From Candidatus Terraquivivens yellowstonensis (GTDB taxonomy: Archaea; Thermoproteota; Nitrososphaeria_A; Caldarchaeales; Wolframiiraptoraceae): a DNA stretch of 64,000 bases. Position 1 is the first letter of the stretch, and each line of letters begins with the position of its first letter. The position numbers and the translations under genes are program-made. Under the pieces are notes generated by a model that was given only the letters and a program-made list of their open reading frames with translations, was not told where the DNA came from and did no database searches. Positions 1-64,000 of this stretch are shown here, piece after piece. Location: contig JAKCEW010000001.1 in the NCBI GenBank assembly GCA_023539445.1, positions 62,001 to 126,000 of the forward strand. The letters are read 5' to 3'.

Positions 1-735
1 AGAGCATTTATAGAGACGCTTAGGAAAGATTTGCAAAAATTTCAAAAATATGCCGAGCCTCTGGATAAGTTTCATCTCCTACCACCGATTCAAAACCCAG
101 GCAAGATTATCTGTCTAGGTTTAAACTACATTGACCATGCCGAAGAGCAAGGCGTGAAACCGCCTGCTGAGCCAATAATATTCTTTAAACCAAGAACGAG
201 CCTTACGGGACCATATGACGACATCGTTTACCCGAAGATAGTCAAGCAACTCGACTATGAGGGCGAGTTGGTCGTCATAATAGGCAAACGTGGTAAGAAT
301 ATCCGTGAGGAGGATGTGATGGAATACGTCTTCGGCTATACAGTCATGAATGATGTTTCGGCAAGAGACATACAGTTTGGTGATAAACAATGGACCCGTG
401 GAAAAAGTTTCGACACTTTTGCTCCATGTGGTCCTTGGATTGTAACTAAGGATGAAATTCCTGAGCCGCATCGACTTAAAATACTCACAAAGGTGAACAA
501 CGAGTTAAGACAAAACTCATCAACAGCCAACATGGTGTTCAAGATACCGCGAATAATATCCTCCATGAGCATGGTTATGACACTTGAACCAGGAGATATG
601 ATATCAACGGGAACACCGGCTGGTGTTGGATACTTCATGAAGCCTGAGCCCAAGTTGTTGAAGGTCGGAGATGTCGTAGAGATATCGATAGAGAATATAG
701 GAACCATTAAGAACAGGGTCGTTGCAGAACTTTAG
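1..735 (+). CDS. Fumarylacetoacetate hydrolase (FAH) family protein, 5' end cut by window
   Basis: The reading frame is open to base 1, so the N-terminus lies outside the window; the first start-like codon inside is a TTG at 31. The visible part is the FAH fold: IICLGLNYIDHAEE opens the catalytic domain, YEGELVVII carries the E-x-E metal ligands, NDVSARDIQ and GKSFDTFAPCGPW follow, and STGTPAGVGYF is the usual C-terminal loop. Members are Mg/Mn-dependent hydrolases, decarboxylases or dehydratases of 2-oxo acids; similarity to acylpyruvase/HHDD-isomerase-type members is closest to my eye, but the substrate cannot be told. It ends against the oppositely oriented AbrB-PhoU gene with a few bases of overlap. 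Family is certain, substrate is not. Confidence 0.85.
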   Translation, partial: RAFIETLRKDLQKFQKYAEPLDKFHLLPPIQNPGKIICLGLNYIDHAEEQGVKPPAEPIIFFKPRTSLTGPYDDIVYPKIVKQLDYEGELVVIIGKRGKNIREEDVMEYVFGYTVMNDVSARDIQFGDKQWTRGKSFDTFAPCGPWIVTKDEIPEPHRLKILTKVNNELRQNSSTANMVFKIPRIISSMSMVMTLEPGDMISTGTPAGVGYFMKPEPKLLKVGDVVEISIENIGTIKNRVVAEL

Positions 736-1769
736 GGTGAAATGGGACCGATCGTTATCATAGGTTTTGCGACAGATAGGTTAACAGTTACTTCAGAAAT
801 GTCTGCACTATACTCCGATATTCTTTTTATGTTGCCGAGTGCTGACCTCACTAAGATTGCGAACGACATATTATGCTTTGGGTATAATAAATGTACTTCG
901 GCGTCCTCTATTTTCCTTACTAAATCATAAGCCCTAAATATAACATCGTTCGCAAGTTTGATGTCACCTTTCAATAAGGCTGAGAGAGCATCCTCGAATA
1001 ATGCATTGGAAAGTTTACCGACTTTCTCGATAACCTCCATAATGTTAGAATTGTTAGGTTTTGAGGTATTCACCGATTCGGCTATAGCTAATGCATGATC
1101 CGCTGCCCTCTCTATACTCTTAGCGACGAGCATGTAACCAAGACAGTCCTGCCTGCTGGAAAGTCCCAAAGAAAGAAGTATAAGCGGATTAGAAATTGCT
1201 AGATTTAATTGCCTTACTATAAAGTGGTATAATCTGTCAACTTCATCGTCCCTTGCAACTATCTCTTGGGCCAGAGATTTGTCACCTTCCACGAATGCCA
1301 TGAGTGACTCTTTTTGCATGGCAGAGGCTATTTTGCCCATCCTTTCGATCGCATTCTTTAACGGAAGGTTTGCATGAATCGGAAGGCATATCGTGAGCAT
1401 ATCGATCGAAGATTCTTCAACTATCTCTACACCCACAAGCCACCGTCTGATGCTGTCCTTAACCTTTTGAGCAAGCTCAGGCAAGGGTCTCTCGAACTTT
1501 ATCCTAATGGTGTCATAACCTGCTAGATAGTAAGAGATGTAGGCCCTGACGATCTCATCGGCCGTGGTTTGGGAAGAGAACTCTATACATGCCTCGTTAG
1601 TGACGCCTTTTTTGTACGGCATAATAAGAAGTGTACCCTCGGGTTGCGGGACCATGAGTAATTCGTCAAGCTTTTTTAAACCGACCGACTTTACCCATTT
1701 CTTTGGTAGCGAAACTATCAGCGTTGAACCGCCAGACATCTGGATTTTTCTGAGGTATGCTTGCTCCAT
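732..1769 (-). CDS. AbrB-PhoU fusion protein, probable phosphate-responsive regulator
   Basis: 345 residues. The first ~50 residues form a SpoVT/AbrB DNA-binding fold (RKIQMSGGSTLIVSLPKKWV), followed by a linker and two PhoU-type helical repeats (about 110-215 and 220-335) with the PhoU hallmarks EVDRLYHFIVRQL and SIERAADHA. PhoU proteins signal between the Pst transporter and phosphate regulators; archaeal AbrB-PhoU fusions are thought to combine sensor and DNA binder in one chain. It is transcribed divergently from pstS, from which it is separated by ~108 nt of AT-rich DNA with several TATA-like elements, so it is a good candidate regulator of the operon. A paralogue lies at 29140. Domain assignment is firm; the regulatory role is inferred from context. 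Confidence 0.85.
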   Translation of the reverse strand: MEQAYLRKIQMSGGSTLIVSLPKKWVKSVGLKKLDELLMVPQPEGTLLIMPYKKGVTNEACIEFSSQTTADEIVRAYISYYLAGYDTIRIKFERPLPELAQKVKDSIRRWLVGVEIVEESSIDMLTICLPIHANLPLKNAIERMGKIASAMQKESLMAFVEGDKSLAQEIVARDDEVDRLYHFIVRQLNLAISNPLILLSLGLSSRQDCLGYMLVAKSIERAADHALAIAESVNTSKPNNSNIMEVIEKVGKLSNALFEDALSALLKGDIKLANDVIFRAYDLVRKIEDAEVHLLYPKHNMSFAILVRSALGNIKRISEYSADISEVTVNLSVAKPMITIGPISP

Positions 1770-1787
1770 ACAATAAGAGATTTTTAT

Positions 1788-1819
1788 ATTTCACTATATA
1801 TATCTTTATTTCAATATAT
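1788..1819. promoter_or_regulatory. Direct repeat between the phoU-like gene and pstS, candidate operator
   Basis: Two near-identical 12-mers, ATTTCACTATAT (1788-1799) and ATTTCAATATAT (1808-1819), start exactly 20 bp apart in the divergent intergenic region; a looser third copy (TTCATAATCTAT) follows at about 1826. A TATA-like CTATATATAC lies near 1833-1842, suitably placed for pstS. Spacing of about two helical turns suggests a site for a dimeric regulator such as the adjacent AbrB-PhoU protein. The region is very AT-rich, so chance similarity is possible. Confidence 0.3.
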
Positions 1820-1877
1820 TTTTGGTTCATAATCTATATATACAGCAAAGTACCTGCGAGCTGGCGAGGGAGAACGT

Positions 1878-3053
1878 ATGCGCAAACATGGTATCTCGAA
1901 AACTGTGGCCTTGGGTTCCGTAATCGCGATCATTATAATCGTCGTTGCGGTGGCGCTAATAACGCTAAACATGTCAAGACAAGAGCAGCCAACGCCCACC
2001 CTAACACCCACACCGACTCCAACGCCCACCCTAACACCCACACCGACTGTTCGATGGCCAGAAAAGCTCTTGGGTGGTGGAGCCACTTTCGTCAACCCGT
2101 TAATGCAAAAATGGGCCTATGAGTTCCAAAGGGAAAAGGGTCTTTTCGGCATTGATTATCAAAGTATAGGTAGTGGACAGGGAATAGCAAAGCTTAAGGA
2201 GCAAGCAGTGGACTTTGCAGCCAGCGATGCTCCATTAAAGAGGAGCGATTGGGAAGCATTGAAAAGCGTCAGGGGGGGTGTTATACAAATACCCGTAACC
2301 ATAGGCTCAGTCGTTGCAATATTTAACATACCAGGTGTGGATGAACTCAAGTTCACGCAAGAGGTTCTCCTAAAAATCTTTGACGGAAGCATAAAGAAGT
2401 GGAACGATCCCCAAATAGTAGAGCTTAACCCACAACTTAGTAACTTAGACAAGGACATAATCGTCGTCTACAGAGCGGATAGGAGCGGGACAACCTTCAT
2501 CTGGACGAGCTTTTTAGAAAAAGTTAGTAAAGGGAAGTTCCCGAGTGACCTATCATTCAAACTTCCAGATGAAGAGGCTGATAAGACACGCTTTATAGGC
2601 GCTAAGGGCAACGAGGGCGTTACTGAGGCTGTGAAGAATACGCAATATAGCATAGGATATGTGGAATTGTCTTACGCTATATTGGGCAGGCTACCCCATG
2701 CTGCGGTACAGAATAAAGCGGGCAACTTCGTAAAGGCATCCACGGAAAGCGTAATGGAGGCAGTCAAATCCGTCGTTGCGCATGCGAAGCTACCAGACCC
2801 TCTTGACGACTGGAGTGGTGTCTCACTAGTTAAACTCGAACCGGCAAGTCCAAATGCATACCCTATCGTGAGCTTTAGCTACGTAATGTTATATGTTGAG
2901 AATTCGCCCGAAAAGGCGGCAGCCTTACGCGAATTCTTAACATGGGTATACGAAAAGGGACAGAGGTACGTCGCTGATGTGCCTGGCTACATCCCCTTGC
3001 CGGATAACGCAGTGCAGATTGGTTTGAAGGGGATTTCCTACATAAAGACATAA
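1878..3053 (+). CDS. pstS: Phosphate ABC transporter substrate-binding protein PstS
   Basis: 391 residues. A positively charged N-terminus and a hydrophobic segment (about 10-30, VIAIIIIVVAVALITL) form a signal/anchor, followed by a Pro-Thr-rich stalk (about 36-56) typical of membrane-tethered archaeal binding proteins. The binding domain starts at LGGGATFVNPLMQKW; SDAPLKRSDW and DRSGTTFIWTSFL are phosphate-binding segments of the PstS family. ATG at 1878 is preceded by the purine-rich GAGGGAG. It captures phosphate outside the cell and delivers it to PstC/PstA. It heads the pst operon, with 14-29 nt to pstC. Confidence 0.95.
   Translation: MRKHGISKTVALGSVIAIIIIVVAVALITLNMSRQEQPTPTLTPTPTPTPTLTPTPTVRWPEKLLGGGATFVNPLMQKWAYEFQREKGLFGIDYQSIGSGQGIAKLKEQAVDFAASDAPLKRSDWEALKSVRGGVIQIPVTIGSVVAIFNIPGVDELKFTQEVLLKIFDGSIKKWNDPQIVELNPQLSNLDKDIIVVYRADRSGTTFIWTSFLEKVSKGKFPSDLSFKLPDEEADKTRFIGAKGNEGVTEAVKNTQYSIGYVELSYAILGRLPHAAVQNKAGNFVKASTESVMEAVKSVVAHAKLPDPLDDWSGVSLVKLEPASPNAYPIVSFSYVMLYVENSPEKAAALREFLTWVYEKGQRYVADVPGYIPLPDNAVQIGLKGISYIKT
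1989..2048 (+). repeat. Two perfect tandem copies of a 30-bp unit inside pstS
   Basis: The 30 bases 1989-2018 are repeated exactly at 2019-2048. The unit is in frame and each copy encodes the decapeptide PTPTLTPTPT, so the repeat makes the flexible stalk between the membrane anchor and the phosphate-binding domain. Perfect identity, including third codon positions, points to a recent duplication and to likely length variation between strains. Confidence 0.95.
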
Positions 3054-3082
3054 AGACGGAATGAGGGGTGCGACGAGTCAGA

Positions 3083-3991
3083 ATGGTCGCGATAAGAAAA
3101 TCTATTTTTATATTTTTAGGAAGTTTCGCCTTATTTTTGGCACTCATTCTACCGTTCTACTTTTTCGGAGAACTTTATGGTGCTTCTGAATTCTTTTCAA
3201 AGTTCTCCTTCTTAGATTTCATTTCAGGTCGAGAATGGAGCTTGCCTGAACAAAAGTATGGTGCACTTCAAGCTATTTACGGCACCATAATAACGGCAGG
3301 TTTGGCTCTGTTAATTACCACACCTATAAGCATAGCAGCAGCAGTGGCTATGTCTGAGCTGCTGCCCGAATATCTGTCAGAAAGACTAGGAATGATTATT
3401 GACATGATAGCTGCAATTCCGAGCGTCGTCGTAGGGCTTTGGGGAATCTTGAGCTTAGGACCTTTCCTCTCCAGCACCCTTTACAAGTTCTTAATAGAAA
3501 ATCTGGGTTTCTTACCAATATTTCAAGCCAAGACTCTGTTGGCCTATAATAAGCTGACCGCGGCACTCGTGCTCGGGTATATGATAACACCTTTCGCTGT
3601 ATCTGTCATAAAAGAGAACCTACGTTTAGTGCCCATAGAGATAAAGGAGGCAGCATATGCACTCGGGCTCACAAAATGGGAAGTCATACGCATTATGTTA
3701 AGCTACATCAAGCCAGGAATATTTGCAGCGCTTATGTTGGCGCTTGGAAGGGCAATAGCGGAGGCTGTGGCCGTTTCCATGGTAATAGGCAACACTTGTA
3801 GCTTTTCAGTCTCCCTGTTGGAACCAGCATGCACCTTAACCACGCTTATAATTAACAACTTTGCCGAGGCGACGGGGACCGAGGCTGCAGCTCTCATAGG
3901 ACTTGGTTTAGTTCTTTTCGTGATTTCAATATCAACTATCCTAGTGTCCAGGCTAGTATATAACAAGCTCCTTGGAGGGTACATGAGGTGA
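3083..3991 (+). CDS. pstC: Phosphate ABC transporter permease PstC
   Basis: 302 residues from ATG 3083; a GTG at 3068 is also in frame, but the purine-rich GAGGGGTG just upstream fits initiation at 3083 better. Six hydrophobic segments are visible; the first is IFIFLGSFALFLALILPFYF. The BPD_transp_1 coupling (EAA) loop is KEAAYALGLTKWEVIRIML. With PstA it forms the membrane channel through which PstB-driven phosphate import occurs. The stop overlaps the pstA start by four bases (GTGA). Confidence 0.95.
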   Translation: MVAIRKSIFIFLGSFALFLALILPFYFFGELYGASEFFSKFSFLDFISGREWSLPEQKYGALQAIYGTIITAGLALLITTPISIAAAVAMSELLPEYLSERLGMIIDMIAAIPSVVVGLWGILSLGPFLSSTLYKFLIENLGFLPIFQAKTLLAYNKLTAALVLGYMITPFAVSVIKENLRLVPIEIKEAAYALGLTKWEVIRIMLSYIKPGIFAALMLALGRAIAEAVAVSMVIGNTCSFSVSLLEPACTLTTLIINNFAEATGTEAAALIGLGLVLFVISISTILVSRLVYNKLLGGYMR

Positions 3992-4845
3992 ACCTAAAAA
4001 AGCTTAGGGACATGATTTATACATGTTTAGCGTATCTATCTCTTTTATTGTTAATCATCCCATTATGTTGGATACTTTTTGAGTGTATCATAGAAGGAGG
4101 GCACTATATCATCAATAGACCCATCGAGTTCTTCACGGACATAGGTAGACCACCGGGTATTGAAGGTGGAGGCATAGGACATGCAATACAAGGCTCCCTT
4201 TACATGCTGGGTCTGGCACTCTTAATAGGCATTCCGGTGGGCATATTCGCTGGCATATACTTGGCCGAGCGCAAGGACAGCCCCCTAGCCAAAGCGGCCC
4301 GTTTTGTAAGCGATATCTTAGTCGAGTTTCCCACAATACTTGTCGGGGTCGTCACGTACACATTCTTAGCATCAAAAGTTACCGGCATACTGGCAACAGG
4401 CCCAGCGGCTTTCGCTGCATCATTCGCGTTAGCCCTAATTATGATACCCATAGTCGCTAGGAGTGTCGAGACGGCTTTCCTGACAATACCTAACGATATA
4501 AGGGAGGGGGCGTATGCTCTTGGTCTTTCGAGTAGACACGTCATCTTCCGGATACTCCTGCCTGCGGTTAAGACCGGCGTTGTTACTGCTGTGCTAATAG
4601 GACTTGCGAAGATAGTCGGGGAGTCCGCACCTATAATAGTCACTAACGGTATCAGCAACTTCTGGTTCAGCAAGTGGACAGAGCCAGCACCATCTATACC
4701 AGTCCTTATATACGTCTACGGGCTCTCACCATTTAAGGAATGGCAAACCCAAGCATGGGCGGCAGCCCTGTTCCTTTTGCTACTGATAATGGCGATTGGA
4801 TTTTTAGCCAGGCGAATTACCAAGAAATTGTGGACAGGTGTGTAG
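3988..4845 (+). CDS. pstA: Phosphate ABC transporter permease PstA
   Basis: 285 residues, GTG start overlapping the pstC stop, which implies translational coupling. Six membrane segments are apparent, with the EAA coupling loop REGAYALGLSSRHVIFRILL contacting the ATPase. PAFAASFALALIMIPIVARS and the final hydrophobic helix match the PstA family. It is the second half of the transmembrane phosphate channel, next to pstC and pstB in standard order. Confidence 0.95.
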   Translation: MNLKKLRDMIYTCLAYLSLLLLIIPLCWILFECIIEGGHYIINRPIEFFTDIGRPPGIEGGGIGHAIQGSLYMLGLALLIGIPVGIFAGIYLAERKDSPLAKAARFVSDILVEFPTILVGVVTYTFLASKVTGILATGPAAFAASFALALIMIPIVARSVETAFLTIPNDIREGAYALGLSSRHVIFRILLPAVKTGVVTAVLIGLAKIVGESAPIIVTNGISNFWFSKWTEPAPSIPVLIYVYGLSPFKEWQTQAWAAALFLLLLIMAIGFLARRITKKLWTGV

Positions 4846-4851
4846 AGTTTG

Positions 4852-5637
4852 ATGGAGAACGTAGCTGTCAGTGTTAAAGATCTGCACGTCAGCATAGATA
4901 AGAAAGAGATACTCAAGGGCATTAGTATAGACTTTCCGAAGTGCGCCGTTACCGCCATAATAGGGCCTTCAGGTAGTGGGAAAACTATGTTGTTAAGAAG
5001 TATCAACAGACTTATTGAATTGATACCGAGGGTGGAAGTTTCAGGGAAAGTTTGGGTTAATATAGGTGGCAAGTTTCATGATGCTTACACACTTGATTCA
5101 TCATACCTTAGGCGAAAGGTAGGTTACGTATTTCAGAAACCAAACCCGTTTCCTCACCTCTCAATCTTAAAAAACATAACAATAGGACCTATGCTGAATG
5201 GTATAGCCAAGAACAAAAAAGACTTGAAGAAGTTGGCGGAAGAAAAACTAAAAGAGGCTGGACTGTGGGATGAGGTGAAAGACAGGCTGAATGAGGCGGC
5301 ATGGAGGTTAAGCGGTGGCCAGCAACAAAGACTTTGTATCGCAAGGGCACTTGCGCTCGAGCCAGAGATAATATTGTTTGATGAGCCGACAACAGGTCTT
5401 GATTTATATAACACAAAAAGAATAGAAGAGCTCATGGTTCGGTTGAAGGAAAAATATACAGTTATAGCTATTACGCATAGCGTTGACCAAGCGGGCAGGA
5501 TAGCAGACTTCATAGCTTTCATTTACAATGGTAAGTTGATAGAGTTCGGTCCTGCTGCAACCGTATTAAAGTCCCCGATTAACGAGTTGACGGAGTTATT
5601 CATAACAGGCAAGGTTCTGGACGGTGTGAAAGTTTGA
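4852..5637 (+). CDS. pstB: Phosphate ABC transporter ATP-binding protein PstB
   Basis: 261 residues from ATG 4852 (a TTG three bases upstream is also in frame). Walker A GPSGSGKT at residues 38-45, Q-loop in VFQKPNPFP (about 93-101), signature LSGGQQQR at 153-160, Walker B IILFDEP at 173-179 and the switch His in AITHSVDQA are all present. KPNPFP after the Q-loop is typical of PstB. It hydrolyses ATP on the cytoplasmic face to drive phosphate import through PstCA. Its stop overlaps the TTG start of phoU. Confidence 0.96.
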   Translation: MENVAVSVKDLHVSIDKKEILKGISIDFPKCAVTAIIGPSGSGKTMLLRSINRLIELIPRVEVSGKVWVNIGGKFHDAYTLDSSYLRRKVGYVFQKPNPFPHLSILKNITIGPMLNGIAKNKKDLKKLAEEKLKEAGLWDEVKDRLNEAAWRLSGGQQQRLCIARALALEPEIILFDEPTTGLDLYNTKRIEELMVRLKEKYTVIAITHSVDQAGRIADFIAFIYNGKLIEFGPAATVLKSPINELTELFITGKVLDGVKV

Positions 5638-6254
5638 AGAGACTTTTGGATGAGGGATTGGAAAAACTCACCAATATGATATTGGACATGGCAACGATTA
5701 GTAGCAAGGTCGTTGAGATGGCCATCGAGGGTTATGTGAGTGGACGTGACGTTTCCAAAGACGTGTTTCGGACATCCAACCAATTACGTGTCTTGGAGGG
5801 CGAGGTGGCAGAGCTGAGTATGGAGCTGATTGCCAGATACCAGCCCGTCGCGGGTGATCTTCGCTATATTCGTTCCTGCATGGAGATTGCATATGGTTTC
5901 TTTAGATATGGTAGATACGCCTACGATATATCTCAGGTTCTCAACATGTTTGGTGATTTGAGTGAGTGCAACAAAGAGATAGTCCAGAAAATAGGTAAAA
6001 AGGTATGCGAGATGATACACATAAGCATAACCGCTTTTAAGAACAAAGACGTTGAATTAGCTAAAAAATTAGAGTTAATGGATGATGAAGTTGATAAGGC
6101 CTACATAGGATTTGTTAAAGAAGCAATCGAAAACCCATTGTCTGAAAAGAAGTGCGATATGGCTACAGCATTGATTTTGCGGTACTTAGAAAGAATAGCC
6201 GATCATGCAACCTATATAGGTGAAGCCGTAAAATATATCGTAACTGGTGAGTAA
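5634..6254 (+). CDS. phoU: PhoU phosphate signalling protein
   Basis: 206 residues, start TTG (5634-5636) overlapping the pstB stop by four bases. Two PhoU helical repeats are visible; the second carries the signature EVDKAYIGFVKEA and YLERIADHATYIGEA. Stand-alone PhoU interacts with PstB and the phosphate regulator and lowers uptake when phosphate is plentiful. It closes the pstSCAB-phoU operon and lacks the AbrB domain found in the two larger paralogues in this window. Confidence 0.93.
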   Translation: MKRLLDEGLEKLTNMILDMATISSKVVEMAIEGYVSGRDVSKDVFRTSNQLRVLEGEVAELSMELIARYQPVAGDLRYIRSCMEIAYGFFRYGRYAYDISQVLNMFGDLSECNKEIVQKIGKKVCEMIHISITAFKNKDVELAKKLELMDDEVDKAYIGFVKEAIENPLSEKKCDMATALILRYLERIADHATYIGEAVKYIVTGE

Positions 6255-6269
6255 GTGTTGATATATTTG

Positions 6270-7094
6270 TTATACATAGCCCAAATCTCGTAAAATCCTT
6301 AAAACTTTGTCTCTGCTCATTAGTAAATAATCCCTATCTGGTGAGTGGACCTCTAAAGTGATGCTCTTGTCATAACCTAAACTTTTGAGCTCAGATAGAA
6401 CTTCTTGCCAGCATATCCTACCCACACCTATTGGTAGATGTAGGTCTCCAGAGCCGAAGTTGTCACTTAGGTGAACATGGCCTATCCTGTTACCGAGTGT
6501 TTTTATGAAAACCATTAACGCTTTATCGTCACCATGATAATTTGAGAATGCATGACCTACATCGAGCGTTGCCTTAATGTTCTTTGAATCGATTAACCAG
6601 ATCAGCTCGCTAAGCGTTGCAGCCCTATCATCAGTGTTTTCCAACATAATCAACATACCATACTCGTTCGCTTTCTCTCTTATCTTATCCAAGCTTAATG
6701 AGAAGTTTCGGAACATCTCGTTCCGGTTTTCCCCAAAATATTTTGATGGAAGCCCCTCAGCAAATTCTGTGTGGATGACTATCTTGTTTGCATCCAAAGA
6801 CCTTGCCACCTCTATGACGTTTAACGTTTCTGAGACATAACACAGTCTCAAGCTTGGATAGGGATGGGCCATGTGAAAATACCAAGGCACGTGACATATG
6901 ACGCCCAACCCGCCTTTTTTGAGCAAACTCCTTACTTCTTTGCAAAGGGGCAACAACCTTTCTGGCATAGCCTCAGGATATTCGACCGTTATTTCTATAA
7001 AGTCGAATTTGTTCTCTATAGCAAACCTAACTTCATCTAACACCGGTAGCCAAGGATTATTCATGAAACCTATAAGCATGCTTCCATTAAACAT
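6270..7094 (-). CDS. Sugar phosphate isomerase/epimerase-like TIM barrel (AP endonuclease family 2 fold)
   Basis: 274 residues. The sequence has the xylose-isomerase-like TIM barrel pattern: EFDFIEITVEYP-type first strand (FDFIEITVEYPEA), IMLENTDDRAATLSEL, ATLDVGHAF and IGHVHLSDNFG, ending ITLEVHSPD. The Glu, Asp/His and final Glu are the expected metal ligands. Such proteins include sugar isomerases, epimerases and endonuclease IV; the lack of the full endonuclease IV His set favours an isomerase/epimerase. It sits just downstream of, but opposite to, phoU and is probably transcribed with the DP1 gene or alone. Substrate unknown. Confidence 0.8.
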   Translation of the reverse strand: MFNGSMLIGFMNNPWLPVLDEVRFAIENKFDFIEITVEYPEAMPERLLPLCKEVRSLLKKGGLGVICHVPWYFHMAHPYPSLRLCYVSETLNVIEVARSLDANKIVIHTEFAEGLPSKYFGENRNEMFRNFSLSLDKIREKANEYGMLIMLENTDDRAATLSELIWLIDSKNIKATLDVGHAFSNYHGDDKALMVFIKTLGNRIGHVHLSDNFGSGDLHLPIGVGRICWQEVLSELKSLGYDKSITLEVHSPDRDYLLMSRDKVLRILRDLGYV

Positions 7095-7114
7095 TAAGGC
7101 AACCTAAATTGTTT

Positions 7115-8587
7115 TTAACTGAAAAACTTTATCTTCGTAGACATATCGGCCAAGTTTACAAGCACAGCAGTACCGACTGTCGGTTTAAGACCAGAGCTTT
7201 GTTGGAATGATGTTTGCTCCTGCCAGCAACCTGAGTTTATGAGAAGCACGCCCTTATAGGATTTAACGCCGGCCACATGTACATGGCCTGTACAAAGCAC
7301 GTCGGGCACATCCTCGATAACCAAAGGATCATTGTCAAGCGGTAAGATGGGCGTATTCTGGCCGTAACATGGCGCTAAATGTCTAACCTGTAGCATAACT
7401 TCGAGAACTTTGCCTATGCTTTCGTTTAGTGTGCTATATGAAACGTTTGGCAACGCTTGAATTAGGTCATCAAGACTTTGGCCGTGATATAGATACATGA
7501 GTCTATTTCCAATCAAAATTTTTGCCGGGTTACCAATGAATGTTAGTTCGCGTCCACTCTCTAATATTTTCTTGTAAACTCCTGGTAGCGGGGGTTGGGG
7601 TAATGCTTTTCTAACCGGTTCATGATTTCCGGGCAAATATATCAATTTAATCCGTTCAGGAATTTCTGATAAAAATTTGGCAGCCATACTGAATTGCTCA
7701 TTTATTGATACAACTTCGAGCTCTTTTTCTTGTCCAGGATATACGCCTACGCCGTCGACCAAATCTCCACATAAAATCACATATCCCACCCTCTTAACCT
7801 CGCCATCTCTACTCCTGTTTATCCAATCAAGAAAAGATTCAAACAAATCTTTTCGGAAGTTTTTGCTTCCGATGTGAGTGTCAGATATTAGGCAAACATA
7901 TATGTCTGGTCCTGATTTTGGGTGTTTTTGGTTTATCGGAACGTCTGGCTGTATGATGTCCTGAACAATAATCGTATCATTGACCTTTCTCAGCCTCATA
8001 CCAACCACACAGTCGGCAAGCACCATCTCAGCCTTTGCGAAAACGTCTCCGGATTTCTTTGGAATGAGTACCTTTGTGCTTGTTGAAGGGTCTTCGCATT
8101 CAAATATTATGGCTTTCCCCGTGTCTTTTTTATCCAACACCATAACAGCGGCGGCTGCATCTTGGTCTTTCTTCATCTTTACAATTTCAGATAAAGGTAT
8201 AAACTTGATACCCCTTTCTTCGAGTATTTTTCTGAGTTTCGTGTAACGGCTGTGGAAGTACCTGTAGAATTCCTCGAGTTGTCCTTCAATCGTGACATCC
8301 TCAGAGTAATACTGGATGATTTGAGCTTCAGGGCATATAAAGGACTCTTCTTCATGCAGGGGCGCGGATTCCTGCGAGTTTGTCATTTGTTGAACGAACG
8401 TTTCCATGAGCGCAGCATCAAGTACTATGCGGTAGGGGTCCGTCTTTTTTACGTGCTCTATCACCGCAGTTAATATTCTAATAGGGTCTTCCGACCTTCT
8501 CAAAATTTCTAGAGCTTCCTCAGTTAAGTGATAGCCATTCTTCAAAGCCGCCAAGATTATTTTTCTATCGTTGTTCGGAGACGACAA
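7115..8587 (-). CDS. polB: DNA polymerase D small subunit DP1 (exonuclease subunit)
   Basis: 490 residues, the usual length for archaeal DP1. An N-terminal helical domain (about 1-110) is followed by an OB-fold region and a calcineurin-like phosphoesterase domain (about 225-460) with LISDTHIGSKNF, LCGDLVDGVG, YLPGNHEP and CTGHVHVAG, the motifs for the two-metal 3'-5' exonuclease site. DP1 proofreads for the catalytic subunit DP2, which is not in this window. PolD occurs in Euryarchaeota, Thaumarchaeota, Aigarchaeota and Korarchaeota but not Crenarchaeota. It lies just downstream of cdc6 and the candidate origin, on the same strand. Confidence 0.95.
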   Translation of the reverse strand: MSSPNNDRKIILAALKNGYHLTEEALEILRRSEDPIRILTAVIEHVKKTDPYRIVLDAALMETFVQQMTNSQESAPLHEEESFICPEAQIIQYYSEDVTIEGQLEEFYRYFHSRYTKLRKILEERGIKFIPLSEIVKMKKDQDAAAAVMVLDKKDTGKAIIFECEDPSTSTKVLIPKKSGDVFAKAEMVLADCVVGMRLRKVNDTIIVQDIIQPDVPINQKHPKSGPDIYVCLISDTHIGSKNFRKDLFESFLDWINRSRDGEVKRVGYVILCGDLVDGVGVYPGQEKELEVVSINEQFSMAAKFLSEIPERIKLIYLPGNHEPVRKALPQPPLPGVYKKILESGRELTFIGNPAKILIGNRLMYLYHGQSLDDLIQALPNVSYSTLNESIGKVLEVMLQVRHLAPCYGQNTPILPLDNDPLVIEDVPDVLCTGHVHVAGVKSYKGVLLINSGCWQEQTSFQQSSGLKPTVGTAVLVNLADMSTKIKFFS

Positions 8588-8622
8588 CTAAGCTTCTGCC
8601 CTTACCAACTAAAAAGGGCGTT

Positions 8623-9894
8623 TTATGTATTGCGTTTTTTAAGGGAAGTAGGCACGTAACCTAACATGTTCGAAAGCACGTCATCTTTCTCGAAGACCCC
8701 AACGACCTCATCTATAGGTAGCGTAAGGAACACCTTTCTAGTTCTGCCGTATCTTCCGAGGCTCACGAGTTCACAATCCAATACCCCTAACATGTTCAGC
8801 TCTGATAATAGACTGCTGGTTCTTCTGTCTGTCAAGGGCTCTATACCAATTAGTTCGCACAACTCTTTGTAGATCGTATACAAGGTCCCTGAAGTTATTT
8901 CACTTCCGTTTTTTATTGCCAGCACCACAGAAAGTAAAACTAACTTACTATGTAGGGGAAGGGACGATAGCGCCTCAAAGACCCTACCCCTTTCAATTAT
9001 TCCCTGAGCCACCCTAACGTGCTTCTCTTCAACTTTCTGGGCCCCTGCTCTTTCTGCCACCTCGCCGGCCACCCTTAGCAGGTCTAAAGCCCTTCTGGCA
9101 TCACCATGTTCTGCGGCAGCAAGCGCTGCGCATAGCGCTATTATATCCTGAGAAATTGTACCTTCATTAAATGCAAGAACGGCCCTCTCACTCAATATAT
9201 CCATGAGTTCAGAGGCCGTATACGGGTGGAAGACTATCTCTTCCTCGCTTAGGCTGCTCAATACTCTAGGGTCTAACATATTTTTGAACATTAAGTCGTT
9301 TGAAACCCCAATGAGAACCACCTGTCCGTTGTTAAGGGATTCATTAACCCTTGTGAGTTCATAAAGTAGGTCGTCGCCAAAATTTTTAACGAGAATGTCA
9401 ACTTCATCCAAACAAACCATTACCATTAGATTAGATGAGGAAAGACCTGCTACGAACCTGTTGAATACTTCAGCTTTCGATAAACCTGTGAAGGGCACCT
9501 TTTGCCCTATTGCCGAACAAAGCTCTGTTAATACCCTATACTCCGTACCAGCCATTCGGCAGTTGATGTATATGAACTTCAACGGTAGATTGTTACGAAG
9601 TGTTTCTTCATTAAAACGTTTGAAAGTGTACTTAACCACAGCTGTTTTACCCGTACCTGTTTTTCCATATATAAAGACGTTTGACGGCCTAGCATTGTTA
9701 AGTGCTGGTGCGAGTATCTCACCCAACTGCCTAATATGTTCCCATCTATGCGGCAGGTTATCAGGTAGATAGTCTGACCTCAGGACGTTTCTGTTTTTAA
9801 ATATTGTTTTTTTGGAAGAGGTGGATAGGAGGTCGGATAGCGGATCTAGCCGGGCACCCCATATCTTCCACTGGAAATCTGACTCTCTGTTCAT
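8623..9894 (-). CDS. cdc6: Orc1/Cdc6 replication initiator
   Basis: 423 residues. AAA+ ATPase with Walker A GKTGTGKT at 77-84, Walker B VMVCLDEVD around 158-166 and sensor-1 Asn in GVSND near 199; the C-terminal third (about 300-423) is the winged-helix DNA-binding domain. Archaeal Orc1/Cdc6 binds origin recognition boxes and recruits MCM. The gene is transcribed away from a 654-nt non-coding stretch holding two ORB-like sequences, the usual arrangement of origin and initiator. Another ORB-like match overlaps codons 6-14 of this gene. Confidence 0.96.
   Translation of the reverse strand: MNRESDFQWKIWGARLDPLSDLLSTSSKKTIFKNRNVLRSDYLPDNLPHRWEHIRQLGEILAPALNNARPSNVFIYGKTGTGKTAVVKYTFKRFNEETLRNNLPLKFIYINCRMAGTEYRVLTELCSAIGQKVPFTGLSKAEVFNRFVAGLSSSNLMVMVCLDEVDILVKNFGDDLLYELTRVNESLNNGQVVLIGVSNDLMFKNMLDPRVLSSLSEEEIVFHPYTASELMDILSERAVLAFNEGTISQDIIALCAALAAAEHGDARRALDLLRVAGEVAERAGAQKVEEKHVRVAQGIIERGRVFEALSSLPLHSKLVLLSVVLAIKNGSEITSGTLYTIYKELCELIGIEPLTDRRTSSLLSELNMLGVLDCELVSLGRYGRTRKVFLTLPIDEVVGVFEKDDVLSNMLGYVPTSLKKRNT
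9855..9877 (-). other. ORB-like sequence inside the cdc6 coding start
   Basis: Read on the minus strand, these 23 bases have the dyad TTTCCAGTGGAA followed, at the same spacing as in the two intergenic ORBs, by GGGGTG. TTCCAGTGGAA is close to the core dyad of published archaeal ORBs. It encodes residues 6-14 of Orc1/Cdc6 (around FQWKIWGA). It points in the same direction as the ORB at 10221. A chance match is possible because the sequence is also coding. Confidence 0.45.
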
Positions 9895-10045
9895 TATTTC
9901 TCACTCTTTTTCTTTGAACAGAACGTTACTCTCTGTACGGTCTTTATAAATTACATGAAAAAATTTCTCGGTTTATTTTTTTCAACAAATTTTTCTACTC
10001 TTGTTAAGAATAGAGCACATCAAAAAAGAAAAGGATGAAAACTCA

Positions 10046-10068
10046 TTTCCATAAGAAATGCAGGGGTG
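10046..10068 (+). promoter_or_regulatory. Origin recognition box (ORB) 1
   Basis: The element reads TTTCCATAAGAAATGC followed by AGGGGTG. It has the ORB structure: an imperfect dyad (ATTTC...GAAAT) with a G-run on one side. It matches the inverted copy at 10221-10243 at 21 of 23 positions. It is a likely Orc1/Cdc6 binding site. Confidence 0.75.
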
Positions 10069-10220
10069 TATCCCTTCCTACCAAAATCTAATAAAAAATG
10101 AAAACTTCACAAATTGAGAACGTATAAAGGTTTGAATGGTCAATAAGCCGATATTTTTGACATTCTTTACAAAATCTTCAATAATATCCGTCATTCACAG
10201 TTAAAGACTAAAAATTTAAA

Positions 10221-10243
10221 CACCCCTCCATTTCCTATGGAAA
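10221..10243 (-). promoter_or_regulatory. Origin recognition box (ORB) 2, inverted
   Basis: On the minus strand this reads TTTCCATAGGAAATGG followed by AGGGGTG, differing from ORB 1 at only two of 23 positions. The two elements point toward each other with the AT-rich segment 10069-10220 between them. It is a likely Orc1/Cdc6 binding site. Confidence 0.75.
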
Positions 10244-10548
10244 GTGAACGGAAATAATGTAAGGTACGTCCATGAAAGTTTGTGAATAGGATTGTGAAGC
10301 ATGACCCATCACAGTAGCGACATCCCCGTACAGTCTAATAACACGTGTTTTTCCATAAAAATGGGTAAGATCAATCGCCTAATGATCTAAAATAATCAAA
10401 AATTGATTAAATGGCTTTCTATCATAACGGCGGCTCCTTACAAGAGTGGTTTCACATATTTTTAGCGTATGTTGCAAAATAATCAGGCTTTAAACATAAA
10501 GCGATCATCCTCGTAATACAAAAGTGAATCCATGGAAGTCCGATAACT

Positions 10549-10917
10549 TCACACTTGTTTTCGCAATTTCTCTTTTAAGCTTTCACTTTGTGAAAGGACC
10601 CTTAAAAGGACAGAAAGCGTATCAACCACATTCTTTATCTCCGAGGGGTCTGTAAGCCTTGAGAGGGTAGCAGAAAGTTGTTCCAGCTTCTCAACGACAA
10701 CCGCATTTAAATTATTTAAGGTATAGGGCAGTACGGCGCTTGCGATCTCCGACTCTTCCTTTATCTTAACAACTCTTTTGTTACATTTTAAGCACCAAAG
10801 CTCTCCTTTTATCTCAAAAATTGGACTTGAACATACAGGGCATACTTCAGATGTCAGTTTTGCCCCAGACTTCAGAGCCTGGGACATACGCTGAACATCC
10901 TCGTCTTTTACACTCAT
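10549..10917 (-). CDS. Zinc-ribbon protein of the Sjogren/scleroderma autoantigen 1 (UPF0148) family
   Basis: 122 residues. An N-terminal segment (about 1-22) precedes a zinc ribbon CPVCSSPIFEIKGELWCLKC (about 26-45) with paired CxxC knuckles; the C-terminal half is helical and probably coiled coil. This matches the archaeal UPF0148/autoantigen p27 family, whose function is unknown. It borders the right side of the candidate origin and reads toward the aldo/keto reductase gene. Confidence 0.8.
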   Translation of the reverse strand: MSVKDEDVQRMSQALKSGAKLTSEVCPVCSSPIFEIKGELWCLKCNKRVVKIKEESEIASAVLPYTLNNLNAVVVEKLEQLSATLSRLTDPSEIKNVVDTLSVLLRVLSQSESLKEKLRKQV

Positions 10918-10966
10918 GCTTTACTCTAACAAATATAGTTGGAGGACTATATTTAACTATTTAAAA

Positions 10967-11944
10967 TCACCAAAATCTAAGCAATCTGAAAGGTATGGAA
11001 ATGTAGCTTTTTAATCTCTCGGGTTTGAACGAATTTGACACCTCATCTATTTTCTTTATTTCTTCCTCAGTTAATTTCCATCCAACGGCACCAACATTTA
11101 CCTTTACATGCATTGGCTTTTTCGCACCAGGTATCGCAAGGACGGTAGGCTCCTTTATTAACCAATTGAGGGCAACCTGTGACACATTTTTACCCCGTCG
11201 CTCAGCGATTTCATGCAAAACCTCAAGGATTTTATTCGCTCTTTTCAGGTTCTCAGATGAAAATAAAATATCAGCCCTTCTCAGAAGATCTTTAGGAACA
11301 TTTCCGGGAGCATATTTTCCGGTCAGTATACCCTTAGCCAAAGGGCTATATGCTATAATTGTAATCTTTTCCCGTCTAGCATAGGGTAACAAGTCCCTTT
11401 CGATTTTTCTGTTTAGTAAATTGTACTCGACTTGATTCGAGGCGATCTCTTCTGAAGAAAGTGCTTCCTGCGCCCTTTTCAACCCGTTAACCGAAAAATT
11501 ACTAACGCCTATACATCTTACCTTTCCCTCTTTGACCAGCCTCTCCATGGCCTTCATCGTTTGCTCTATAGGGACGAAGGGGTTGGGCCAGTGTACTTGG
11601 TAAAGGTCTATTACATCAACGTTTAGTCTTCGAAGACTTCTCTCGGCAGCTTTGATAACTTTGTCGTATGAAAGATTGGTGAGCCAGACTTTAGTGGCTA
11701 AAAAGACCTCGTCCCTTCTTCCAGATATGGCCTTGCCGATGACCTCTTCGGACTTTCCTCCACCATAGATTTCTGCGGTGTCTATAAAATTGACTCCTAA
11801 ATCTATGGCTTGTTGTACTGTAGCGATAGCGTCAGACTCGTTATAATCTGTACCCCATCCCCAGAGTTTTGTCCCTATTTGCCAAGTGCCGAGTCCTATC
11901 ACGGAGACTTTAAAACCAGTTTTTCCCAGCTCCACGTACTCCAT
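10967..11944 (-). CDS. Aldo/keto reductase
   Basis: 325 residues, a full-length NADPH-dependent aldo/keto reductase TIM barrel. Visible motifs are IGLGTWQIG at the N-terminus, NFIDTAEIYGGGKSEEVIG containing catalytic Asp and Tyr, FLATKVW with the catalytic Lys, YQVHWPN with the His, IGVSNF, and IPGAKKPMHVKVN for the cofactor phosphate. It reduces carbonyl compounds; the physiological substrate cannot be read from sequence. Genes on both sides have no clear link. Confidence 0.9.
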   Translation of the reverse strand: MEYVELGKTGFKVSVIGLGTWQIGTKLWGWGTDYNESDAIATVQQAIDLGVNFIDTAEIYGGGKSEEVIGKAISGRRDEVFLATKVWLTNLSYDKVIKAAERSLRRLNVDVIDLYQVHWPNPFVPIEQTMKAMERLVKEGKVRCIGVSNFSVNGLKRAQEALSSEEIASNQVEYNLLNRKIERDLLPYARREKITIIAYSPLAKGILTGKYAPGNVPKDLLRRADILFSSENLKRANKILEVLHEIAERRGKNVSQVALNWLIKEPTVLAIPGAKKPMHVKVNVGAVGWKLTEEEIKKIDEVSNSFKPERLKSYISIPFRLLRFW

Positions 11945-12172
11945 ACTTATCTCTGAAAAACACGTAGCGTTAATTAATACCTTAGTTTTTGATATAATGG
12001 CCGCTTATGAGTGATATGTAAGTTTCTAGAGTGACCTATTTAGAGCGAGTTATGGTTTTGAATTCTCGACTCTGATGTATGAACTCATAAAGAAGTAGCT
12101 CACTTAAATTTAATTCCTCCCTTAATATTTCCTCATAATACGTCCAACCTAAAAGCGCTCGGAATAATTGGT

Positions 12173-12715
12173 TTGTTGAGCCTTGTTATTGCGTATTCTT
12201 CCATAGCGCTAAGCATTTCTGTATCCCCTTGGTTTAGCTGGATAGAAAATGCTCTAAGCGATTTGGGCGCGAGACACCCATCGAGCCCTATATTCAATTT
12301 AGGGTTGATGCTGTCCTCGGTTTTAGCACTCATTTTCGCAATAGGTCTGAAAAGACTTCATGGGGGTGTTTTAGGTATGATTAGTGTTACGCTCTACGTA
12401 CTAAGCACGATCTCATTATTCATGATAGGGTTCTTTCCGGAGACCGCAGGAATAATTCACTACTACGTTTCGGTCGCGTTCTTTGTCTTCGTAGCGCTAA
12501 CACTAATAGCCTTTGGGATATGTAGCTTAATCTCCCGTCCCCGTTCGATAGCGATAGGTATTGCGATGTTATTGTTGGCCGTCCTAGCAATAGTGGTTTG
12601 GCTCTTTCCGTGGAAAGGGGTGGCCATTCCGGAACTAATATCATCCTTAGCGATTTCAACATGGGTTGTTATTTCATCGATTAGAATGTTAAGTGCAAGA
12701 GGGCAGCAGCGCTAA
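12173..12715 (+). CDS. DUF998-family membrane protein
   Basis: At least 180 residues with six hydrophobic segments. SPWFSWIENALSDLGARHPSS near the N-terminus is the DUF998 signature, and FFPETAGIIHYYVSVAFF is the second conserved stretch. Function unknown; integral membrane. The first canonical start is a TTG at 12173, but the frame upstream (NLKALGIIGL from 12146) looks like the beginning of the first membrane helix, so the real protein may start earlier. No ATG, GTG or TTG occurs in frame between 12173 and the stop at 12080. Confidence 0.7.
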   Translation: MLSLVIAYSSIALSISVSPWFSWIENALSDLGARHPSSPIFNLGLMLSSVLALIFAIGLKRLHGGVLGMISVTLYVLSTISLFMIGFFPETAGIIHYYVSVAFFVFVALTLIAFGICSLISRPRSIAIGIAMLLLAVLAIVVWLFPWKGVAIPELISSLAISTWVVISSIRMLSARGQQR

Positions 12716-13905
12716 ATGAACGTTAAGGCGATTAAAGAAAGTATTGTTACGAGGGCTGCGGGTAGCATATATTTGTAAGCACTTGTGATGTTGGTTTTTA
12801 GACACTCTGCTGTGAAAACAAGACAAAGGTGGAACGGTGAAACTGTGTAACCTATAAATGCGGAGCCATAAATTAAAGCAACCTCGTACACAGTTAATGT
12901 CATCCCCGCCGCGAATGTTACGAATGAAAGGGCAACGGCTCCGGATATTGAAGCTAACATGTAGCCTAAAAAGAAAGGAAGCAGTACCTCAATAGTGAGT
13001 CGTGGGAGCATAAGACTGAGCATGTTAATCGATGCCGGTACGCTGGTGCTTGCGATGAACCCCCTTAACAACATGGCAGAGTAAAGCACGAGTGCTATGG
13101 TTATCATTCTCTTATCCATGAATGACCTCAGGATGCTCGTGCCCTTTGGCCTGCTTATCAACAATGTGCTAATTATGCCTACCATGGTTCCTAAGACTAT
13201 TCCGTAGAATCCCATGTTAAGGACTATTGATAGAATTGTAGCAACGATTACTGCTAGCATAAATGGGACAAGCGCCACGCCACTGGAGCGTCGCTCAACA
13301 AGTTCTGCAGTTACGTACTCCTTCCTTTTTATAAGCAATGGAAATCCGCATGTAAACATTATGAGCATTGAGGGAAGCAAAACCGGTATTAGGTCTGAGA
13401 GTTTAATAGAAGCTAAGGCGACAGTAAGTACAAGAGCGTCGTTTATTGGATAAGCAAAAAGTAACGCGTGTCTGTACCATACATTTATGAAAACTTTCTC
13501 ACCCCTGCTTAGCCCAAGATCATTACCAATCTTATCAACAAAGGGCGCGGAGAGAAGAGCGCCGCCTGCTATGGGTAGAAGACCCAAGAATGAAGGAATC
13601 ATCACCGCAATAAGTTTGGGTTTTCGAACCTTTCTTATGATGTAGGACTGAGCCTCGTCAATCATTTTTGTGGCAGAGTAGATATTCACAAAGAAAACGA
13701 TTTCTATCGAGATTATCAGTAGTAAAACAGTCGTTTCGTTGGTGAGTGTCAAAAACAATGTGTTCAGCATATTGGGAAACGGCTGCGTTATGAAGCCGAA
13801 GAATAGAGTACCCAAAAACAGAGAGATGCCTATGTTTATCTTAAAGACGACGATTGCGATAAGTATTGCTACAAGCGTCACGATTAGGAAGATCAGTTGT
13901 TCCAT
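12712..13905 (-). CDS. DUF401-family membrane protein, putative transporter
   Basis: 397 residues with about ten hydrophobic segments. GLLPIAGGALLSAPFVDKIG, INVWYRHALLFAYPINDAL and FIGYTVSPFHLCLVFTAE match the DUF401 family, distantly related to ion transporters of the ArsB/NhaD type. Substrate unknown. It converges on the DUF998 gene with a four-base overlap of the 3' ends and lies downstream of uL4 on the same strand, separated by 31 nt. Confidence 0.8.
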   Translation of the reverse strand: MEQLIFLIVTLVAILIAIVVFKINIGISLFLGTLFFGFITQPFPNMLNTLFLTLTNETTVLLLIISIEIVFFVNIYSATKMIDEAQSYIIRKVRKPKLIAVMIPSFLGLLPIAGGALLSAPFVDKIGNDLGLSRGEKVFINVWYRHALLFAYPINDALVLTVALASIKLSDLIPVLLPSMLIMFTCGFPLLIKRKEYVTAELVERRSSGVALVPFMLAVIVATILSIVLNMGFYGIVLGTMVGIISTLLISRPKGTSILRSFMDKRMITIALVLYSAMLLRGFIASTSVPASINMLSLMLPRLTIEVLLPFFLGYMLASISGAVALSFVTFAAGMTLTVYEVALIYGSAFIGYTVSPFHLCLVFTAECLKTNITSAYKYMLPAALVTILSLIALTFI

Positions 13906-13936
13906 GCATTGGCTCCTTCTGCTCTTTTCCTGAACT

Positions 13937-14770
13937 TTAGGCTAAAATTTTTTCCAATTTTGAGTCAAGGGATAGTAGCGCCGATTTTGACCATATCACA
14001 AGCCTTGCGGGCTTTGCTCCGGGTGCTAAATGTAGTACGCTAAGCTCGCCCAACTTAGTAAATTCAACACCAGGAAGGCTTGAAGCTGCCTTTTTAATGC
14101 CCCTGTCATTCATACAAACTATCAATGGGCCAACTTTACGTTTATACCTCCTACCTCTCCTCTTCCCCTTTCCAGCCCTAATTTTCTTTTCTTCGCATCT
14201 TTCTAGCTCCTCCTTAAGGCCTAACAGCTCTAAGAATTTCTTCAAATCTTTCGCTTTGCTAATGCTCTCGATTTCGTCCGTAACGACTATCGGGAGCTTC
14301 AAATTATCGGGAAGTTTGTGACCCCTTGATTTTACCGCATCCGGTATGGCGGTGAACGCAATCGCTGAGAGTAATGAGGCGAGCTTCTCTTTCTTGTTTA
14401 ACTTCTTGTAGATTTTCTTTTCGGGTTTTGGCGGATGCGTAGGTCTGCCACCAACAGCGGAAGGCACAAAACCGCCTGACATCGCTTTTCCCGTACCGCC
14501 GCCCTTAACCCTCGATATCCTCGCCATACCGTAGCCTGCTCCCCACGATTCTACAGAATATTTGTGAGCAGAAGCCTTTGAAGCACCCTTTGGCTGAAGG
14601 GTGTGTGTCAACAAATGAATGTATGCTCTTTTGACCAAATCTTCACGCAGCGGCGTATCAAAGACCATCGGCAACTCCACAAACTCGACCTCTTTACACT
14701 CAAGGTTCAATACCGGAACCTTGGGTCTTTGTCCCTTCTGGGATGTTAGCAAAGAAGATGTGACACTCAT
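13937..14770 (-). CDS. rpl4: Ribosomal protein uL4
   Basis: 277 residues, typical for archaeal L4. The extended internal loop that lines the exit tunnel is visible around WGAGYGMARISRVKGGGTG and GGRPTHPP, followed by the globular VVTDEIESISKAKDLKKFL region. It lies 4 nt downstream of uL3 and is co-transcribed with it. In most archaea uL23, uL2, uS19 and uL22 follow; here a DUF401 gene follows and the rest of the operon lies 13 kb away. Confidence 0.96.
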   Translation of the reverse strand: MSVTSSLLTSQKGQRPKVPVLNLECKEVEFVELPMVFDTPLREDLVKRAYIHLLTHTLQPKGASKASAHKYSVESWGAGYGMARISRVKGGGTGKAMSGGFVPSAVGGRPTHPPKPEKKIYKKLNKKEKLASLLSAIAFTAIPDAVKSRGHKLPDNLKLPIVVTDEIESISKAKDLKKFLELLGLKEELERCEEKKIRAGKGKRRGRRYKRKVGPLIVCMNDRGIKKAASSLPGVEFTKLGELSVLHLAPGAKPARLVIWSKSALLSLDSKLEKILA

Positions 14771-14774
14771 GCGC

Positions 14775-15758
14775 CTACACCTGTATTAATGTGATACGCG
14801 GGGGCTCTTGATGAGTAGGTGGCCTTGCAGCGACCCTTAACACAACGGGCCTTTTTGGCGTACCAGGAACGCTCCCTTCTAACACTATTGCGCTACTACG
14901 TAATATCCCAAACTTATGAAAACCGCTTTTCGGTGTGAGCTTCATCCCATCGCTTTCTAACTTGAGTATCCTTTTATTGAATTCCGTCCTACGATGAAAG
15001 CCCATCTGCCCAGATCTGGGAACGGTGTACATAACATATGACGGCTTCCAAGGTCCGATGGCACCGACGCCCCTTTTCGTCTTCCTAGACTTCCTGGGCA
15101 GTATCTTAACACCATACCGCTTAACTACGCCTTGAAATCCATGCCCAGTTGTGACAGCTATAACGTCCACAAACTCACCTTCCCGGAATACCTCAAGAGG
15201 TGACAACTCTTTGCCAAGTTTTGAAAGGGCATAATCCAAGCATTTTTGCACGTCGTCACCGCCAACCTTTATCTCTAATATGTCGGGTTTTTTCTTAGGA
15301 AGTCTGACAAGTCTAGGCTGGGATACTATTATCAGCCTGACCTCGGATACCTCTTTCTTGAATTCTTCTATACGACCCAGCATTTCATCTTCGTTTGGCC
15401 TGAGCGTGGGTATCTTTCTTTTGATATCGGGAGGGAGGTTCTTGCTCCATATCTTTGCTAACTCGACCAACTTCCCTCCCTCATTCTTGTAGAGGGTTAT
15501 GCCTGCGACGATCACGGGCGGTGCCGAGAGTATTGTCGCAGGCTTCTGTACTTCAACCCCCTGAGTCGGAGAGTTGGGTGTTGTATCTATATAGTAAACT
15601 GAAGTTACGCCGGCCTTGTATGCCAAAAAGCCCAAAGGCCTAGGCTCACCCTTATACTCAGGCCAATACTTCACCCTAGGAACTAGGCGGCTAGCCCTGC
15701 CCCTAGGTAAGAATGCCAGCGACCCCCTCCTTGGCGCAGAGTACTTCCTATGGCCCAT
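14775..15758 (-). CDS. rpl3: Ribosomal protein uL3
   Basis: 327 residues from the ATG at 15758 (MGHRKYSAPRRGSLAFLPRG); an upstream in-frame TTG at 15767 would add three residues but MGHRK is the family's usual start. GHGFQGVVKRYGVKILPRKS and GFHRRTEFNKRIL are the conserved segments near the peptidyl transferase centre. First gene of a short uL3-uL4 unit separated from the main ribosomal cluster. Confidence 0.96.
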   Translation of the reverse strand: MGHRKYSAPRRGSLAFLPRGRASRLVPRVKYWPEYKGEPRPLGFLAYKAGVTSVYYIDTTPNSPTQGVEVQKPATILSAPPVIVAGITLYKNEGGKLVELAKIWSKNLPPDIKRKIPTLRPNEDEMLGRIEEFKKEVSEVRLIIVSQPRLVRLPKKKPDILEIKVGGDDVQKCLDYALSKLGKELSPLEVFREGEFVDVIAVTTGHGFQGVVKRYGVKILPRKSRKTKRGVGAIGPWKPSYVMYTVPRSGQMGFHRRTEFNKRILKLESDGMKLTPKSGFHKFGILRSSAIVLEGSVPGTPKRPVVLRVAARPPTHQEPPRITLIQV

Positions 15759-15830
15759 CTCTAGCACCGGCCATCCGTTAAGGAAAGTTTATCGATAACA
15801 CACCAAAAGGGGCAAGATAAATACTTTCTA

Positions 15831-16286
15831 TCAGCCCTCAGCCCTCAAGGGGTACCTTGGGTCTTCTTTTACTATACTCAACACTAAATGCGTTAAGGTT
15901 CTTTCAACATAAGGCATCGAGAGGAGCCACTTCACGAACTTATTAAGCTCCTCCCTATTCTTAAACCTCGCAACGATTATAGAATCGCTCTCGCCAGTTA
16001 CATCGTATACGTTGCTCACGTTAGGTTTCTCAGCCACTTGGCGTTGAACCTCTATTAGTTTTCCTTTAGAGATCGTCAGTTCTATTATGGCCGTTATTTC
16101 GTAACCCAGCTTTTCATAATCAACAAGGGCCGTGTAACCTTTGATTATGCCGCTTTTCTCCAAAGTCACCACTCTTGAAGCTACAGTCGCAACAGATATT
16201 CCGAGTTTTTTTGCTAGGCTCCTATAGGATGCTCTTCCGTCTTTAACCAGTTCACGTATTATCGCCAAGTCCAACTCGTCCAGCAT
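15831..16286 (-). CDS. Lrp/AsnC-family transcriptional regulator
   Basis: 151 residues. N-terminal winged helix-turn-helix (LDLAIIRELVKDGRASYRSL, then KKLGISVATVASRVVTLEKS) and C-terminal RAM/effector domain (about 65-145) beginning GYTALVDYEKLGYEITAII. Lrp-type proteins assemble as octamers and respond to amino acids; archaeal members such as LysM regulate amino acid biosynthesis. Its targets here are unknown; the lysW dyad in this window is one candidate. It lies 72 nt upstream of uL3 on the same strand. Confidence 0.92.
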   Translation of the reverse strand: MLDELDLAIIRELVKDGRASYRSLAKKLGISVATVASRVVTLEKSGIIKGYTALVDYEKLGYEITAIIELTISKGKLIEVQRQVAEKPNVSNVYDVTGESDSIIVARFKNREELNKFVKWLLSMPYVERTLTHLVLSIVKEDPRYPLRAEG

Positions 16287-16359
16287 ATATATGCCTAAAA
16301 TTCTAGCTCTTGTTTGTTATAAAAGTCTTAGTGGAACCAAGATTAGGGGCAGGTGATAA

Positions 16360-16947
16360 ATGATGAGCTTATCGGGGGCTGAGCCGGAACATTTGCTGGA
16401 ATTCCTCGAATATGTTTACACTTTAAAGGAGATAAGAAGGCGGGGTTGGATGAAGAAGGGGATACAAAGAGTTGAATCGGTCGCAGACCACTCTTTTAAC
16501 CTTGCCTTGCTGTCTATGGTGATGGCTGACCTAAGGGGTCTTAACGTCGAAAGATCTGTCGGAATGGCGCTGCTACACGACCTTTGTGAGTCAATAGTCG
16601 GTGATTTAACACCAAAAGACAGGGCCAAACTTGGCATCGAAAAATCTGTAGAGGAAGAACATAAGGCAACAGAGCGTATCTTATCGTTCTTACCACCTGC
16701 GCTTACCAAAAAATATTTTGAGTTGTGGGAGGAATACAAAACTGAGTCTACGGCCGAGGCGAAACTTGTAAAAGAGCTGGACCGCTTCGAAAGGGCCATG
16801 CAGGCTGTCAGATATGCAAAGAAGAATGACCGCCTTAGGAGGACCTTAAAGCACTTTTGGGAGGAGTTTTTAAAGGACTCACAAGACCAACTCCTTCGTG
16901 ATGTTTTGCAGTATGCTATAAAGGCCCAAGGATTTAAGGGAACTTAA
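16360..16947 (+). CDS. HD-domain phosphohydrolase (HDDC2/YfbR-like 5'-nucleotidase)
   Basis: 195 residues (two adjacent ATGs at 16360 and 16363). HD-domain metal ligands are seen in ESVADHSFNLALLS (His) and ALLHDLCESIVGDLTP (His-Asp, Asp), and the final Asp in KELDRFERAMQA. Length and motif order match the HDDC2 family, whose members dephosphorylate 5'-deoxynucleotides. It is 27 nt upstream of the primase large subunit gene in the same direction, which is compatible with a nucleotide metabolism role. Confidence 0.85.
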   Translation: MMSLSGAEPEHLLEFLEYVYTLKEIRRRGWMKKGIQRVESVADHSFNLALLSMVMADLRGLNVERSVGMALLHDLCESIVGDLTPKDRAKLGIEKSVEEEHKATERILSFLPPALTKKYFELWEEYKTESTAEAKLVKELDRFERAMQAVRYAKKNDRLRRTLKHFWEEFLKDSQDQLLRDVLQYAIKAQGFKGT

Positions 16948-16974
16948 ATATGCCCTTCAAGTTAGAATAAGGTA

Positions 16975-18042
16975 ATGAGCATCCTGCTAAGCCTTGAGAT
17001 GATGGCGAAGTATCCCTTCACGAAGGCTGCCAAGGATTATGTTTCATCTCTTCATATAGACATAGAAAGTCTAGGAAATCCTGAATTCGCCCGCGTTTAT
17101 GAAAGGGCGAAATTTAGAGTCGAAGAAGCGTTAGAAAGAGGTGGTAGGTCATATGAGGTCGGTGACGCAAGGGCTCTTATGGATAGAGATTTAGAAGTTG
17201 AGCTTTTGTCGTTCCCGTTGGCCCTGTTCATGATTGCAGCTCTTGATGATGATTTCGCATCAAGAAGGTTTGGACTTGCTGAGGCCATCAGGGCCGAAAC
17301 GCTCATCGCGAAGGAACGATTAGAGGTAGTCGAGGCTTTAGCTACAGAAGAACTGGGCTTTGACCTAAAGAGGGTAAGAAAGAAGCTTGACAGAGATTAC
17401 GAGCTTGTGATACATTTTATGGATTACCTTAGAGAAGCATCTAGGTTTAACGCGAATGAGTGGAAGCTCGTCAATAGGTATTTGGAAAATGGTTATGTCT
17501 ACATAACCCAGAGAGAGCTGGCAAGGCTGATGAGGAGCTCGATCGAGCGATACATAATAACAAGGGTAAAAACGATCGGTAGCGTTAGACCGCCAGATTA
17601 CATGCGAGACTTCATCAAGGAGCAGAAGGATAAACTACTTGCGAGAAAATATAAGATAGAGGCGCTCGCCTCCGGTCTATCACCAGATAGTTGGCCGCCA
17701 TGCATGAAAGCACTTCACCAAAACCTCACTAAGGGGGAGAGCTTATCCCATTTTGCAAACTTTGCACTCGCATCATTTCTACTTAATATTGGTATGAGTG
17801 TGGATGACATCGTAAGCATCTATGCTAACAGGAGCGACTTTGACGAAAAGATTACGAGATACCAGATTGAACATATAGCAGGCATGAGGGGTAGTAGGAC
17901 GAAGTACACGTCACCCTCATGTAGCACAATGCAAACGCACGGTTTATGTATAGAACAGGGCAGATTTTGCGGTGGAATAAAAAACCCGCTCTCCTACATC
18001 AAAAGATTCGGGCGACTCAAACCTAAAGTTACCAACAGCTAA
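16975..18042 (+). CDS. priL: DNA primase large subunit PriL
   Basis: 355 residues. The all-helical N-terminal domain (about 1-210) binds the catalytic subunit PriS; the C-terminal domain contains four Cys for the 4Fe-4S cluster in WPPCMKAL, SPSCSTMQ, HGLCIEQ and RFCGGIKNP. It regulates primer initiation and length. priS is not in this window. Together with DP1, cdc6 and the origin it makes a replication-rich neighbourhood. Confidence 0.94.
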   Translation: MSILLSLEMMAKYPFTKAAKDYVSSLHIDIESLGNPEFARVYERAKFRVEEALERGGRSYEVGDARALMDRDLEVELLSFPLALFMIAALDDDFASRRFGLAEAIRAETLIAKERLEVVEALATEELGFDLKRVRKKLDRDYELVIHFMDYLREASRFNANEWKLVNRYLENGYVYITQRELARLMRSSIERYIITRVKTIGSVRPPDYMRDFIKEQKDKLLARKYKIEALASGLSPDSWPPCMKALHQNLTKGESLSHFANFALASFLLNIGMSVDDIVSIYANRSDFDEKITRYQIEHIAGMRGSRTKYTSPSCSTMQTHGLCIEQGRFCGGIKNPLSYIKRFGRLKPKVTNS

Positions 18043-18116
18043 GTCATGCTTGATGTTGGCTCCCGTAAATGTTTGATCATCATCAAATTTAAAATATTTG
18101 TTAAGAATCGAATTTT

Positions 18117-18599
18117 TTGTTGAAATTTAAAGTTACTCCAGGATTGTATAGTCCTGAAAAGGTCAAGAAGATTTCAAGAGATTTTTCTGGCGGCTACTTG
18201 CTGTTGATTGGGCTATCCAAGGCAGTCAGGGTAGTGTTCGGCTCTGTGGGTGCAAGACTCTTGGAGCCAGGCTACTATGTTTACGCCGGCTCGGCCATAG
18301 GAAAAACTGGATGGAGACTCCTTCGGCACATAGGCCCTTTCAGAAGAAGACCTCATTGGCACATAGACAGGCTTTTGAACAAACAGGCTGCAAAAGTCGT
18401 AGTTATAGGTATTCTACCGTCCAATAGGAGGATAGAGTGTTCCCTTTCACATATAGTATCCTCGATGGCAACCTATAGCTTGGCTGGCATAGGTTCGACC
18501 GACTGCAACTGCCCATCTCATCTACACTACTTCAAAAAGAGGTCAGACGCCGTGAAAGCCATCAAAAAAGCAATTGAGAGAGTAGGGAGAGACCATTAA
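18117..18599 (+). CDS. DUF123 GIY-YIG-like nuclease-domain protein
   Basis: 160 residues, TTG start (18117, or the adjacent TTG at 18120), with a TATA-like AAATTTAAAATATT about 30 nt upstream suggesting a short leader or none. YLLLIGLSKA, EPGYYVYAGSAIGKTGWRLLRH and PHWHIDRLL are the DUF123 pattern, a GIY-YIG superfamily branch sometimes fused to endonuclease III. STDCNCPSHLHYF supplies a conserved Cys-x-Cys and His. A role in DNA handling is likely but unproven. Confidence 0.82.
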   Translation: MLKFKVTPGLYSPEKVKKISRDFSGGYLLLIGLSKAVRVVFGSVGARLLEPGYYVYAGSAIGKTGWRLLRHIGPFRRRPHWHIDRLLNKQAAKVVVIGILPSNRRIECSLSHIVSSMATYSLAGIGSTDCNCPSHLHYFKKRSDAVKAIKKAIERVGRDH

Positions 18600-18657
18600 G
18601 TTATATGTTCCGAAAACTTTTTGTCCTAACCTCCACCGTAAGTATTTTGGTGATTGT

Positions 18658-19191
18658 ATGGCATGCGAAACTGAGCCGCGCATAGAGCTTGTGAAAGGTG
18701 ATATAACGGATTTGGATACTGATGCCATAGTTAATGCTGCCAACAGTAGCCTGAAGATGGGAGGGGGAGTGGCTGGTGCCATACTCAGAAAAGGAGGTTA
18801 TGAGATTCAAAGAGAGTGTGACGCGATAGGTTATTGTCCGGTAGGTGGTGCGGTCATTACAGGAGCTGGCAAGTTGAAGGCTAAATACGTGATACATGCC
18901 GTTGGTCCGAGATACGGCGAGGGCGATGAGGATAGGAAACTAAAAGATGCAACGCTTAATAGCCTTAGACTGGCGGATCGATATGGTCTAAAGAGCATAG
19001 CATTTCCAGCAATATCAACTGGAATCTTCGGCTTTCCGAAGGAGAGGTGCGCCAGAATAATGGTGCCAACGGTCGCTGAATTCTTGGAAAAGGAGGCGAA
19101 GAACCTCAAGAAGGTTGTCTTTTGCCTTTACGATGACGAGACCTACAAGATCTTCGAGAAAGTGTTAGAAGAAGTTAGGGCGAAAAAGTAG
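18658..19191 (+). CDS. Macrodomain protein, ADP-ribose-binding
   Basis: 177 residues. The macrodomain pattern is complete: VKGDITDLDTDAIVNAANSS, MGGGVAGAILRKGG, YVIHAVGPRYGEG and FPAISTGIFGFPKERCA. Family members bind ADP-ribose and hydrolyse O-acetyl-ADP-ribose, ADP-ribose-1''-phosphate or ADP-ribose linked to protein. It follows the DUF123 gene by 58 nt and may share its transcript. Confidence 0.93.
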   Translation: MACETEPRIELVKGDITDLDTDAIVNAANSSLKMGGGVAGAILRKGGYEIQRECDAIGYCPVGGAVITGAGKLKAKYVIHAVGPRYGEGDEDRKLKDATLNSLRLADRYGLKSIAFPAISTGIFGFPKERCARIMVPTVAEFLEKEAKNLKKVVFCLYDDETYKIFEKVLEEVRAKK

Positions 19192-19262
19192 GATAACACG
19201 GGCGGACCTGCTTACGTATGTTACAAAACTTTAGACAACCCTCTGTTGAGCTTAGCCAGCGG

Positions 19263-20453
19263 TTAATGTGCCCTCGAGACTGACTCGACTATTCTGCGTA
19301 TCTCCTCATTTAACGCAGCTGGTAAGCCAAACATGCTTACGTCCATGAAACCTCTGACGAGGAGAGCCTCCGCCTCTTCCTCAGACAATCCCCTAGCCAT
19401 TAGGTATTCTATCTGTTCCTTCGCGATTTTTCCGATAGCCGCCTCATGGGTCAGCTCGACGCCCCTTATCTCTGCGTCCAACCTTGGGATGGCATGTATC
19501 GAAGCCTTATTTGAAAGCAATAAGCCCCTGCACTCGATATGTCCTTTACTATCTTCGCTTCTTCCAACGATCAATCCCCTTAAGTAAGCTTGAGCACTAT
19601 CCGTAGCTATCACTCTAGATACTATCTCTCCCCGCGAGCCTTTGCCGTCGAGCACAATCTTCGCACCCACATCAACATAACTCCCATCTTTAACGTAGAG
19701 AATGGAGTTAAACCTGGCCCTAGCACCCTCTCCTACACAATGTGCCGCTGGAAACATCTGCAGGCTTCTGACGGGGCTTAGGCAGATATAGTTGCTGACA
19801 AATGTAGCCCCCTCTTCGACTAAAATAGCAGTTCTAGGTCTGGTGTCAAACTCAGGGGCCCAATTGTGTATCATAGTAAACGTTAACCTTGCACCCCGTT
19901 TAACATAGATCTCTGTGACGCCAATATGAAGGCCACGACTGACGCTTGGGTGAATGGTACAGCCGGTGATTATCTGCGCATCGGAGCCCGGCTCTGCGAC
20001 TATGACGTTGTGGACATTTTGGTTGAATCTGTCTGTCGCGACAAACAAACATGCTTGGAGCGGGAGTGTTAGCTTTTGCCCCTCAAGAATTCTAACAAAG
20101 TATCCATCGTCCCAATCTCTGCCGGCAAGTTCTGTAAACTCATCCGCACTCTTGTCGATGAGCTGCCAAAAGTAGTCCTTAAGCCACTCGTGCCTTTGAA
20201 GTGCCTGCCTCATACTCCCCACCTCGACCTTTCCTTCAAAACCTTTCTTGATTCCATGAAATACGGGCACATCGTCCATTTGGAAGTATGTCCCGGATCT
20301 ATCGCCCTCATCAGGTCTTATGCCGACCTGAAGGGAGCGCTTGGCAACATCGTCAGGAAGCTTCGTGAGGGGGCAGGGCGTCCATTTTTTAACACCCCTG
20401 ATAAATTCCTTTAAGTTCAGCGTTGGTACATTTTCTCCTTGTGAGGTATTCAA
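19263..20453 (-). CDS. SufB/SufD-family Fe-S scaffold (SmsB-like)
   Basis: 396 residues. The C-terminal two thirds are the right-handed beta-helix core of SufB/SufD. HIECRGLLLSNKASIHAIP places a Cys where E. coli SufB has its cluster-accepting Cys405, and GVELTHEAAIGKI followed by RGLSEEEAEALLVRGF matches the SufB/SufD C-terminus. It starts with TTG in a four-base overlap with the sufC stop. It is the only SufB/D-type gene here, so it probably forms a homodimer with two SufC chains, as described for the minimal SMS system. Whether a second paralogue exists elsewhere is unknown. Confidence 0.85.
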   Translation of the reverse strand: MNTSQGENVPTLNLKEFIRGVKKWTPCPLTKLPDDVAKRSLQVGIRPDEGDRSGTYFQMDDVPVFHGIKKGFEGKVEVGSMRQALQRHEWLKDYFWQLIDKSADEFTELAGRDWDDGYFVRILEGQKLTLPLQACLFVATDRFNQNVHNVIVAEPGSDAQIITGCTIHPSVSRGLHIGVTEIYVKRGARLTFTMIHNWAPEFDTRPRTAILVEEGATFVSNYICLSPVRSLQMFPAAHCVGEGARARFNSILYVKDGSYVDVGAKIVLDGKGSRGEIVSRVIATDSAQAYLRGLIVGRSEDSKGHIECRGLLLSNKASIHAIPRLDAEIRGVELTHEAAIGKIAKEQIEYLMARGLSEEEAEALLVRGFMDVSMFGLPAALNEEIRRIVESVSRAH

Positions 20454-21178
20454 TGAAACTCCCCCTTACCTATTAAGAGACACTTTTCACACCAACCATA
20501 ACCTTCATGGAGTATCTGTGTAAGAATTTTTAGCGGGTTACCTGAACATGCTATCGTTCCGTTTATCATAACATGGCCTTTTGTCGCGTTAAGGTAGCGA
20601 AGAATGTGACCTGTGTGAGTTATAATTATACCTGTACCCCCGGTTAAGTACTCACTCAGGGCTTTCCCGATCCTCTCGAGGTTTTCGACATCAACGCCCG
20701 AATCCGGCTCATCGATTAGTGCAAAATCCGGTCTTTGGACAAGTAACTGGAGAATCTCCGAACGCTTCACCTCACCTCCTGAAAAGTCGACGTTTAGATC
20801 TCGTTCGAGAAATTCATGATTTAAGTTCAGCAACTTAGTGAATTTTCCTAAGTCATCTTTCGCTTGGCCGAGAACGTTGTTCAAGAGATCCTTTAGCTTG
20901 ACGCCCCTGAGCGCTGGCGGATTTTGAAATACGACTCCTATACCAAGCTTTATCCTTTCATTTATAGGCATATCTGTGATATCCCTGTCCTTGAAGTATA
21001 TCTTGCCCTTAACGACCTTATAGTTAGAGAAGCCAAGAATGGTCTTGATTAATGTAGACTTCCCCGAACCATTAGGGCCGAAGAGAACATGCACCTCTCC
21101 TTTGGGGACTTCTAGAGTGAGGTTTCTTATAACAGTCTTATCGGCAACCTCGACTGTTAGATTCTCGATCCGCAACAT
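20450..21178 (-). CDS. sufC: SufC-type ATPase of Fe-S cluster assembly
   Basis: 242 residues. Walker A FGPNGSGKSTL, Q-loop in VFQNPPALRG, signature FSGGEVKRSEILQLL and Walker B ALIDEPDSGVDVE have the SufC-specific form (FSGGE-KR-E and DEPDSG-D). It powers conformational change of the SufB/D scaffold during cluster assembly. It is translationally coupled to the downstream scaffold gene. A separate operon from the ribosomal gene upstream, with 141 nt between. Confidence 0.95.
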   Translation of the reverse strand: MLRIENLTVEVADKTVIRNLTLEVPKGEVHVLFGPNGSGKSTLIKTILGFSNYKVVKGKIYFKDRDITDMPINERIKLGIGVVFQNPPALRGVKLKDLLNNVLGQAKDDLGKFTKLLNLNHEFLERDLNVDFSGGEVKRSEILQLLVQRPDFALIDEPDSGVDVENLERIGKALSEYLTGGTGIIITHTGHILRYLNATKGHVMINGTIACSGNPLKILTQILHEGYGWCEKCLLIGKGEFH

Positions 21179-21319
21179 ATAGTTAACACCTGACTCGACG
21201 CAGACTTCGCTATTGAGTAATATGACACACCTAATATACCCTTTTATCCTAACCCTTAATTGGCGGCTTAACCATACAGATAATTCCGCAGTTTGTATGG
21301 GGCAAAAAGAGCCGATATA

Positions 21320-21814
21320 TTAAGACATCCTTACCACTAATTCGTTTATTTCTTGACCTCTATACCCATATTCTCCCTTATCTTTGAATGGTCTCTTAAT
21401 GCTGTGTTTAAAGCCCTTTCTTGGTGGATGCAGTCTGAAGAAAGGCTTCAGCCCCTTTTCTTTCAGTTGCGATAGCGTAACCTCTCCGGAGAATATCTTC
21501 TCGGCTAGCTCATCGAGTGAGTTAAAGCCTAGGGTTTTAACTTGTTCTTCATCGAGCTTTTTCCCGCCGCTCAACTCTCCCTTTTTCATTAAGAGCCTTT
21601 TTATGGTCTTCAGTGTAGGCTCACCCCAAGTCACGTAATGCTGAACCTTCCTCAACATGCCAAGATAACTTGGCGTGTTCTTAACGATCGTGGCATAGTT
21701 AGCCCTTGGTAGATTCAATAGCTTTAGCGTTGCACGTTCTTCCTCACTCGCACCGACTGAACCTTTTATTCTAACCACTAAAAACGTACTCGTACTCACC
21801 TCCAAAGCATACAC
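21320..21814 (-). CDS. rpl30: Ribosomal protein uL30
   Basis: 164 residues, the long archaeal form. TFLVVRIKGSVGASEEERATL opens the conserved L30 fold, and FRLHPPRKGFKHSIKRPFKD is the archaeal/eukaryotic C-terminal signature. Last gene of the 17-gene ribosomal cluster, 2 nt after uS5. uL15 and secY, which usually follow, are not present here. Confidence 0.95.
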   Translation of the reverse strand: MYALEVSTSTFLVVRIKGSVGASEEERATLKLLNLPRANYATIVKNTPSYLGMLRKVQHYVTWGEPTLKTIKRLLMKKGELSGGKKLDEEQVKTLGFNSLDELAEKIFSGEVTLSQLKEKGLKPFFRLHPPRKGFKHSIKRPFKDKGEYGYRGQEINELVVRMS

Positions 21815-21816
21815 CT

Positions 21817-22437
21817 CTAAACAGTCTTCCAGAGGGATGGTAAAACTATTTTATTCGTATTTTTGAGTGCCATATACGTTGCACCGACTACGGAAAGTGT
21901 GGTCCTCGTTTCTCCAAAACTCCTAGTCCAACAGTCCTTTATCCCTGCCATCTCTAGGACGGCTTTCTGCATATCACCCGCCACTATGCCTAATCCCTTT
22001 GGGGCGGGAATCAACACAATCCTTACACTCCCGTATTTTCCTTCAACCTTCGTTACGAGGCTGTGTAACTCGTTACATGCACACTCCCAGCTTCCACACC
22101 CTCTCCTTACCGGGATTATGTTGATCTTTGCTTGGTTTATTGCCTTCTCTATGGCTGGTACGATGTGGACTGACTTTCCCGTCCCTATCCCAACGTATCC
22201 GTCTCTGTTCCCGACTACGACTATTGCTTTGTACCTTCTTTTCTCACCTGCATCCGTCTGTTTCTGGACGAGTTTTATGTCCAAGACTTCCTGTTCGAGA
22301 TTTGGTAGAAGTATATCGACTATTTGTGGCTCAGTTATCTTATAATGATTTGAAAAGATTTCATCTATGGATGTTATTTTTCCATCTCGCACAAGTCTGC
22401 CAAGCTCCGTTTTAGGTACCCATTCTGTCTCGCTCAC
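21817..22437 (-). CDS. rps5: Ribosomal protein uS5
   Basis: 206 residues. Double-stranded RNA-binding S5 domain with AIVVVGNRDGYVGIGTGKS followed by the C-terminal domain VRIVLIPAPKGLGIVAG. WECACNELHSL is the archaeal insert. Overlaps the end of uL18 by four bases. Confidence 0.96.
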   Translation of the reverse strand: MSETEWVPKTELGRLVRDGKITSIDEIFSNHYKITEPQIVDILLPNLEQEVLDIKLVQKQTDAGEKRRYKAIVVVGNRDGYVGIGTGKSVHIVPAIEKAINQAKINIIPVRRGCGSWECACNELHSLVTKVEGKYGSVRIVLIPAPKGLGIVAGDMQKAVLEMAGIKDCWTRSFGETRTTLSVVGATYMALKNTNKIVLPSLWKTV

Positions 22438-23012
22438 TTTGATCCCTCCGAGAGAATTTTCTGCTTAACTTCTTCTACATGCTCTTCAAGCCTTGAATAA
22501 GCTTCCTTGTCAACTTTTGTAAAAATTTTAGCGAAAGGCTCTTGGGAGACTTTCTCAAAATACTCTCTTATATGTGTGCCTTTGAGGCGCTCCTCTGAGG
22601 GGAGCACATCTTCACTGACCGGTACTTCAATACCGGCATCCATTATGCCCTTGATAACGGCATATAACCTAGATGCCTTTGAAAATAGGCCTAGGTCGGC
22701 CACAAGCTTCTTTATACCTAATGCCTTTATCTTCATGCCTGCAAGAAGCCCTGTAAGATAAGCCGCGGGCGTGTTCTTCAGTCCTCCGTTCCAACCTAGT
22801 TTTCTGAGCTCTTTGGATACCACCGTCGTCAAGGTTCTATCACCGCCGGCCAGACTCTGGATCGCTTGAACTATTATGTACCTATTCGTCCTTCTAATGA
22901 CTAACCTCGGCAGGCCTGACTTTACTAGCTTTAACCTCTTCCTGTAGTTCGTTATACCCATGCGCCTTCTTTTTGGAGGTGTACGTTTAAGCAGAGCTAC
23001 GCAACCGCACAT
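22434..23012 (-). CDS. rpl18: Ribosomal protein uL18
   Basis: 192 residues with the archaeal/eukaryotic L18/L5e fold: RLKLVKSGLPRLVIRRTNRY, then NTPAAYLTGLLAG. An N-terminal CGC precedes the basic KRTPPKRRR segment. It binds 5S rRNA. Starts at the last base of the eL19 stop codon. Confidence 0.95.
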   Translation of the reverse strand: MCGCVALLKRTPPKRRRMGITNYRKRLKLVKSGLPRLVIRRTNRYIIVQAIQSLAGGDRTLTTVVSKELRKLGWNGGLKNTPAAYLTGLLAGMKIKALGIKKLVADLGLFSKASRLYAVIKGIMDAGIEVPVSEDVLPSEERLKGTHIREYFEKVSQEPFAKIFTKVDKEAYSRLEEHVEEVKQKILSEGSK

Positions 23013-23452
23013 TACGCGAAAACCCTCCTTAACAGCTTGTTCTGCTTTAGGTATTCCATCATAGCGCTCACGGACTTGAAGGCTCCACTCTTTACCATCT
23101 TGTAAACCTTCCTATAAGCTCCTTCCACGAGCATCTTTGAATCCCTAAGCTTTTTCAGGGCTTTCCTCTGTGCTCTGACTTTCAGCATCCACTGCGTCTT
23201 TCTTGGAATTATGGAGTATTTTCCGCCTTTCCTGCTGCCTGGCCCTTTCCGCCTTTTTCGCTCCCGCAACCTTCCCTTACTTATTCCCTTTTTCTGAATT
23301 TTGTATATTGCGCCATCTTCTATTAGCCGTTTTATTTCCTCGCGAGATATGGCTGCCTCTATCTCATCAAGCCTTTCTTCATCGAACCTAACCCTGCTCT
23401 CACCACACTTTAAGAGCTCCGCTGCCAGCCTCTTCTGAAGTGTAAGGCTCAT
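23012..23452 (-). CDS. rpl19e: Ribosomal protein eL19
   Basis: 146 residues. LQKRLAAELLKCGESRVRFD and the basic GRLRERKRRKGPGSRKGGKY stretch are the eL19 hallmarks. Found only in archaea and eukaryotes. Overlaps eL32 by four bases at its start. Confidence 0.96.
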   Translation of the reverse strand: MSLTLQKRLAAELLKCGESRVRFDEERLDEIEAAISREEIKRLIEDGAIYKIQKKGISKGRLRERKRRKGPGSRKGGKYSIIPRKTQWMLKVRAQRKALKKLRDSKMLVEGAYRKVYKMVKSGAFKSVSAMMEYLKQNKLLRRVFA

Positions 23453-23919
23453 GTTTCTTCCTCCCTAAATTGCGGCGGTGGGTTTAGAATTTTTATACCT
23501 TTTTCAAGTGCTACTTCTGCTATACGAATCCTTTTTAACCTTCCAACACCAGCTGCAATTCTTATTGCCTGTCTACTTGGATCTATTCTCTCCAAGTCCT
23601 CCGGTCTACTAACTAGGACTTCCTCGAAACCGGATGGATGCAGTCCCCTGAAGTCCTTATCGCCCCTGTACCCTATCTTAACAAGAGGAGGTGCACCACT
23701 TTTTTGCAACCTCATCCTGCTATCTTTACCCCTAGGTCTGCGCCACGCCTCGTCCAGTCGCTTATATCTCCAACTCTCTTGTCTAACAAATTCTGGCCTT
23801 TCTCTTCTTTGCTCTATTACACGTAGTGGTAACTTTATGGTCGCCTTCTTTGTAACTGGTGTGCCCTCTGTCGATGTTGTGGCCGCTCCCTCTTGGGATT
23901 TAGGCACTTCTTCGCTCAA
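23449..23919 (-). CDS. rpl32e: Ribosomal protein eL32
   Basis: 156 residues. About 35 N-terminal residues rich in Ser, Thr and Glu precede the eL32 core (PEFVRQESWRYKRL, WRRPRGKDSRMRLQ). GYRGDKDFRGLHPSGFEEV is the family signature. The acidic extension is longer than in many archaea; its role is unknown. Confidence 0.95.
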   Translation of the reverse strand: MSEEVPKSQEGAATTSTEGTPVTKKATIKLPLRVIEQRRERPEFVRQESWRYKRLDEAWRRPRGKDSRMRLQKSGAPPLVKIGYRGDKDFRGLHPSGFEEVLVSRPEDLERIDPSRQAIRIAAGVGRLKRIRIAEVALEKGIKILNPPPQFREEET

Positions 23920-24476
23920 GCCTCAAGCCCCTCCATCTTTTTATACACATATATGCCGTCAAGGAACTTCCTTGGGTCCTTTTTCTTGATACGCGTGGCG
24001 TTCTCTATGTTAGCGGCGGTTTGTCCAACAGCATATTTGTCTACGCCCGATACTATCACCTCCTCACCTTTTACGACAACCTTAGTATTACCAACAATCT
24101 TCGCACGTCTCTTGTATCTTTCACCTAAGAAGTTCTCGATTATCACCTCGTTCCCTGAAACCTTTACACTTATTGGAAAGTGTGAAGCAACGACCTTCAT
24201 TTTGTACGTGAAACCTTTCGTGACGCCTGTTAGCATGTTTTCAATGATAGATACCGCGGTACCCAGCATCGCTCTTGACCTTCTTTTATTACCTGGTATC
24301 CTTACCACGATTTCTTTACCGTCTAAGGATAACCCTATGCCCATGTGCGAGAAGTCATACTCATTTGAACCCAGTTTTCCCGTAATTTTGAGCCTGAAAC
24401 CCTCTAGGCTCACCTTCACATCGTCAGGTATCTGTATCCTTTCTTCGAGACTCTCTAGCTTAGTAGACATAGCCAA
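23916..24476 (-). CDS. rpl6: Ribosomal protein uL6
   Basis: 186 residues with the two repeated L6 domains. GFTYKMKVVASHFPISVKV and VGQTAANIENATRIKKKDPR followed by FLDGIYVY are conserved archaeal segments. It overlaps uS8 by 17 nt at its start. Confidence 0.96.
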   Translation of the reverse strand: MAMSTKLESLEERIQIPDDVKVSLEGFRLKITGKLGSNEYDFSHMGIGLSLDGKEIVVRIPGNKRRSRAMLGTAVSIIENMLTGVTKGFTYKMKVVASHFPISVKVSGNEVIIENFLGERYKRRAKIVGNTKVVVKGEEVIVSGVDKYAVGQTAANIENATRIKKKDPRKFLDGIYVYKKMEGLEA

Positions 24477-24849
24477 GTAATCTCCCCCCTATTCCAAGAG
24501 ACCTTGCCTCTGTATGCGCCATGACTCCTTTCGGCGTAGTTACTATAAGGATGCCTATATCCTTACCTGGTAGATACTGCTCCTCCCACTTTTCAAACTC
24601 ATCTTTTCGAACGCTGAAATGAGGCTTTATAGGGGCCGACCTGTTAATCCTGCCGAGGAGCTGTATCCTAAACTTTCCACCTCTGCCGTCTTCTATGTAT
24701 TCAAACGCGCCTATGTAACCATGTTTTTGAAGCACCTTTAACACGTTCGCGATAAGTTTTGAGGCTGGGTAGATGCATTCTCTCTTCCTTGCCATCTCGT
24801 TGTTCTGTAACGTTGTGAAAAGACCTGAAATTAAGTCGTGCCTTGTCAA
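24460..24849 (-). CDS. rps8: Ribosomal protein uS8
   Basis: 129 residues. LFTTLQNNEMARKRECIYPA at the N-terminus and VTTPKGVMAHTEARSLGIGG at the C-terminus are the archaeal S8 signatures. Binds 16S rRNA helix 21. The start lies 11 nt after the uS14 stop. Confidence 0.96.
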   Translation of the reverse strand: MTRHDLISGLFTTLQNNEMARKRECIYPASKLIANVLKVLQKHGYIGAFEYIEDGRGGKFRIQLLGRINRSAPIKPHFSVRKDEFEKWEEQYLPGKDIGILIVTTPKGVMAHTEARSLGIGGRLLGYVY

Positions 24850-24860
24850 AATCGTTCACC

Positions 24861-25022
24861 TCACTCGTAAACCTTGAAGCCCATCTCAGGAGCCACTTCG
24901 TTTATGCAACGCCGGCATAGGTAGAGCTTATACTTCCTTATCACACCATCTGTCGTTCCGCAACGCCTGCACTTCACGACGCCCTTACCGAACTTTCTTT
25001 CCTTCGGTGGTTTATGCTTCAT
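24861..25022 (-). CDS. rps14: Ribosomal protein uS14 (zinc-binding)
   Basis: A 53-residue frame, shorter than most gene-calling cutoffs. It begins MKHKPPKERKFGKG and contains a C+ type zinc knuckle: CRRCG at 18-22 and CRRC at 36-39, followed by the usual EMGFKVYE-type end. It overlaps the end of uL5 by 11 nt and sits between uL5 and uS8, the standard position. Confidence 0.95.
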   Translation of the reverse strand: MKHKPPKERKFGKGVVKCRRCGTTDGVIRKYKLYLCRRCINEVAPEMGFKVYE

Positions 25023-25554
25023 GCCCCTCACCCACTATCTTAACGTTAAAGTTCTGCTTAATGTACTCCATTGCCTCCTTTGGTGTTACTCTGTGGTTCT
25101 TGCCAACTTTGGACCTCGCCCTCCTCCTCAGCGAAACCCTGAGGCCGGGCCTCGAAATATGCACGCATATATCCATACCGATTGTTCCGAGTGCAGGATC
25201 ATACTTTGTACCGGGGATGTCTAAGTGCTCCCTAATTCCGAAAGAAAAATTGCCGTTGGAATCAAAGTTAGATGCTTTGAGCGTATTGTTGACCGCTTTC
25301 AGCGCTCTCGTTAAAAACTCGACGGCCTTTTGCTTTCTTAGCGTAACCCTGAGAGCTATCGGCTCGCCTTTATGTATTCCGAATCCCTTAACGGTCTTTT
25401 TTGCCTTTCTAATCTGAGGTTTCTGTCCAGTTAGGCTTTCGAGAATCTTGGCCGCTTTCTCCAGTTTGGCCCCACTCTCACCTACTGAACAATTGACAGT
25501 AACCTTCTCTATTCTCAATCGCCTCATCACGTTGCTAACTTCTAACAAGCTCAT
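25012..25554 (-). CDS. rpl5: Ribosomal protein uL5
   Basis: 180 residues. RIEKVTVNCSVGESGAKLEK and FSFGIREHLDIPGTKYDP are the archaeal L5 signatures, with GMDICVHISRPG following. Binds 5S rRNA in the central protuberance. Overlaps eS4 by four bases. Confidence 0.96.
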   Translation of the reverse strand: MSLLEVSNVMRRLRIEKVTVNCSVGESGAKLEKAAKILESLTGQKPQIRKAKKTVKGFGIHKGEPIALRVTLRKQKAVEFLTRALKAVNNTLKASNFDSNGNFSFGIREHLDIPGTKYDPALGTIGMDICVHISRPGLRVSLRRRARSKVGKNHRVTPKEAMEYIKQNFNVKIVGEGHEA

Positions 25555-26270
25555 GCTAAGCTCACCATAGGAGCATCCTCACCAACCACCATAATGTACG
25601 AGAGAAGCGTCGTTACCTTTCCATCTTTGACGTCAAGGGTAACCATTGGTTTAGCAGGATAGGTGACGTCCTTCTTAATTTCGATTATTCTGCCGTGCTT
25701 CCCCTCTTCTGGTCCTTTAATTACGAGGGCGTAATTGCCCTCGGAGAGCTTTAGATGTTTGACGATTTTTCTTTCAGGTAAAGATATGACCAAAGAGTCT
25801 CCAGTTTTGTACGATAGTACATCAGCTCCAACTTCCTTAAACCTGAAGTTATTCCCATCATGAAGCGTTAATTGAAGATGACCCCCATTCACATGCATCT
25901 TTCTAATGATTTTACCTATTTTGAGAGTAGCCTCATCCTCTTGTATTTTGATTAAACCTAGACCTTTTCTATATGTTGGTATTATGCGGAAGTGCTCGCC
26001 CGCTTCAGGTATTGAAACAACATCCATAAGACCGACCGGGAATTTGTGATCCGTTATAACCCTCCAGTCCACGAGTACCTTCCTTTCCTTGATTATTTTT
26101 CTAGCCTCGACCATAGTTTCTGCATACTTGAGATGATCTCTTAGCAGTATGCCAAGGGGTATGCACTCCTTTGCCGGATGAGGACCTGGAGAGGGCTTGA
26201 CGGCAAACTTTGCGGCTTTTACAGGTATCCTAAAATGTCGTGGGGCTGCATACCTTTTCAAGTGACCCAT
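25551..26270 (-). CDS. rps4e: Ribosomal protein eS4
   Basis: 239 residues. LKRYAAPRHFRIPVKAAKFA, then an S4-like RNA-binding domain (PLGILLRDHLKYAETMVEAR) and KOW-like C-terminal segments. The usual archaeal order uL24-eS4-uL5 is kept. No N-terminal zinc finger is visible. Confidence 0.96.
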   Translation of the reverse strand: MGHLKRYAAPRHFRIPVKAAKFAVKPSPGPHPAKECIPLGILLRDHLKYAETMVEARKIIKERKVLVDWRVITDHKFPVGLMDVVSIPEAGEHFRIIPTYRKGLGLIKIQEDEATLKIGKIIRKMHVNGGHLQLTLHDGNNFRFKEVGADVLSYKTGDSLVISLPERKIVKHLKLSEGNYALVIKGPEEGKHGRIIEIKKDVTYPAKPMVTLDVKDGKVTTLLSYIMVVGEDAPMVSLA

Positions 26271-26276
26271 AACACT

Positions 26277-26651
26277 CTACCCCTCCTTGGGCAGTCTAGC
26301 CTCCAGGATTTGCTTTCTATACTTATCTTCGAGGTTCAGCGAGGTTATCATTACGTTTGATACATGTATGGGCCTCGGTTTAACACGCCCGTCTGCCTTC
26401 TTTATCGTGACGTTCTCGACAAATACTCTCTGCCTTCTCCTATCAACACCCGTTACCTTCCCTTCAACGCCCTTAAACTCTCCTACAAGTATCTTAACAG
26501 TATCGCCCTTTCTTACAGGGAATGACCTTCTGCCATACTTTTCCCTCAGTTCAGGAGAAAGATGGGCCGACATGAGTTTAGAGAGTCTATGGAGCGGGGC
26601 ATTATACAAAAACTTTCTTTGCTTTCTCGGTTTCTTTGATAAAACCTTCAT
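26277..26651 (-). CDS. rpl24: Ribosomal protein uL24
   Basis: 124 residues. [20 protein letters not shown] and the KOW motif [20 protein letters not shown] mark archaeal L24. An assembly-initiating protein of the large subunit. Six nt precede eS4. Confidence 0.96.
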
Positions 26652-26661
26652 ATTATATCAC

Positions 26662-27105
26662 CTACACTATGATGCTGGCGGCATTTGCTATTCTCGGCCA
26701 CCTCTCGGCCGCCTCCTTCGCCACAGGGCCTTTTATTTCAGTACCTTTTAACCCACCGTCCGGCGTCATCAAAACAGCAGCAGTGTCCTCGAAGAATATC
26801 CAAGTACCATCAGGCCTCCTGTAAGGCTTCTTCTGCCTTATTATAACCGCCTGCATGACCTTCTTTCTGAGGTCTATAGGTCCTTTTGCAACAGTGACCG
26901 AGACTAGGTCGCCTACACACGCGGCAGGTTGGCGTCTCAGTCTACCTTTATAACCATGCACTTGAATTATTTTTAAAATACGTGCCCCTGTGTTATCTGC
27001 ACACACGACATGAGCTCCAACATTTATTGTCCTAGGTATGTTCGGCCTCCTTTCAAGGACACCTACCGCCGCGACTGCCCTAGACTTCTTAGCCAACCTT
27101 ACCAC
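26662..27105 (-). CDS. rpl14: Ribosomal protein uL14
   Basis: 147 residues. [20 protein letters not shown] and [20 protein letters not shown] are highly conserved L14 segments; VRQ-type core residues contact 16S rRNA across the subunit interface. Starts 17 nt inside the end of uS17, so the two are translationally linked. Confidence 0.96.
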
Positions 27106-27433
27106 CTCCGAGCTTTTCTACGACTACAAAGCTGACGGTCTTGCTGATGGGTCTGCACTCAGCTATCTTCACTTGGTCACCCACTTGAACTTCTATGCAT
27201 GGTGGACAATGGGCTGGTATGTTGCTCCTCCTTCTCTCGTAACGCTTGTACTTTTTCACGTAATGTAAATAATCCCTCCTAACAATTATCGTATTCTTCA
27301 TCCTTTTCTTGTAAACTGTACCTGTAAGAATTATTCCTCTAACCTTAAGGTGGCCGTGAAATGGACATAACTGATCGTTACAGGTCCCCTCAGGAGGCTT
27401 CACTTGAATGCCTATATTTCTCACGTTTACCAC
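27089..27433 (-). CDS. rps17: Ribosomal protein uS17
   Basis: 114 residues. [20 protein letters not shown] and [20 protein letters not shown] are the archaeal S17 signatures, and two Cys pairs (CNDQLC, HCPPC) may bind zinc, as in some thermophiles. Overlaps rnp1 at its start. Confidence 0.95.
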
Positions 27434-27717
27434 TTTCTCACCACCCTTTTCAACCTATCCTCAGGCCTTCCTACCAAAACGGCCCCGTCTACCTTCACAC
27501 ATGAGCCATCCGGAAGCTTAAATGAGAATATGCATGTTTCTTTCGGGAAATTTTTCTTCCCCTTAGTTAGTTGTACGCTGAGCATGTTCCTACTTTCACC
27601 GACAACTATTCCAGAGAATTTCTGTTGCCTTCCGTTTTTCCACTCCACATCAACATTTAGACCTAGTAATTCATGCCTTATAATGTTCTTTGCTGTAAGT
27701 TCAGCGTGCAATTGCAT
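27427..27717 (-). CDS. rnp1: RNase P protein subunit Rnp1 (Pop4/Rpp29)
   Basis: 96 residues. The Sm-like barrel of Rpp29 shows in [20 protein letters not shown] and [14 protein letters not shown], ending with the charged helix [17 protein letters not shown]. It is a protein subunit of RNase P, which matures tRNA 5' ends. It lies between uL29 and uS17, its usual archaeal location; the SUI1 gene often found beside it is absent. Confidence 0.92.
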
Positions 27718-27919
27718 GCCCCTTCACCTTCCTTTCCCTAAGTATGGTAAGTATTCTAGCAATCCTCCTTCTGATATTGCGCGCTCTCGTTGGTTTTTCA
27801 ACGGCTCCACCCGTCGCTATCTTAGTCATAAGGTCTCTATATTCTGCTCTCAGGTTGTTGAGTTCTTTTAACAATTCCTCGTCACTCATGCTTCTTAATT
27901 CTTTAAGCTCCTTGATCAC
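27701..27919 (-). CDS. rpl29: Ribosomal protein uL29
   Basis: 72 residues from GTG at 27919 (IKELKELRSMSDEELLKELN). A longer frame opens at 27985, but its first 22 codons overlap the uS3 end and look non-homologous. LRAEYRDLMTKIATGGAVEK and RNIRRRIARILTILRERK are L29 signatures. It overlaps uS3 by 17 nt upstream and rnp1 by 17 nt downstream. Confidence 0.9.
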   Translation of the reverse strand: MIKELKELRSMSDEELLKELNNLRAEYRDLMTKIATGGAVEKPTRARNIRRRIARILTILRERKVKGHAIAR

Positions 27920-28541
27920 TCCCCCCACCCGCCTTCTCCACCTGTGCAGGTTGAGCAATCTTAACCTCTTCCGGCAATGGAGCATCCGGAGGATATATCG
28001 AGACCTTTATGCCATAAAGTCCCGTTTTAAGCAAAACACTAGCTGTACCTCTTTTAACATATTTTTCTGCAGGGTCACCAGACTTAGGTATGATTCCTTC
28101 GCTATACTTTTCGCTCCTTGCCCTAGCCGATGTAAGCTTCCCGCTAATTTCTATTTCGGCACCTTTTGCGCCAGCATCCATAATTCTTCTTAACGCCCAA
28201 AAAGCTACGCGTCTGTACCTTGCGCCCCTTTCAATAGCAGACGCTATACGTTGGGCCATGACGTAAGGATTAAGTTCCGGGACCTCCACCTCGGCGACTG
28301 TTACCTGTGGATTCTCTACACCAAACCTACTCTCGAGCACGCTAGATATTTCTTTTATGACACGCCCCTTAGAACCTATAACACGTCCGGGCCTCATAGC
28401 GTATATCGTAACCCTTGTGCCGATTGGGGTGAAGGCTATATCAACGCCACCGAATATAGCGTCTTTAAGCTCGTTCTTCAAATATTCTTCTATTTCCTGT
28501 TTTTGAATGCTTGTTCTAAGTAACTTCTTGATTGCAGACAT
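27903..28541 (-). CDS. rps3: Ribosomal protein uS3
   Basis: 212 residues. The KH domain contains RPGRVIGSKGRVIKEISSVL, and the C-terminal domain contains GAKGAEIEISGKL and PKSGDPAEKYVKRGTASVLL. Part of the mRNA entry site. Ends with a Gly/Ser-rich tail. Two nt after uL22. Confidence 0.96.
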   Translation of the reverse strand: MSAIKKLLRTSIQKQEIEEYLKNELKDAIFGGVDIAFTPIGTRVTIYAMRPGRVIGSKGRVIKEISSVLESRFGVENPQVTVAEVEVPELNPYVMAQRIASAIERGARYRRVAFWALRRIMDAGAKGAEIEISGKLTSARARSEKYSEGIIPKSGDPAEKYVKRGTASVLLKTGLYGIKVSIYPPDAPLPEEVKIAQPAQVEKAGGGSDQGA

Positions 28542-28543
28542 GG

Positions 28544-28999
28544 CTACACCGCCTCACCTACTACCTCTATATGCACGAGTGTTTTGAAATATGGCGAAGA
28601 CCTACCGAATGCCCTTTCAATGTACTTTTTTATGGTCCTGCCCTTGTGGGCAGCCGCGTGAATTATTTTGATATTCTCGGGCGATAGACCCTTAAACTCA
28701 GCATTCGCTTCCAAACTCTCCAACAGCTTTAACATCTTACGTGCAATCTTAATTGGGTACCCACCGGGCCCCTTTGTGGCCCGTTTGTGGGCCCTTTTTT
28801 TCTTATAACGTCTGTAAGGAATCATGCGCTTTCCATTAATGACGTCTTCCATAAGTTGCTTTGCCTCACTAAGCTTTAGTCCTACGATGGCTCTACAAAC
28901 CTCCCTCGAAAATTTTGGAGATAGATCTACCTCTCTGAGGCTAGCCTTGACAGTCTTGTCCGGATCCAATCCTTGGATTGAATATCCCCATTCTGGCAT
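28544..28999 (-). CDS. rpl22: Ribosomal protein uL22
   Basis: 151 residues. ASLREVDLSPKFSREVCRAI and RRYKKKRAHKRATKGPGGYP are archaeal L22 signatures; the loop reaches into the exit tunnel. It is the first gene of this cluster. uS19, uL2 and uL23, which normally precede it, are missing; an unrelated divergent gene starts 140 nt upstream. Confidence 0.95.
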   Translation of the reverse strand: MPEWGYSIQGLDPDKTVKASLREVDLSPKFSREVCRAIVGLKLSEAKQLMEDVINGKRMIPYRRYKKKRAHKRATKGPGGYPIKIARKMLKLLESLEANAEFKGLSPENIKIIHAAAHKGRTIKKYIERAFGRSSPYFKTLVHIEVVGEAV

Positions 29000-29139
29000 G
29001 ACGTGCTAGTTGCCCTAGCGGAAAGTGGTAGTAATAAACCTTTTTAGCACAAAAACTTTAGAAAGCGGCCCTTTGCCCGAAATGGGCTTTAGAGCCGAAA
29101 AACGTTTTTAGTAGGCTGTCACATATAAACTGGGAAATA

Positions 29140-30141
29140 ATGCCCTCCCACAAAAGGGTCTTACAGCTCACTGGCGGTGGATCATACGCAATAACGCTCC
29201 CAAAGAGCTGGGTTAAGAGGCTGGATATTACAGAGGGTACTACGCTTAACGTCGAAGTACTAGAAGATGGCTCTCTACTCATAACACCGGAGGACAGGAA
29301 GTTAACAAAGGACATGAGTGAGATAGTAATAGAAGATAGCCCGGCGATCGTGAGGGACATAGTAGGTAGCTATCTGATGGGCTTTAACATCATTAGGTTA
29401 AAATCATCAAAGCCATTTAAGATCGAGACAGTTAACGAAATAAGGAAATGTGTGAGAAGGCTGGCTGGGGCCGAGATAATTGAAGAGCTACCCAATAGCA
29501 TGGAAATACAGATACTCCTTGACCCCGAAGCCGTAACTCCAGACAAGGTCCTAAGGCGTATGGGTTCACTTGTTAATAGCATGGTGTCAGATTCTTTCAC
29601 CTCAGTTATGAATGGTGACTTAAATCTAGCCGAGAAAAGTTTGCAACGCGATGAAGAAGTCGACAGACATTACTTCACACTTGTTAGGATAGTGCGATTT
29701 GCGATAAGAGACCCAGAAATTGCTAAGAAAATAGGTCTCTCCCAACTCAGGTTAATGGACTTTAGACTCGTTGCAAAATTCCTCGAGGATAGTGGTGATC
29801 ATGCCGCCTCGATATCTATGGAGGTGCTGAAAAATAAGGGGCCACAAATACCTGAAAATATGATGAACACTTTCATTCAGTTAAACGATATACTCACGAA
29901 GAATGGCACAGAATCGATAGAAGCTTTCATTTCAGAAGACGTTTCTTTAGCACTTAAGGTTTTGGAGAGAAGGGGCGAATATAGCAAGCTCTATGAAGCG
30001 ATAATTTCTTCCTTAAACTACGCGCCTGATGACCTTCGAAACTATATGACAAAGATAATTTTGAACATTGAGAGGATAAATGAGAACAATGTTGACATAG
30101 CTGAGCTGACCGCCCCGATAACTGTTAAAGCTTTGCCATAA
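29140..30141 (+). CDS. AbrB-PhoU fusion protein (second copy)
   Basis: 333 residues with the same architecture as the protein at 732-1769: AbrB-like DNA-binding domain (KRVLQLTGGGSYAITLPKSW, about 5-55) then two PhoU repeats with RDEEVDRHYFTLVRIVRF and KFLEDSGDHAASI. The SpoVT/AbrB fold usually binds DNA as a dimer. It is far from pst genes and divergent from the ribosomal cluster, so it may serve another operon or another metabolite signal. TATA-like CACATATAAACT lies about 20 nt before the ATG. Confidence 0.85.
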   Translation: MPSHKRVLQLTGGGSYAITLPKSWVKRLDITEGTTLNVEVLEDGSLLITPEDRKLTKDMSEIVIEDSPAIVRDIVGSYLMGFNIIRLKSSKPFKIETVNEIRKCVRRLAGAEIIEELPNSMEIQILLDPEAVTPDKVLRRMGSLVNSMVSDSFTSVMNGDLNLAEKSLQRDEEVDRHYFTLVRIVRFAIRDPEIAKKIGLSQLRLMDFRLVAKFLEDSGDHAASISMEVLKNKGPQIPENMMNTFIQLNDILTKNGTESIEAFISEDVSLALKVLERRGEYSKLYEAIISSLNYAPDDLRNYMTKIILNIERINENNVDIAELTAPITVKALP

Positions 30142-30188
30142 CTCAGCGATAGGAAATCTTAAATCTTATAAAATATAATGTATATAGC

Positions 30189-30857
30189 ATGGTAACGATA
30201 AAATGGCTTGGTCATGCGGCTTTTGAGATTAATATGGCTGATAAGATAGTTTTGATAGATCCATTCTTGAAGGATAATCCTAAGGCAGCGGTAAAGCCTG
30301 ATGAAATCCCGAAAGTTGACGTGATAGTTGTAACGCATAATCACTTTGACCACTTTGCAGATGCCGTCGAGATTGCCAAGAAGCATGGTGCTAGTTTCGT
30401 TGCAGTTTACGAAACCGCTAACGCGGCAGCAGAACAGGGTGTTGAGAGGGTTGTTGGGCTTAACGTCGGTGGAACGGTGAAGATTGATGGTTTGTCTATT
30501 ACATTAACGCCCGCTTTCCATTCATGCACATCAAACCCATCCGGTGTCGTTCTATCTGACGGTAAAGTATCGATCTACCATGCTGGTGACACTTCGCTCT
30601 TTGGTGATATGAAGCTAATCGGCCAACTATACAAGCCTCGTGTGGCATTACTGCCAATCGGGGGTTTCTACACAATGGGCCCGTTAGAGGCGGCCGTTGC
30701 TACGGCACTCATAAAACCTAAGGTCGTGATACCGCACCACTATGGGACATTTGACCCCATAAACCAAGATCCGAACGAATTCGCAAAACTTGTACGAAGG
30801 AAGGCAAAAGGTGTAAAAGTTATAATATTGAAACCGGGAGAGTCTTACGAATTATAA
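30189..30857 (+). CDS. Metal-dependent hydrolase, UPF0173 metallo-beta-lactamase fold
   Basis: 222 residues, the usual UPF0173 length. The start IKWLGHAAFEI, the metal motif VVTHNHFDHFADA (H-x-H-x-D-H), YHAGDTSLFGDM and PKVVIPHHYGTFDP are the family pattern. It is related to UlaG/N-acyl-phosphatidylethanolamine phospholipase-type enzymes; substrate is unknown. TATA-like AAAATATAATG directly precedes the start, suggesting a leaderless or nearly leaderless transcript. Confidence 0.9.
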   Translation: MVTIKWLGHAAFEINMADKIVLIDPFLKDNPKAAVKPDEIPKVDVIVVTHNHFDHFADAVEIAKKHGASFVAVYETANAAAEQGVERVVGLNVGGTVKIDGLSITLTPAFHSCTSNPSGVVLSDGKVSIYHAGDTSLFGDMKLIGQLYKPRVALLPIGGFYTMGPLEAAVATALIKPKVVIPHHYGTFDPINQDPNEFAKLVRRKAKGVKVIILKPGESYEL

Positions 30858-30988
30858 AAATGGATTGCGAGTTTTATCTCCCCACATTTTTTGCTCTCTT
30901 AAAAAATATACATAGATGCAAAATTGTGGAGCTGACATAACGCTTAATTTTTTCCTAAAATTTCTTTGAAGTTTCAGGTTGGAGAGCC

Positions 30989-31996
30989 ATGTCCCTCCGC
31001 GACGTGGATGAGGAAGTATACGACATAACGATAGTCGGTGGCGGACCAGTTGGCTTATTCGCAACATTCTATTCGGGCATTAGGAACATGAAAACGAAAC
31101 TGATTGAAGCACTCCCTCATCTCGGCGGTCAACTTTCGACACTTTATCCTGATAAATACATTCGCGACGTGCCCGGCTACACGAAGATACTTGCACGGGA
31201 TTTTGTCAAAAAGTTAGAGGAACAGGCCATGCAATTCAACCCAACCATCAGGTTGAACGAAAAGGTCATCGCTTTAAGACGTTTGGATGAAAAACTCATA
31301 GAGCTGGAAACCACGAGAGGTCTTCATTACAGTAAAACAGTTTTGCTTGCGACCGGCATGGGTGCGATATCCATGAAGAAACTTGGGATACCGAGTGTTG
31401 ATAGGTTTGAGGGAAGGGGTGTTTTCTACGCGGTCACGGATAAGTGGGCATTTAAGGGTAAAAAAGTCATGATAGTCGGTGGTGGTGATTCTGCGGTTGA
31501 TTGGGCTTTAAATTTGAAAGACGTGGCCTCCGAAGTGATGCTTGTCCATCGTAGGGCAGGTTTTAGAGCGCAAGAAGCAAAAATATCAGAACTCTTCCAT
31601 TCAAATATTCGTGTATTTATTCCTTACGTCGTAAAGGATGCACATGGTACAGAAAGGCTGGAAGTTGTTACGTTAACCAATATAGAGACAGGTGAAGAAA
31701 TTACCTTAGAGATAGACTCTCTCATACCGCAGATTGGTTATGAAATGAACAACTCGTTCTATAAGAGTTGGGGGCTTGATGTGGATGAGCGTGGTATAAA
31801 GGTGAACGAAAAAATGGAGACTAGTGTGCCTGGCATTTTCGCGGCAGGAGATGTAGCAAGCCCAATAAACTCTATCAAACTAAATTTAATAACTATGGGC
31901 CTCGCGCAGGCCATAATAGCTGTCAATTGTGCTAAGAACTACATAGAGCCTAGCGCCCCCATGTTCCCAGGATACACTGCTAACTTAAGATTATAG
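30989..31996 (+). CDS. Ferredoxin:NADP+ oxidoreductase, thioredoxin-reductase-like type
   Basis: 335 residues. FAD-binding VGGGPVGLFATFYSG (about 15-29), NADPH-binding VGGGDSAVDWALNL (about 165-180) and the C-terminal FAD contact GIFAAGDVASP. HLGGQLSTLYPDKYIRDVPG is typical of the TrxR-like ferredoxin/flavodoxin-NADP reductases, and the redox CxxC of true thioredoxin reductase is absent. Moves electrons between reduced ferredoxin and NADP(H). Single gene, ATG 30989. Confidence 0.9.
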   Translation: MSLRDVDEEVYDITIVGGGPVGLFATFYSGIRNMKTKLIEALPHLGGQLSTLYPDKYIRDVPGYTKILARDFVKKLEEQAMQFNPTIRLNEKVIALRRLDEKLIELETTRGLHYSKTVLLATGMGAISMKKLGIPSVDRFEGRGVFYAVTDKWAFKGKKVMIVGGGDSAVDWALNLKDVASEVMLVHRRAGFRAQEAKISELFHSNIRVFIPYVVKDAHGTERLEVVTLTNIETGEEITLEIDSLIPQIGYEMNNSFYKSWGLDVDERGIKVNEKMETSVPGIFAAGDVASPINSIKLNLITMGLAQAIIAVNCAKNYIEPSAPMFPGYTANLRL

Positions 31997-32057
31997 TGAA
32001 ATACATAAAACTTATTTAAAACGAGTGAGGCTCTAATCGGACAGTTAGGGCTGATGT

Positions 32058-33005
32058 ATGAAGGTATCAGGACATCTTGTAGGTCCGCAACCGCGCTCGG
32101 AAGAACTCATGAAAGTTTACAGAGAGTATGCAAAAGGTAAGCTCGCTAAGCAAGCTTTAGATGAAGTGATAAGAAAAGAGACTGAAGAGAACGTCAAGAT
32201 CCAAATGGAAAATGATTTTACTGTAATCATAGATGGTATGTTGAATTGGCACGATCTTTTAAGACCGTTTGCGGAAAGGCTAAGCGGAGTAGAGGTTGGC
32301 GGTCTTGCTAGATGGTTTGATAACAACGTATTCTACAAACAACCTGTGATCGTAGGAAAGGTCGAAAGGACGAGGCCGTTACTTGAAAATATGATTTTTT
32401 ATGACCTAGTGCCGCCAAGAAAGCTTAAGGTAATCGTTCCTGACCCATACACATTTTCAAAGCTTTCAGTTAATAAAAGTTATAGAAGATTTGAAGACCT
32501 AGTTTACGATGTTGCTGAAGCTATGGCAGAAGAGATTCGCGTACTTCCTGCCGTACATGTTCAGTTAACAGCGCCCAGCTTAGTCTATGAAAAACTTCCT
32601 AAGGATGAGATAGAGTTGGCGATGAATGCTGTTGAGATTGTAAGAAGAAAATACGTAGGCACACTGTCTATCCATACTTGTTTTGGAAGTGTTGTTAACG
32701 CTATGCCCGAGCTTTTAGATTTTCCGGTTGACATCATTGGTGTAGATATGACAGTTACGTCATTCAAGGACTTGAAGGATTACGACTTCACAAAAATTTT
32801 GGGAATAGGTTGCGTTGACGCTCGAAACACGGTAATTGAGACGCCGGACGAGATTGTCTCAACAGTCATGAGGGTCTTCTCAGAAACTTCGGTCAAACAA
32901 GTGTACGTAAGCCCGAGCGCTGGATTAGAGTTTTTACCAAACAACGTAGCAAACATAAAAATAAGGAACATAGGTTTTGCTCTAAAGCTCCTGAGGGAGG
33001 TGTGA
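32058..33005 (+). CDS. MetE-like barrel protein, first half of a two-gene methionine synthase
   Basis: 315 residues. A cobalamin-independent methionine synthase-type TIM barrel: NDFTVIIDGMLNWHDLLRPF, KLKVIVPDPYTFSKLS, LSIHTCFGSVVNAMPELLDF, and YVSPSAGLEFLPNN. The HxC pair is kept, but the later zinc-ligand Cys seen in catalytic MetE is replaced (PSAGLEFLP), so this copy is probably not the homocysteine-activating subunit. Archaeal two-gene systems pair such a protein with a catalytic core-MetE; it may present the methyl donor. The partner gene follows directly. Confidence 0.8.
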   Translation: MKVSGHLVGPQPRSEELMKVYREYAKGKLAKQALDEVIRKETEENVKIQMENDFTVIIDGMLNWHDLLRPFAERLSGVEVGGLARWFDNNVFYKQPVIVGKVERTRPLLENMIFYDLVPPRKLKVIVPDPYTFSKLSVNKSYRRFEDLVYDVAEAMAEEIRVLPAVHVQLTAPSLVYEKLPKDEIELAMNAVEIVRRKYVGTLSIHTCFGSVVNAMPELLDFPVDIIGVDMTVTSFKDLKDYDFTKILGIGCVDARNTVIETPDEIVSTVMRVFSETSVKQVYVSPSAGLEFLPNNVANIKIRNIGFALKLLREV

Positions 33006-33008
33006 CCT

Positions 33009-34145
33009 ATAACTATCCATAGGTTATTCCCAACACAAGAAGTCGGGAGCCTCTCTAAAGCACCTTTCCTACGAAGGAGATTATCTGAAGAGCATATAAG
33101 AATCTCAAGAGATTGGGCTATTCGCATAGGTGTAGAAAACTTTGAAGAGTTAATCGCACAACTTAAGCCCGGCATACAAAGCGATGAGAAGTTAAAAAGC
33201 TTGGAAGATTGGGCATCGCTATACGGTATAAGGTTTCATGAATCGGCAGGGCTTGACATCGTCTACGATGGCGAGCAAAGAAGGGTCGAGATGTATGAAT
33301 ATCCCTTGATGCATGTAAGGGGATTCAGGTTCGTAGGTTATGTCAAAGTCTGGGATTTCGAAATTTTCAAAAAGGCCGCGGTTTTCGATAGACCATCGTT
33401 AATAAAACCTTACCATATAGAAGAATTCGAGTTTGCCAAAAAGAAGGCAAGGCGCGAGCTCAAGATTCCAATAACAGGACCATACACATTAGCGGACTGG
33501 TCTTTCGATGAGTATTATGTAAAAAGAAAGCTAGATGTCGATGATCCAATAGAAAGGAGAAGGATGAGTAAGCGCGACATGGTGCTCGACCTTGTAAAAG
33601 AGGTCATAAGGCCAAACTTGGAAGCACTCATAAGGGTCGGGGCCAAAAGGATTCAGATAGACGAACCTGCTGCCACGACGAAACCAAATGAGGTTGACAT
33701 ATTCGTGGAAGGATTTAACGAAGCCGTGAAAGGACTTGACTGCATTTTTTCTGTTCATATATGTTACAGCGACTACAGACTCCTCTTTCCATACATACTG
33801 GACCTAAAGGCTGAGCATATATCGATCGAATGCGCTAATAGAGATACGAAGATGCTTGGCAGGGATGAAAGTTCCAGACCGGGATACTCCGTGCTAAAAT
33901 TGTTCAGGGAGTATGGAACAAAGATGAAGGTGGCGCCCGGCGTTATAGATGTGCATACGGACTTCATAGAATCGCCGGAACTCGTGAGGGATAGGCTACT
34001 GTATGCGGCCAAGTTATTAGATGACCCATCCAAGATAATAGCATCAAATGACTGCGGCCTCAGGACAAGGACGTGGGAGGTTGCTTACGAAAAAGAGAAA
34101 GCTTTAGTGGCAGGTGCAGAATTGGCTAGGAAAGAGTTTGAGTAG
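33009..34145 (+). CDS. metE: Core-MetE methionine synthase (catalytic barrel), unusual start
   Basis: Conserved coding begins at about 33009 (LFPTQEVGSLSKAPFLRRRL), giving ~378 residues. The first canonical start in frame is TTG 33201, which would delete this conserved N-terminus. A perfect GGGAGGTG ends at 33002, and an ATA codon lies 6 nt later at 33009, so initiation at AUA is the simplest reading. Zinc ligands are visible in SVHICYSDYR, SIECANRD and NDCGLRTRTWEV. It makes methionine from homocysteine without the folate-binding N-terminal domain of bacterial MetE, as in the core-MetE/MesC-type enzymes of archaea. Same frame as the preceding gene, separated by one TGA. Confidence 0.8.
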   Translation: MTIHRLFPTQEVGSLSKAPFLRRRLSEEHIRISRDWAIRIGVENFEELIAQLKPGIQSDEKLKSLEDWASLYGIRFHESAGLDIVYDGEQRRVEMYEYPLMHVRGFRFVGYVKVWDFEIFKKAAVFDRPSLIKPYHIEEFEFAKKKARRELKIPITGPYTLADWSFDEYYVKRKLDVDDPIERRRMSKRDMVLDLVKEVIRPNLEALIRVGAKRIQIDEPAATTKPNEVDIFVEGFNEAVKGLDCIFSVHICYSDYRLLFPYILDLKAEHISIECANRDTKMLGRDESSRPGYSVLKLFREYGTKMKVAPGVIDVHTDFIESPELVRDRLLYAAKLLDDPSKIIASNDCGLRTRTWEVAYEKEKALVAGAELARKEFE

Positions 34146-34163
34146 AGCTGCGATTTATTTTAC

Positions 34164-34637
34164 TTACTTTTTGCTTTCCTTTTCAGCGGCTTTGGCTGCT
34201 TTCCTCGATACTCCGACCGGGCCGCCTTTTCTGCCAGTTGTTCTGGTTCTCTGTCCCCTTACCTTAAGGCCTAACGAATGCCTAACGCCCCTCCAAGATT
34301 TTATCCTTATCTCCCTTTCTATATCTTCTTTGATCGCAAGCTCTAAGTCAGCGCCAAGAAGATGTTTCTTCTCTACCGGAGCCGGACTGTTTCTGTTTAT
34401 CATCCAGTCTGGTATGCCATACTCTAAGGGATTTTTTGCAACAGCCTCTATGCGTTGTAGTTGTTGTTCTGTCAGATAACCAATCCTTGTCTCGGTATCG
34501 AGTCCTAGAACTCTTGCTATGGCATATCCTAGGTTTATCCCTATGCCCTTTACCTTCGCAAGGGCATACGGTATTTTAAGTGTCCCATCCACGTCCGTGC
34601 CTAATATTCTAACGATGTACTTGAATTCTCCTGACAT
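34164..34637 (-). CDS. rps13: Ribosomal protein uS13
   Basis: 157 residues. VRILGTDVDGTLKIPYALAK, IGYLTEQQLQRIEAV and GVRHSLGLKVRGQRTRTTGR are the archaeal S13 signatures. It contacts tRNA and the large subunit. Unlike most archaea, no uS4, uS11 or RpoD follows here; the gene stands alone and converges on metE. Confidence 0.96.
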   Translation of the reverse strand: MSGEFKYIVRILGTDVDGTLKIPYALAKVKGIGINLGYAIARVLGLDTETRIGYLTEQQLQRIEAVAKNPLEYGIPDWMINRNSPAPVEKKHLLGADLELAIKEDIEREIRIKSWRGVRHSLGLKVRGQRTRTTGRKGGPVGVSRKAAKAAEKESKK

Positions 34638-34732
34638 TTCTCAAGCATCAAAGCCTTTTACTTATATAAAAACATAAATGGAAATGCGTAATCCTTTTTA
34701 GCAAGTTTTTGAAGATTCAACACGGAGTAACC

Positions 34733-35038
34733 ATGGCAATAGTTGGAGTAGAATGGATAATAATCATAATTATTATAGTGATATTTCTCATATGGGGTCC
34801 AAGTAAGATACCTGAACTGGCAAGGTCATTGGGTAAGGCCAAGAAAGAGTTTGAGAAAGCCATGAAGGAAGCCGAGGAGATTAAGCAACAGGCCGCCTCG
34901 AGCATAGACGTTCAGGCGTTGAAGAATGACGTAGATATGCTTATTGATATAGCGAAGAAACTAGGCATACCGACAGAAGGAAGGACAAGAGCGGAAATAT
35001 ACAACGACGTAATGACAAAACTCGGAAAGAGCACTTAA
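34733..35038 (+). CDS. tatA: Twin-arginine translocase subunit TatA
   Basis: 101 residues from ATG 34733, preceded by CGGAG. One N-terminal membrane helix (VGVEWIIIIIIIVIFLIWGP), the hinge GPSKIPELARSLG and a long amphipathic, charged helix (KAKKEFEKAMKEAEEIKQQA) give the TatA pattern. TatA multimerises to form the folded-protein translocation pore; tatC is not nearby. The C-terminal 50 residues form an extra conserved-looking helical segment. Confidence 0.9.
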   Translation: MAIVGVEWIIIIIIIVIFLIWGPSKIPELARSLGKAKKEFEKAMKEAEEIKQQAASSIDVQALKNDVDMLIDIAKKLGIPTEGRTRAEIYNDVMTKLGKST

Positions 35039-35129
35039 CAACCTTGCCTGTTGCCTCTATTAACGCCCCTTAACTAAACTATAAGCAATGTTTTAGATCA
35101 GGTGTTAAAATAAGGCCCCGTGGTTATGC

Positions 35130-35148
35130 AAAGCTTTTAAAAAGCTTT
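35130..35148. promoter_or_regulatory. Perfect 19-bp palindrome upstream of EF-2
   Basis: AAAGCTTTT (35130-35138), one central A, then AAAAGCTTT (35140-35148) form a perfect inverted repeat about 95 nt upstream of the EF-2 start, in a 200-nt intergenic stretch. It could be an operator or part of a transcript hairpin. No partner site is seen elsewhere in the gap. Confidence 0.3.
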
Positions 35149-35241
35149 ATAGAGTCTGAACATGGCTTTCTGGGCAGGAGCCTCCTCGGTGGCAACTATA
35201 TATGGCAGTATTTTAAACGAGACTTCAGGTGTTGAAGGAAA

Positions 35242-37462
35242 ATGCCCAGAGTGAAGAAGATCAGTGAAGTCGTTGACATTCTGAAAAATAAAGATAGTAT
35301 AAGGAACGTCGGCATCATAGCCCATACCTAAGGATGCTTTAATCCTTAGGGGGTAAGTAGATCACGGAAAGACAACCACGACGGATAGCCTTCTAGCGGC
35401 AGCGGGATTGCTTTCGCCATCTTTGGCCGGAAAAGCGTTAGCTCTGGATTATCTCGAAGAAGAACAGCAGCGCCAGATGACGATCAAGGCAGCTAACATT
35501 AGCCTCTACTACGAAATGGACTCGAAACCTTACATAATAAACCTCATAGACACTCCTGGACACGTCGACTTTTCTGGAAGGGTCACGAGGGCTTTAAGAG
35601 CAATAGACGGCGCAGTCGTTGTGGTGGACGCAGTCGAAGGTGTCATGACTCAGACTGAGACGGTGATAAGGCAGGCGGTGCAAGAAAGGGTCAAGCCGGT
35701 CCTATACATAAACAAAATCGATAGGCTGGTTAAGGAACTGAAGCTGACCCCTGAGAGGATTCAAGAGACGTTGGGTAGGATAATCATGGACGTCAACAGA
35801 CTGATAGAGATGTACGCTGAACCAGAGTTTAGGGATAAGTGGAAGGTTAGTATGGCCGCCGGCAGCGTGGCGATAGGTAGTGCAAAAGACAGGTGGGGAT
35901 TCACTTTACAACAAGCCCAGAAGAAGGGCATAAAGTTCAGCGATGTTATCAACGCGTTTGCGAAAGGCGATATAGATTGGCTCAGGGAAAACGCGCCGTT
36001 ACATGAAGCGATTCTCGAGATGGTAATAAACCACCATCCGCCTCCGCACGTAGCTCAAAAGTACAGAATACCGAAAATATGGAAGGGCCCGCTAGATAGC
36101 GATGTTGGTAAGGCCATGATGGAATGCGATGAAAACGGTCCTACGGTGATGGCCGTAACGGATGTAAAGGTTGACCCGCAAGCTGGTGTAGTGGTGACGG
36201 GTAGGTTATTCAGCGGTACCGTAAGCGATGGTAATGTATTGTTGCTGGTCGGAAGGAACATCACAGAAAGGGTCCAACAAGTTGCGGTATACATGGGCCC
36301 CTCGAGGGAAATAGTCGGTAGCCTGCCAGCCGGCAACATACCTGCGCTTTTAGGTATAGAAAATGCAAGGGCAGGTGACACACTCGCAACCGTAGATATG
36401 GTTCCATTCGAAACGTTGAAGTATGTGTCAGAACCTGTGGTTACGATATCGATAGAGCCGAAACATAGCAAGGATTTGCCGAAGCTTGTCGATTTCTTAA
36501 ACAAGTTGAGCATAGAAGACCCAACACTGGTCACAACAGTAAGACCTGAGACCGGCGAGTATCTGATAAGCGGTATGGGTACTTTACATCTAGAGATAGC
36601 TTTAACATGGATAGCTAAGGCGGGTCTGGAAGTAGTTCCGAGCAAACCGATAATACTATACAGAGAATCTGTCCAGAAAGTAGGGAAGGTCTTTGAAGGC
36701 AAATCGCCGAACAAACACAACAGGATATACATTAGGGCAGAACCGCTGGAACCTGAAGTGATCGAGTTGATAAGATCGGGTGAACTCTATGACGAAATGG
36801 ATAGGAAGCAGGTGGCGAAGATATTGCGAGACCATGGATGGGATGCTGAAGAAGCTAGGAACGTTTGGTGTATCGACCCTAGGGGCAACATACTCGTTGA
36901 CATGACGAAGGGAGCCCAGTATCTTCACGAATCTAAGATGATGATAATAGGCGGCTTCCAAAGGGTAGTCTCAGAAGGACCGCTTGCCGGAGAAGCCATG
37001 AGGGGGGTAAAGGCGGTTCTGGTTAACGTAGAACTACATGAAGACCCTGTACACAGAGGTTATGCCCAAATAGCGCCGGCGACGTGGAGGAGCCTCTATG
37101 CCAGCATACTGAGCGCAGACCCTGTGTTGTTAGAACCCATACTAAAGTTGGAGGCAAAGGTATCGCCTGAATTCATGGGCGCTGTGACTAGTGTCATAAG
37201 CTCGAAAAGGGGAAAGGTTCTAGATATAAGACAAGCTGAGTACATAACGATAATACAGGGTGAAATTCCGGCCGCTGAGACCTTTGACCTGAGCGAGGTC
37301 ATGAGGAGCGTTACGATGGGCAAGGCTTTCTGGGCGACCGAATTCTCTTCTTGGAAACCCGTTCCAGCGTCGATAAGGGATAAGGTCATAGCGGAGATAA
37401 GAAAGAGAAAGGGACTTCCGCCAGAAATACCGAAGATATCCGACTTTGTGGAAGAGGAATAG
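35242..37462 (+). CDS. fusA: Translation elongation factor EF-2, interrupted by a 31-nt BHB intron
   Basis: Exon 1 is 35242-35325 (28 codons, MPRVKKISEVVDIL...GIIAH) and exon 2 is 35357-37462 (VDHGKTTTTDSLLAAAG onward, 701 residues). Joined they give 729 residues, the normal length for archaeal EF-2, and restore AHVDHGKTTTTDSL, the GTPase P-loop. Other G motifs follow: TPGHVDF and NKIDR. The domain IV tip IAPATWRSLYA-type region and the C-terminal VTSVISSKRG are intact. EF-2 drives ribosomal translocation and is the diphthamide target. Unspliced mRNA would stop at codon 30 (His-Thr-stop). The long open exon 2 argues against a decayed gene. Confidence 0.92.
35326..35356 (+). other. Candidate archaeal mRNA intron with bulge-helix-bulge motif in EF-2
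   Basis: The 31 nt contain a perfect 9-bp hairpin (CCTAAGGAT 35327-35335, loop 35336-35341, ATCCTTAGG 35342-35350). A 4-bp central helix pairs exon GCCC (35320-35323) with intron GGGU (35351-35354). The 3-nt bulges are AUA (35324-35326) and AAG (35355-35357). Cutting after the second bulge base, as the archaeal splicing endonuclease does, gives exactly 35325|35326 and 35356|35357, the boundaries that protein homology demands. The outer helix is short (2 bp). Confidence 0.9.
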
Positions 37463-37471
37463 ACGCATAAT

Positions 37472-38119
37472 TTATCCTCTTCGCCCCAATTCTTCATTTG
37501 CTATCTTGTGGGCGGCGAGAATCGGCGACGGTATTTGGCCATTCTTTGTCAACCCCTTAACGATTTCTATGGCGGTGTTTAAGGATATTTTATGTCCAAC
37601 GCTAACGTACACGTTCTTGAATACTTCTTCACCAACAACGTCGCCATTCAACATCACGACCCTTCTGCCACTCACTCTTTTAACTTGACCACAAAGGAGT
37701 TTTTTCGCCACACCTATCGTTGGCTTATCCAGCACGATGCCGATGTAACATGCGATGCCAAACTTTCTGGGATGGAGTCTTCCGTTACCGTCGACGAGAA
37801 GCACATCAAAATCGCTCTTTAAACCTTTGATGGCATTAAGCATGGGTGGCGCCTCACGAAGGAAGAGAAGGCCTGGAACGTAAACATGTCGAACAATGCA
37901 TTTATGCTTGCTAACTTCAACTATGCGGCCGTCTTTGTCCTGTATGACGGCAACTGCGACGGCATTTTGGTTGGAATAAGCCACGTCAACCCCGCAGAAG
38001 AGCTCGTAACTCTCCAAGACGTCATGCTCGGAGACCATGCTTGCCATCTCCAACTGAAGCTTGATCGCCTCATCGTACGTGAGCGACTCAAGATTCAAAA
38101 GGTGCGCCATTTCCCTCAT
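37472..38119 (-). CDS. nfi: Endonuclease V
   Basis: 215 residues. FCGVDVAYSNQNAVAVAVIQ carries the first catalytic Asp, LLVDGNGRLHPRKFGIACY the second, and IGVAKKLLCG the conserved Lys region. The enzyme nicks DNA (and RNA) one base 3' of deaminated adenine (hypoxanthine). Family position of the Glu in FLREAPPML is also kept. It converges on EF-2 with only 9 nt between. Confidence 0.93.
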   Translation of the reverse strand: MREMAHLLNLESLTYDEAIKLQLEMASMVSEHDVLESYELFCGVDVAYSNQNAVAVAVIQDKDGRIVEVSKHKCIVRHVYVPGLLFLREAPPMLNAIKGLKSDFDVLLVDGNGRLHPRKFGIACYIGIVLDKPTIGVAKKLLCGQVKRVSGRRVVMLNGDVVGEEVFKNVYVSVGHKISLNTAIEIVKGLTKNGQIPSPILAAHKIANEELGRRG

Positions 38120-38193
38120 TCGACCCTACAACCATAACTCACTCGGGACATCGTTAAATCTCTATGCTGCAGTTACACAAAGAATCCGCGGAA

Positions 38194-38324
38194 AAAATTT
38201 TTTGAGGGTGCTGAACTAATTTCGTCCTACCGGCTAGGTTTGGGGCTTTATAATCCTTAGGCACTTGCAATTTTGTTTAAAATTTTTTACAAGATGCTTA
38301 AGTTTCACATTAAAATTTTTTGAC
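38194..38324. repeat. Three AAAATTTTTT-type elements upstream of argX
   Basis: The 10-mer AAAATTTTTT occurs at 38194, 38279 and 38312. Copies 1 and 3 continue with GA; copies 2 and 3 are followed by similar ACAA and TTAAG segments, and copies 2 and 3 are 33 bp apart, close to three helical turns. They lie in the 283-nt gap between endonuclease V and argX, before a TATA-like ATATAAATTTAT near 38339. They may be operator repeats or bent DNA. Confidence 0.3.
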
Positions 38325-38359
38325 AAACTTTTTAAGCATATAAATTTATATTAAGGCAA

Positions 38360-38416
38360 ATGGCCCTCTTTTCCGAAGAATTTGAGGTAGTGATGCCAGA
38401 AATTGCCGCCTGTTAA
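38360..38416 (+). CDS. Possible 18-residue leader peptide upstream of argX
   Basis: ATG at 38360 to TAA at 38414-38416 encodes MALFSEEFEVVMPEIAAC, overlapping the TTG start of argX by 14 nt in another frame. It lies about 15 nt after the TATA-like element, so a transcript would start near or at this ATG. No Lys or Arg codons are present, so a classical attenuation leader is unlikely. May be a chance frame. Confidence 0.25.
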   Translation: MALFSEEFEVVMPEIAAC

Positions 38417-39263
38417 AACATCCGATTCTGATGTAGAGGTGCTCTATGATGTTCCGAGGATAGAAGAAAAGCTGATAATCAGGGCTTTAACAAATTTGGG
38501 AATAAAGCCTAAACTGACGCCCGTCAAGGATACGCCCTTGGTTTTTAATGAGAGTGCGCCGAAAATCTGCATTGTCAGGCCAATGTCCATGTATAGGGCG
38601 GCGTACTCAGCCGCCGTTAGGGAGGCCTCCGGAAGTTTCACGATAAACAGCTCTGATACTATAATAACCTGCGGCGATAAAATATTGACACTTTCCAAAC
38701 TGGCATCGGCCGGTTTAAGAATACCAAAAAGCATAGTGGCTTTAACGATACAGTCTGCAGAAGAGGCAGGCAAATTGATAGGTTTGCCGTTGGTCGATAA
38801 ACCTCCGATTGGTGGATGGGGTAGGTTAGTCTCCCTTATCTCAGATGAGACTACCTACAGGAGTCTTTTGGAACACCGCGAAATGATGACAAGCCAGCAG
38901 CTTAAGACGCATATAATCCAAGAATACATAAAGACGCCCGGAAGGGACGTAAGGGTAATAGTTTTAGATAATGAGGTCTTGGGCGCTATGTATAGGTACA
39001 AGCAGGAAAACGAGTGGAGATCAAACGTCGCACTCGGAGCAAAGGCTGTGGGTTTCAAGCCAGATGATGAACTTAGGGAGATCTGCATAAAAGCCGCAAA
39101 CGCCGTCAAAGGTGTGTTTGTATCCATAGACGTACTCGAATCAAATGGATACTTCTTAAACGAGGTGAACGGTGTGCCGGAGTTTAGGGCTTTCATAGAA
39201 GCAACTAAAAGGAATGTGGCGGCAGATTTGGCCAATTACATAGTTAAGGTGCTTAAGCGATGA
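38403..39263 (+). CDS. argX: Glutamate--LysW ligase ArgX (RimK-type ATP-grasp)
   Basis: 286 residues from TTG 38403. An ATP-grasp ligase of the LysX/ArgX family: EVLYDVPRIEEKLIIRAL, LVDKPPIGGWGRLVSLI, IIQEYIKTPGRDVRVIVLDN, and NEVNGVPEFRAFIEATKRNV. The NGVPEFR...EAT form near the C-terminus resembles ArgX, whereas the paralogue at 43278 has NAVVEFKN as in LysX; I infer glutamate as substrate. It would attach glutamate to the C-terminus of LysW for arginine synthesis. Overlaps lysY by four bases. Confidence 0.8.
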   Translation: MPPVKTSDSDVEVLYDVPRIEEKLIIRALTNLGIKPKLTPVKDTPLVFNESAPKICIVRPMSMYRAAYSAAVREASGSFTINSSDTIITCGDKILTLSKLASAGLRIPKSIVALTIQSAEEAGKLIGLPLVDKPPIGGWGRLVSLISDETTYRSLLEHREMMTSQQLKTHIIQEYIKTPGRDVRVIVLDNEVLGAMYRYKQENEWRSNVALGAKAVGFKPDDELREICIKAANAVKGVFVSIDVLESNGYFLNEVNGVPEFRAFIEATKRNVAADLANYIVKVLKR

Positions 39264-40318
39264 CGGTTAAGGTATCAGTAATAGGTGCCTCGGGTTACAC
39301 CGGGGGCGAGCTTCTCAGATTGCTTGCAAACCATGATAAAGTAGAGCTGCTCTATGCAACATCTAGAGAATATGCAGGAAAGCCCCTAACATTGGTCCAC
39401 CCAAACTTAAGAGGTTTCTTCTCAGGCATGAAGTTCTCGGACGTAAACATAGACAAGATCTCTTCAGACTCTGACCTAGTGTTTGTGAACACTCCTGCTG
39501 GTGTATCGGTAAATTATACTCCAAAATTGCTGGAGGTCGGTCTAAGGGTTATAGACTTAAGTCCCGACTTCAGGTTAAAGAAAACAGAGGATTACGAACT
39601 CTGGTACGAAATGAAGCATCCGAAGCCAGAATTGCTCAAAGAGGCAGTATTCGGTCTACCGGAACTCCACCGGAGAGAGATAGCATCCGCAAAGCTCGTA
39701 GCATGTCCCGGTTGCAACTCCACAGCTGCCCTTCTCTCTCTTATACCTGCAGTTAAAGCTCACATCATAGACTTAGACCATATAGCTGTTGATGTCAAAG
39801 TTGGAAGTAGCGAAGCAGGAAGAATACCGACGGCTGGAACGCACCATCCAGAGAGGGCTAACGTGATGAGACCGTACGAAGCATCGGGACATAGACATGT
39901 GGCAGAAGTTGAACAAGAACTTTCACAAATAGCAGGTAGAGAATTAAGGATAGCATTCGTTCCACATGCTGTGGGAAGCGTAAGGGGTGCATTGGCAACT
40001 TCGCATGTTTGGCTCGTCGATCCTAACATGGATGAGCAAGATGTTTGGAAAGTTTACGCTGCTGAGTATGGAAAGGAACCCTTCGTTAGAATAGTCAGAG
40101 GTAAACCATACCAATATCCTGATCCAAAACACATCATAGGTAGCAATTTTGCGGATGTAGGTTTTGCTGTCGAAAAAAGAGTTGGTAGGGCTGCCCTTAT
40201 GGCCGCAATCGACAACTTAGTAAAGGGTGCAGCAGGTCAAGCTATACAATGCATGAACATAATGTTAGGTTTCGATGAGAAAACTGGCTTGAACTTTCCA
40301 GCCATCAGACCTGTTTGA
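39260..40318 (+). CDS. lysY: LysW-glutamyl/aminoadipyl-phosphate reductase LysY (ArgC family)
   Basis: 352 residues. NADPH-binding VIGASGYTGGELLRLL at the N-terminus, active-site Cys in CPGCNSTAALLSL, then VDVKVGSSEAGRIPTAGTHH and FVPHAVGSVRGALATSHVWL are the ArgC/LysY pattern. It reduces the carrier-bound acyl phosphate to the semialdehyde in arginine and lysine synthesis. Translationally coupled to argX. Only one ArgC-type gene is present, so it probably serves both pathways. Confidence 0.9.
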   Translation: MTVKVSVIGASGYTGGELLRLLANHDKVELLYATSREYAGKPLTLVHPNLRGFFSGMKFSDVNIDKISSDSDLVFVNTPAGVSVNYTPKLLEVGLRVIDLSPDFRLKKTEDYELWYEMKHPKPELLKEAVFGLPELHRREIASAKLVACPGCNSTAALLSLIPAVKAHIIDLDHIAVDVKVGSSEAGRIPTAGTHHPERANVMRPYEASGHRHVAEVEQELSQIAGRELRIAFVPHAVGSVRGALATSHVWLVDPNMDEQDVWKVYAAEYGKEPFVRIVRGKPYQYPDPKHIIGSNFADVGFAVEKRVGRAALMAAIDNLVKGAAGQAIQCMNIMLGFDEKTGLNFPAIRPV

Positions 40319-40373
40319 AGAAGCCTCGCAACAAAAAATAATAACCAGTGTAGCATATGTACGACGAAGTACG

Positions 40374-41234
40374 ATGAAGGTATTCCGGACTGTAAATGGG
40401 AAAGGTAAGATTAACACGTATGTTCAGAAAGATGATGAAATTTTTAGAGGAGCATACGATCCGTTAAACATTCTAGTAACCTTCAGGAAAGAAGGTAAGA
40501 TAGTCCTTATTGAGAAGGTAAGTCTAACGTTAGAGGAACTGCTCAAGAATGAGAAGTTAATCACGCCTTACGATCCACCAGAAATATGGGGTGCAGGCAT
40601 AGTTTATGAAAGGGCTAGAGTCAGATACACGGAAGAGGACGTCGCGATGATCAAAGGTGAGAGCATTTATGAGATAGCTTATGTATCCGAGAGACCTGAG
40701 CTATTCTTCAAAGATGCCGGTGGAAAGCGCTCCGTAGGGCATGAAGATTTCATCAACATCCGAAGCGATTCTGCTTGGACGTTGCCCGAACCTGAACTCG
40801 GCATCGTGTTAGACTCAGATGGGTCGATCCTTGGCTATACTGTATGTAACGACGTGACGGCACGCGACATCGAAGCTCAGAACCCTCTGTACTTACCACA
40901 AGCAAAAATCTATAAAGGCTGTTTTTCTTTCGGTCCGTTCGTAATAACCTCCGACGAAATTCCGGATCCGCATAACCTCACCATAAAAATGAGGATTTTA
41001 AGGGATGGTGAAGTAGTGTTCTATGGCGAAACGAACACCTCAAAGATGAAGAAGAGGTTGGAAACTATAGTTGCATACTTGCTGAGAGATAATGTAATAC
41101 CCTCTGGGACGCTAGTATCAACGGGTACGGGCATAATTCCGGGAAAAGATGTTCAGCTCAAAGATGGTGACAGGGTAGAAATCTACATCGAAAAGATAGG
41201 GACGTTGGTGAACTACGTAAGGAAACTTAAGTAA
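40374..41234 (+). CDS. FAH-family 2-keto-3-deoxy sugar acid dehydratase (KdaD-like)
   Basis: 286 residues. IWGAGIVYERARVRYTEED, FKDAGGKRSVGHEDFINIRS, WTLPEPELGIVLDSDGSILG, VCNDVTARDIEAQNPLYLPQ and AKIYKGCFSFGPFV match the 2-keto-3-deoxy-D-arabinonate/xylonate dehydratase type of the FAH superfamily known from Sulfolobus. E-P-E and a downstream Asp are metal ligands. It would yield 2-oxoglutarate semialdehyde in oxidative pentose breakdown. It lies inside the lysine/arginine cluster and overlaps the convergent aldolase by 22 nt. Confidence 0.75.
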   Translation: MKVFRTVNGKGKINTYVQKDDEIFRGAYDPLNILVTFRKEGKIVLIEKVSLTLEELLKNEKLITPYDPPEIWGAGIVYERARVRYTEEDVAMIKGESIYEIAYVSERPELFFKDAGGKRSVGHEDFINIRSDSAWTLPEPELGIVLDSDGSILGYTVCNDVTARDIEAQNPLYLPQAKIYKGCFSFGPFVITSDEIPDPHNLTIKMRILRDGEVVFYGETNTSKMKKRLETIVAYLLRDNVIPSGTLVSTGTGIIPGKDVQLKDGDRVEIYIEKIGTLVNYVRKLK

Positions 41235-41992
41235 CGCCTTACCTTATCAACATTGGAACGGTAGGTCTTTGCCAAATCGAATATATCGTAACCTATCGAT
41301 ACGAACTTAAAGCCCCTCTTGATGGCCTCCACAGCATCCTCAACGGAAAGCGCAGCCATCCCAGGCGCAACACCTTTTCTTTTACACGAATTCAAAACTT
41401 TCTCGATAGCTGACTTAAACTTTGGGTGTTCAACGTCCCCAAACACTCCCAAATTTGCGGATAAATCGTACGGTCCTATGAATGCTACATCGATGCCCTT
41501 GACCGAAAGTATTTCGTCGATATTATTGATCGCGTCCTCTGTCTCAATTTGAACGATCACAAGCATCTCATCACCAATTCTATTAAAATACTCGGTGTTA
41601 GACTCTAGCCCATAATATACGGCCCTTCTAGGACCAAAACCTCTAATACCTTTTGGCGGATACATCACGGCTTTGATAACCGCCTCGGCCTCTTCACGCG
41701 TGTTAACCCATGGAACCATGACGCCGTATGCGCCCACGTCCAAAACTCTTTTGATGGTCACGAAATCGTTCCACGGAACCCTAACAAGTGGGATGGTGTC
41801 TGTGCCATTAGTTGCAGGCAAAAGTCTTTGAACGTCATTTACCTCCAAAGAACCGTGCTCCATATCGAATAAAAGCCAATCAAGACCAACCTTGGATAAA
41901 GCTTCAACAACGTCTATGCTATTAATCGAAACCCAAGCACCTATGGCCACCTTACCATCATATAATAACTGCTTGACTTTGTTTTTTAACAC
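41213..41992 (-). CDS. HpcH/HpaI-family aldolase
   Basis: 259 residues from GTG 41992 (LKNKVKQLLYDGKVAIGAWV); the frame is open a further 46 codons upstream but that part is not conserved-looking. DWLLFDMEHGSLEVNDVQRL, VPWVNTREEAEAVIKAVMYP, GIRGFGPRRAVYYG and QIETEDAINNIDEILSVKG form the class II pyruvate aldolase pattern (Glu and Asp metal ligands). Such enzymes cleave 2-keto-3-deoxy or 4-hydroxy-2-oxo acids to pyruvate and an aldehyde. Convergent with the KdaD-like gene, which suggests related sugar acid substrates. Confidence 0.85.
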   Translation of the reverse strand: MLKNKVKQLLYDGKVAIGAWVSINSIDVVEALSKVGLDWLLFDMEHGSLEVNDVQRLLPATNGTDTIPLVRVPWNDFVTIKRVLDVGAYGVMVPWVNTREEAEAVIKAVMYPPKGIRGFGPRRAVYYGLESNTEYFNRIGDEMLVIVQIETEDAINNIDEILSVKGIDVAFIGPYDLSANLGVFGDVEHPKFKSAIEKVLNSCKRKGVAPGMAALSVEDAVEAIKRGFKFVSIGYDIFDLAKTYRSNVDKVRRYLSFLT

Positions 41993-42145
41993 GCGACTCA
42001 CCGCTGTTATACTGTAGTATGTATGCGTTATCGCTAGAAATTTATAAGTCTTGGTGTAATGAGCGATAATATTGACGAATTTCCGAATGTGTAGGTTAGG
42101 GAAATGTATAATTGACAGCAGCATTTTCATGAGCTTGCGAGAAAC

Positions 42146-42958
42146 ATGATAGTGGTTAAGGCTGGCGGAAGAGCTCTGATGCAGAATAGGGACAAGATCT
42201 TAGATAGCATAGCTCTGAGGGCGAACAGGGGCATAATTTTTGTGCATGGCGGCGGCGATATAGTCTCAGAATACTCCAAGAGGATGGGCATAGAACCTAA
42301 ATTCGTTACATCGCCACAGGGCATAAGAAGCAGATACACCGACGAGAATGAAATGGACGTCTACAATATGGTGATGTCGGGTAAGCTTAACAAGGAGATA
42401 GTTTCGTATCTTGAAAAGCGAGGGGTCAGAACTGTTGGAATAAGTGGCGTTGATGCGGGTGTATTGAAGGCTGAGAGGAAGAAGAAAATAGTAGTGGTTG
42501 ATGAGCGCGGAAGAAAGAGGATTATAGACGGTGGTTATACCGGGACAATAATTTCCGTGAATGAAGAGCTACCTCGGTTACTCGTAGAACAGGGGTATGT
42601 TGTTGTCATATCGCCAGTTGCGTTGGGCACCGAGGGGGAGCTCTTAAACGTTGACGGTGACCAAGCCGCCGCGGCGATAGCAAGGGCTTTGAGGGCTGAA
42701 GTCCTAGTGATACTGACGGACGTGGAGGGTCTGATTTTAGACGGACAGCTTATACGCGAGATAACACCCCGGGAAGCGCGTGAACTTCTGCCCAAAATAG
42801 GTGCTGGCATGAACAGAAAGGTGATGTTGGCGGCCGAAGCCGTCGAGGCGGGCGTTGAGCGCTGTATAATATGCTCGGGTCTCGTCGAAGAACCCCTCTC
42901 CGTACTCGAGCACGAGCACGGTACGGTAGTAAGTATGCGCGACTTTCAGCAATTGTAG
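42146..42958 (+). CDS. lysZ: LysW-aminoadipate/glutamate kinase LysZ (ArgB family)
   Basis: 270 residues. IVVKAGGRALMQNRDKILDS, IIFVHGGGDIVSEYSKRMG, NVDGDQAAAAIARALRAEVL and ILTDVEGLILDGQLI form the amino acid kinase fold of the ArgB/LysZ family. KFVTSPQGIRSRYTDENEMD resembles LysZ rather than bacterial ArgB. It phosphorylates the distal carboxylate of the carrier-linked amino acid. Separated from lysW by 138 nt with its own promoter-like region, and divergent from the aldolase. Confidence 0.9.
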   Translation: MIVVKAGGRALMQNRDKILDSIALRANRGIIFVHGGGDIVSEYSKRMGIEPKFVTSPQGIRSRYTDENEMDVYNMVMSGKLNKEIVSYLEKRGVRTVGISGVDAGVLKAERKKKIVVVDERGRKRIIDGGYTGTIISVNEELPRLLVEQGYVVVISPVALGTEGELLNVDGDQAAAAIARALRAEVLVILTDVEGLILDGQLIREITPREARELLPKIGAGMNRKVMLAAEAVEAGVERCIICSGLVEEPLSVLEHEHGTVVSMRDFQQL

Positions 42959-43040
42959 AATCCAATTACGCTTTATGTCGAAAATATATCCGAATATCGT
43001 ATTTTTAGTCCGAAATACTGGCCTCATTACATAAAAATTA

Positions 43041-43052
43041 AAACATTTATAC
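43041..43052 (+). promoter_or_regulatory. TATA-like element upstream of lysW
   Basis: AAACATTTATAC ends about 45 nt before the lysW ATG at 43097, suitable for a start of transcription near 43075-43080. The 21-bp dyad at 43058-43078 lies between this element and the expected start site. Confidence 0.5.
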
Positions 43053-43057
43053 AACTT

Positions 43058-43078
43058 TTGCTACGAAAAATGTAGCAA
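43058..43078. promoter_or_regulatory. 21-bp dyad, candidate operator of the lysW operon
   Basis: TTGCTAC (43058-43064) and its exact reverse complement GTAGCAA (43072-43078) are separated by GAAAAAT. The site sits just downstream of the TATA-like element and 18 nt before lysW, where a bound protein would block RNA polymerase. Lrp-type regulators bind such interrupted dyads, and the Lrp protein LysM controls lysW in Sulfolobus. Alternatively it could form a hairpin in the leader. Confidence 0.5.
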
Positions 43079-43096
43079 CACTGCGGGGTTAGAAGT

Positions 43097-43270
43097 ATGG
43101 TAAAGGTTACGTGTCCGATATGTGGCGGTAAGTTGGACATACCCGAAGACTCCTTACCGGGCGAGCTCTTCGAGCATGAAGAGTGCGGTGCCCACCTAGA
43201 GCTTGTTATAAACGAAGGAAAGTTCGAGTTAAAGCTGGCCGAGGAGATAGCAGAAGACTGGGGACAGTGA
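43097..43270 (+). CDS. lysW: Amino-group carrier protein LysW, ending in Gln
   Basis: 57 residues. VTCPICGGKLDIPEDSLPGE has the zinc-ribbon first knuckle (C6, C9) and FEHEECGAHLELVI follows with a Cys and His as further candidate ligands. The acidic body ends ELKLAEEIAEDWGQ. The EDWG C-terminal motif defines LysW, whose last residue normally is Glu; its side-chain carboxylate is joined to the amino group of aminoadipate or glutamate. Here the last codon is CAG (Gln), a one-base difference from GAG. Placement 7 nt before lysX confirms identity. Confidence 0.92.
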   Translation: MVKVTCPICGGKLDIPEDSLPGELFEHEECGAHLELVINEGKFELKLAEEIAEDWGQ

Positions 43271-43277
43271 AACTCTA

Positions 43278-44123
43278 TTGAGGGTTGGACTGGCATACGA
43301 CATCATGAGATGGGAAGAGAAAGCCCTCGCGTATGCCGTCAAGGATTTAGGTTACACACTTGAACTCATCCACGTCCCAGAATCTGTTTTCCACCTTACC
43401 GAACCTAACAACAAAGGACTCGATGTAGTCTTCGAAAGATGTGTAAGCTTCTACAGGGCTCTGGCCTCTTCGCTTACGTTACGGAATCAAGGAGTCACAG
43501 TTGTGAATGACTTCGAGATAATAAGGAACTGTGGCGATAAGATGTTTACAACGATGGTACTCGCAAATAAAGGTGTGCCCGTGCCAAGGACGATGATAGC
43601 TTTCGACAAGGTAAGGGCGCTTGAGGCTGCAAAGATGATAGGGTATCCTGTCGTGGTAAAGCCGATATATGGGAGCTGGGGTCGGATGATAGCTAAGGCC
43701 GATGACGAGTCCTCGTTACTAGATATACTGGATTTTAGGGAAAACATGCCCTCGCCACACTTTCAGATACACTACATCCAAGAGTTCATCAGAAAGCCTG
43801 GAAGGGACATAAGAGCTTACTATGTGTGGGGAGAAGTTCCCGTTGCCATCTACAGAGTAAGTCAGAATTGGAAGACGAACACGGCGCTTGGCGCGAGGGC
43901 AGAGCCAGCCAACTTGGACGAGAGTACTAAGGAATTAGTCATAAAGGCAGGCGAAGCGATGGGCGGTGGTGTTTTGGGTGTTGACTTGATGGAGGACGAA
44001 GACGGCAGGATATTGGTATCCGAAGTGAACGCTGTGGTTGAGTTCAAGAACACGGTTAGGGTTACCGGCTACGATCTACCTCGCAAAATAGTATCCTCGA
44101 CGGTAGAAGTGTTAAAAAGATGA
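43278..44123 (+). CDS. lysX: Alpha-aminoadipate--LysW ligase LysX (RimK-type ATP-grasp)
   Basis: 281 residues, start TTG at 43278. RVGLAYDIMRWEEKALAYAV, VVVKPIYGSWGRMIAKADDE, YIQEFIRKPGRDIRAYYVWG, and SEVNAVVEFKNTVRVTGYDL are LysX segments; the NAVVEFKNTVRVTG form resembles aminoadipate-specific enzymes. It uses ATP to attach the amino group of alpha-aminoadipate to LysW. Overlaps lysJ by four bases, so the lysW-X-J-K run is one operon. Confidence 0.88.
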   Translation: MRVGLAYDIMRWEEKALAYAVKDLGYTLELIHVPESVFHLTEPNNKGLDVVFERCVSFYRALASSLTLRNQGVTVVNDFEIIRNCGDKMFTTMVLANKGVPVPRTMIAFDKVRALEAAKMIGYPVVVKPIYGSWGRMIAKADDESSLLDILDFRENMPSPHFQIHYIQEFIRKPGRDIRAYYVWGEVPVAIYRVSQNWKTNTALGARAEPANLDESTKELVIKAGEAMGGGVLGVDLMEDEDGRILVSEVNAVVEFKNTVRVTGYDLPRKIVSSTVEVLKR

Positions 44124-45310
44124 GTTTGAAGATAATTCCGTTTGCCAAGCCACGGCTCCTTAGGCTATCAAGGGCTTATGGACAGTATGTATGGGATGAA
44201 GTAGGGAGGAGGTACTTGGACTGTCACACGGGGCACGGTGTTGCTTTTCTTGGCCATAGGAATCCAAAGGTGGTGGAGAGTATAAAGCGTCAGATGGAAC
44301 TCATCATGACGGCTACACCAGCTTTCCAGACAGACATCGCCGACGAGGCTTTGTCGAAGCTTTCGAAGATACTTCCGAGCGATATGGACTATGTGTTCTT
44401 TCTGAACAGTGGGAGCGAGGCTGTTGAGCTTGCCATGAAGATCGCACGTAAGGTGACTGGAAGGAAGCGCTTCATAGCATTCAGGAACTCTTTTCATGGG
44501 AGAACGATGGGTGCCCTATCGGTCACTTGGAACCCGAAGTACAGAGAAGGTTACGATCCATTCCCATGGGAGACGAGATTCGTCCCTTACAACGACGTTG
44601 ATGCAATAACATCAGAGGTCGACGAAAGCGTTGCCGCTGTGTTGTTCGAACCTGTCCAAGGCGAGGGTGGCTTAACCCCTGCTACGCAAGAATTTGCAAA
44701 GGCTTTGATGGAGGCCTGCGAGAAGGCTGGAGCATTTCTCATAGTTGACGAGGTTCAGGCTGGTTTTGGTAGGACTGGTAAGATCTGGGCACATGAGCAC
44801 TTGAATATAAGGCCCGATATAATGGTCGCGGGTAAGTCAATAGGTGGGGGCTTCCCAGTAAGCGTAGTGGCGGTTAAAACATCAATAGGTGAGAGATTAC
44901 GTGAAGGTGAGCACGGCTCTACGCATGGTGGAAATCCATTAGCGTTGGCCGCAATCTCAGGGGGCATAGATGCTTTGATTGGCGACTCCGTCCCATTAAA
45001 GGCCTCGCTCTCGGGAGAAAAGTTGTCTACAGAGCTGAAAAAGGTAGTGGAGTGTTGCGCCCATGTAGCACGTGGCGTCAAGGGGAAGGGACTTATGCTA
45101 GGGATAGAGTTAAGATTTCCTCCGGATGAGGTCATACGCGAATTGCAGATGAAGGGTTTGTTGTGCCTAAAGGCTGGAACTTCGGTTTTAAGACTGCTAC
45201 CTCCCTACTTGATAACCGATGAGGATATAAAATTCTGCTCAGAAACCATCAAAGAGGTTTTGTCAGCCTGGAAACACGAAAGGGAGGTTCCGAAGCATGA
45301 TGTCTGTTAA
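44120..45310 (+). CDS. lysJ: LysW-lysine/ornithine aminotransferase LysJ
   Basis: 396 residues, class III PLP aminotransferase. GHGVAFLGHRNPKVVESIKR, FFLNSGSEAVELAMKIARK, SFHGRTMGALSVTWNPKYR, LIVDEVQAGFGRTGKIWAHE with the PLP Asp, and MVAGKSIGGGFPVS with the Schiff-base Lys. Converts carrier-bound semialdehyde to lysine or ornithine with glutamate as donor. Overlaps lysK by 14 nt. Confidence 0.92.
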   Translation: MSLKIIPFAKPRLLRLSRAYGQYVWDEVGRRYLDCHTGHGVAFLGHRNPKVVESIKRQMELIMTATPAFQTDIADEALSKLSKILPSDMDYVFFLNSGSEAVELAMKIARKVTGRKRFIAFRNSFHGRTMGALSVTWNPKYREGYDPFPWETRFVPYNDVDAITSEVDESVAAVLFEPVQGEGGLTPATQEFAKALMEACEKAGAFLIVDEVQAGFGRTGKIWAHEHLNIRPDIMVAGKSIGGGFPVSVVAVKTSIGERLREGEHGSTHGGNPLALAAISGGIDALIGDSVPLKASLSGEKLSTELKKVVECCAHVARGVKGKGLMLGIELRFPPDEVIRELQMKGLLCLKAGTSVLRLLPPYLITDEDIKFCSETIKEVLSAWKHEREVPKHDVC

Positions 45311-46361
45311 CGAAGTAAGGGATATGTTCCTTCGGATTTTAGATATTTACACACCTTCTGGCGAAGAGTGGAAGCTACATGAACCGCTCCAAGATATATG
45401 CTCACGTCTGGGTTACGAAAATTACGGCGTGGACAAGGTAGGCAATTTTATCGCAGAATACGGCTCCGGAAAAACTATCCTGCTTGCCGGCCACATGGAT
45501 ACAGTCCCAGGTAGGCTTGAGGTAAAAGTTTCAAACGATGAGGTCTGGGGCAGAGGTGCCGTCGATGCTAAGGGACCTCTTATGGCAATGCTCCTAGGCG
45601 CTGCCAAGGCTAAAGACAGCGTTAAGGGTGTTAGAGTCGTTGTAGCATGTCTTGTCGATGAGGAAAGGGAAGGCAAGGGTGCAAATTATTTAGTAAATTC
45701 TGGCTTCAAGGCCGACCACATAATAATTGGCGAACCTACTGGGACTACCGGTGTTGCAATAGGTTATAGAGGGAGCCTAACGGTTAGAGTTAACGTATCA
45801 GCAAGCGGTGGTCACAGTAGCGCACCATATATGGGGGAATCAGCACTCGATAAGTTCTTCGCCCTTTGGGAAGAAATTAAGCGCAACTTCTCGGGCAGAG
45901 GTTATGACGAGACTTCGGCATGCATAACTGTTTTAGAGGCCGGAGATTGGCCGACGAAACTTCCAGAGTTCGTGAAGGCCGTTATCAACATAAGGATTCC
46001 GTGTAATATGTTTTCGAAGCAAATATTGAGCAAACTTGAAGAGCTATGTTTGGAACATGGTTGCGAACTTTCAGTCCTAGAAAGGACAGAGCCTGTCAAG
46101 GTTAGCCTGTCCAGCCCAGTCCCTAGGTCTTTGATTAGGAGCATGTTGAAAATGGGTATGAAGCCGAAGGCCGTAATGAAGACCGGGACGAGCGATATGA
46201 ACGTAATCTACAAAATATCACCGGATATAGCGGCCTATGGGCCTGGAGACTCCCTTCTGGCACACACTACGTTGGAGAGAATCCCCATAAAGGATATTTT
46301 AACCGCAGCAGAAGTTTACAAGAATTGCATACTCGAACTCGCATCTATTGACCAAACCTGA
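45297..46361 (+). CDS. lysK: LysW-lysine/ornithine carboxypeptidase LysK (M20 family)
   Basis: 354 residues (ATGs at 45297 and 45300). M20 metallopeptidase: TILLAGHMDTVPGRLEVKVS with the first His and Asp, GRGAVDAKGPLMAMLLGAA with the bridging Asp, CLVDEEREGKGANYLV with the catalytic Glu, and the final His in LAHTTLERIPI. Releases lysine or ornithine from LysW. Last gene of the lysWXJK run. Confidence 0.92.
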   Translation: MMSVNEVRDMFLRILDIYTPSGEEWKLHEPLQDICSRLGYENYGVDKVGNFIAEYGSGKTILLAGHMDTVPGRLEVKVSNDEVWGRGAVDAKGPLMAMLLGAAKAKDSVKGVRVVVACLVDEEREGKGANYLVNSGFKADHIIIGEPTGTTGVAIGYRGSLTVRVNVSASGGHSSAPYMGESALDKFFALWEEIKRNFSGRGYDETSACITVLEAGDWPTKLPEFVKAVINIRIPCNMFSKQILSKLEELCLEHGCELSVLERTEPVKVSLSSPVPRSLIRSMLKMGMKPKAVMKTGTSDMNVIYKISPDIAAYGPGDSLLAHTTLERIPIKDILTAAEVYKNCILELASIDQT

Positions 46362-46448
46362 TGAGTAAGTGCCCATCACACAAGCCTTTTTTAGAAGTAC
46401 TCACGACCTTGCTATGAAACTGCCAGTATTCAATGAGGGTGGCCTGCA

Positions 46449-47885
46449 TTGCACAGAAAAGGTAGAATCGAACGTGAGTTTGACATAGATGCAGCCAAGT
46501 ACATTTCATCACTTCACTTTGATAAGGAGATACTGGAAAGTGTTATCTTGGTAAACATAACGCATGTGAAGCTTCTGGAGAAAATAGGTGTAATACCCTC
46601 GGACCTTGCTGAGAAAGCTGAAAGATATCTCCAAGAGATGTTAACAAAACCGCCAAGTCTGGATGATCCAAGATATGAGGATGTGCATATGGTGATTGAA
46701 GCCGAATTAACAAAATACGTACCTCAAATCGGTGCATCGCTTGCTCTCGGTAAGAGCAGAAACGACGCAGTCGTCACGGCAATAAAGCTCAGACTTAAGG
46801 AGAGGCTTTTGAACTTTCATGAATGTTGTATAACGTTCTGCGAAGCTCTGTTGAGAAAAGCATTGGAAGAATCCGGGACGATATTTCCCGTCTATACGCA
46901 TTTGCAGAGGGCCGCACCAGCAACATTTGGATTCGTCATGCACTCTTATGCGATCAGGCTTCTTAAGGCACTCCAACATGTAAAAATGGTTTACGAATTG
47001 GTCGATGAATCACCACTTGGCTCGGCAGCAGTCGCGGGAACCAGCGTGCCTTTGGATAGAGAGTATGCGTCCTCGCTTCTGGGTTTCAGTAAGGTAAGTC
47101 AAAATGCACTCGAGTCCACGACATCAAGAGACTTTATAATAGAGGCACTCTCGTGCTTAAGTATTATCGCTCTCATATTGTCATCCTTATCCGAAGAGTT
47201 GGTGGTCTTTAGCTCGGAAGAGTTTGGTCTTATAGAGTTCCCCGAAGAGTTCTCGGCTACAAGTAGCATCATGCCCCAGAAGCGTAACCCTGTGGTCGCG
47301 GAAATAGCAAGGACAAAAGTCTCAGAGTTATTGGGGCTATTAACATCTGTCGTCATGATGGGTACAAGGCAGGTTAGTGGTTACAACCTTGATCTCCAGC
47401 AGATAACTCCAAAATTATGGCAGGCATTTGAAATTATGGAAGAAACTTTACATGTAATGACAAAACTCATACCAAACCTAAAAGTCAATGAGGATAGATG
47501 TATGGCCGCATGTAGCCCGCCGACGGGCATCGTGGAGGTTGCAAATCATCTCTCCTTAAAATACGGTGTGCCTTTCCGCAATGCCCATGCATTCGCAGGT
47601 AGGATCAGCAAGCTTATGTATGAGGGGGGCCTCAATGAAGCCTCGCTCCAAAAAACTAAAGCAGAATTTAACATAGAAGCTCCCCTAACCCTCGAGGATG
47701 TTATGAAACTAATGGAACCAATAAGGGTTGTGTACTCCTACACAACGATCGGCTCAGCCAACCCAGAGTTGGTAAAGCGCGCCGTGGAAGATAGCATGAT
47801 GGACCTCGAGGAAGAAAAAAGATGGGCGCGAAATAAAAGGGCGCGCCTCGAATTTGCCTTAAATAAGTTAAAAGGACGGGATTAG
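46449..47885 (+). CDS. argH: Argininosuccinate lyase ArgH
   Basis: 478 residues from TTG 46449. The fumarase/aspartase fold shows KSRNDAVVTAIKLRLKERLL, YTHLQRAAPATFGFVMHSYA, SPLGSAAVAGTSVPLDREYA and the signature SSIMPQKRNPVVAEIART. It splits argininosuccinate to arginine and fumarate. The usual N-terminal LWGGR motif is replaced by HRKGRIEREFDID. Its place after lysK supports use of the LysW cluster for arginine as well as lysine. argG is not seen here. Confidence 0.93.
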   Translation: MHRKGRIEREFDIDAAKYISSLHFDKEILESVILVNITHVKLLEKIGVIPSDLAEKAERYLQEMLTKPPSLDDPRYEDVHMVIEAELTKYVPQIGASLALGKSRNDAVVTAIKLRLKERLLNFHECCITFCEALLRKALEESGTIFPVYTHLQRAAPATFGFVMHSYAIRLLKALQHVKMVYELVDESPLGSAAVAGTSVPLDREYASSLLGFSKVSQNALESTTSRDFIIEALSCLSIIALILSSLSEELVVFSSEEFGLIEFPEEFSATSSIMPQKRNPVVAEIARTKVSELLGLLTSVVMMGTRQVSGYNLDLQQITPKLWQAFEIMEETLHVMTKLIPNLKVNEDRCMAACSPPTGIVEVANHLSLKYGVPFRNAHAFAGRISKLMYEGGLNEASLQKTKAEFNIEAPLTLEDVMKLMEPIRVVYSYTTIGSANPELVKRAVEDSMMDLEEEKRWARNKRARLEFALNKLKGRD

Positions 47886-48001
47886 ACGCAAAAACTCTAA
47901 TAACTGTTGGGACATGCTATTGAAGATTTATTAATAACCTAAGCTAGTTTCCAAACTTAGATTTGATAATTGATTTGTCCATCTCTGGAGGAGCATCATA
48001 G

Positions 48002-48277
48002 ATGACCGATAAGACTAAACCCTCAGAACAAGAAAAAACCCAAACATTTTCACCTACTAAACACGTTTTAGTTCCAAAACATGAAATAATGACAAAGGAA
48101 GAGGTGGAGGAACTGTTAAAGAAATACCGCATAACCCCTCAACAGCTTCCCTACATTCTGGCCTCGGACCCAATCGTTAGGGAAATAGGCGCAAAGCCGG
48201 GTGATGTAATAAGGATTATAAGACAGACCGAAACTGCTGGAAGGTCTGTCTATTATAGACTGGTTGTGAGGGAGTGA
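48002..48277 (+). CDS. rpoH: RNA polymerase subunit RpoH (Rpb5-like)
   Basis: 91 residues. The Rpb5 C-terminal fold is seen in HVLVPKHEIMTKEEVEELLK, ITPQQLPYILASDPIVREIG and AKPGDVIRIIRQTETAGRSV. The N-terminal 25 residues are a polar extension. First gene of the RNA polymerase operon, 3 nt before rpoB. Confidence 0.96.
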   Translation: MTDKTKPSEQEKTQTFSPTKHVLVPKHEIMTKEEVEELLKKYRITPQQLPYILASDPIVREIGAKPGDVIRIIRQTETAGRSVYYRLVVRE

Positions 48278-48280
48278 GAG

Positions 48281-51200
48281 ATGCAGAAAGAGAAAGACCA
48301 CAAGCTTACCGTAGAAGATCTTTGGTACGTCGCTAGGAGTTTCATAGAAGAAGAAGGATTGGTTCAGCACCAAATCAGATCATACAACTATTTTGTTAGA
48401 AAGGGTCTCCAAGACCTTGTCAACTCTTTAGAAGTTCAGGAAATTAAGACGAAGCACGGAACGCTGACCTTCAAGTTTGGGACGATAGAAATAGGCAAAC
48501 CACGCATTATCGAAATAGACGGAACAATTAACGACAACATAACGCCTGCCGAATGTAGGCTTAGGAAGCTTACGTACGCGGCACCGTTATACGCTAAGAT
48601 GAATTTGTATTTAGACGGTAGGCTTCTGTCGTCGGAAAATGTAGAGGTTGGAATAATACCGGTGATGGTAAAGAGCGACATATGCCCATTATCAAAGATG
48701 ACCCACGAGGAGCTATTGGCTATAGGCGAAGACCCGATGGACCCAGGGGGTTATTTCATAATCAACGGCTCGGAGCGTGTAATAGTTGCTATAGAGGATC
48801 TAGCACCTAACAAGATACTCGTAACGGAAAAGGACGTTGGCGGTAAGCCACAATACTCCGCTGTCGTGCTATCTTCTGCGTTTGGCAGACAGGCTAAAGT
48901 CGAGGTTACATACAGAGAGGGTGGCCCGATAAGGGTTTTCTTCTCAAGAATCTACAAAGGCATACCCATCATAATCCTTCTCAGAGCATTGGGTATGACA
49001 AACGACAGAGAGATCGTAAACTTCGTATCACCGGTGAAGGAAGTCCAAGAACTGCTGGAGCTCCCCTTCAAGGAAGCAGAAGGAATAGAGACCGTCGAGG
49101 ATGCCCTGAAGTACATAGGCAACAAGATAGCATTTGGATATGCTGAAGAGTATAGGGTGCAAAGGGCTGAGCAGCTGATAGACAACGTTCTGCTACCGCA
49201 TATCGGGACGGATAAAGCATCGAGATATCTTAAGGCAATATTCTTATGCGACATGATGGGCAGGGTACTCGAGACCAGTTTGGGTCTTAGGAAGCCCAGT
49301 GATAAGGACCATTATGCCAACAAACGTGTGAAGCTCGCAACGCCCCTGTTAATGGAGCTGTATAGGATGGCATTCCTGAAGCTCATAAGGGATATAAGGT
49401 ATCAGCTGGAAAAGTTGCTAACCATAAGACAGCCGACATCGATATCAACGTTTGTCAGGCCAGGAATAGTTGCCGACTTCGTTAAGCATGCCTTTGCAAC
49501 CGGAAACTGGCCCGGTGGTAGGGTTGGTGTGACACAGTTGTTGAACAGGACCAACTACTTGGCGACATTGAGTCATCTGAGAAGGGTGCAGTCACCTTTG
49601 AGTAGAAGCCAGCCGCATTTTGAGGCAAGAGACCTCCACGGAACACATTGGGGTAGGATATGTCCTGCCGAGACGCCTGAAGGTAGTAACTGTGGTCTTG
49701 TCAAGAACCTAGCTCTATCGGCAGAGTTCTCATTCCCCATGAATAAGCGCGAAGTTTTGGACAAACTCTATACACTTGGTGTTATGCCCTTAAGCGAAGC
49801 CATAAACAGGAAAAAATTCTTGCCTGCGAAGGTATTCGTTGATGGTTTGTTGGTGGGCTTCCATCCCAATGGGCAGGAACTCGTCACAGATCTCAGAAAC
49901 CTGAGAAGGAATGGTGAGATAAACAATAACGTGAATGTTGCGCTTTATAATTACAAACACGTGCAAGAGGTCTGGATAAATACCGATGAGGGTAGGGTTA
50001 GAAGACCGTTAATAATTGTCGAAAAAGGTGTGCCGAGACTAAACCGCAATCATGTAGAGGCTATAAAGAATAGAATATCTAGGTTCAGAGACCTCGTGTC
50101 AATGGGCATCATCGAATTCTTGGATGCGGAGGAAGAGGAGAATGCGTTTGTCGCATTAACGCCGGACGCTGTAACGCCTGAGCATACTCATATGGAGATA
50201 TCTCCTTACTTGATGTTAGGCATCGTTGCATCAATAATTCCGTACGCTCAACACAACCAGTCTCCAAGGAACGTTTATGAGTGTGCTATGGGAAAGCAGG
50301 CCTTAGGCTTCTTTGCCTCGAATTACGAGATAAGAACGGACTCTAGGATGCACCTGTTGGTCTATCCCCAGAAGCCCCTCGTTACGACAAGATCCGTAGA
50401 TTTGATAGGCCTTAACAATAGACCGATAGGCCAGAATATGGTGGTCGCGATACTGTCAGCTCAGGGCTACAACATGGAAGATGCCGTCGTACTCAATAAA
50501 TCGTCCGTAGAGAGAGGGTTAGGTCTTTCCTTAAGTTACAGAACGTATGAGGTAGAATCGAGACAATACCTTGGTGGTCAGAAGGATAAATTTGGTATAC
50601 CCGAACCCAGCGTAAGAGGCTATAAGGGTGAGCAATACTACAGAATATTGGACGCGGACGGTCTAGCCCATATAGAGGCCGACGTGAGCGGGAATATGGT
50701 AATAGTTGGTGTCATAAGCCCGCCGAGGTTCATGGAGGAATACACGCGTGCACCGGCAAGGGAAATGGTTTGGAGGGATGCATCCGAAGTTGTTAGGCAA
50801 TCTGAGAGCGGCGTCGTCGACCAAATATTCATAACTAGGACGGATGAGGGTAACAAGCTTGTAAAGGCAAGGGTAAGGACCACGTGCTTTGTTGAGATAG
50901 GTGACAAGTTTTCATCGAGGCACGGACAGAAGGGCGTCGTTGGTATGCTCTTCCCGCAAGAGGATATGCCATACACTGAGGATGGTATAGTGCCCGATCT
51001 GATAATAAACCCGCATGCATTCCCCTCGAGAATGACAATCGGTCAACTTATCGAGAGTATAGCAGGAAAGGTCGCCGCTATAAAGGCTGAACCAGTTGAT
51101 GGAACGCCCTTCCTTGGAAAGAAGCTTGAGGAATTAAGGGCAGAACTTGAGGCTTTAGGTTTCAAGAGCTCAGGGACATCTGTGATGTATGATGGCTTGA

Positions 51201-51637
51201 CTGGTAAGAAGTTTGAAGCTGAAATCTTTATCGGTGTGGTTTACTATCAGAGATTACACCACCTCGTCAGGGATAAAATACACGCGAGAGCACGTGGACA
51301 GGTGCAGCTATTGACTCGGCAGCCGACTGAGGGAAGGGCTAGGGGTGGTGGTTTGAAGTTTGGAGAGATGGAGCGTGACTGCCTAGTCGCACATGGAGCT
51401 GCCTACTTGCTTTTGGATAGATTACTCGAGCAATCCGACAAATACACCGCATACTTCTGTGAAAAATGTGGCTTACCTGCCTACTACGACCTCAAACAAG
51501 AGCGTTTTGTATGCAAAGTGTGCGGAAAGGAGGCAAGCATAAAGCCCGTCGTTATGTCGTATGCGTTCTACCTTCTACTGAACGAGTTGTTAAGCATGTG
51601 TATTTATCCAAAAGTGAAATTGGAGGAGTTGGTGTAG
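48281..51637 (+). CDS. rpoB: RNA polymerase subunit B (unsplit)
   Basis: 1118 residues in one chain; many Euryarchaeota split it. EEEGLVQHQIRSYNYFVRKG opens the protein; CPAETPEGSNCGLVKNLALS, QGYNMEDAVVLNKSSVERGL, and GDKFSSRHGQKGVVGMLFPQ are the conserved catalytic-centre regions. A zinc ribbon near the C-terminus has CEKCGLPAYY and CKVCG. With RpoA it forms the polymerase cleft. Ends 1 nt before the rpoA start. Confidence 0.98.
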   Translation: MQKEKDHKLTVEDLWYVARSFIEEEGLVQHQIRSYNYFVRKGLQDLVNSLEVQEIKTKHGTLTFKFGTIEIGKPRIIEIDGTINDNITPAECRLRKLTYAAPLYAKMNLYLDGRLLSSENVEVGIIPVMVKSDICPLSKMTHEELLAIGEDPMDPGGYFIINGSERVIVAIEDLAPNKILVTEKDVGGKPQYSAVVLSSAFGRQAKVEVTYREGGPIRVFFSRIYKGIPIIILLRALGMTNDREIVNFVSPVKEVQELLELPFKEAEGIETVEDALKYIGNKIAFGYAEEYRVQRAEQLIDNVLLPHIGTDKASRYLKAIFLCDMMGRVLETSLGLRKPSDKDHYANKRVKLATPLLMELYRMAFLKLIRDIRYQLEKLLTIRQPTSISTFVRPGIVADFVKHAFATGNWPGGRVGVTQLLNRTNYLATLSHLRRVQSPLSRSQPHFEARDLHGTHWGRICPAETPEGSNCGLVKNLALSAEFSFPMNKREVLDKLYTLGVMPLSEAINRKKFLPAKVFVDGLLVGFHPNGQELVTDLRNLRRNGEINNNVNVALYNYKHVQEVWINTDEGRVRRPLIIVEKGVPRLNRNHVEAIKNRISRFRDLVSMGIIEFLDAEEEENAFVALTPDAVTPEHTHMEISPYLMLGIVASIIPYAQHNQSPRNVYECAMGKQALGFFASNYEIRTDSRMHLLVYPQKPLVTTRSVDLIGLNNRPIGQNMVVAILSAQGYNMEDAVVLNKSSVERGLGLSLSYRTYEVESRQYLGGQKDKFGIPEPSVRGYKGEQYYRILDADGLAHIEADVSGNMVIVGVISPPRFMEEYTRAPAREMVWRDASEVVRQSESGVVDQIFITRTDEGNKLVKARVRTTCFVEIGDKFSSRHGQKGVVGMLFPQEDMPYTEDGIVPDLIINPHAFPSRMTIGQLIESIAGKVAAIKAEPVDGTPFLGKKLEELRAELEALGFKSSGTSVMYDGLTGKKFEAEIFIGVVYYQRLHHLVRDKIHARARGQVQLLTRQPTEGRARGGGLKFGEMERDCLVAHGAAYLLLDRLLEQSDKYTAYFCEKCGLPAYYDLKQERFVCKVCGKEASIKPVVMSYAFYLLLNELLSMCIYPKVKLEELV

Positions 51638-51638
51638 T

Positions 51639-54600
51639 ATGTCCTACAGGGGTTCTGTGGCCGCTATAAAGTTTGGCATACTTTCGCCCGACCTCATCAG
51701 GAGAATGTCCGTAGCTGAAATACAAAACCCCGATACATACGGCGATGACGGTCTTCCGATACCCACGGGTGTAATGGATCCAAGGTTGGGGACCCTAGAG
51801 CCCGGCCAACGTTGTAAGACGTGCGGTAACACTTACCTTGGATGTCCAGGGCACTTCGGACACATAGAATTACCGGTTCCCGTTATACACGTTGGCTTTG
51901 TCAAAACTATACATACGCTCCTAAAAGCAACCTGCAGGTCATGTGGTAGGATACTTTTAAACGATGAAGAGATAAAGAGCTTTAAAGAAGAGTTAGAAAA
52001 GGAGAAACAGTCCGGGAGACCATACAGGCATATTTACTTCAAAGTAATACAGAAGGCCACATCGACACAGACTTGTCCGCACTGCGGCGAGAAGCAGCTA
52101 AAGATCGAATTGGAGAAGCCGACGACGTTTATAGAAGCGGCGGAGTCGGAGCTTGTAAGACTTCCAGCAAACGTTGTCAGAGCTAGGCTAGAGAGAATAC
52201 CTGACGACGACCTAGTGTTGCTGGACATAGATCCTAAGAGCGCAAGACCAGAGTGGATGGTACTAACGGTCTTACCCGTACCGCCTGTTTATGTAAGGCC
52301 ATCCATCACGCTTGAATCGGGTTTCAGGTCAGAAGATGACCTGACCCACAAGTTGGTAGACATACTCAGGGTTGCTCAAAGGCTTAGAGAAAACATAGCC
52401 GCCGGGTCTCCATCACCAGTCATAATGGAATTGTCAGACCTTCTCCAGTATCATGTAACAACTTACATTAATAATGAGGCGGTCGGAATATCGCCGTCTG
52501 TTCATAGGTCCGGCCGCGTACTAAAGACATTGGCGCAGAGATTGAAAGGCAAGGAAGGCAGGTTCAGGTTAAACCTTTCCGGCAAGAGGGTCGACTTCTC
52601 CGCCAGAACTGTCATATCCCCAGATCCCAACATTGGAATAAACGAGGTCGGAGTTCCCATAGAAATAGCGATGCAACTTACCGTACCAGAAAAAGTTACT
52701 GTATGGAACATTGAAAGATTAAGGGAATATGTAAGGAACGGTCCGGATAAGTATCCGGGCGCCAAGTACATAATCAGGCCGGATGGTAAGACCATAAGGC
52801 TAAAACTTGCGCACGATTTAAACGAGCTGGCAAATGCTCTAGAGCCTGGCTACATAGTCGAGCGGCACCTCATCGACGGAGATATTGTGTTGTTCAACAG
52901 GCAGCCTTCGCTTCATAGAATGTCAATAATGGCCCATATAGTAAAGGTCCTTCCTTACAAGACATTCCGTCTCAATCTTGCGGTTTGCACACCATATAAC
53001 GCGGACTTCGACGGTGACGAGATGAACCTACACGTTCCACAGAGCGAAGAAGCCCAAACCGAAGCTCGAATACTACTTTTAGTACAGAATAATATAATAT
53101 CTCCGCGCCACGGTACGCCCATAATCGGAGCCATTAGAGACTTCCTCACAGCTACCTACTTGTTGACAAAGGATGATACTTTGCTCAGCCTAAAAGAGCT
53201 GTCCTATTTGCTCTCAGCGATAGGGTATGACGGTGAGCTACCAGAGCCAGTGGTAACTACGCCGCAACCGTTATGGAGTGGCAAGCAGGTATTCAGCCTA
53301 TTACTTCCAAAGGACTTTAGTCACAAATTCAGATCTACCTTTATGCCCGAGGAACCAGTCATAATACAGGATGGTAAGCTCATAAAAGGTGTGATAGATA
53401 AAGGTGGCATAGGCGTAGAGAAAGCAAACAACATAATACATAGGTTAGTAAGAGACTACGGGCCTGATGTAGCTAGGGAATTCTTAGACAGAGTAGTGAG
53501 GCTTGCTAACACCTATCTGCGTATAAGGGGCTTCACTTTCACCATAGATGACCTAACGGTGCCAGCTGAAATTTACCGAGAAATATCCAAACTTTTTGTA
53601 AAGATGGATGAAGAATTCAATAAACTTAAAGCGGACTATGAAAAGGGTAAAGCTCCTGTTTATCCAGGCGAGACGCCTGAACAATCATTCGAATCTGTAA
53701 TCTTATCGTTACTTTCAAAGACTAGGGATACTGCAGGCAAGATTGTGAGGCAAAGCATACCTCCATCGAATAATGCTCTGATAATGATAAAGACTGGAGC
53801 GAGGGGCACATCACTTAACATCGACCAAATGATAGCTGTCGTCGGTCAACAGGCGGTTAGGAGGGAAAGGATCAAGAGAGGATACATGGACAGGGTTCTA
53901 ACATTCTTTAAGCCAAAAGATCTGTCACCTAGGGCTAGAGGCTTTGTTTATAACTCGTTCATGAACGGCTTAGACCCGCTAGAATTCTTCTTCCATATGG
54001 TGGGTGGAAGGGACGGTCTTGTTGACACGGCGGTGAGAACCCAGCAAAGCGGTTACATGCAGCGTAGATTGATAAACGCTCTAGAATCGCTGTACGTTGA
54101 GTACGACGGCACGGTAAGGACAACGGACGAAAAGAGAATAATACAATTCCAGTACGGTGAGGACGGTGTTGACCCTGCTAAGAGTGAACATGGACAGCCA
54201 GTTAACCCGACTCTGATCATAGAAAAGTTCATGAAGAGCTTGCCAGCAGACAAGCCCGCCTCCAACGAGTATATAATGTCAAAGTCTGAATGGTACAAGA
54301 AACTCATGCCTGAAAAGATTGTTGAAGAGTTGGCGAACGAACTCATAAAAGCGAAAGCTTCAGAACGTGTAGTTGATAACTCCTTTGAAGAAGCATATAG
54401 GGTTTATTTGAATTCTAGAGTAGAACCCGGTGATGCCGTAGGGGTCGTGACAGCTCAGTCAATAGGTGAACCGGGAACCCAGCTTACACTTAGGACGTTC
54501 CACTTTGCGGGTGTTAGGGAACAAAGCATACTGCTTGGTTTGCCAAGGTTAATTGAGATAGTCGACGCCCGTAAGGTCCCCTCCACACCTATAATGAGAA

Positions 54601-55457
54601 TATATCTCCAGAAGGAATTCGCAAAAGATAAGGCCAAAGCGCAAAAAATCGCAAACCAAATACAACACACGGCTCTCAAAGAAATAGTTTCCGAAGTGGT
54701 TATAAACTATAAGCGCGGTATTCTAACCGTTACGTTAGACACGGATGCGATGCATGAAAGGGGTGTCACTCTAAGTGACGTGAAAAATGCCCTGAAAGCT
54801 TACAAGCCAGAAGTGAAGGACACGAATATCGTCATCTTAAAGCCATCCGAGGACAGCGTACAAGCGCTCGAGAAGATTAGAGACAAAATACTGATGGACG
54901 ACAAAATGACGGTCAAGGGAATTAAGAAAATAACGAAAGCTCTGGTTGTACAGGAAAATGATGAGTACGTAATACTAACGGAGGGCTCAAACCTAAGAGA
55001 GGTTGTAAAGGTGCCTGGTGTTGATGCCACTAGGGTTATTACGAACGACATACATGAGATTGCAGAAGTCTTAGGAATAGAGGCTGCAAGGAACGCGATA
55101 ATAAACGAGGCGAAGAACGTGCTACGCGAGCAAGGATTAGACGTCGACATTAGGCATCTTATACTCTTGGCAGATATGATGACAGTCAGTGGTAGCGTAA
55201 GGCAGGTAGGTAGGCATGGTGTGATTAAGCTAAAAGAGAGCGTACTTGCTAGGGCGGCCTTTGAAATAAGCGTTCAAGTACTGCTTGATGCAGCGACCAG
55301 AGGTGAGGTGGATTACTTGAAAGGTAACGTTGAAAGGATACTTATGGGAAAGGAGATACCGGTGGGTACGGGCATGGTATCGTTGCTGATGGTGCATCAA
55401 GCTAACCAGTCGAATAACGAGGTCGGTGATAAGAATGAACATAAGGAAAGAACTTGA
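51639..55457 (+). CDS. rpoA: RNA polymerase subunit A, unsplit (A' plus A'')
   Basis: 1272 residues. N-terminal zinc motifs CKTCGNTYLGCPGHFGHIEL and CRSCG/CPHCG, catalytic NADFDGDEMNLHVPQS around residue 454-469, bridge-helix region GLDPLEFFFHMVGGRDGLVD, then without any stop the A'' portion starting near KLMPEKIVEELANELIKAKA (about residue 885) with VEPGDAVGVVTAQSIGEPGT. Crenarchaeota and Euryarchaeota encode A' and A'' separately; the one-chain form is known from Thaumarchaeota and Caldiarchaeum. Overlaps the eL30 gene by 23 nt. Confidence 0.98.
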   Translation: MSYRGSVAAIKFGILSPDLIRRMSVAEIQNPDTYGDDGLPIPTGVMDPRLGTLEPGQRCKTCGNTYLGCPGHFGHIELPVPVIHVGFVKTIHTLLKATCRSCGRILLNDEEIKSFKEELEKEKQSGRPYRHIYFKVIQKATSTQTCPHCGEKQLKIELEKPTTFIEAAESELVRLPANVVRARLERIPDDDLVLLDIDPKSARPEWMVLTVLPVPPVYVRPSITLESGFRSEDDLTHKLVDILRVAQRLRENIAAGSPSPVIMELSDLLQYHVTTYINNEAVGISPSVHRSGRVLKTLAQRLKGKEGRFRLNLSGKRVDFSARTVISPDPNIGINEVGVPIEIAMQLTVPEKVTVWNIERLREYVRNGPDKYPGAKYIIRPDGKTIRLKLAHDLNELANALEPGYIVERHLIDGDIVLFNRQPSLHRMSIMAHIVKVLPYKTFRLNLAVCTPYNADFDGDEMNLHVPQSEEAQTEARILLLVQNNIISPRHGTPIIGAIRDFLTATYLLTKDDTLLSLKELSYLLSAIGYDGELPEPVVTTPQPLWSGKQVFSLLLPKDFSHKFRSTFMPEEPVIIQDGKLIKGVIDKGGIGVEKANNIIHRLVRDYGPDVAREFLDRVVRLANTYLRIRGFTFTIDDLTVPAEIYREISKLFVKMDEEFNKLKADYEKGKAPVYPGETPEQSFESVILSLLSKTRDTAGKIVRQSIPPSNNALIMIKTGARGTSLNIDQMIAVVGQQAVRRERIKRGYMDRVLTFFKPKDLSPRARGFVYNSFMNGLDPLEFFFHMVGGRDGLVDTAVRTQQSGYMQRRLINALESLYVEYDGTVRTTDEKRIIQFQYGEDGVDPAKSEHGQPVNPTLIIEKFMKSLPADKPASNEYIMSKSEWYKKLMPEKIVEELANELIKAKASERVVDNSFEEAYRVYLNSRVEPGDAVGVVTAQSIGEPGTQLTLRTFHFAGVREQSILLGLPRLIEIVDARKVPSTPIMRIYLQKEFAKDKAKAQKIANQIQHTALKEIVSEVVINYKRGILTVTLDTDAMHERGVTLSDVKNALKAYKPEVKDTNIVILKPSEDSVQALEKIRDKILMDDKMTVKGIKKITKALVVQENDEYVILTEGSNLREVVKVPGVDATRVITNDIHEIAEVLGIEAARNAIINEAKNVLREQGLDVDIRHLILLADMMTVSGSVRQVGRHGVIKLKESVLARAAFEISVQVLLDAATRGEVDYLKGNVERILMGKEIPVGTGMVSLLMVHQANQSNNEVGDKNEHKERT

Positions 55458-55743
55458 GATAATAAACAGGACAGGGAAAGTCATCCTAGGTTTCAGACAA
55501 TCTTATCTATCGCTACTAAACGGTAAATCAAAACTTGTTTTACTGGCAAAGAACTGTCCGCCGAATATTGAGAAGAGGATTTACATGGCCTCTAAGATGG
55601 TAGGTGTGCCTGTGATAAAGACGGAGCTGAGCTCAAACGAAATTGGCTATGTTCTCGGAAAACCATTCAGGGTATCAACGCTTTCCGTCTTGGATCCTGG
55701 CAGTTCAAACATACTCGAGGAGGTTGTACCAGAAGTTGAGTGA
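55435..55743 (+). CDS. rpl30e: Ribosomal protein eL30
   Basis: 102 residues from ATG 55435; a GTG at 55426 is in frame but MNIRKELE is the better start. The L7Ae-like fold shows GKVILGFRQSYLSLLNGKSK, LVLLAKNCPPNIEKRIYMAS and GYVLGKPFRVSTLSVLDPGS. Standard position between rpoA and nusA in archaea. Confidence 0.93.
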   Translation: MNIRKELEIINRTGKVILGFRQSYLSLLNGKSKLVLLAKNCPPNIEKRIYMASKMVGVPVIKTELSSNEIGYVLGKPFRVSTLSVLDPGSSNILEEVVPEVE

Positions 55744-56170
55744 AGGATTCAAACTTACAGAAAAAGAGATGAAATACATATCTTTGTTTGAGGCAGCAAC
55801 CGGCGTAGCGGCTGTAGATTGTGTCGAGAGCGGTGACTTGGTGGTATTCGTTGTAAGGGAAGGTGACCTGAAGAAGGTCTTGAGTAAGGGTGGTAGCAAA
55901 ATACAAGAATTCTCTAGGATAATCAAGAAGCGCGTCAAAGTAATTGAGCTTTCAGAGGACCCCAGTAATTTTGTCAAGAATGCCCTCATGCCGGCTAAAC
56001 TTTCTGGGCCAGTCAGAATAGCTTTGAGACCCGACGGTAGGAAGATAGCAATAGCCTCAGTAGATCCAAAGGACAAGGGGCTTGCCATCGGCAAGAACGG
56101 CAAGACTATAGAGCTGGTCAGGCTTTTAGCCAAGAGACACTATAGCATAGACCACGTTACTATTCAGTAA
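55736..56170 (+). CDS. nusA: NusA-like KH-domain transcription factor
   Basis: 144 residues from TTG 55736 (SEGFKLTEKEMKYISLFEAA), preceded by GAGGAGGT; the frame extends upstream inside eL30 but that part is not homologous. Two KH domains with GDLKKVLSKGGSKIQEFSRI and PKDKGLAIGKNGKTIELVRL. Archaeal NusA lacks the bacterial N-terminal and S1 domains; probably involved in termination or antitermination. Confidence 0.93.
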   Translation: MSEGFKLTEKEMKYISLFEAATGVAAVDCVESGDLVVFVVREGDLKKVLSKGGSKIQEFSRIIKKRVKVIELSEDPSNFVKNALMPAKLSGPVRIALRPDGRKIAIASVDPKDKGLAIGKNGKTIELVRLLAKRHYSIDHVTIQ

Positions 56171-56299
56171 ATCTTACGCTATCGCGGCTCTACTTTAATA
56201 ATCTTGGATCAAAACTCAATTTAATACTCAAATAGCCCGAGAAAAGAGAAGGGTTTTTAAGTTGCTTACCAGAACCCCATTTTTAGCCGAGGATGGGCC

Positions 56300-56728
56300 A
56301 TGGGTAATGGGCTATTTGCAGCGAGGAAACTCATCCAAAACAGGAAGAAGTTTAGGTGGAGTCAGCGAAAGTACCGAATCAGAATGCTCCAGCTTAAGCT
56401 GAAGACTGACCCGCTCGAGGGTGCACCCATGGCCCGTGGTATAGTTCTGCAGAAGATTGGGATAGAATCTAGGCAGCCGAACTCAGCCGTTAGAAAGGCT
56501 GTCAGGGTTCAATTGATTAAGAATGGTAAGGTCGTTACGGCCTTCTTACCAGGTGACGGTGCCCTAAACGTCGTTGATGAGCACGATGAGGTGATAATCA
56601 GCGGTATAGGTGGCTCCATGGGCAAAAGCTATGGCGACCTCCCGGGCGTTAGATACAAGGTAGAGTTGGTGAACGGCGTTCCGCTTAACCTGTTAGTTAC
56701 CGGCAAGGTCAAAAAGCCTAAGAGGTGA
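56300..56728 (+). CDS. rps12: Ribosomal protein uS12
   Basis: 142 residues. [40 protein letters not shown] and [19 protein letters not shown] are decoding-centre signatures. A TATA-like GGGTTTTTAAG lies about 45 nt upstream, so a promoter may exist here within the operon. Overlaps uS7 by four bases. Confidence 0.97.
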
Positions 56729-57294
56729 CGTTTTTGGTAAGTTTCAAGATATTCGATAAATGGAGTACGGATGGTATCGAGATAAAGGACCCCGGTCTAC
56801 AGCGCTATATTTGCCTTAAACCGATGGTACACTCTGGTGGAAGACACGAACATAGGAGGTTTGGAAAAGCTAACGTCAGCATAATCGAACGTCTTGCAAA
56901 CATGCTTATGAGGCCTGGGAGGAACGGTGGAAAGAAATCTAAAGCCCTTAAAATCGTGCGTAATGCTCTTGAAATAATACATTTGAGAACCGGAGCAAAT
57001 CCTGTAGAGGTTTTGGTGAGGGCGCTCGAGAATGCCGCACCAAGAGAAGACGTAACGAGACTCAGCTACGGAGGGATAGTGTACTTCAAGGCGGTTGATA
57101 TATCCCCCCAGAGAAGGTTGGACTTAGCGCTCAGGTATATAACAACGGCCGCCCGCGAAGCCAGTTTCAGGAGCAGGAAAACCGTGGACGAGTGTTTAGC
57201 CGACGAAATAATACTAGCCTCACAGAACGATAGCAAGAGTTATGCCATAAAGAAGAAGCTTGAATTAGAGAGAATAGCCTTGGCGTCAAGGTAA
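56725..57294 (+). CDS. rps7: Ribosomal protein uS7
   Basis: 189 residues from GTG 56725; an in-frame TTG at 56734 (VSFKIFDKW) is an alternative. [40 protein letters not shown] and [20 protein letters not shown] are archaeal S7 signatures. Binds the 3' major domain of 16S rRNA. Confidence 0.96.
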
Positions 57295-57340
57295 GAAACC
57301 GCGATATCAAACATAAAAAGTTTTAGAAAAAGGCCCCTAC

Positions 57341-57356
57341 AAGCTTATATATACCC
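57341..57356 (+). promoter_or_regulatory. Promoter (TATA box) of EF-1A
   Basis: AAGCTTATATATACCC is a strong archaeal TATA element, about 48-58 nt upstream of the EF-1A ATG. It lies in the 105-nt gap after uS7, so EF-1A and uS10 can be transcribed separately. The leader contains the purine-rich GGTGGAAGTAGG just before the ATG. Confidence 0.6.
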
Positions 57357-57399
57357 AATCCAAAAACGTTGAACGTAAATAGTAAGCGGTGGAAGTAGG

Positions 57400-58695
57400 A
57401 TGTCTACCAAACCACACCTAAACTTGGTAGTCATAGGGCATGTGGACCATGGAAAGTCAACAACGATGGGTCATCTACTGTATAAACTGGGCGCCGTTGA
57501 CGAGAGAACAATTCAGATGTACGAGGAAGAGGCGAAAAAACTTAGAAAGGAGACGTTTAAGTATGCATGGATACTCGACAGGGTTAAAGAAGAGCGAGAA
57601 AGGGGGCTAACAATAGACCTTGCGTTCCAGAAATTCGAGACCAAAAAATACTATTTCACACTGATTGACGCTCCCGGCCACAGGGACTTCGTGAAAAACA
57701 TGATAACCGGAGCAAGCCAAGCGGATGCTGCAATTTTGGTAGTTTCTGCAAAGAAGGGCGAATATGAGGTAGGAATAGCGCCCGGTGGACAGACAAGGGA
57801 ACATGCCTTCCTAGCATTCATGCTGGGCATAAGGCAACTGGTTGTCGCAATCAACAAGATGGACGATAGCACGGTTAACTGGTCCCAAGAAAGATACAAT
57901 GAAGTAAAACAAGGTGTGCAGGACCTGTTAAAGCGTGTCGGCTACGACGTCTCAAAGATACACTTCGTACCTATCTCTGGATGGTTGGGCGATAACCTCG
58001 TAGAAAGAAGCAAAAACCTTCCGTGGTACAACGGGCCAACCTTAATAGAGGCCTTGGACACGTTCCAAGAGCCACCGAAACCAATTGACAAGCCTTTGAG
58101 GATACCGATACAGGCAGTTTACTCCATTAAGGGTGTAGGAACAGTGCCTGTAGGAAGGGTTGAAACTGGTGTTCTGAAACCTGGTGATACCGTTGTTATC
58201 ATGCCGCCTAACATAAAGGCTGAAGTCAAGAGTATAGAGATGCACCACCAGCCTTTGCAACAGGCAATACCTGGTGACAACATAGGCTTTAACCTGAAGG
58301 GTGTAGAAAGATCCCAGCTTGCAAGGGGGATGGTTGTCAGCCATCCGGACAATCCGTGTAGCGTAGCGAAGGAATTCATTGGCCAGATAGTGGTGATATA
58401 CCACCCGACGGCTATAGCAGTTGGCTATACGCCAGTCATGCACATACATACTGCACAAGTAGCTGTAAAGTTCGTTGAACTGATAGCAAAGATAGACCCA
58501 AGGACCGGACAGGTTGTAGAGAAGAACCCGCAATTCCTCAAGACGGGAGATATAGCGCTCGTGAGGCTTGCACCGTTACAACCGACGGCGCTCGAACCGT
58601 ACTCCCAGTTCCCCGAGTTAGGCAGGTTTGCAATCAGAGATAGTGGTATGACAATAGCTGCTGGCATAGTCAAGGAGATAACGCAGAAGGCTTAG
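57400..58695 (+). CDS. tuf: Translation elongation factor EF-1A
   Basis: 431 residues. G1 GHVDHGKSTTMGHLLY, G3 LIDAPGHRDFVKNMITGASQ, G4 VAINKMDDS, then domains 2 and 3. It brings aminoacyl-tRNA to the ribosome. Unlike EF-2 in this window, the same HVDHGK motif is uninterrupted here. Followed 31 nt later by uS10. Confidence 0.97.
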   Translation: MSTKPHLNLVVIGHVDHGKSTTMGHLLYKLGAVDERTIQMYEEEAKKLRKETFKYAWILDRVKEERERGLTIDLAFQKFETKKYYFTLIDAPGHRDFVKNMITGASQADAAILVVSAKKGEYEVGIAPGGQTREHAFLAFMLGIRQLVVAINKMDDSTVNWSQERYNEVKQGVQDLLKRVGYDVSKIHFVPISGWLGDNLVERSKNLPWYNGPTLIEALDTFQEPPKPIDKPLRIPIQAVYSIKGVGTVPVGRVETGVLKPGDTVVIMPPNIKAEVKSIEMHHQPLQQAIPGDNIGFNLKGVERSQLARGMVVSHPDNPCSVAKEFIGQIVVIYHPTAIAVGYTPVMHIHTAQVAVKFVELIAKIDPRTGQVVEKNPQFLKTGDIALVRLAPLQPTALEPYSQFPELGRFAIRDSGMTIAAGIVKEITQKA

Positions 58696-58726
58696 TAATC
58701 CAGCATGAGTAGGGGCAGTATCTTCG

Positions 58727-59038
58727 ATGCCTCAGATGATACGCGTTAAGCTTACCAGCACGGACTTGGAAAAGCTAGAGAGGGTTTGTAGGGAAATAAA
58801 AGACATAGCGGACAAGACGGGTACGAAGATTTCTGGCCCAATACCCCTACCTAGGAAAAGGCTCGTCCTTCCGGTCAGGAAATCTCCATGTGGCGAAGGG
58901 ACAAAGACTTGGCGTAAGCATGAATTGAGGATTTACAGAAGATTGATAGACATGAGCATAAGTGATCAGAGAGTTCTTCGCCAAATAATGAGGATACAAA
59001 TACCGGACGAAGTAAGCGTTGAAATGACTGTTAAGTAA
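58727..59038 (+). CDS. rps10: Ribosomal protein uS10
   Basis: 103 residues. RVKLTSTDLEKLERVCREIK, GPIPLPRKRLVLPVRKSPCG and THELRIYRRLIDM-like HELRIYRRLIDMSISDQ are S10 signatures. The usual archaeal neighbour of EF-1A. Confidence 0.96.
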   Translation: MPQMIRVKLTSTDLEKLERVCREIKDIADKTGTKISGPIPLPRKRLVLPVRKSPCGEGTKTWRKHELRIYRRLIDMSISDQRVLRQIMRIQIPDEVSVEMTVK

Positions 59039-59041
59039 AAA

Positions 59042-59953
59042 TCACACGAATCCCATAACTTTATTTACGAAGAACGAAAAGTAAAGTAGCGAAAAGCTAA
59101 CCATCGCGGCGCTTTGCCACTTTATGTTTTTAGCGTAAGATATACCAGCGGTCATCAAAATTATGGTTATGCCCTGTGAGATTAGCAGTAGCACATCTCT
59201 GACTACAAAATAGTTACCAGTACCTGGAGGTGGCATTAAGTTAAACTTGAAAAGCCTATCTATTGTTATGATCCCGGGCACTATCGCGAGTGGTAGGAGT
59301 GATAGTAACAGACACAATAAAAACTTGATATGCTCCGCATAGTTGCTCTTGAACCAATCCTTTATACGAGACAAAGAACCTTTCCCACTCGTTACTCTAA
59401 AAGTTTTCACACCACCTGCTACAAACCAGCTCATGATCGTTGTGTAGATGTAGACTATAATAACGCTGACGAGAAAATTTACACCGAAATCCAGAACGGT
59501 AAAGCGTGGTCTCTCCAACACATGAAGTATGAACGGAACGAATTTTGCATAGATCATCAGAGCGCTAATAACGGAGATCGAGAGTAAAGGAAGGAAGATC
59601 CTCATGGCCATGTTTTCATATAGAGGGGTAAAAAGGCTGATCGGGAAGAATATATTCGAAAGCACAGAAACTACTTTGCTGGGGGGCTCTTTACTAAGCA
59701 ACTCTTCAGGCTCCATCCGCTCCATCAAAGCTTTGTAAACTCTCTGCCCCTCTGGGGTCAGCGTATAGTTTCTCTTGTTATCTTGTTGGACTAGCCCTCC
59801 TAGTTGGCGCAAGTTGTAATAAAGCGAACCGGTGCTTATTCCCAACTTATCACGAAGGGCTGTGGCGCCTATCTTGCCCGCTTCGCCTATGGCCAAGATT
59901 ATCCTGCGCCTGTTTTTGTGTCTGAGGAGCCATATTATGTCCTCTTCTTCCAA
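59042..59953 (-). CDS. Membrane-anchored winged-helix protein
   Basis: 303 residues. The N-terminal ~85 residues form an ArsR-like winged helix (WLLRHKNRRRIILAIGEAGK, LGISTGSLYYNLRQLGGLVQ). The rest has five or six hydrophobic segments, including IFLPLLSISVISALMIYAKF and FLLCLLLSLLPLAIVPGIIT, resembling Yip1-like membrane domains. It is probably a membrane-tethered transcription regulator; signal and targets are unknown. It starts at 59953 as the first gene facing away from the AbrB-type gene and ends 3 nt from uS10. Confidence 0.75.
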   Translation of the reverse strand: MEEEDIIWLLRHKNRRRIILAIGEAGKIGATALRDKLGISTGSLYYNLRQLGGLVQQDNKRNYTLTPEGQRVYKALMERMEPEELLSKEPPSKVVSVLSNIFFPISLFTPLYENMAMRIFLPLLSISVISALMIYAKFVPFILHVLERPRFTVLDFGVNFLVSVIIVYIYTTIMSWFVAGGVKTFRVTSGKGSLSRIKDWFKSNYAEHIKFLLCLLLSLLPLAIVPGIITIDRLFKFNLMPPPGTGNYFVVRDVLLLISQGITIILMTAGISYAKNIKWQSAAMVSFSLLYFSFFVNKVMGFV

Positions 59954-60125
59954 TGTTTAGTGCCCCCGCATACTAAGGTTAAAGTTAGGCACATTAATAT
60001 AAATAGTTGGGGTGGTTTTCGTAAAGTTTCGGGGCTAAAGCCACAAATTCCAAGAAAAACAAATTGTACTGAAATATTACAGAGATACGTTTAAAGCATT
60101 ACATGCGTACTAAAAATTGGGGGAA

Positions 60126-60725
60126 ATGTCGCAAAATCAAAAGAAGGATGCGCCCGAATGGGTGGAGGATAGTGTGGTTTTTAGGGGCGTGATAAGACGA
60201 AGCGGAAATAGTTTAGCGATAACGATTCCCGCAGAGTTGCTTCAAAGGTTTCTTTTAAAGGAAGGACAGGAATTCGTGATGTTGGGAATGAGCAGGTCTA
60301 GGCCAGATTTCGAGGGAGCCATCCAAGTTTATTTGGGCTATTTCATCGTTTATGAAAAAGCGTTTGGGATTTCCCTTACACTCTCTGTTGATGAGAAGCT
60401 TAACGAAGTTTTAAAAACCCTTGAGCATCTAATCACAAAGTACGGTGCGACTAAATACACAAAACGCATTCTTGAGGAGAGTAGGTTGGAAATTAAAGCG
60501 ACATTTGGTATGATAGCTGATGGGAGCTTTAAGAGGATGAGGTCAAAAGAGGAGGTAGAATCCATAATGACAGATATGCTGGCTGAGTTGCTTAGCATGG
60601 GTGTAAAAGTCGAATCATCCAACGTCTTCGAAGAGATACTTGAATGGAGAAACGTAGACCCGTCCATGATATCCAAGCTTCCGCACAAGACGATGGAAAT
60701 GATACGATGGAAATGGGAAATATGA
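60126..60725 (+). CDS. AbrB-like domain protein of unknown function
   Basis: 199 residues from ATG 60126, preceded by TTGGGGGAA (an in-frame TTG at 60117 is also possible). After a polar N-terminus, VVFRGVIRRSGNSLAITIPA followed by ELLQRFLLKEGQEFVML is a SpoVT/AbrB-type DNA-binding fold (about 20-60). The remaining 130 residues are mainly helical and unfamiliar. Promoter-like CGTTTAAAGC is about 35 nt upstream. Likely a DNA-binding regulator; ligand and targets not recognisable. EndoQ follows 34 nt downstream. Confidence 0.6.
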   Translation: MSQNQKKDAPEWVEDSVVFRGVIRRSGNSLAITIPAELLQRFLLKEGQEFVMLGMSRSRPDFEGAIQVYLGYFIVYEKAFGISLTLSVDEKLNEVLKTLEHLITKYGATKYTKRILEESRLEIKATFGMIADGSFKRMRSKEEVESIMTDMLAELLSMGVKVESSNVFEEILEWRNVDPSMISKLPHKTMEMIRWKWEI

Positions 60726-60759
60726 TTGATGAAGCTTACAGGTTGGAGAAGGGCAGCGC

Positions 60760-62052
60760 TTGAGAATATATGCTGATTTACACATTCACAGCTATTATTC
60801 TGGTGCAACCTCAAGGAACATGAATCTGGAAGAGATTGCCCGATATGCCATAATAAAGGGTCTAGGGTTGCTGGGAACAGGCGATGCTCTTCATCCGGGA
60901 TGGTTTAAGGAATTGAGCGAACGCTTAGAGGAGATTGACAACACCGGAATCTATAGATTGAGGTTCTCCGAAAGCCCTGTACACTTCATATTCCAAACTG
61001 AGGTTGCTACTGTGCACCAATATAAAGAAAAGGCAAGAAGAATTCATCACGTCATCTTAATACCATCGAAGGATGTGTCCATGCAGCTTGCAGATAGGCT
61101 CTCAACATATGGTGACTTGGCATCTGACGGTAGGCCGGTCCTTACGATGGCGCCCGCCGAGCTTGTTGATGTAGTCTTGGAAACTGAAAAGAGATGCCTG
61201 ATATTCCCAGCGCATGCTTGGACACCATGGTGGTCGGTATTCGGGAGCTTCAGCGGTGTTGATTCTTTAGAGGAAGCCTATGAAGACCGGGCTAAAGATA
61301 TTTGCGCTTTAGAAACTGGACTTAGCAGCGACCCTCCCATGAACTGGAGGGTCAGCAGCTTGGACAGGCTCACATTAGTAAGTGCTAGTGATGCGCATAG
61401 TCCTTATCCATTCAGGCTTGGAAGGGAAGCTGTCGTGTTTGAATTGGACAAGCTCACTTACGATGAGGTTACCGATGCCATTAGAAAGAAGGACAGAAAG
61501 AGGATAGTTATGACGGTAGAGGTTCCGCCAGCATACGGCAAATATCACTGGTCAGGGCACAGAAACTGTAACGTCGGCCCTCTATCACCAGAGGATGCTA
61601 AGAATGTGGGATACAAGTGTGTTGTTTGTGGCAAAAAATTGACAAAAGGTGTTGATGATAGGGTTAACGAGCTTGCGGACAGGCCTCCAGGCTACATACC
61701 GGAGGGCTCTATAGGCTTTAAATACGCTATACCCCTCCAAGAACTTATAGCAGTCTCAGAAGGCATAGACCTAGAATCCGAACACAGACTCACGTCTGGC
61801 AGGGTTTGGAAGGAGTACGCTAGGATAATATCCATCCTAGGTGACGAGTTTAGGGTAATGTTCGAAGCATCGGAAGAGGAGCTTAAAAGTGTGATGGAGC
61901 CTCAGCTAGTAAATCTCATAATGGCCGTGAGGCAGAACAGAATCAGGATAATTCCAGGGTTTGATGGGGTATATGGTCGAATAATATTCGGCGCAGAAGA
62001 AAAGGTAGAAGAGCGAAAACACGTCAGTAAAAGGTTAGAAGATTTTTTCTGA
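60760..62052 (+). CDS. Endonuclease Q (PHP-domain, deaminated-DNA repair)
   Basis: 430 residues, start TTG 60760. The PHP motif ADLHIHSYYSGATS opens the protein; FPAHAWTPWWSVFGSFSGVD and SASDAHSPYPFRLGREAVVF supply further metal ligands. A zinc-binding segment NCNVGPL...YKCVVCGKKL (about 270-298) and the C-terminal helical region match archaeal EndoQ. EndoQ nicks 5' of uracil, hypoxanthine, xanthine or abasic sites. Together with endonuclease V it gives two routes to repair deaminated bases in one window. Confidence 0.88.
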   Translation: MRIYADLHIHSYYSGATSRNMNLEEIARYAIIKGLGLLGTGDALHPGWFKELSERLEEIDNTGIYRLRFSESPVHFIFQTEVATVHQYKEKARRIHHVILIPSKDVSMQLADRLSTYGDLASDGRPVLTMAPAELVDVVLETEKRCLIFPAHAWTPWWSVFGSFSGVDSLEEAYEDRAKDICALETGLSSDPPMNWRVSSLDRLTLVSASDAHSPYPFRLGREAVVFELDKLTYDEVTDAIRKKDRKRIVMTVEVPPAYGKYHWSGHRNCNVGPLSPEDAKNVGYKCVVCGKKLTKGVDDRVNELADRPPGYIPEGSIGFKYAIPLQELIAVSEGIDLESEHRLTSGRVWKEYARIISILGDEFRVMFEASEEELKSVMEPQLVNLIMAVRQNRIRIIPGFDGVYGRIIFGAEEKVEERKHVSKRLEDFF

Positions 62053-62055
62053 AAT

Positions 62056-62952
62056 TTACAATTTCAATCCTAAGAACCTTGCCGCGTTTTTCCATAATAT
62101 CCCTTCAATTTCTTCGTAGGTTAGCGTTGGCCATCCAGCTCTCTCTGCGATTTGGTTTACTTTGCTTTTGATGAGCTCTACTAAGTTCTTCCGAGGACCG
62201 AACAGTGGATAATCGCTACCGAACATCAACTTATGCATAACGCCGTATTCCTTCGCCTTAACGAGGTTCCATGTAAGGATCGTTGGTCTAACTACAGCAC
62301 TCACATCCATGTACATGTTCGGTGACTTTCGCACTAACAACAGCGCCTCCTCTGTCCACGGGAATGCCATATGCGATATGCATATTTTTAATTTTGGAAA
62401 ATCCATCACAACATCTTCCAAATACATAGGGTGGCCGTATTTCATACGCGCCGCAGTACTCCCGACCGCTGCTGAATGGAACATTACAGGAACGTTCAGC
62501 TCCAAGGCTTTCTCATAAAAAGGATATGCCCTTCTGTCGTTGGGGAAGAAAAAGTTGTAGACTGGTAAAAATTTCAGGCCCCTAAACCCGTATTCGGTAA
62601 CGGCTTTTTCAAAGTCTAAGATGCCCTTGGCATTAAATTCGTTCCTACTATCCACGGGTTGGACACAAGAAAAACCTATGAACCTATCTGGATTGTTTTT
62701 AATAAAATTGTAAACATATTCGTCGGGCACAAAGGTTGATGTTGAATAGTGAACGAATCCCATGACCACTGATATCTTAACACCCGCCTCATCCATATCT
62801 CTCAAAATTTTTTCTTTGTCAAGAGGGAATTGTTGTAAAACCGACTTCAGGGGGTCGCCTACAAGGTGTGCATAGGAATCAAACCATTCTTGAGTCCACT
62901 GCCTAGGATATTCGCCTACATGAGAATGTACATCTATTATCATGAATTTCAC
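62056..62952 (-). CDS. Amidohydrolase family 2 (TIM-barrel) protein
   Basis: 298 residues. IIDVHSHVGEYP (H-x-H metal ligands), GFRGLKFLPVYNFFFPNDRR, VPVMFHSAAVGS, ICISHMAFPWTEEALLL and MFGSDYPLFGPRKNL (final Asp) give the amidohydrolase_2 pattern, as in ACMSD-type decarboxylases and gamma-resorcylate decarboxylases. Substrate not identifiable. Converges on EndoQ with 3 nt between. Confidence 0.85.
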   Translation of the reverse strand: MKFMIIDVHSHVGEYPRQWTQEWFDSYAHLVGDPLKSVLQQFPLDKEKILRDMDEAGVKISVVMGFVHYSTSTFVPDEYVYNFIKNNPDRFIGFSCVQPVDSRNEFNAKGILDFEKAVTEYGFRGLKFLPVYNFFFPNDRRAYPFYEKALELNVPVMFHSAAVGSTAARMKYGHPMYLEDVVMDFPKLKICISHMAFPWTEEALLLVRKSPNMYMDVSAVVRPTILTWNLVKAKEYGVMHKLMFGSDYPLFGPRKNLVELIKSKVNQIAERAGWPTLTYEEIEGILWKNAARFLGLKL

Positions 62953-63125
62953 GCGAATGTCTAGATAATGTAGTAAATTTTAAGTTTTAAAGCACCTTGA
63001 AGTTTGCAAAGTGGATGAGAATGAAATATGGCAAACCTCTCCAAATATGAAATCGGGGGCTCCTTAAATCGGTAAAAAATTCTAAGATAAGAACCTCCCA
63101 AGGGATAAAAACCAGAGCTAGCTCC

Positions 63126-63401
63126 TCATTTCTTGAATATTTTTAATTCAAGAACAATTATCCCGATTATGAGTATTGTCTGCCATATCGCGATATCTAT
63201 GAGCAGCATTGTTGGTTCGACCATCCAGCGGTCCGATGGGCCTGTAAACGTTATCAGCGTATGAGTTGCCCACTTAACTGGGAAGCCATAATCCACGTGC
63301 ACAAAATCAGGCCAATCATACTTTATACCCCATCCCGCTCCCATAATTGTCAAAATTGAACAAACAATCACCCAGGCCGATCTTATAAACAAACCCTTCA
63401 T
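63126..63401 (-). CDS. Small two-helix membrane protein, unknown
   Basis: 91 residues. Helix 1 (about 7-25, SAWVIVCSILTIMGAGWGI) and helix 2 (about 66-87, LLIDIAIWQTILIIGIIVLE) flank a polar loop with conserved-looking YGFPVKWATHTL. I do not recognise a named family. The loop composition (Trp, His, Asp, Pro) looks constrained rather than random, and the frame has a good start and stop. Stands alone between the amidohydrolase and the tRNA gene. Confidence 0.6.
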   Translation of the reverse strand: MKGLFIRSAWVIVCSILTIMGAGWGIKYDWPDFVHVDYGFPVKWATHTLITFTGPSDRWMVEPTMLLIDIAIWQTILIIGIIVLELKIFKK

Positions 63402-63611
63402 ACGATAACAAAGAAGACGCTATTTTATTAACACTTAGCATTCCGGTTTGCTCTACAGGTTAAGACATCCGTTAGCATAAAATACTGACCTTTCTATCAG
63501 GTTTAGATTCTGAGTGGAAGGTTGTATTCTAGGAAACTCAAATATTGCTCTATCATACTTATGAACGACCTAGAAGTATTTCTTAAGGTGTTCTGGATTG
63601 TGCGCTTGGGA

Positions 63612-63690
63612 GGGCCCGTCGCCTAGCAAGGATAGGGCGCTGGCCTCCGGAGCCAGTATTGCCTGGGTTCGAGTCCCAGCGGGCCCGCCA
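63612..63690 (+). tRNA. tRNA-Arg (anticodon CCG), CCA encoded
   Basis: Acceptor stem GGGCCCG/CGGGCCC (7 bp), anticodon stem CTGGC/GCCAG with loop CTCCGGA giving anticodon CCG, variable TATTGC, T stem CTGGG/CCCAG with TTCGAGT. The discriminator G is followed by an encoded CCA at 63688-63690. No intron. A TATA-like TTTCTTAAGG lies about 40 nt upstream. Confidence 0.95.
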
Positions 63691-63739
63691 ACTTTGGTTG
63701 TGCTGAAGGTTGACGATTTACGGGGTACTCTAAATGCGC

Positions 63740-64000
63740 TTAAGGCGATGGTTGCAAGGAGAATACGCGAGTTCTTAGGTATTTTGTCACAGCTTTAATT
63801 GTGCGCTTTATGATGTAAAACTGTTTTTGCCTGAACAATCTCCAAAGCATTTTAGGCCTCACGTAGAAGGTTAGATAGGCCTTCTCAAGTAGGGATTTTA
63901 GCTGCGTTGGGGTTATATTCTTCAATTTCATTACAGGCTCTATGGCAGTGAATTTAGACCAGTCCCTCGTCAGCAGCATGTTGTTCTGTTTTGCATATTC
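63740..64000 (-). CDS. C-terminal part of a probable radical SAM protein, cut by window end
   Basis: The frame is open to base 64000; its in-frame residues EYAKQNNMLLTRDWSKF and AIEPVMKLKNITPTQLKSLL, then EKAYLTFYVRPKMLWRLF resemble the C-terminal end of B12-binding-type radical SAM enzymes (EYAKKNN-L-DWSKY pattern after the barrel). The catalytic CxxxCxxC part lies outside the window, so the enzyme type is open. The apparent ATG at 63979 is internal. Confidence 0.6.
   Translation of the reverse strand, partial: EYAKQNNMLLTRDWSKFTAIEPVMKLKNITPTQLKSLLEKAYLTFYVRPKMLWRLFRQKQFYIIKRTIKAVTKYLRTRVFSLQPSP

Follow-up and report, generated by a model that had tools for sequence, protein, structure and literature searches.

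The window, a stretch of 64,000 nucleotides, came from the genome of a thermophilic archaeon of the genus Candidatus Terraquivivens (Caldarchaeales, 'Aigarchaeota') and contained an EF-2 gene whose reading frame (ATG at 35242) was broken after 28 codons ending in NVGIIAH. A 31-nt insert, ACCTAAGGATGCTTTAATCCTTAGGGGGTAA, separated IAH from VDHGKT (Table 1). Read without splicing, the frame ended at an in-frame TAA, the second intron codon, and in the list of open reading frames EF-2 began only at TTG 35408, with the P-loop missing. Without the insert, CAT was joined to GTA GAT CAC GGA AAG, and the resulting protein of 729 aa matched the aEF-2 model TIGR00490 with 861.7 bits (cut-off 738.45) over positions 2–720 of 720. 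The sequence-only reading, which had placed an insert with a stop and a frameshift after codon 28, was correct. It had also named a second intact EF-2 gene as an observation that would refute an intron; the assembly, 1.16 Mb in size and 95.8% complete, yielded none.

Upstream of EF-2, the window encoded a TatA-like protein (34709–35038) and downstream, on the opposite strand, endonuclease V (37472–38119), neither with a tie to splicing. Elsewhere in the window, a single 1272-aa ORF (51639–55457) followed a 1118-aa ORF (48281–51637); the position and size of these ORFs suggest a putative fused RNA polymerase A'/A'' subunit.

Table 1. Positions of the EF-2 exons, the intron and its structural parts in the window, and loci of aIF5B introns at the homologous codon.
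Feature	Position	Strand	Basis
EF-2 exon 1, 28 codons, MPRVKK...NVGIIAH	35242–35325	+	Sequence; TIGR00490 for the joined protein
BHB intron, 31 nt, phase 0; in-frame stop at 35329–35331	35326–35356	+	Sequence, fold
EF-2 exon 2, VDHGKTTTTDS...EEE, stop	35357–37462	+	Sequence; TIGR00490
Outer exon helix, 5' strand AUC-A-UA, pairs with 35358–35362 (UAGAU); not conserved in family f4	35314–35319	+	Sequence, partly fold
Central helix, 5' strand GCCC, exonic (GCC of Ala27 and C of His28)	35320–35323	+	Fold; covaries with 35351–35354
5' bulge AUA, predicted cut 35325/35326	35324–35326	+	Fold
Intron hairpin, 5' arm CCUAAGGAU	35327–35335	+	Fold
Hairpin loop GCUUUA, freely variable across Terraquivivens species	35336–35341	+	Comparison
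Intron hairpin, 3' arm AUCCUUAGG	35342–35350	+	Fold
Central helix, 3' strand GGGU, intronic	35351–35354	+	Fold, covariation
3' bulge AAG, predicted cut 35356/35357	35355–35357	+	Fold
aIF5B introns between H and VDHGKT; f4, 29–30 nt; f39, 36 nt; f19, 17–18 nt; f23, 23 nt	L162:1257–1330, L161:1228–1302, L163:1292–1378, L172, L173, L174		

Fold and borders of the EF-2 insert

The intron RNA folded with its flanks into a canonical bulge-helix-bulge (BHB) motif (MFE −21.5 kcal/mol, z −2.85), with a 4-bp central helix (GCCC/GGGU), two 3-nt bulges (AUA and AAG) and a 9-bp hairpin. Exon bases further out could pair as AUCaUA/UAGAU around a single bulged A; this outer helix was read from the sequence and was partly present in the fold. 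The BHB cut rule places each cut between the second and third bulge bases, and applying it gave exactly the full-length aEF-2. Both the fold and the borders had been claimed in the sequence-only reading; the fold was as described and was backed by the covariation given below, and the borders held exactly.

A BHB motif by itself is weak evidence for an intron. First-order Markov sequence contained 0–4 strict BHBs with an 8-bp stem per strand in 64 kb, compared with 2 + 5 in the window, and 21 looser BHBs in the window (6-bp stem, no outer helix) joined two open frames. Neither count discriminates. The chance of a BHB falling on the exact border required by the protein was roughly 2/64000. The EF-2 intron was judged to be real since its BHB lay on the exact protein border, its removal restored a universal motif and it was conserved in relatives.

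Interruptions in related EF-2 and aIF5B genes

A search of related EF-2 genes, as proposed in the sequence-only reading, returned insertions at the same codon, between H and VDHGKT (site A), in five of the six Terraquivivens genomes and in two further families. The Terraquivivens introns measured 30–33 nt; their stems and bulges were invariant, and their loops were GCUUUA, CCCAUCA, CCGUAACA, GACGCUACAA and GCAUAGCA. Another family of the Caldarchaeales (f4, two genomes) carried at this codon an unrelated 33-nt hairpin with matching architecture (GCGC-AUA...GCGU-AAG) and, as read from the sequence, no outer exon helix. The third family (f28, genome G109) had a 30-nt insert whose BHB was slightly imperfect, with a G-A mismatch in place of the outermost pair of the central helix. 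Across Terraquivivens and f4, 98.8% of the cells were paired and 9 of the 12 pairs showed double changes, with slid controls reaching at most 55%.

A second EF-2 site (site B) was located approximately seven codons upstream of site A, inside the Asn codon of LIR-N-IGIIAH, in phase 1. The survey covered only Thermoproteota among the phyla; there, BHB introns of 26–63 nt were present at site B in 17 of 398 genomes, representing nine families, and also in two more named records (L065 and L078). In the aligned sequences, the cut rule restored R-N-(I/F)-G exactly. Paired cells amounted to 98.9%, double changes were observed in 7 of 11 pairs, and the slid controls stayed at or below 59%. Within the central helix, the wobble base of the Ile codon (ATC/ATT) and the intron base changed together in 16/16 cases (C-G in 10, U-A in 6). 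At both sites, the covariation counts include inherited changes and are inflated by relatedness. One genome (G359, family f41; L168:613–726, reverse strand) had an enlarged site-B loop with TTAA/TTAG-type repeats, giving a 63-nt intron in which the stem was kept.

Some apparently split EF-2 genes were rejected. In CP070773, a Bathyarchaeota 'chromosome' (L078 and L087), the EF-2 pieces were 340 kb apart and ended in runs of N, indicating a scaffold or assembly problem and not a split gene. The genomes of family f5 with two EF-2 matches mostly had two separate EF-2-like genes. Two EF-2-like genes per genome, one of them often diverged, were observed in G063, G111, G123, G135, G150, G200, G210 and G290 (families f5 and f14).

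The paralogous aIF5B genes were searched with a model built from the introns between H and VDHGKT. In six genomes from four families, aIF5B was interrupted at the homologous position, VVVLGH/VDHGKT (Table 1). The f19 introns were near the smallest size reported for cbf5 (16 bp), and the f39 intron had a G-A mismatch at the same place in its central helix as the f28 EF-2 insert. Given the mismatches in f28 and f39 and the missing outer helix in f4, an endonuclease with relaxed specificity must be assumed there. Family f19 had a second aIF5B intron of 18–20 nt in switch I (GGI/T; reverse strand of L172 and L173), roughly 70 nt 3' of the VDHGKT codons. Cutting GGGA-UA/A...UCCU-AG/A restored GGITQHVGAS, and the stems differed between the two genomes and still paired. 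Three further model matches (L165, L166 and L167) were weak and were not introns. In the genome of the window, the aIF5B and EF-1A genes showed no interruption. In nearly all of the related introns, the borders obtained with the BHB cut rule restored the protein exactly. The suggestion in the sequence-only reading that the choice of target recalls parasitic introns was strengthened, with other EF-2 genes and paralogous aIF5B genes interrupted at homologous codons.

In the EF-2 tree, site A occurred in f4 and Terraquivivens with intronless lineages between them, and site B occurred in at least four places. One old origin followed by losses and several gains are both possible. T. tikiterensis was the one intronless Terraquivivens, and its EF-2 gene was a mosaic (L028:2771–3400). 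The 5' flank, exon 1 and the first 300 nt of exon 2 agreed to 51%, 86% and 79–85% with Pelearchaeum, versus 23%, 65–67% and 69–75% with Terraquivivens; the remainder was Terraquivivens-like. The simplest reading is a loss of the intron by replacement of the 5' end, with a chimeric contig not excluded. Upstream of this gene were an ORF resembling a transposase and small ORFs resembling toxin-antitoxin genes.

Splicing machinery, in-frame stops and alternative explanations

The genome encoded two EndA-family proteins (PF01974) of 189 aa (L098) and 195 aa (L099), both containing the N-terminal and the C-terminal EndA domain, and one RtcB (PF01139; L100). Judged from their sequences, the two EndA proteins are consistent with subunits of an (alpha-beta)2 enzyme. 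By eye only, the expected Tyr/His/Lys were retained in the 189-aa subunit and not in the 195-aa subunit. Based on the exact borders, the covariation, the conservation at the same codon in five of six genomes and the presence of EndA and RtcB genes, we are confident that the EF-2 insert is a BHB pre-mRNA intron of the cbf5 kind, processed by EndA and RtcB, although cleavage and ligation are inferred in the absence of RNA or protein data. The EF-2 transcript would fold such that the exonic GCCC pairs with the intronic GGGU, leaving a 3-nt bulge on each side. The heteromeric tRNA-splicing endonuclease EndA would then cut both bulges by the rule given above, and RtcB would probably join the exons, restoring IAH-VDHGKT. 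We further infer that the introns may persist as selfish-like insertions, since imprecise loss within an invariant motif would presumably be lethal.

All 32 tabulated introns contained a stop in the exon 1 frame, usually among the first three codons and irrespective of intron length modulo 3. An early in-frame stop was present in 18 of 18 lineage representatives, whereas approximately 7.5 would be expected for random introns matched for length, hairpin geometry and composition (the probabilities multiply to 2e-9). This test was devised post hoc, and the lineages are only partly independent. We infer selection against reading through the unspliced P-loop. Since the intron supplies the early stop, unspliced EF-2 mRNA would yield only a 29-residue peptide.

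The excess of early stops, the 5'-proximal position at two EF-2 sites and the presence of introns in two translation GTPases would also fit an intron that additionally acts as a switch, with splicing efficiency tuning the synthesis of EF-2 (and aIF5B), for example through feedback between exon 1 translation and BHB folding. However, the intron is absent from close relatives (T. tikiterensis and the other members of the family), the stops may merely serve to avoid making EF-2 with a disrupted P-loop, which would be harmful, and there are no expression data. We consider such a switch unlikely. If splicing is real, EF-2 depends on the splicing enzymes, but this does not imply regulation; the link between translation capacity and tRNA processing that was inferred in the sequence-only reading is, in the sense of regulation, a hypothesis.

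Translational bypassing, in which ribosomes would hop over the 31 nt with the hairpin aiding the hop, has a precedent in phage T4 gene 60, where a stop closely follows the take-off codon and a hairpin lies within the gap. The EF-2 gene has both an in-frame stop soon after the would-be take-off codon and a gap hairpin. Yet the landing codon matched the take-off codon in none of the 32 tabulated introns: CAT/CAC was opposed by TAA, ATG, TTA, AAA and TAG, and CGA/CGT by AAA, AAT, AAG, GAA, GAG, ATG and AAC. The site-B introns are moreover in phase 1, and the conserved 3-nt bulges and the 4-bp helix between exon and intron would be left unexplained. Bypassing was rejected for lack of matching take-off and landing codons, and we give it very little credence. 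That the insert is an assembly error, or the EF-2 gene a decayed pseudogene, is the least credible explanation. One could cite for it that the source is a metagenome-assembled genome and that one scaffold (L078/L087) has true N gaps inside EF-2, but the same insert was found in five species-level genomes with an otherwise intact exon 2 of 701 codons, the gene was the sole EF-2 found in this nearly complete genome, and stems were conserved while loops varied; an artefact, also named as a refutation in the sequence-only reading, is excluded by same-site inserts in independent genomes.

Relation to known introns and implications

BHB introns in pre-mRNA have been described before. What appears to be new is the set of genes, the repeated occurrence at homologous codons in paralogues and the excess of stops. 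The cbf5 pre-mRNA intron of Crenarchaeota was reportedly described by Watanabe in 2002. It is a BHB intron of 16–44 bp cut by heteromeric EndA, its gain and loss are lineage-specific, and it was suggested to owe its origin to the relaxed specificity of that enzyme (Yokobori 2009; PMC2738675). The EF-2 intron resembles it as a very short BHB intron at a catalytic-motif codon of an RNA- or translation-related gene in the presence of heteromeric EndA (PMC2738675), gained and lost in a lineage-specific way, located in the coding frame and requiring removal for a functional product. Unlike in cbf5, the genes are aEF-2 (TIGR00490) and aIF5B, the sites are in the GTPase G1/G2 motifs of paralogues, and the hosts belong to the Caldarchaeales and several uncultured Thermoproteota families. 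While splicing was shown experimentally for cbf5, it is inferred for EF-2 and aIF5B. The cbf5 paper does not address an in-frame stop excess; the term 'stop codon' occurs 0 times in it (PMC2738675).

The HVO_1309 mRNA of Haloferax volcanii has a BHB intron in its 5' UTR, and in that 2020 study cbf5 was the only other BHB intron then reported in archaeal mRNA (PMC7714728). It is an mRNA substrate of EndA (PMC7714728), as is inferred for the EF-2 intron; it is untranslated and interrupts no frame, whereas the EF-2 intron breaks the frame. Many archaeal rRNA introns encode homing endonucleases (PMC2738675), for which the EF-2 and aIF5B introns are far too short. The BHB introns of archaeal tRNA and rRNA share the motif and, by inference, the enzymes with the EF-2 intron but are not in mRNA. 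Group I and group II introns and inteins favour invariant motifs of essential genes; in contrast to these, the 31 nt of the EF-2 intron exclude a catalytic RNA core or a protein. No BHB intron in EF-2 or aIF5B was found to be reported in a literature search from which most subscription journals were outside coverage.

A broader hypothesis, which we put forward only tentatively, is that BHB introns are small insertions that have repeatedly colonised the invariant GTP-binding motifs of translation GTPases (G1 and the upstream strand in EF-2; G1 and G2 in aIF5B), perhaps via reverse splicing or recombination between paralogues, and that were selected for in-frame stops silencing unspliced mRNA. 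Production of these GTPases would then depend on, and may be regulated through, the tRNA-splicing enzymes. The comparison of genomes shows EF-2 and aIF5B to be split in or near GTP-binding motifs in about a dozen families, and annotation that overlooks the introns treats such genes as truncated or frameshifted. They provide many natural replicates of archaeal intron gain, loss and tolerance under coupled transcription-translation, and the in-frame stop excess makes selection on unspliced mRNA directly testable.
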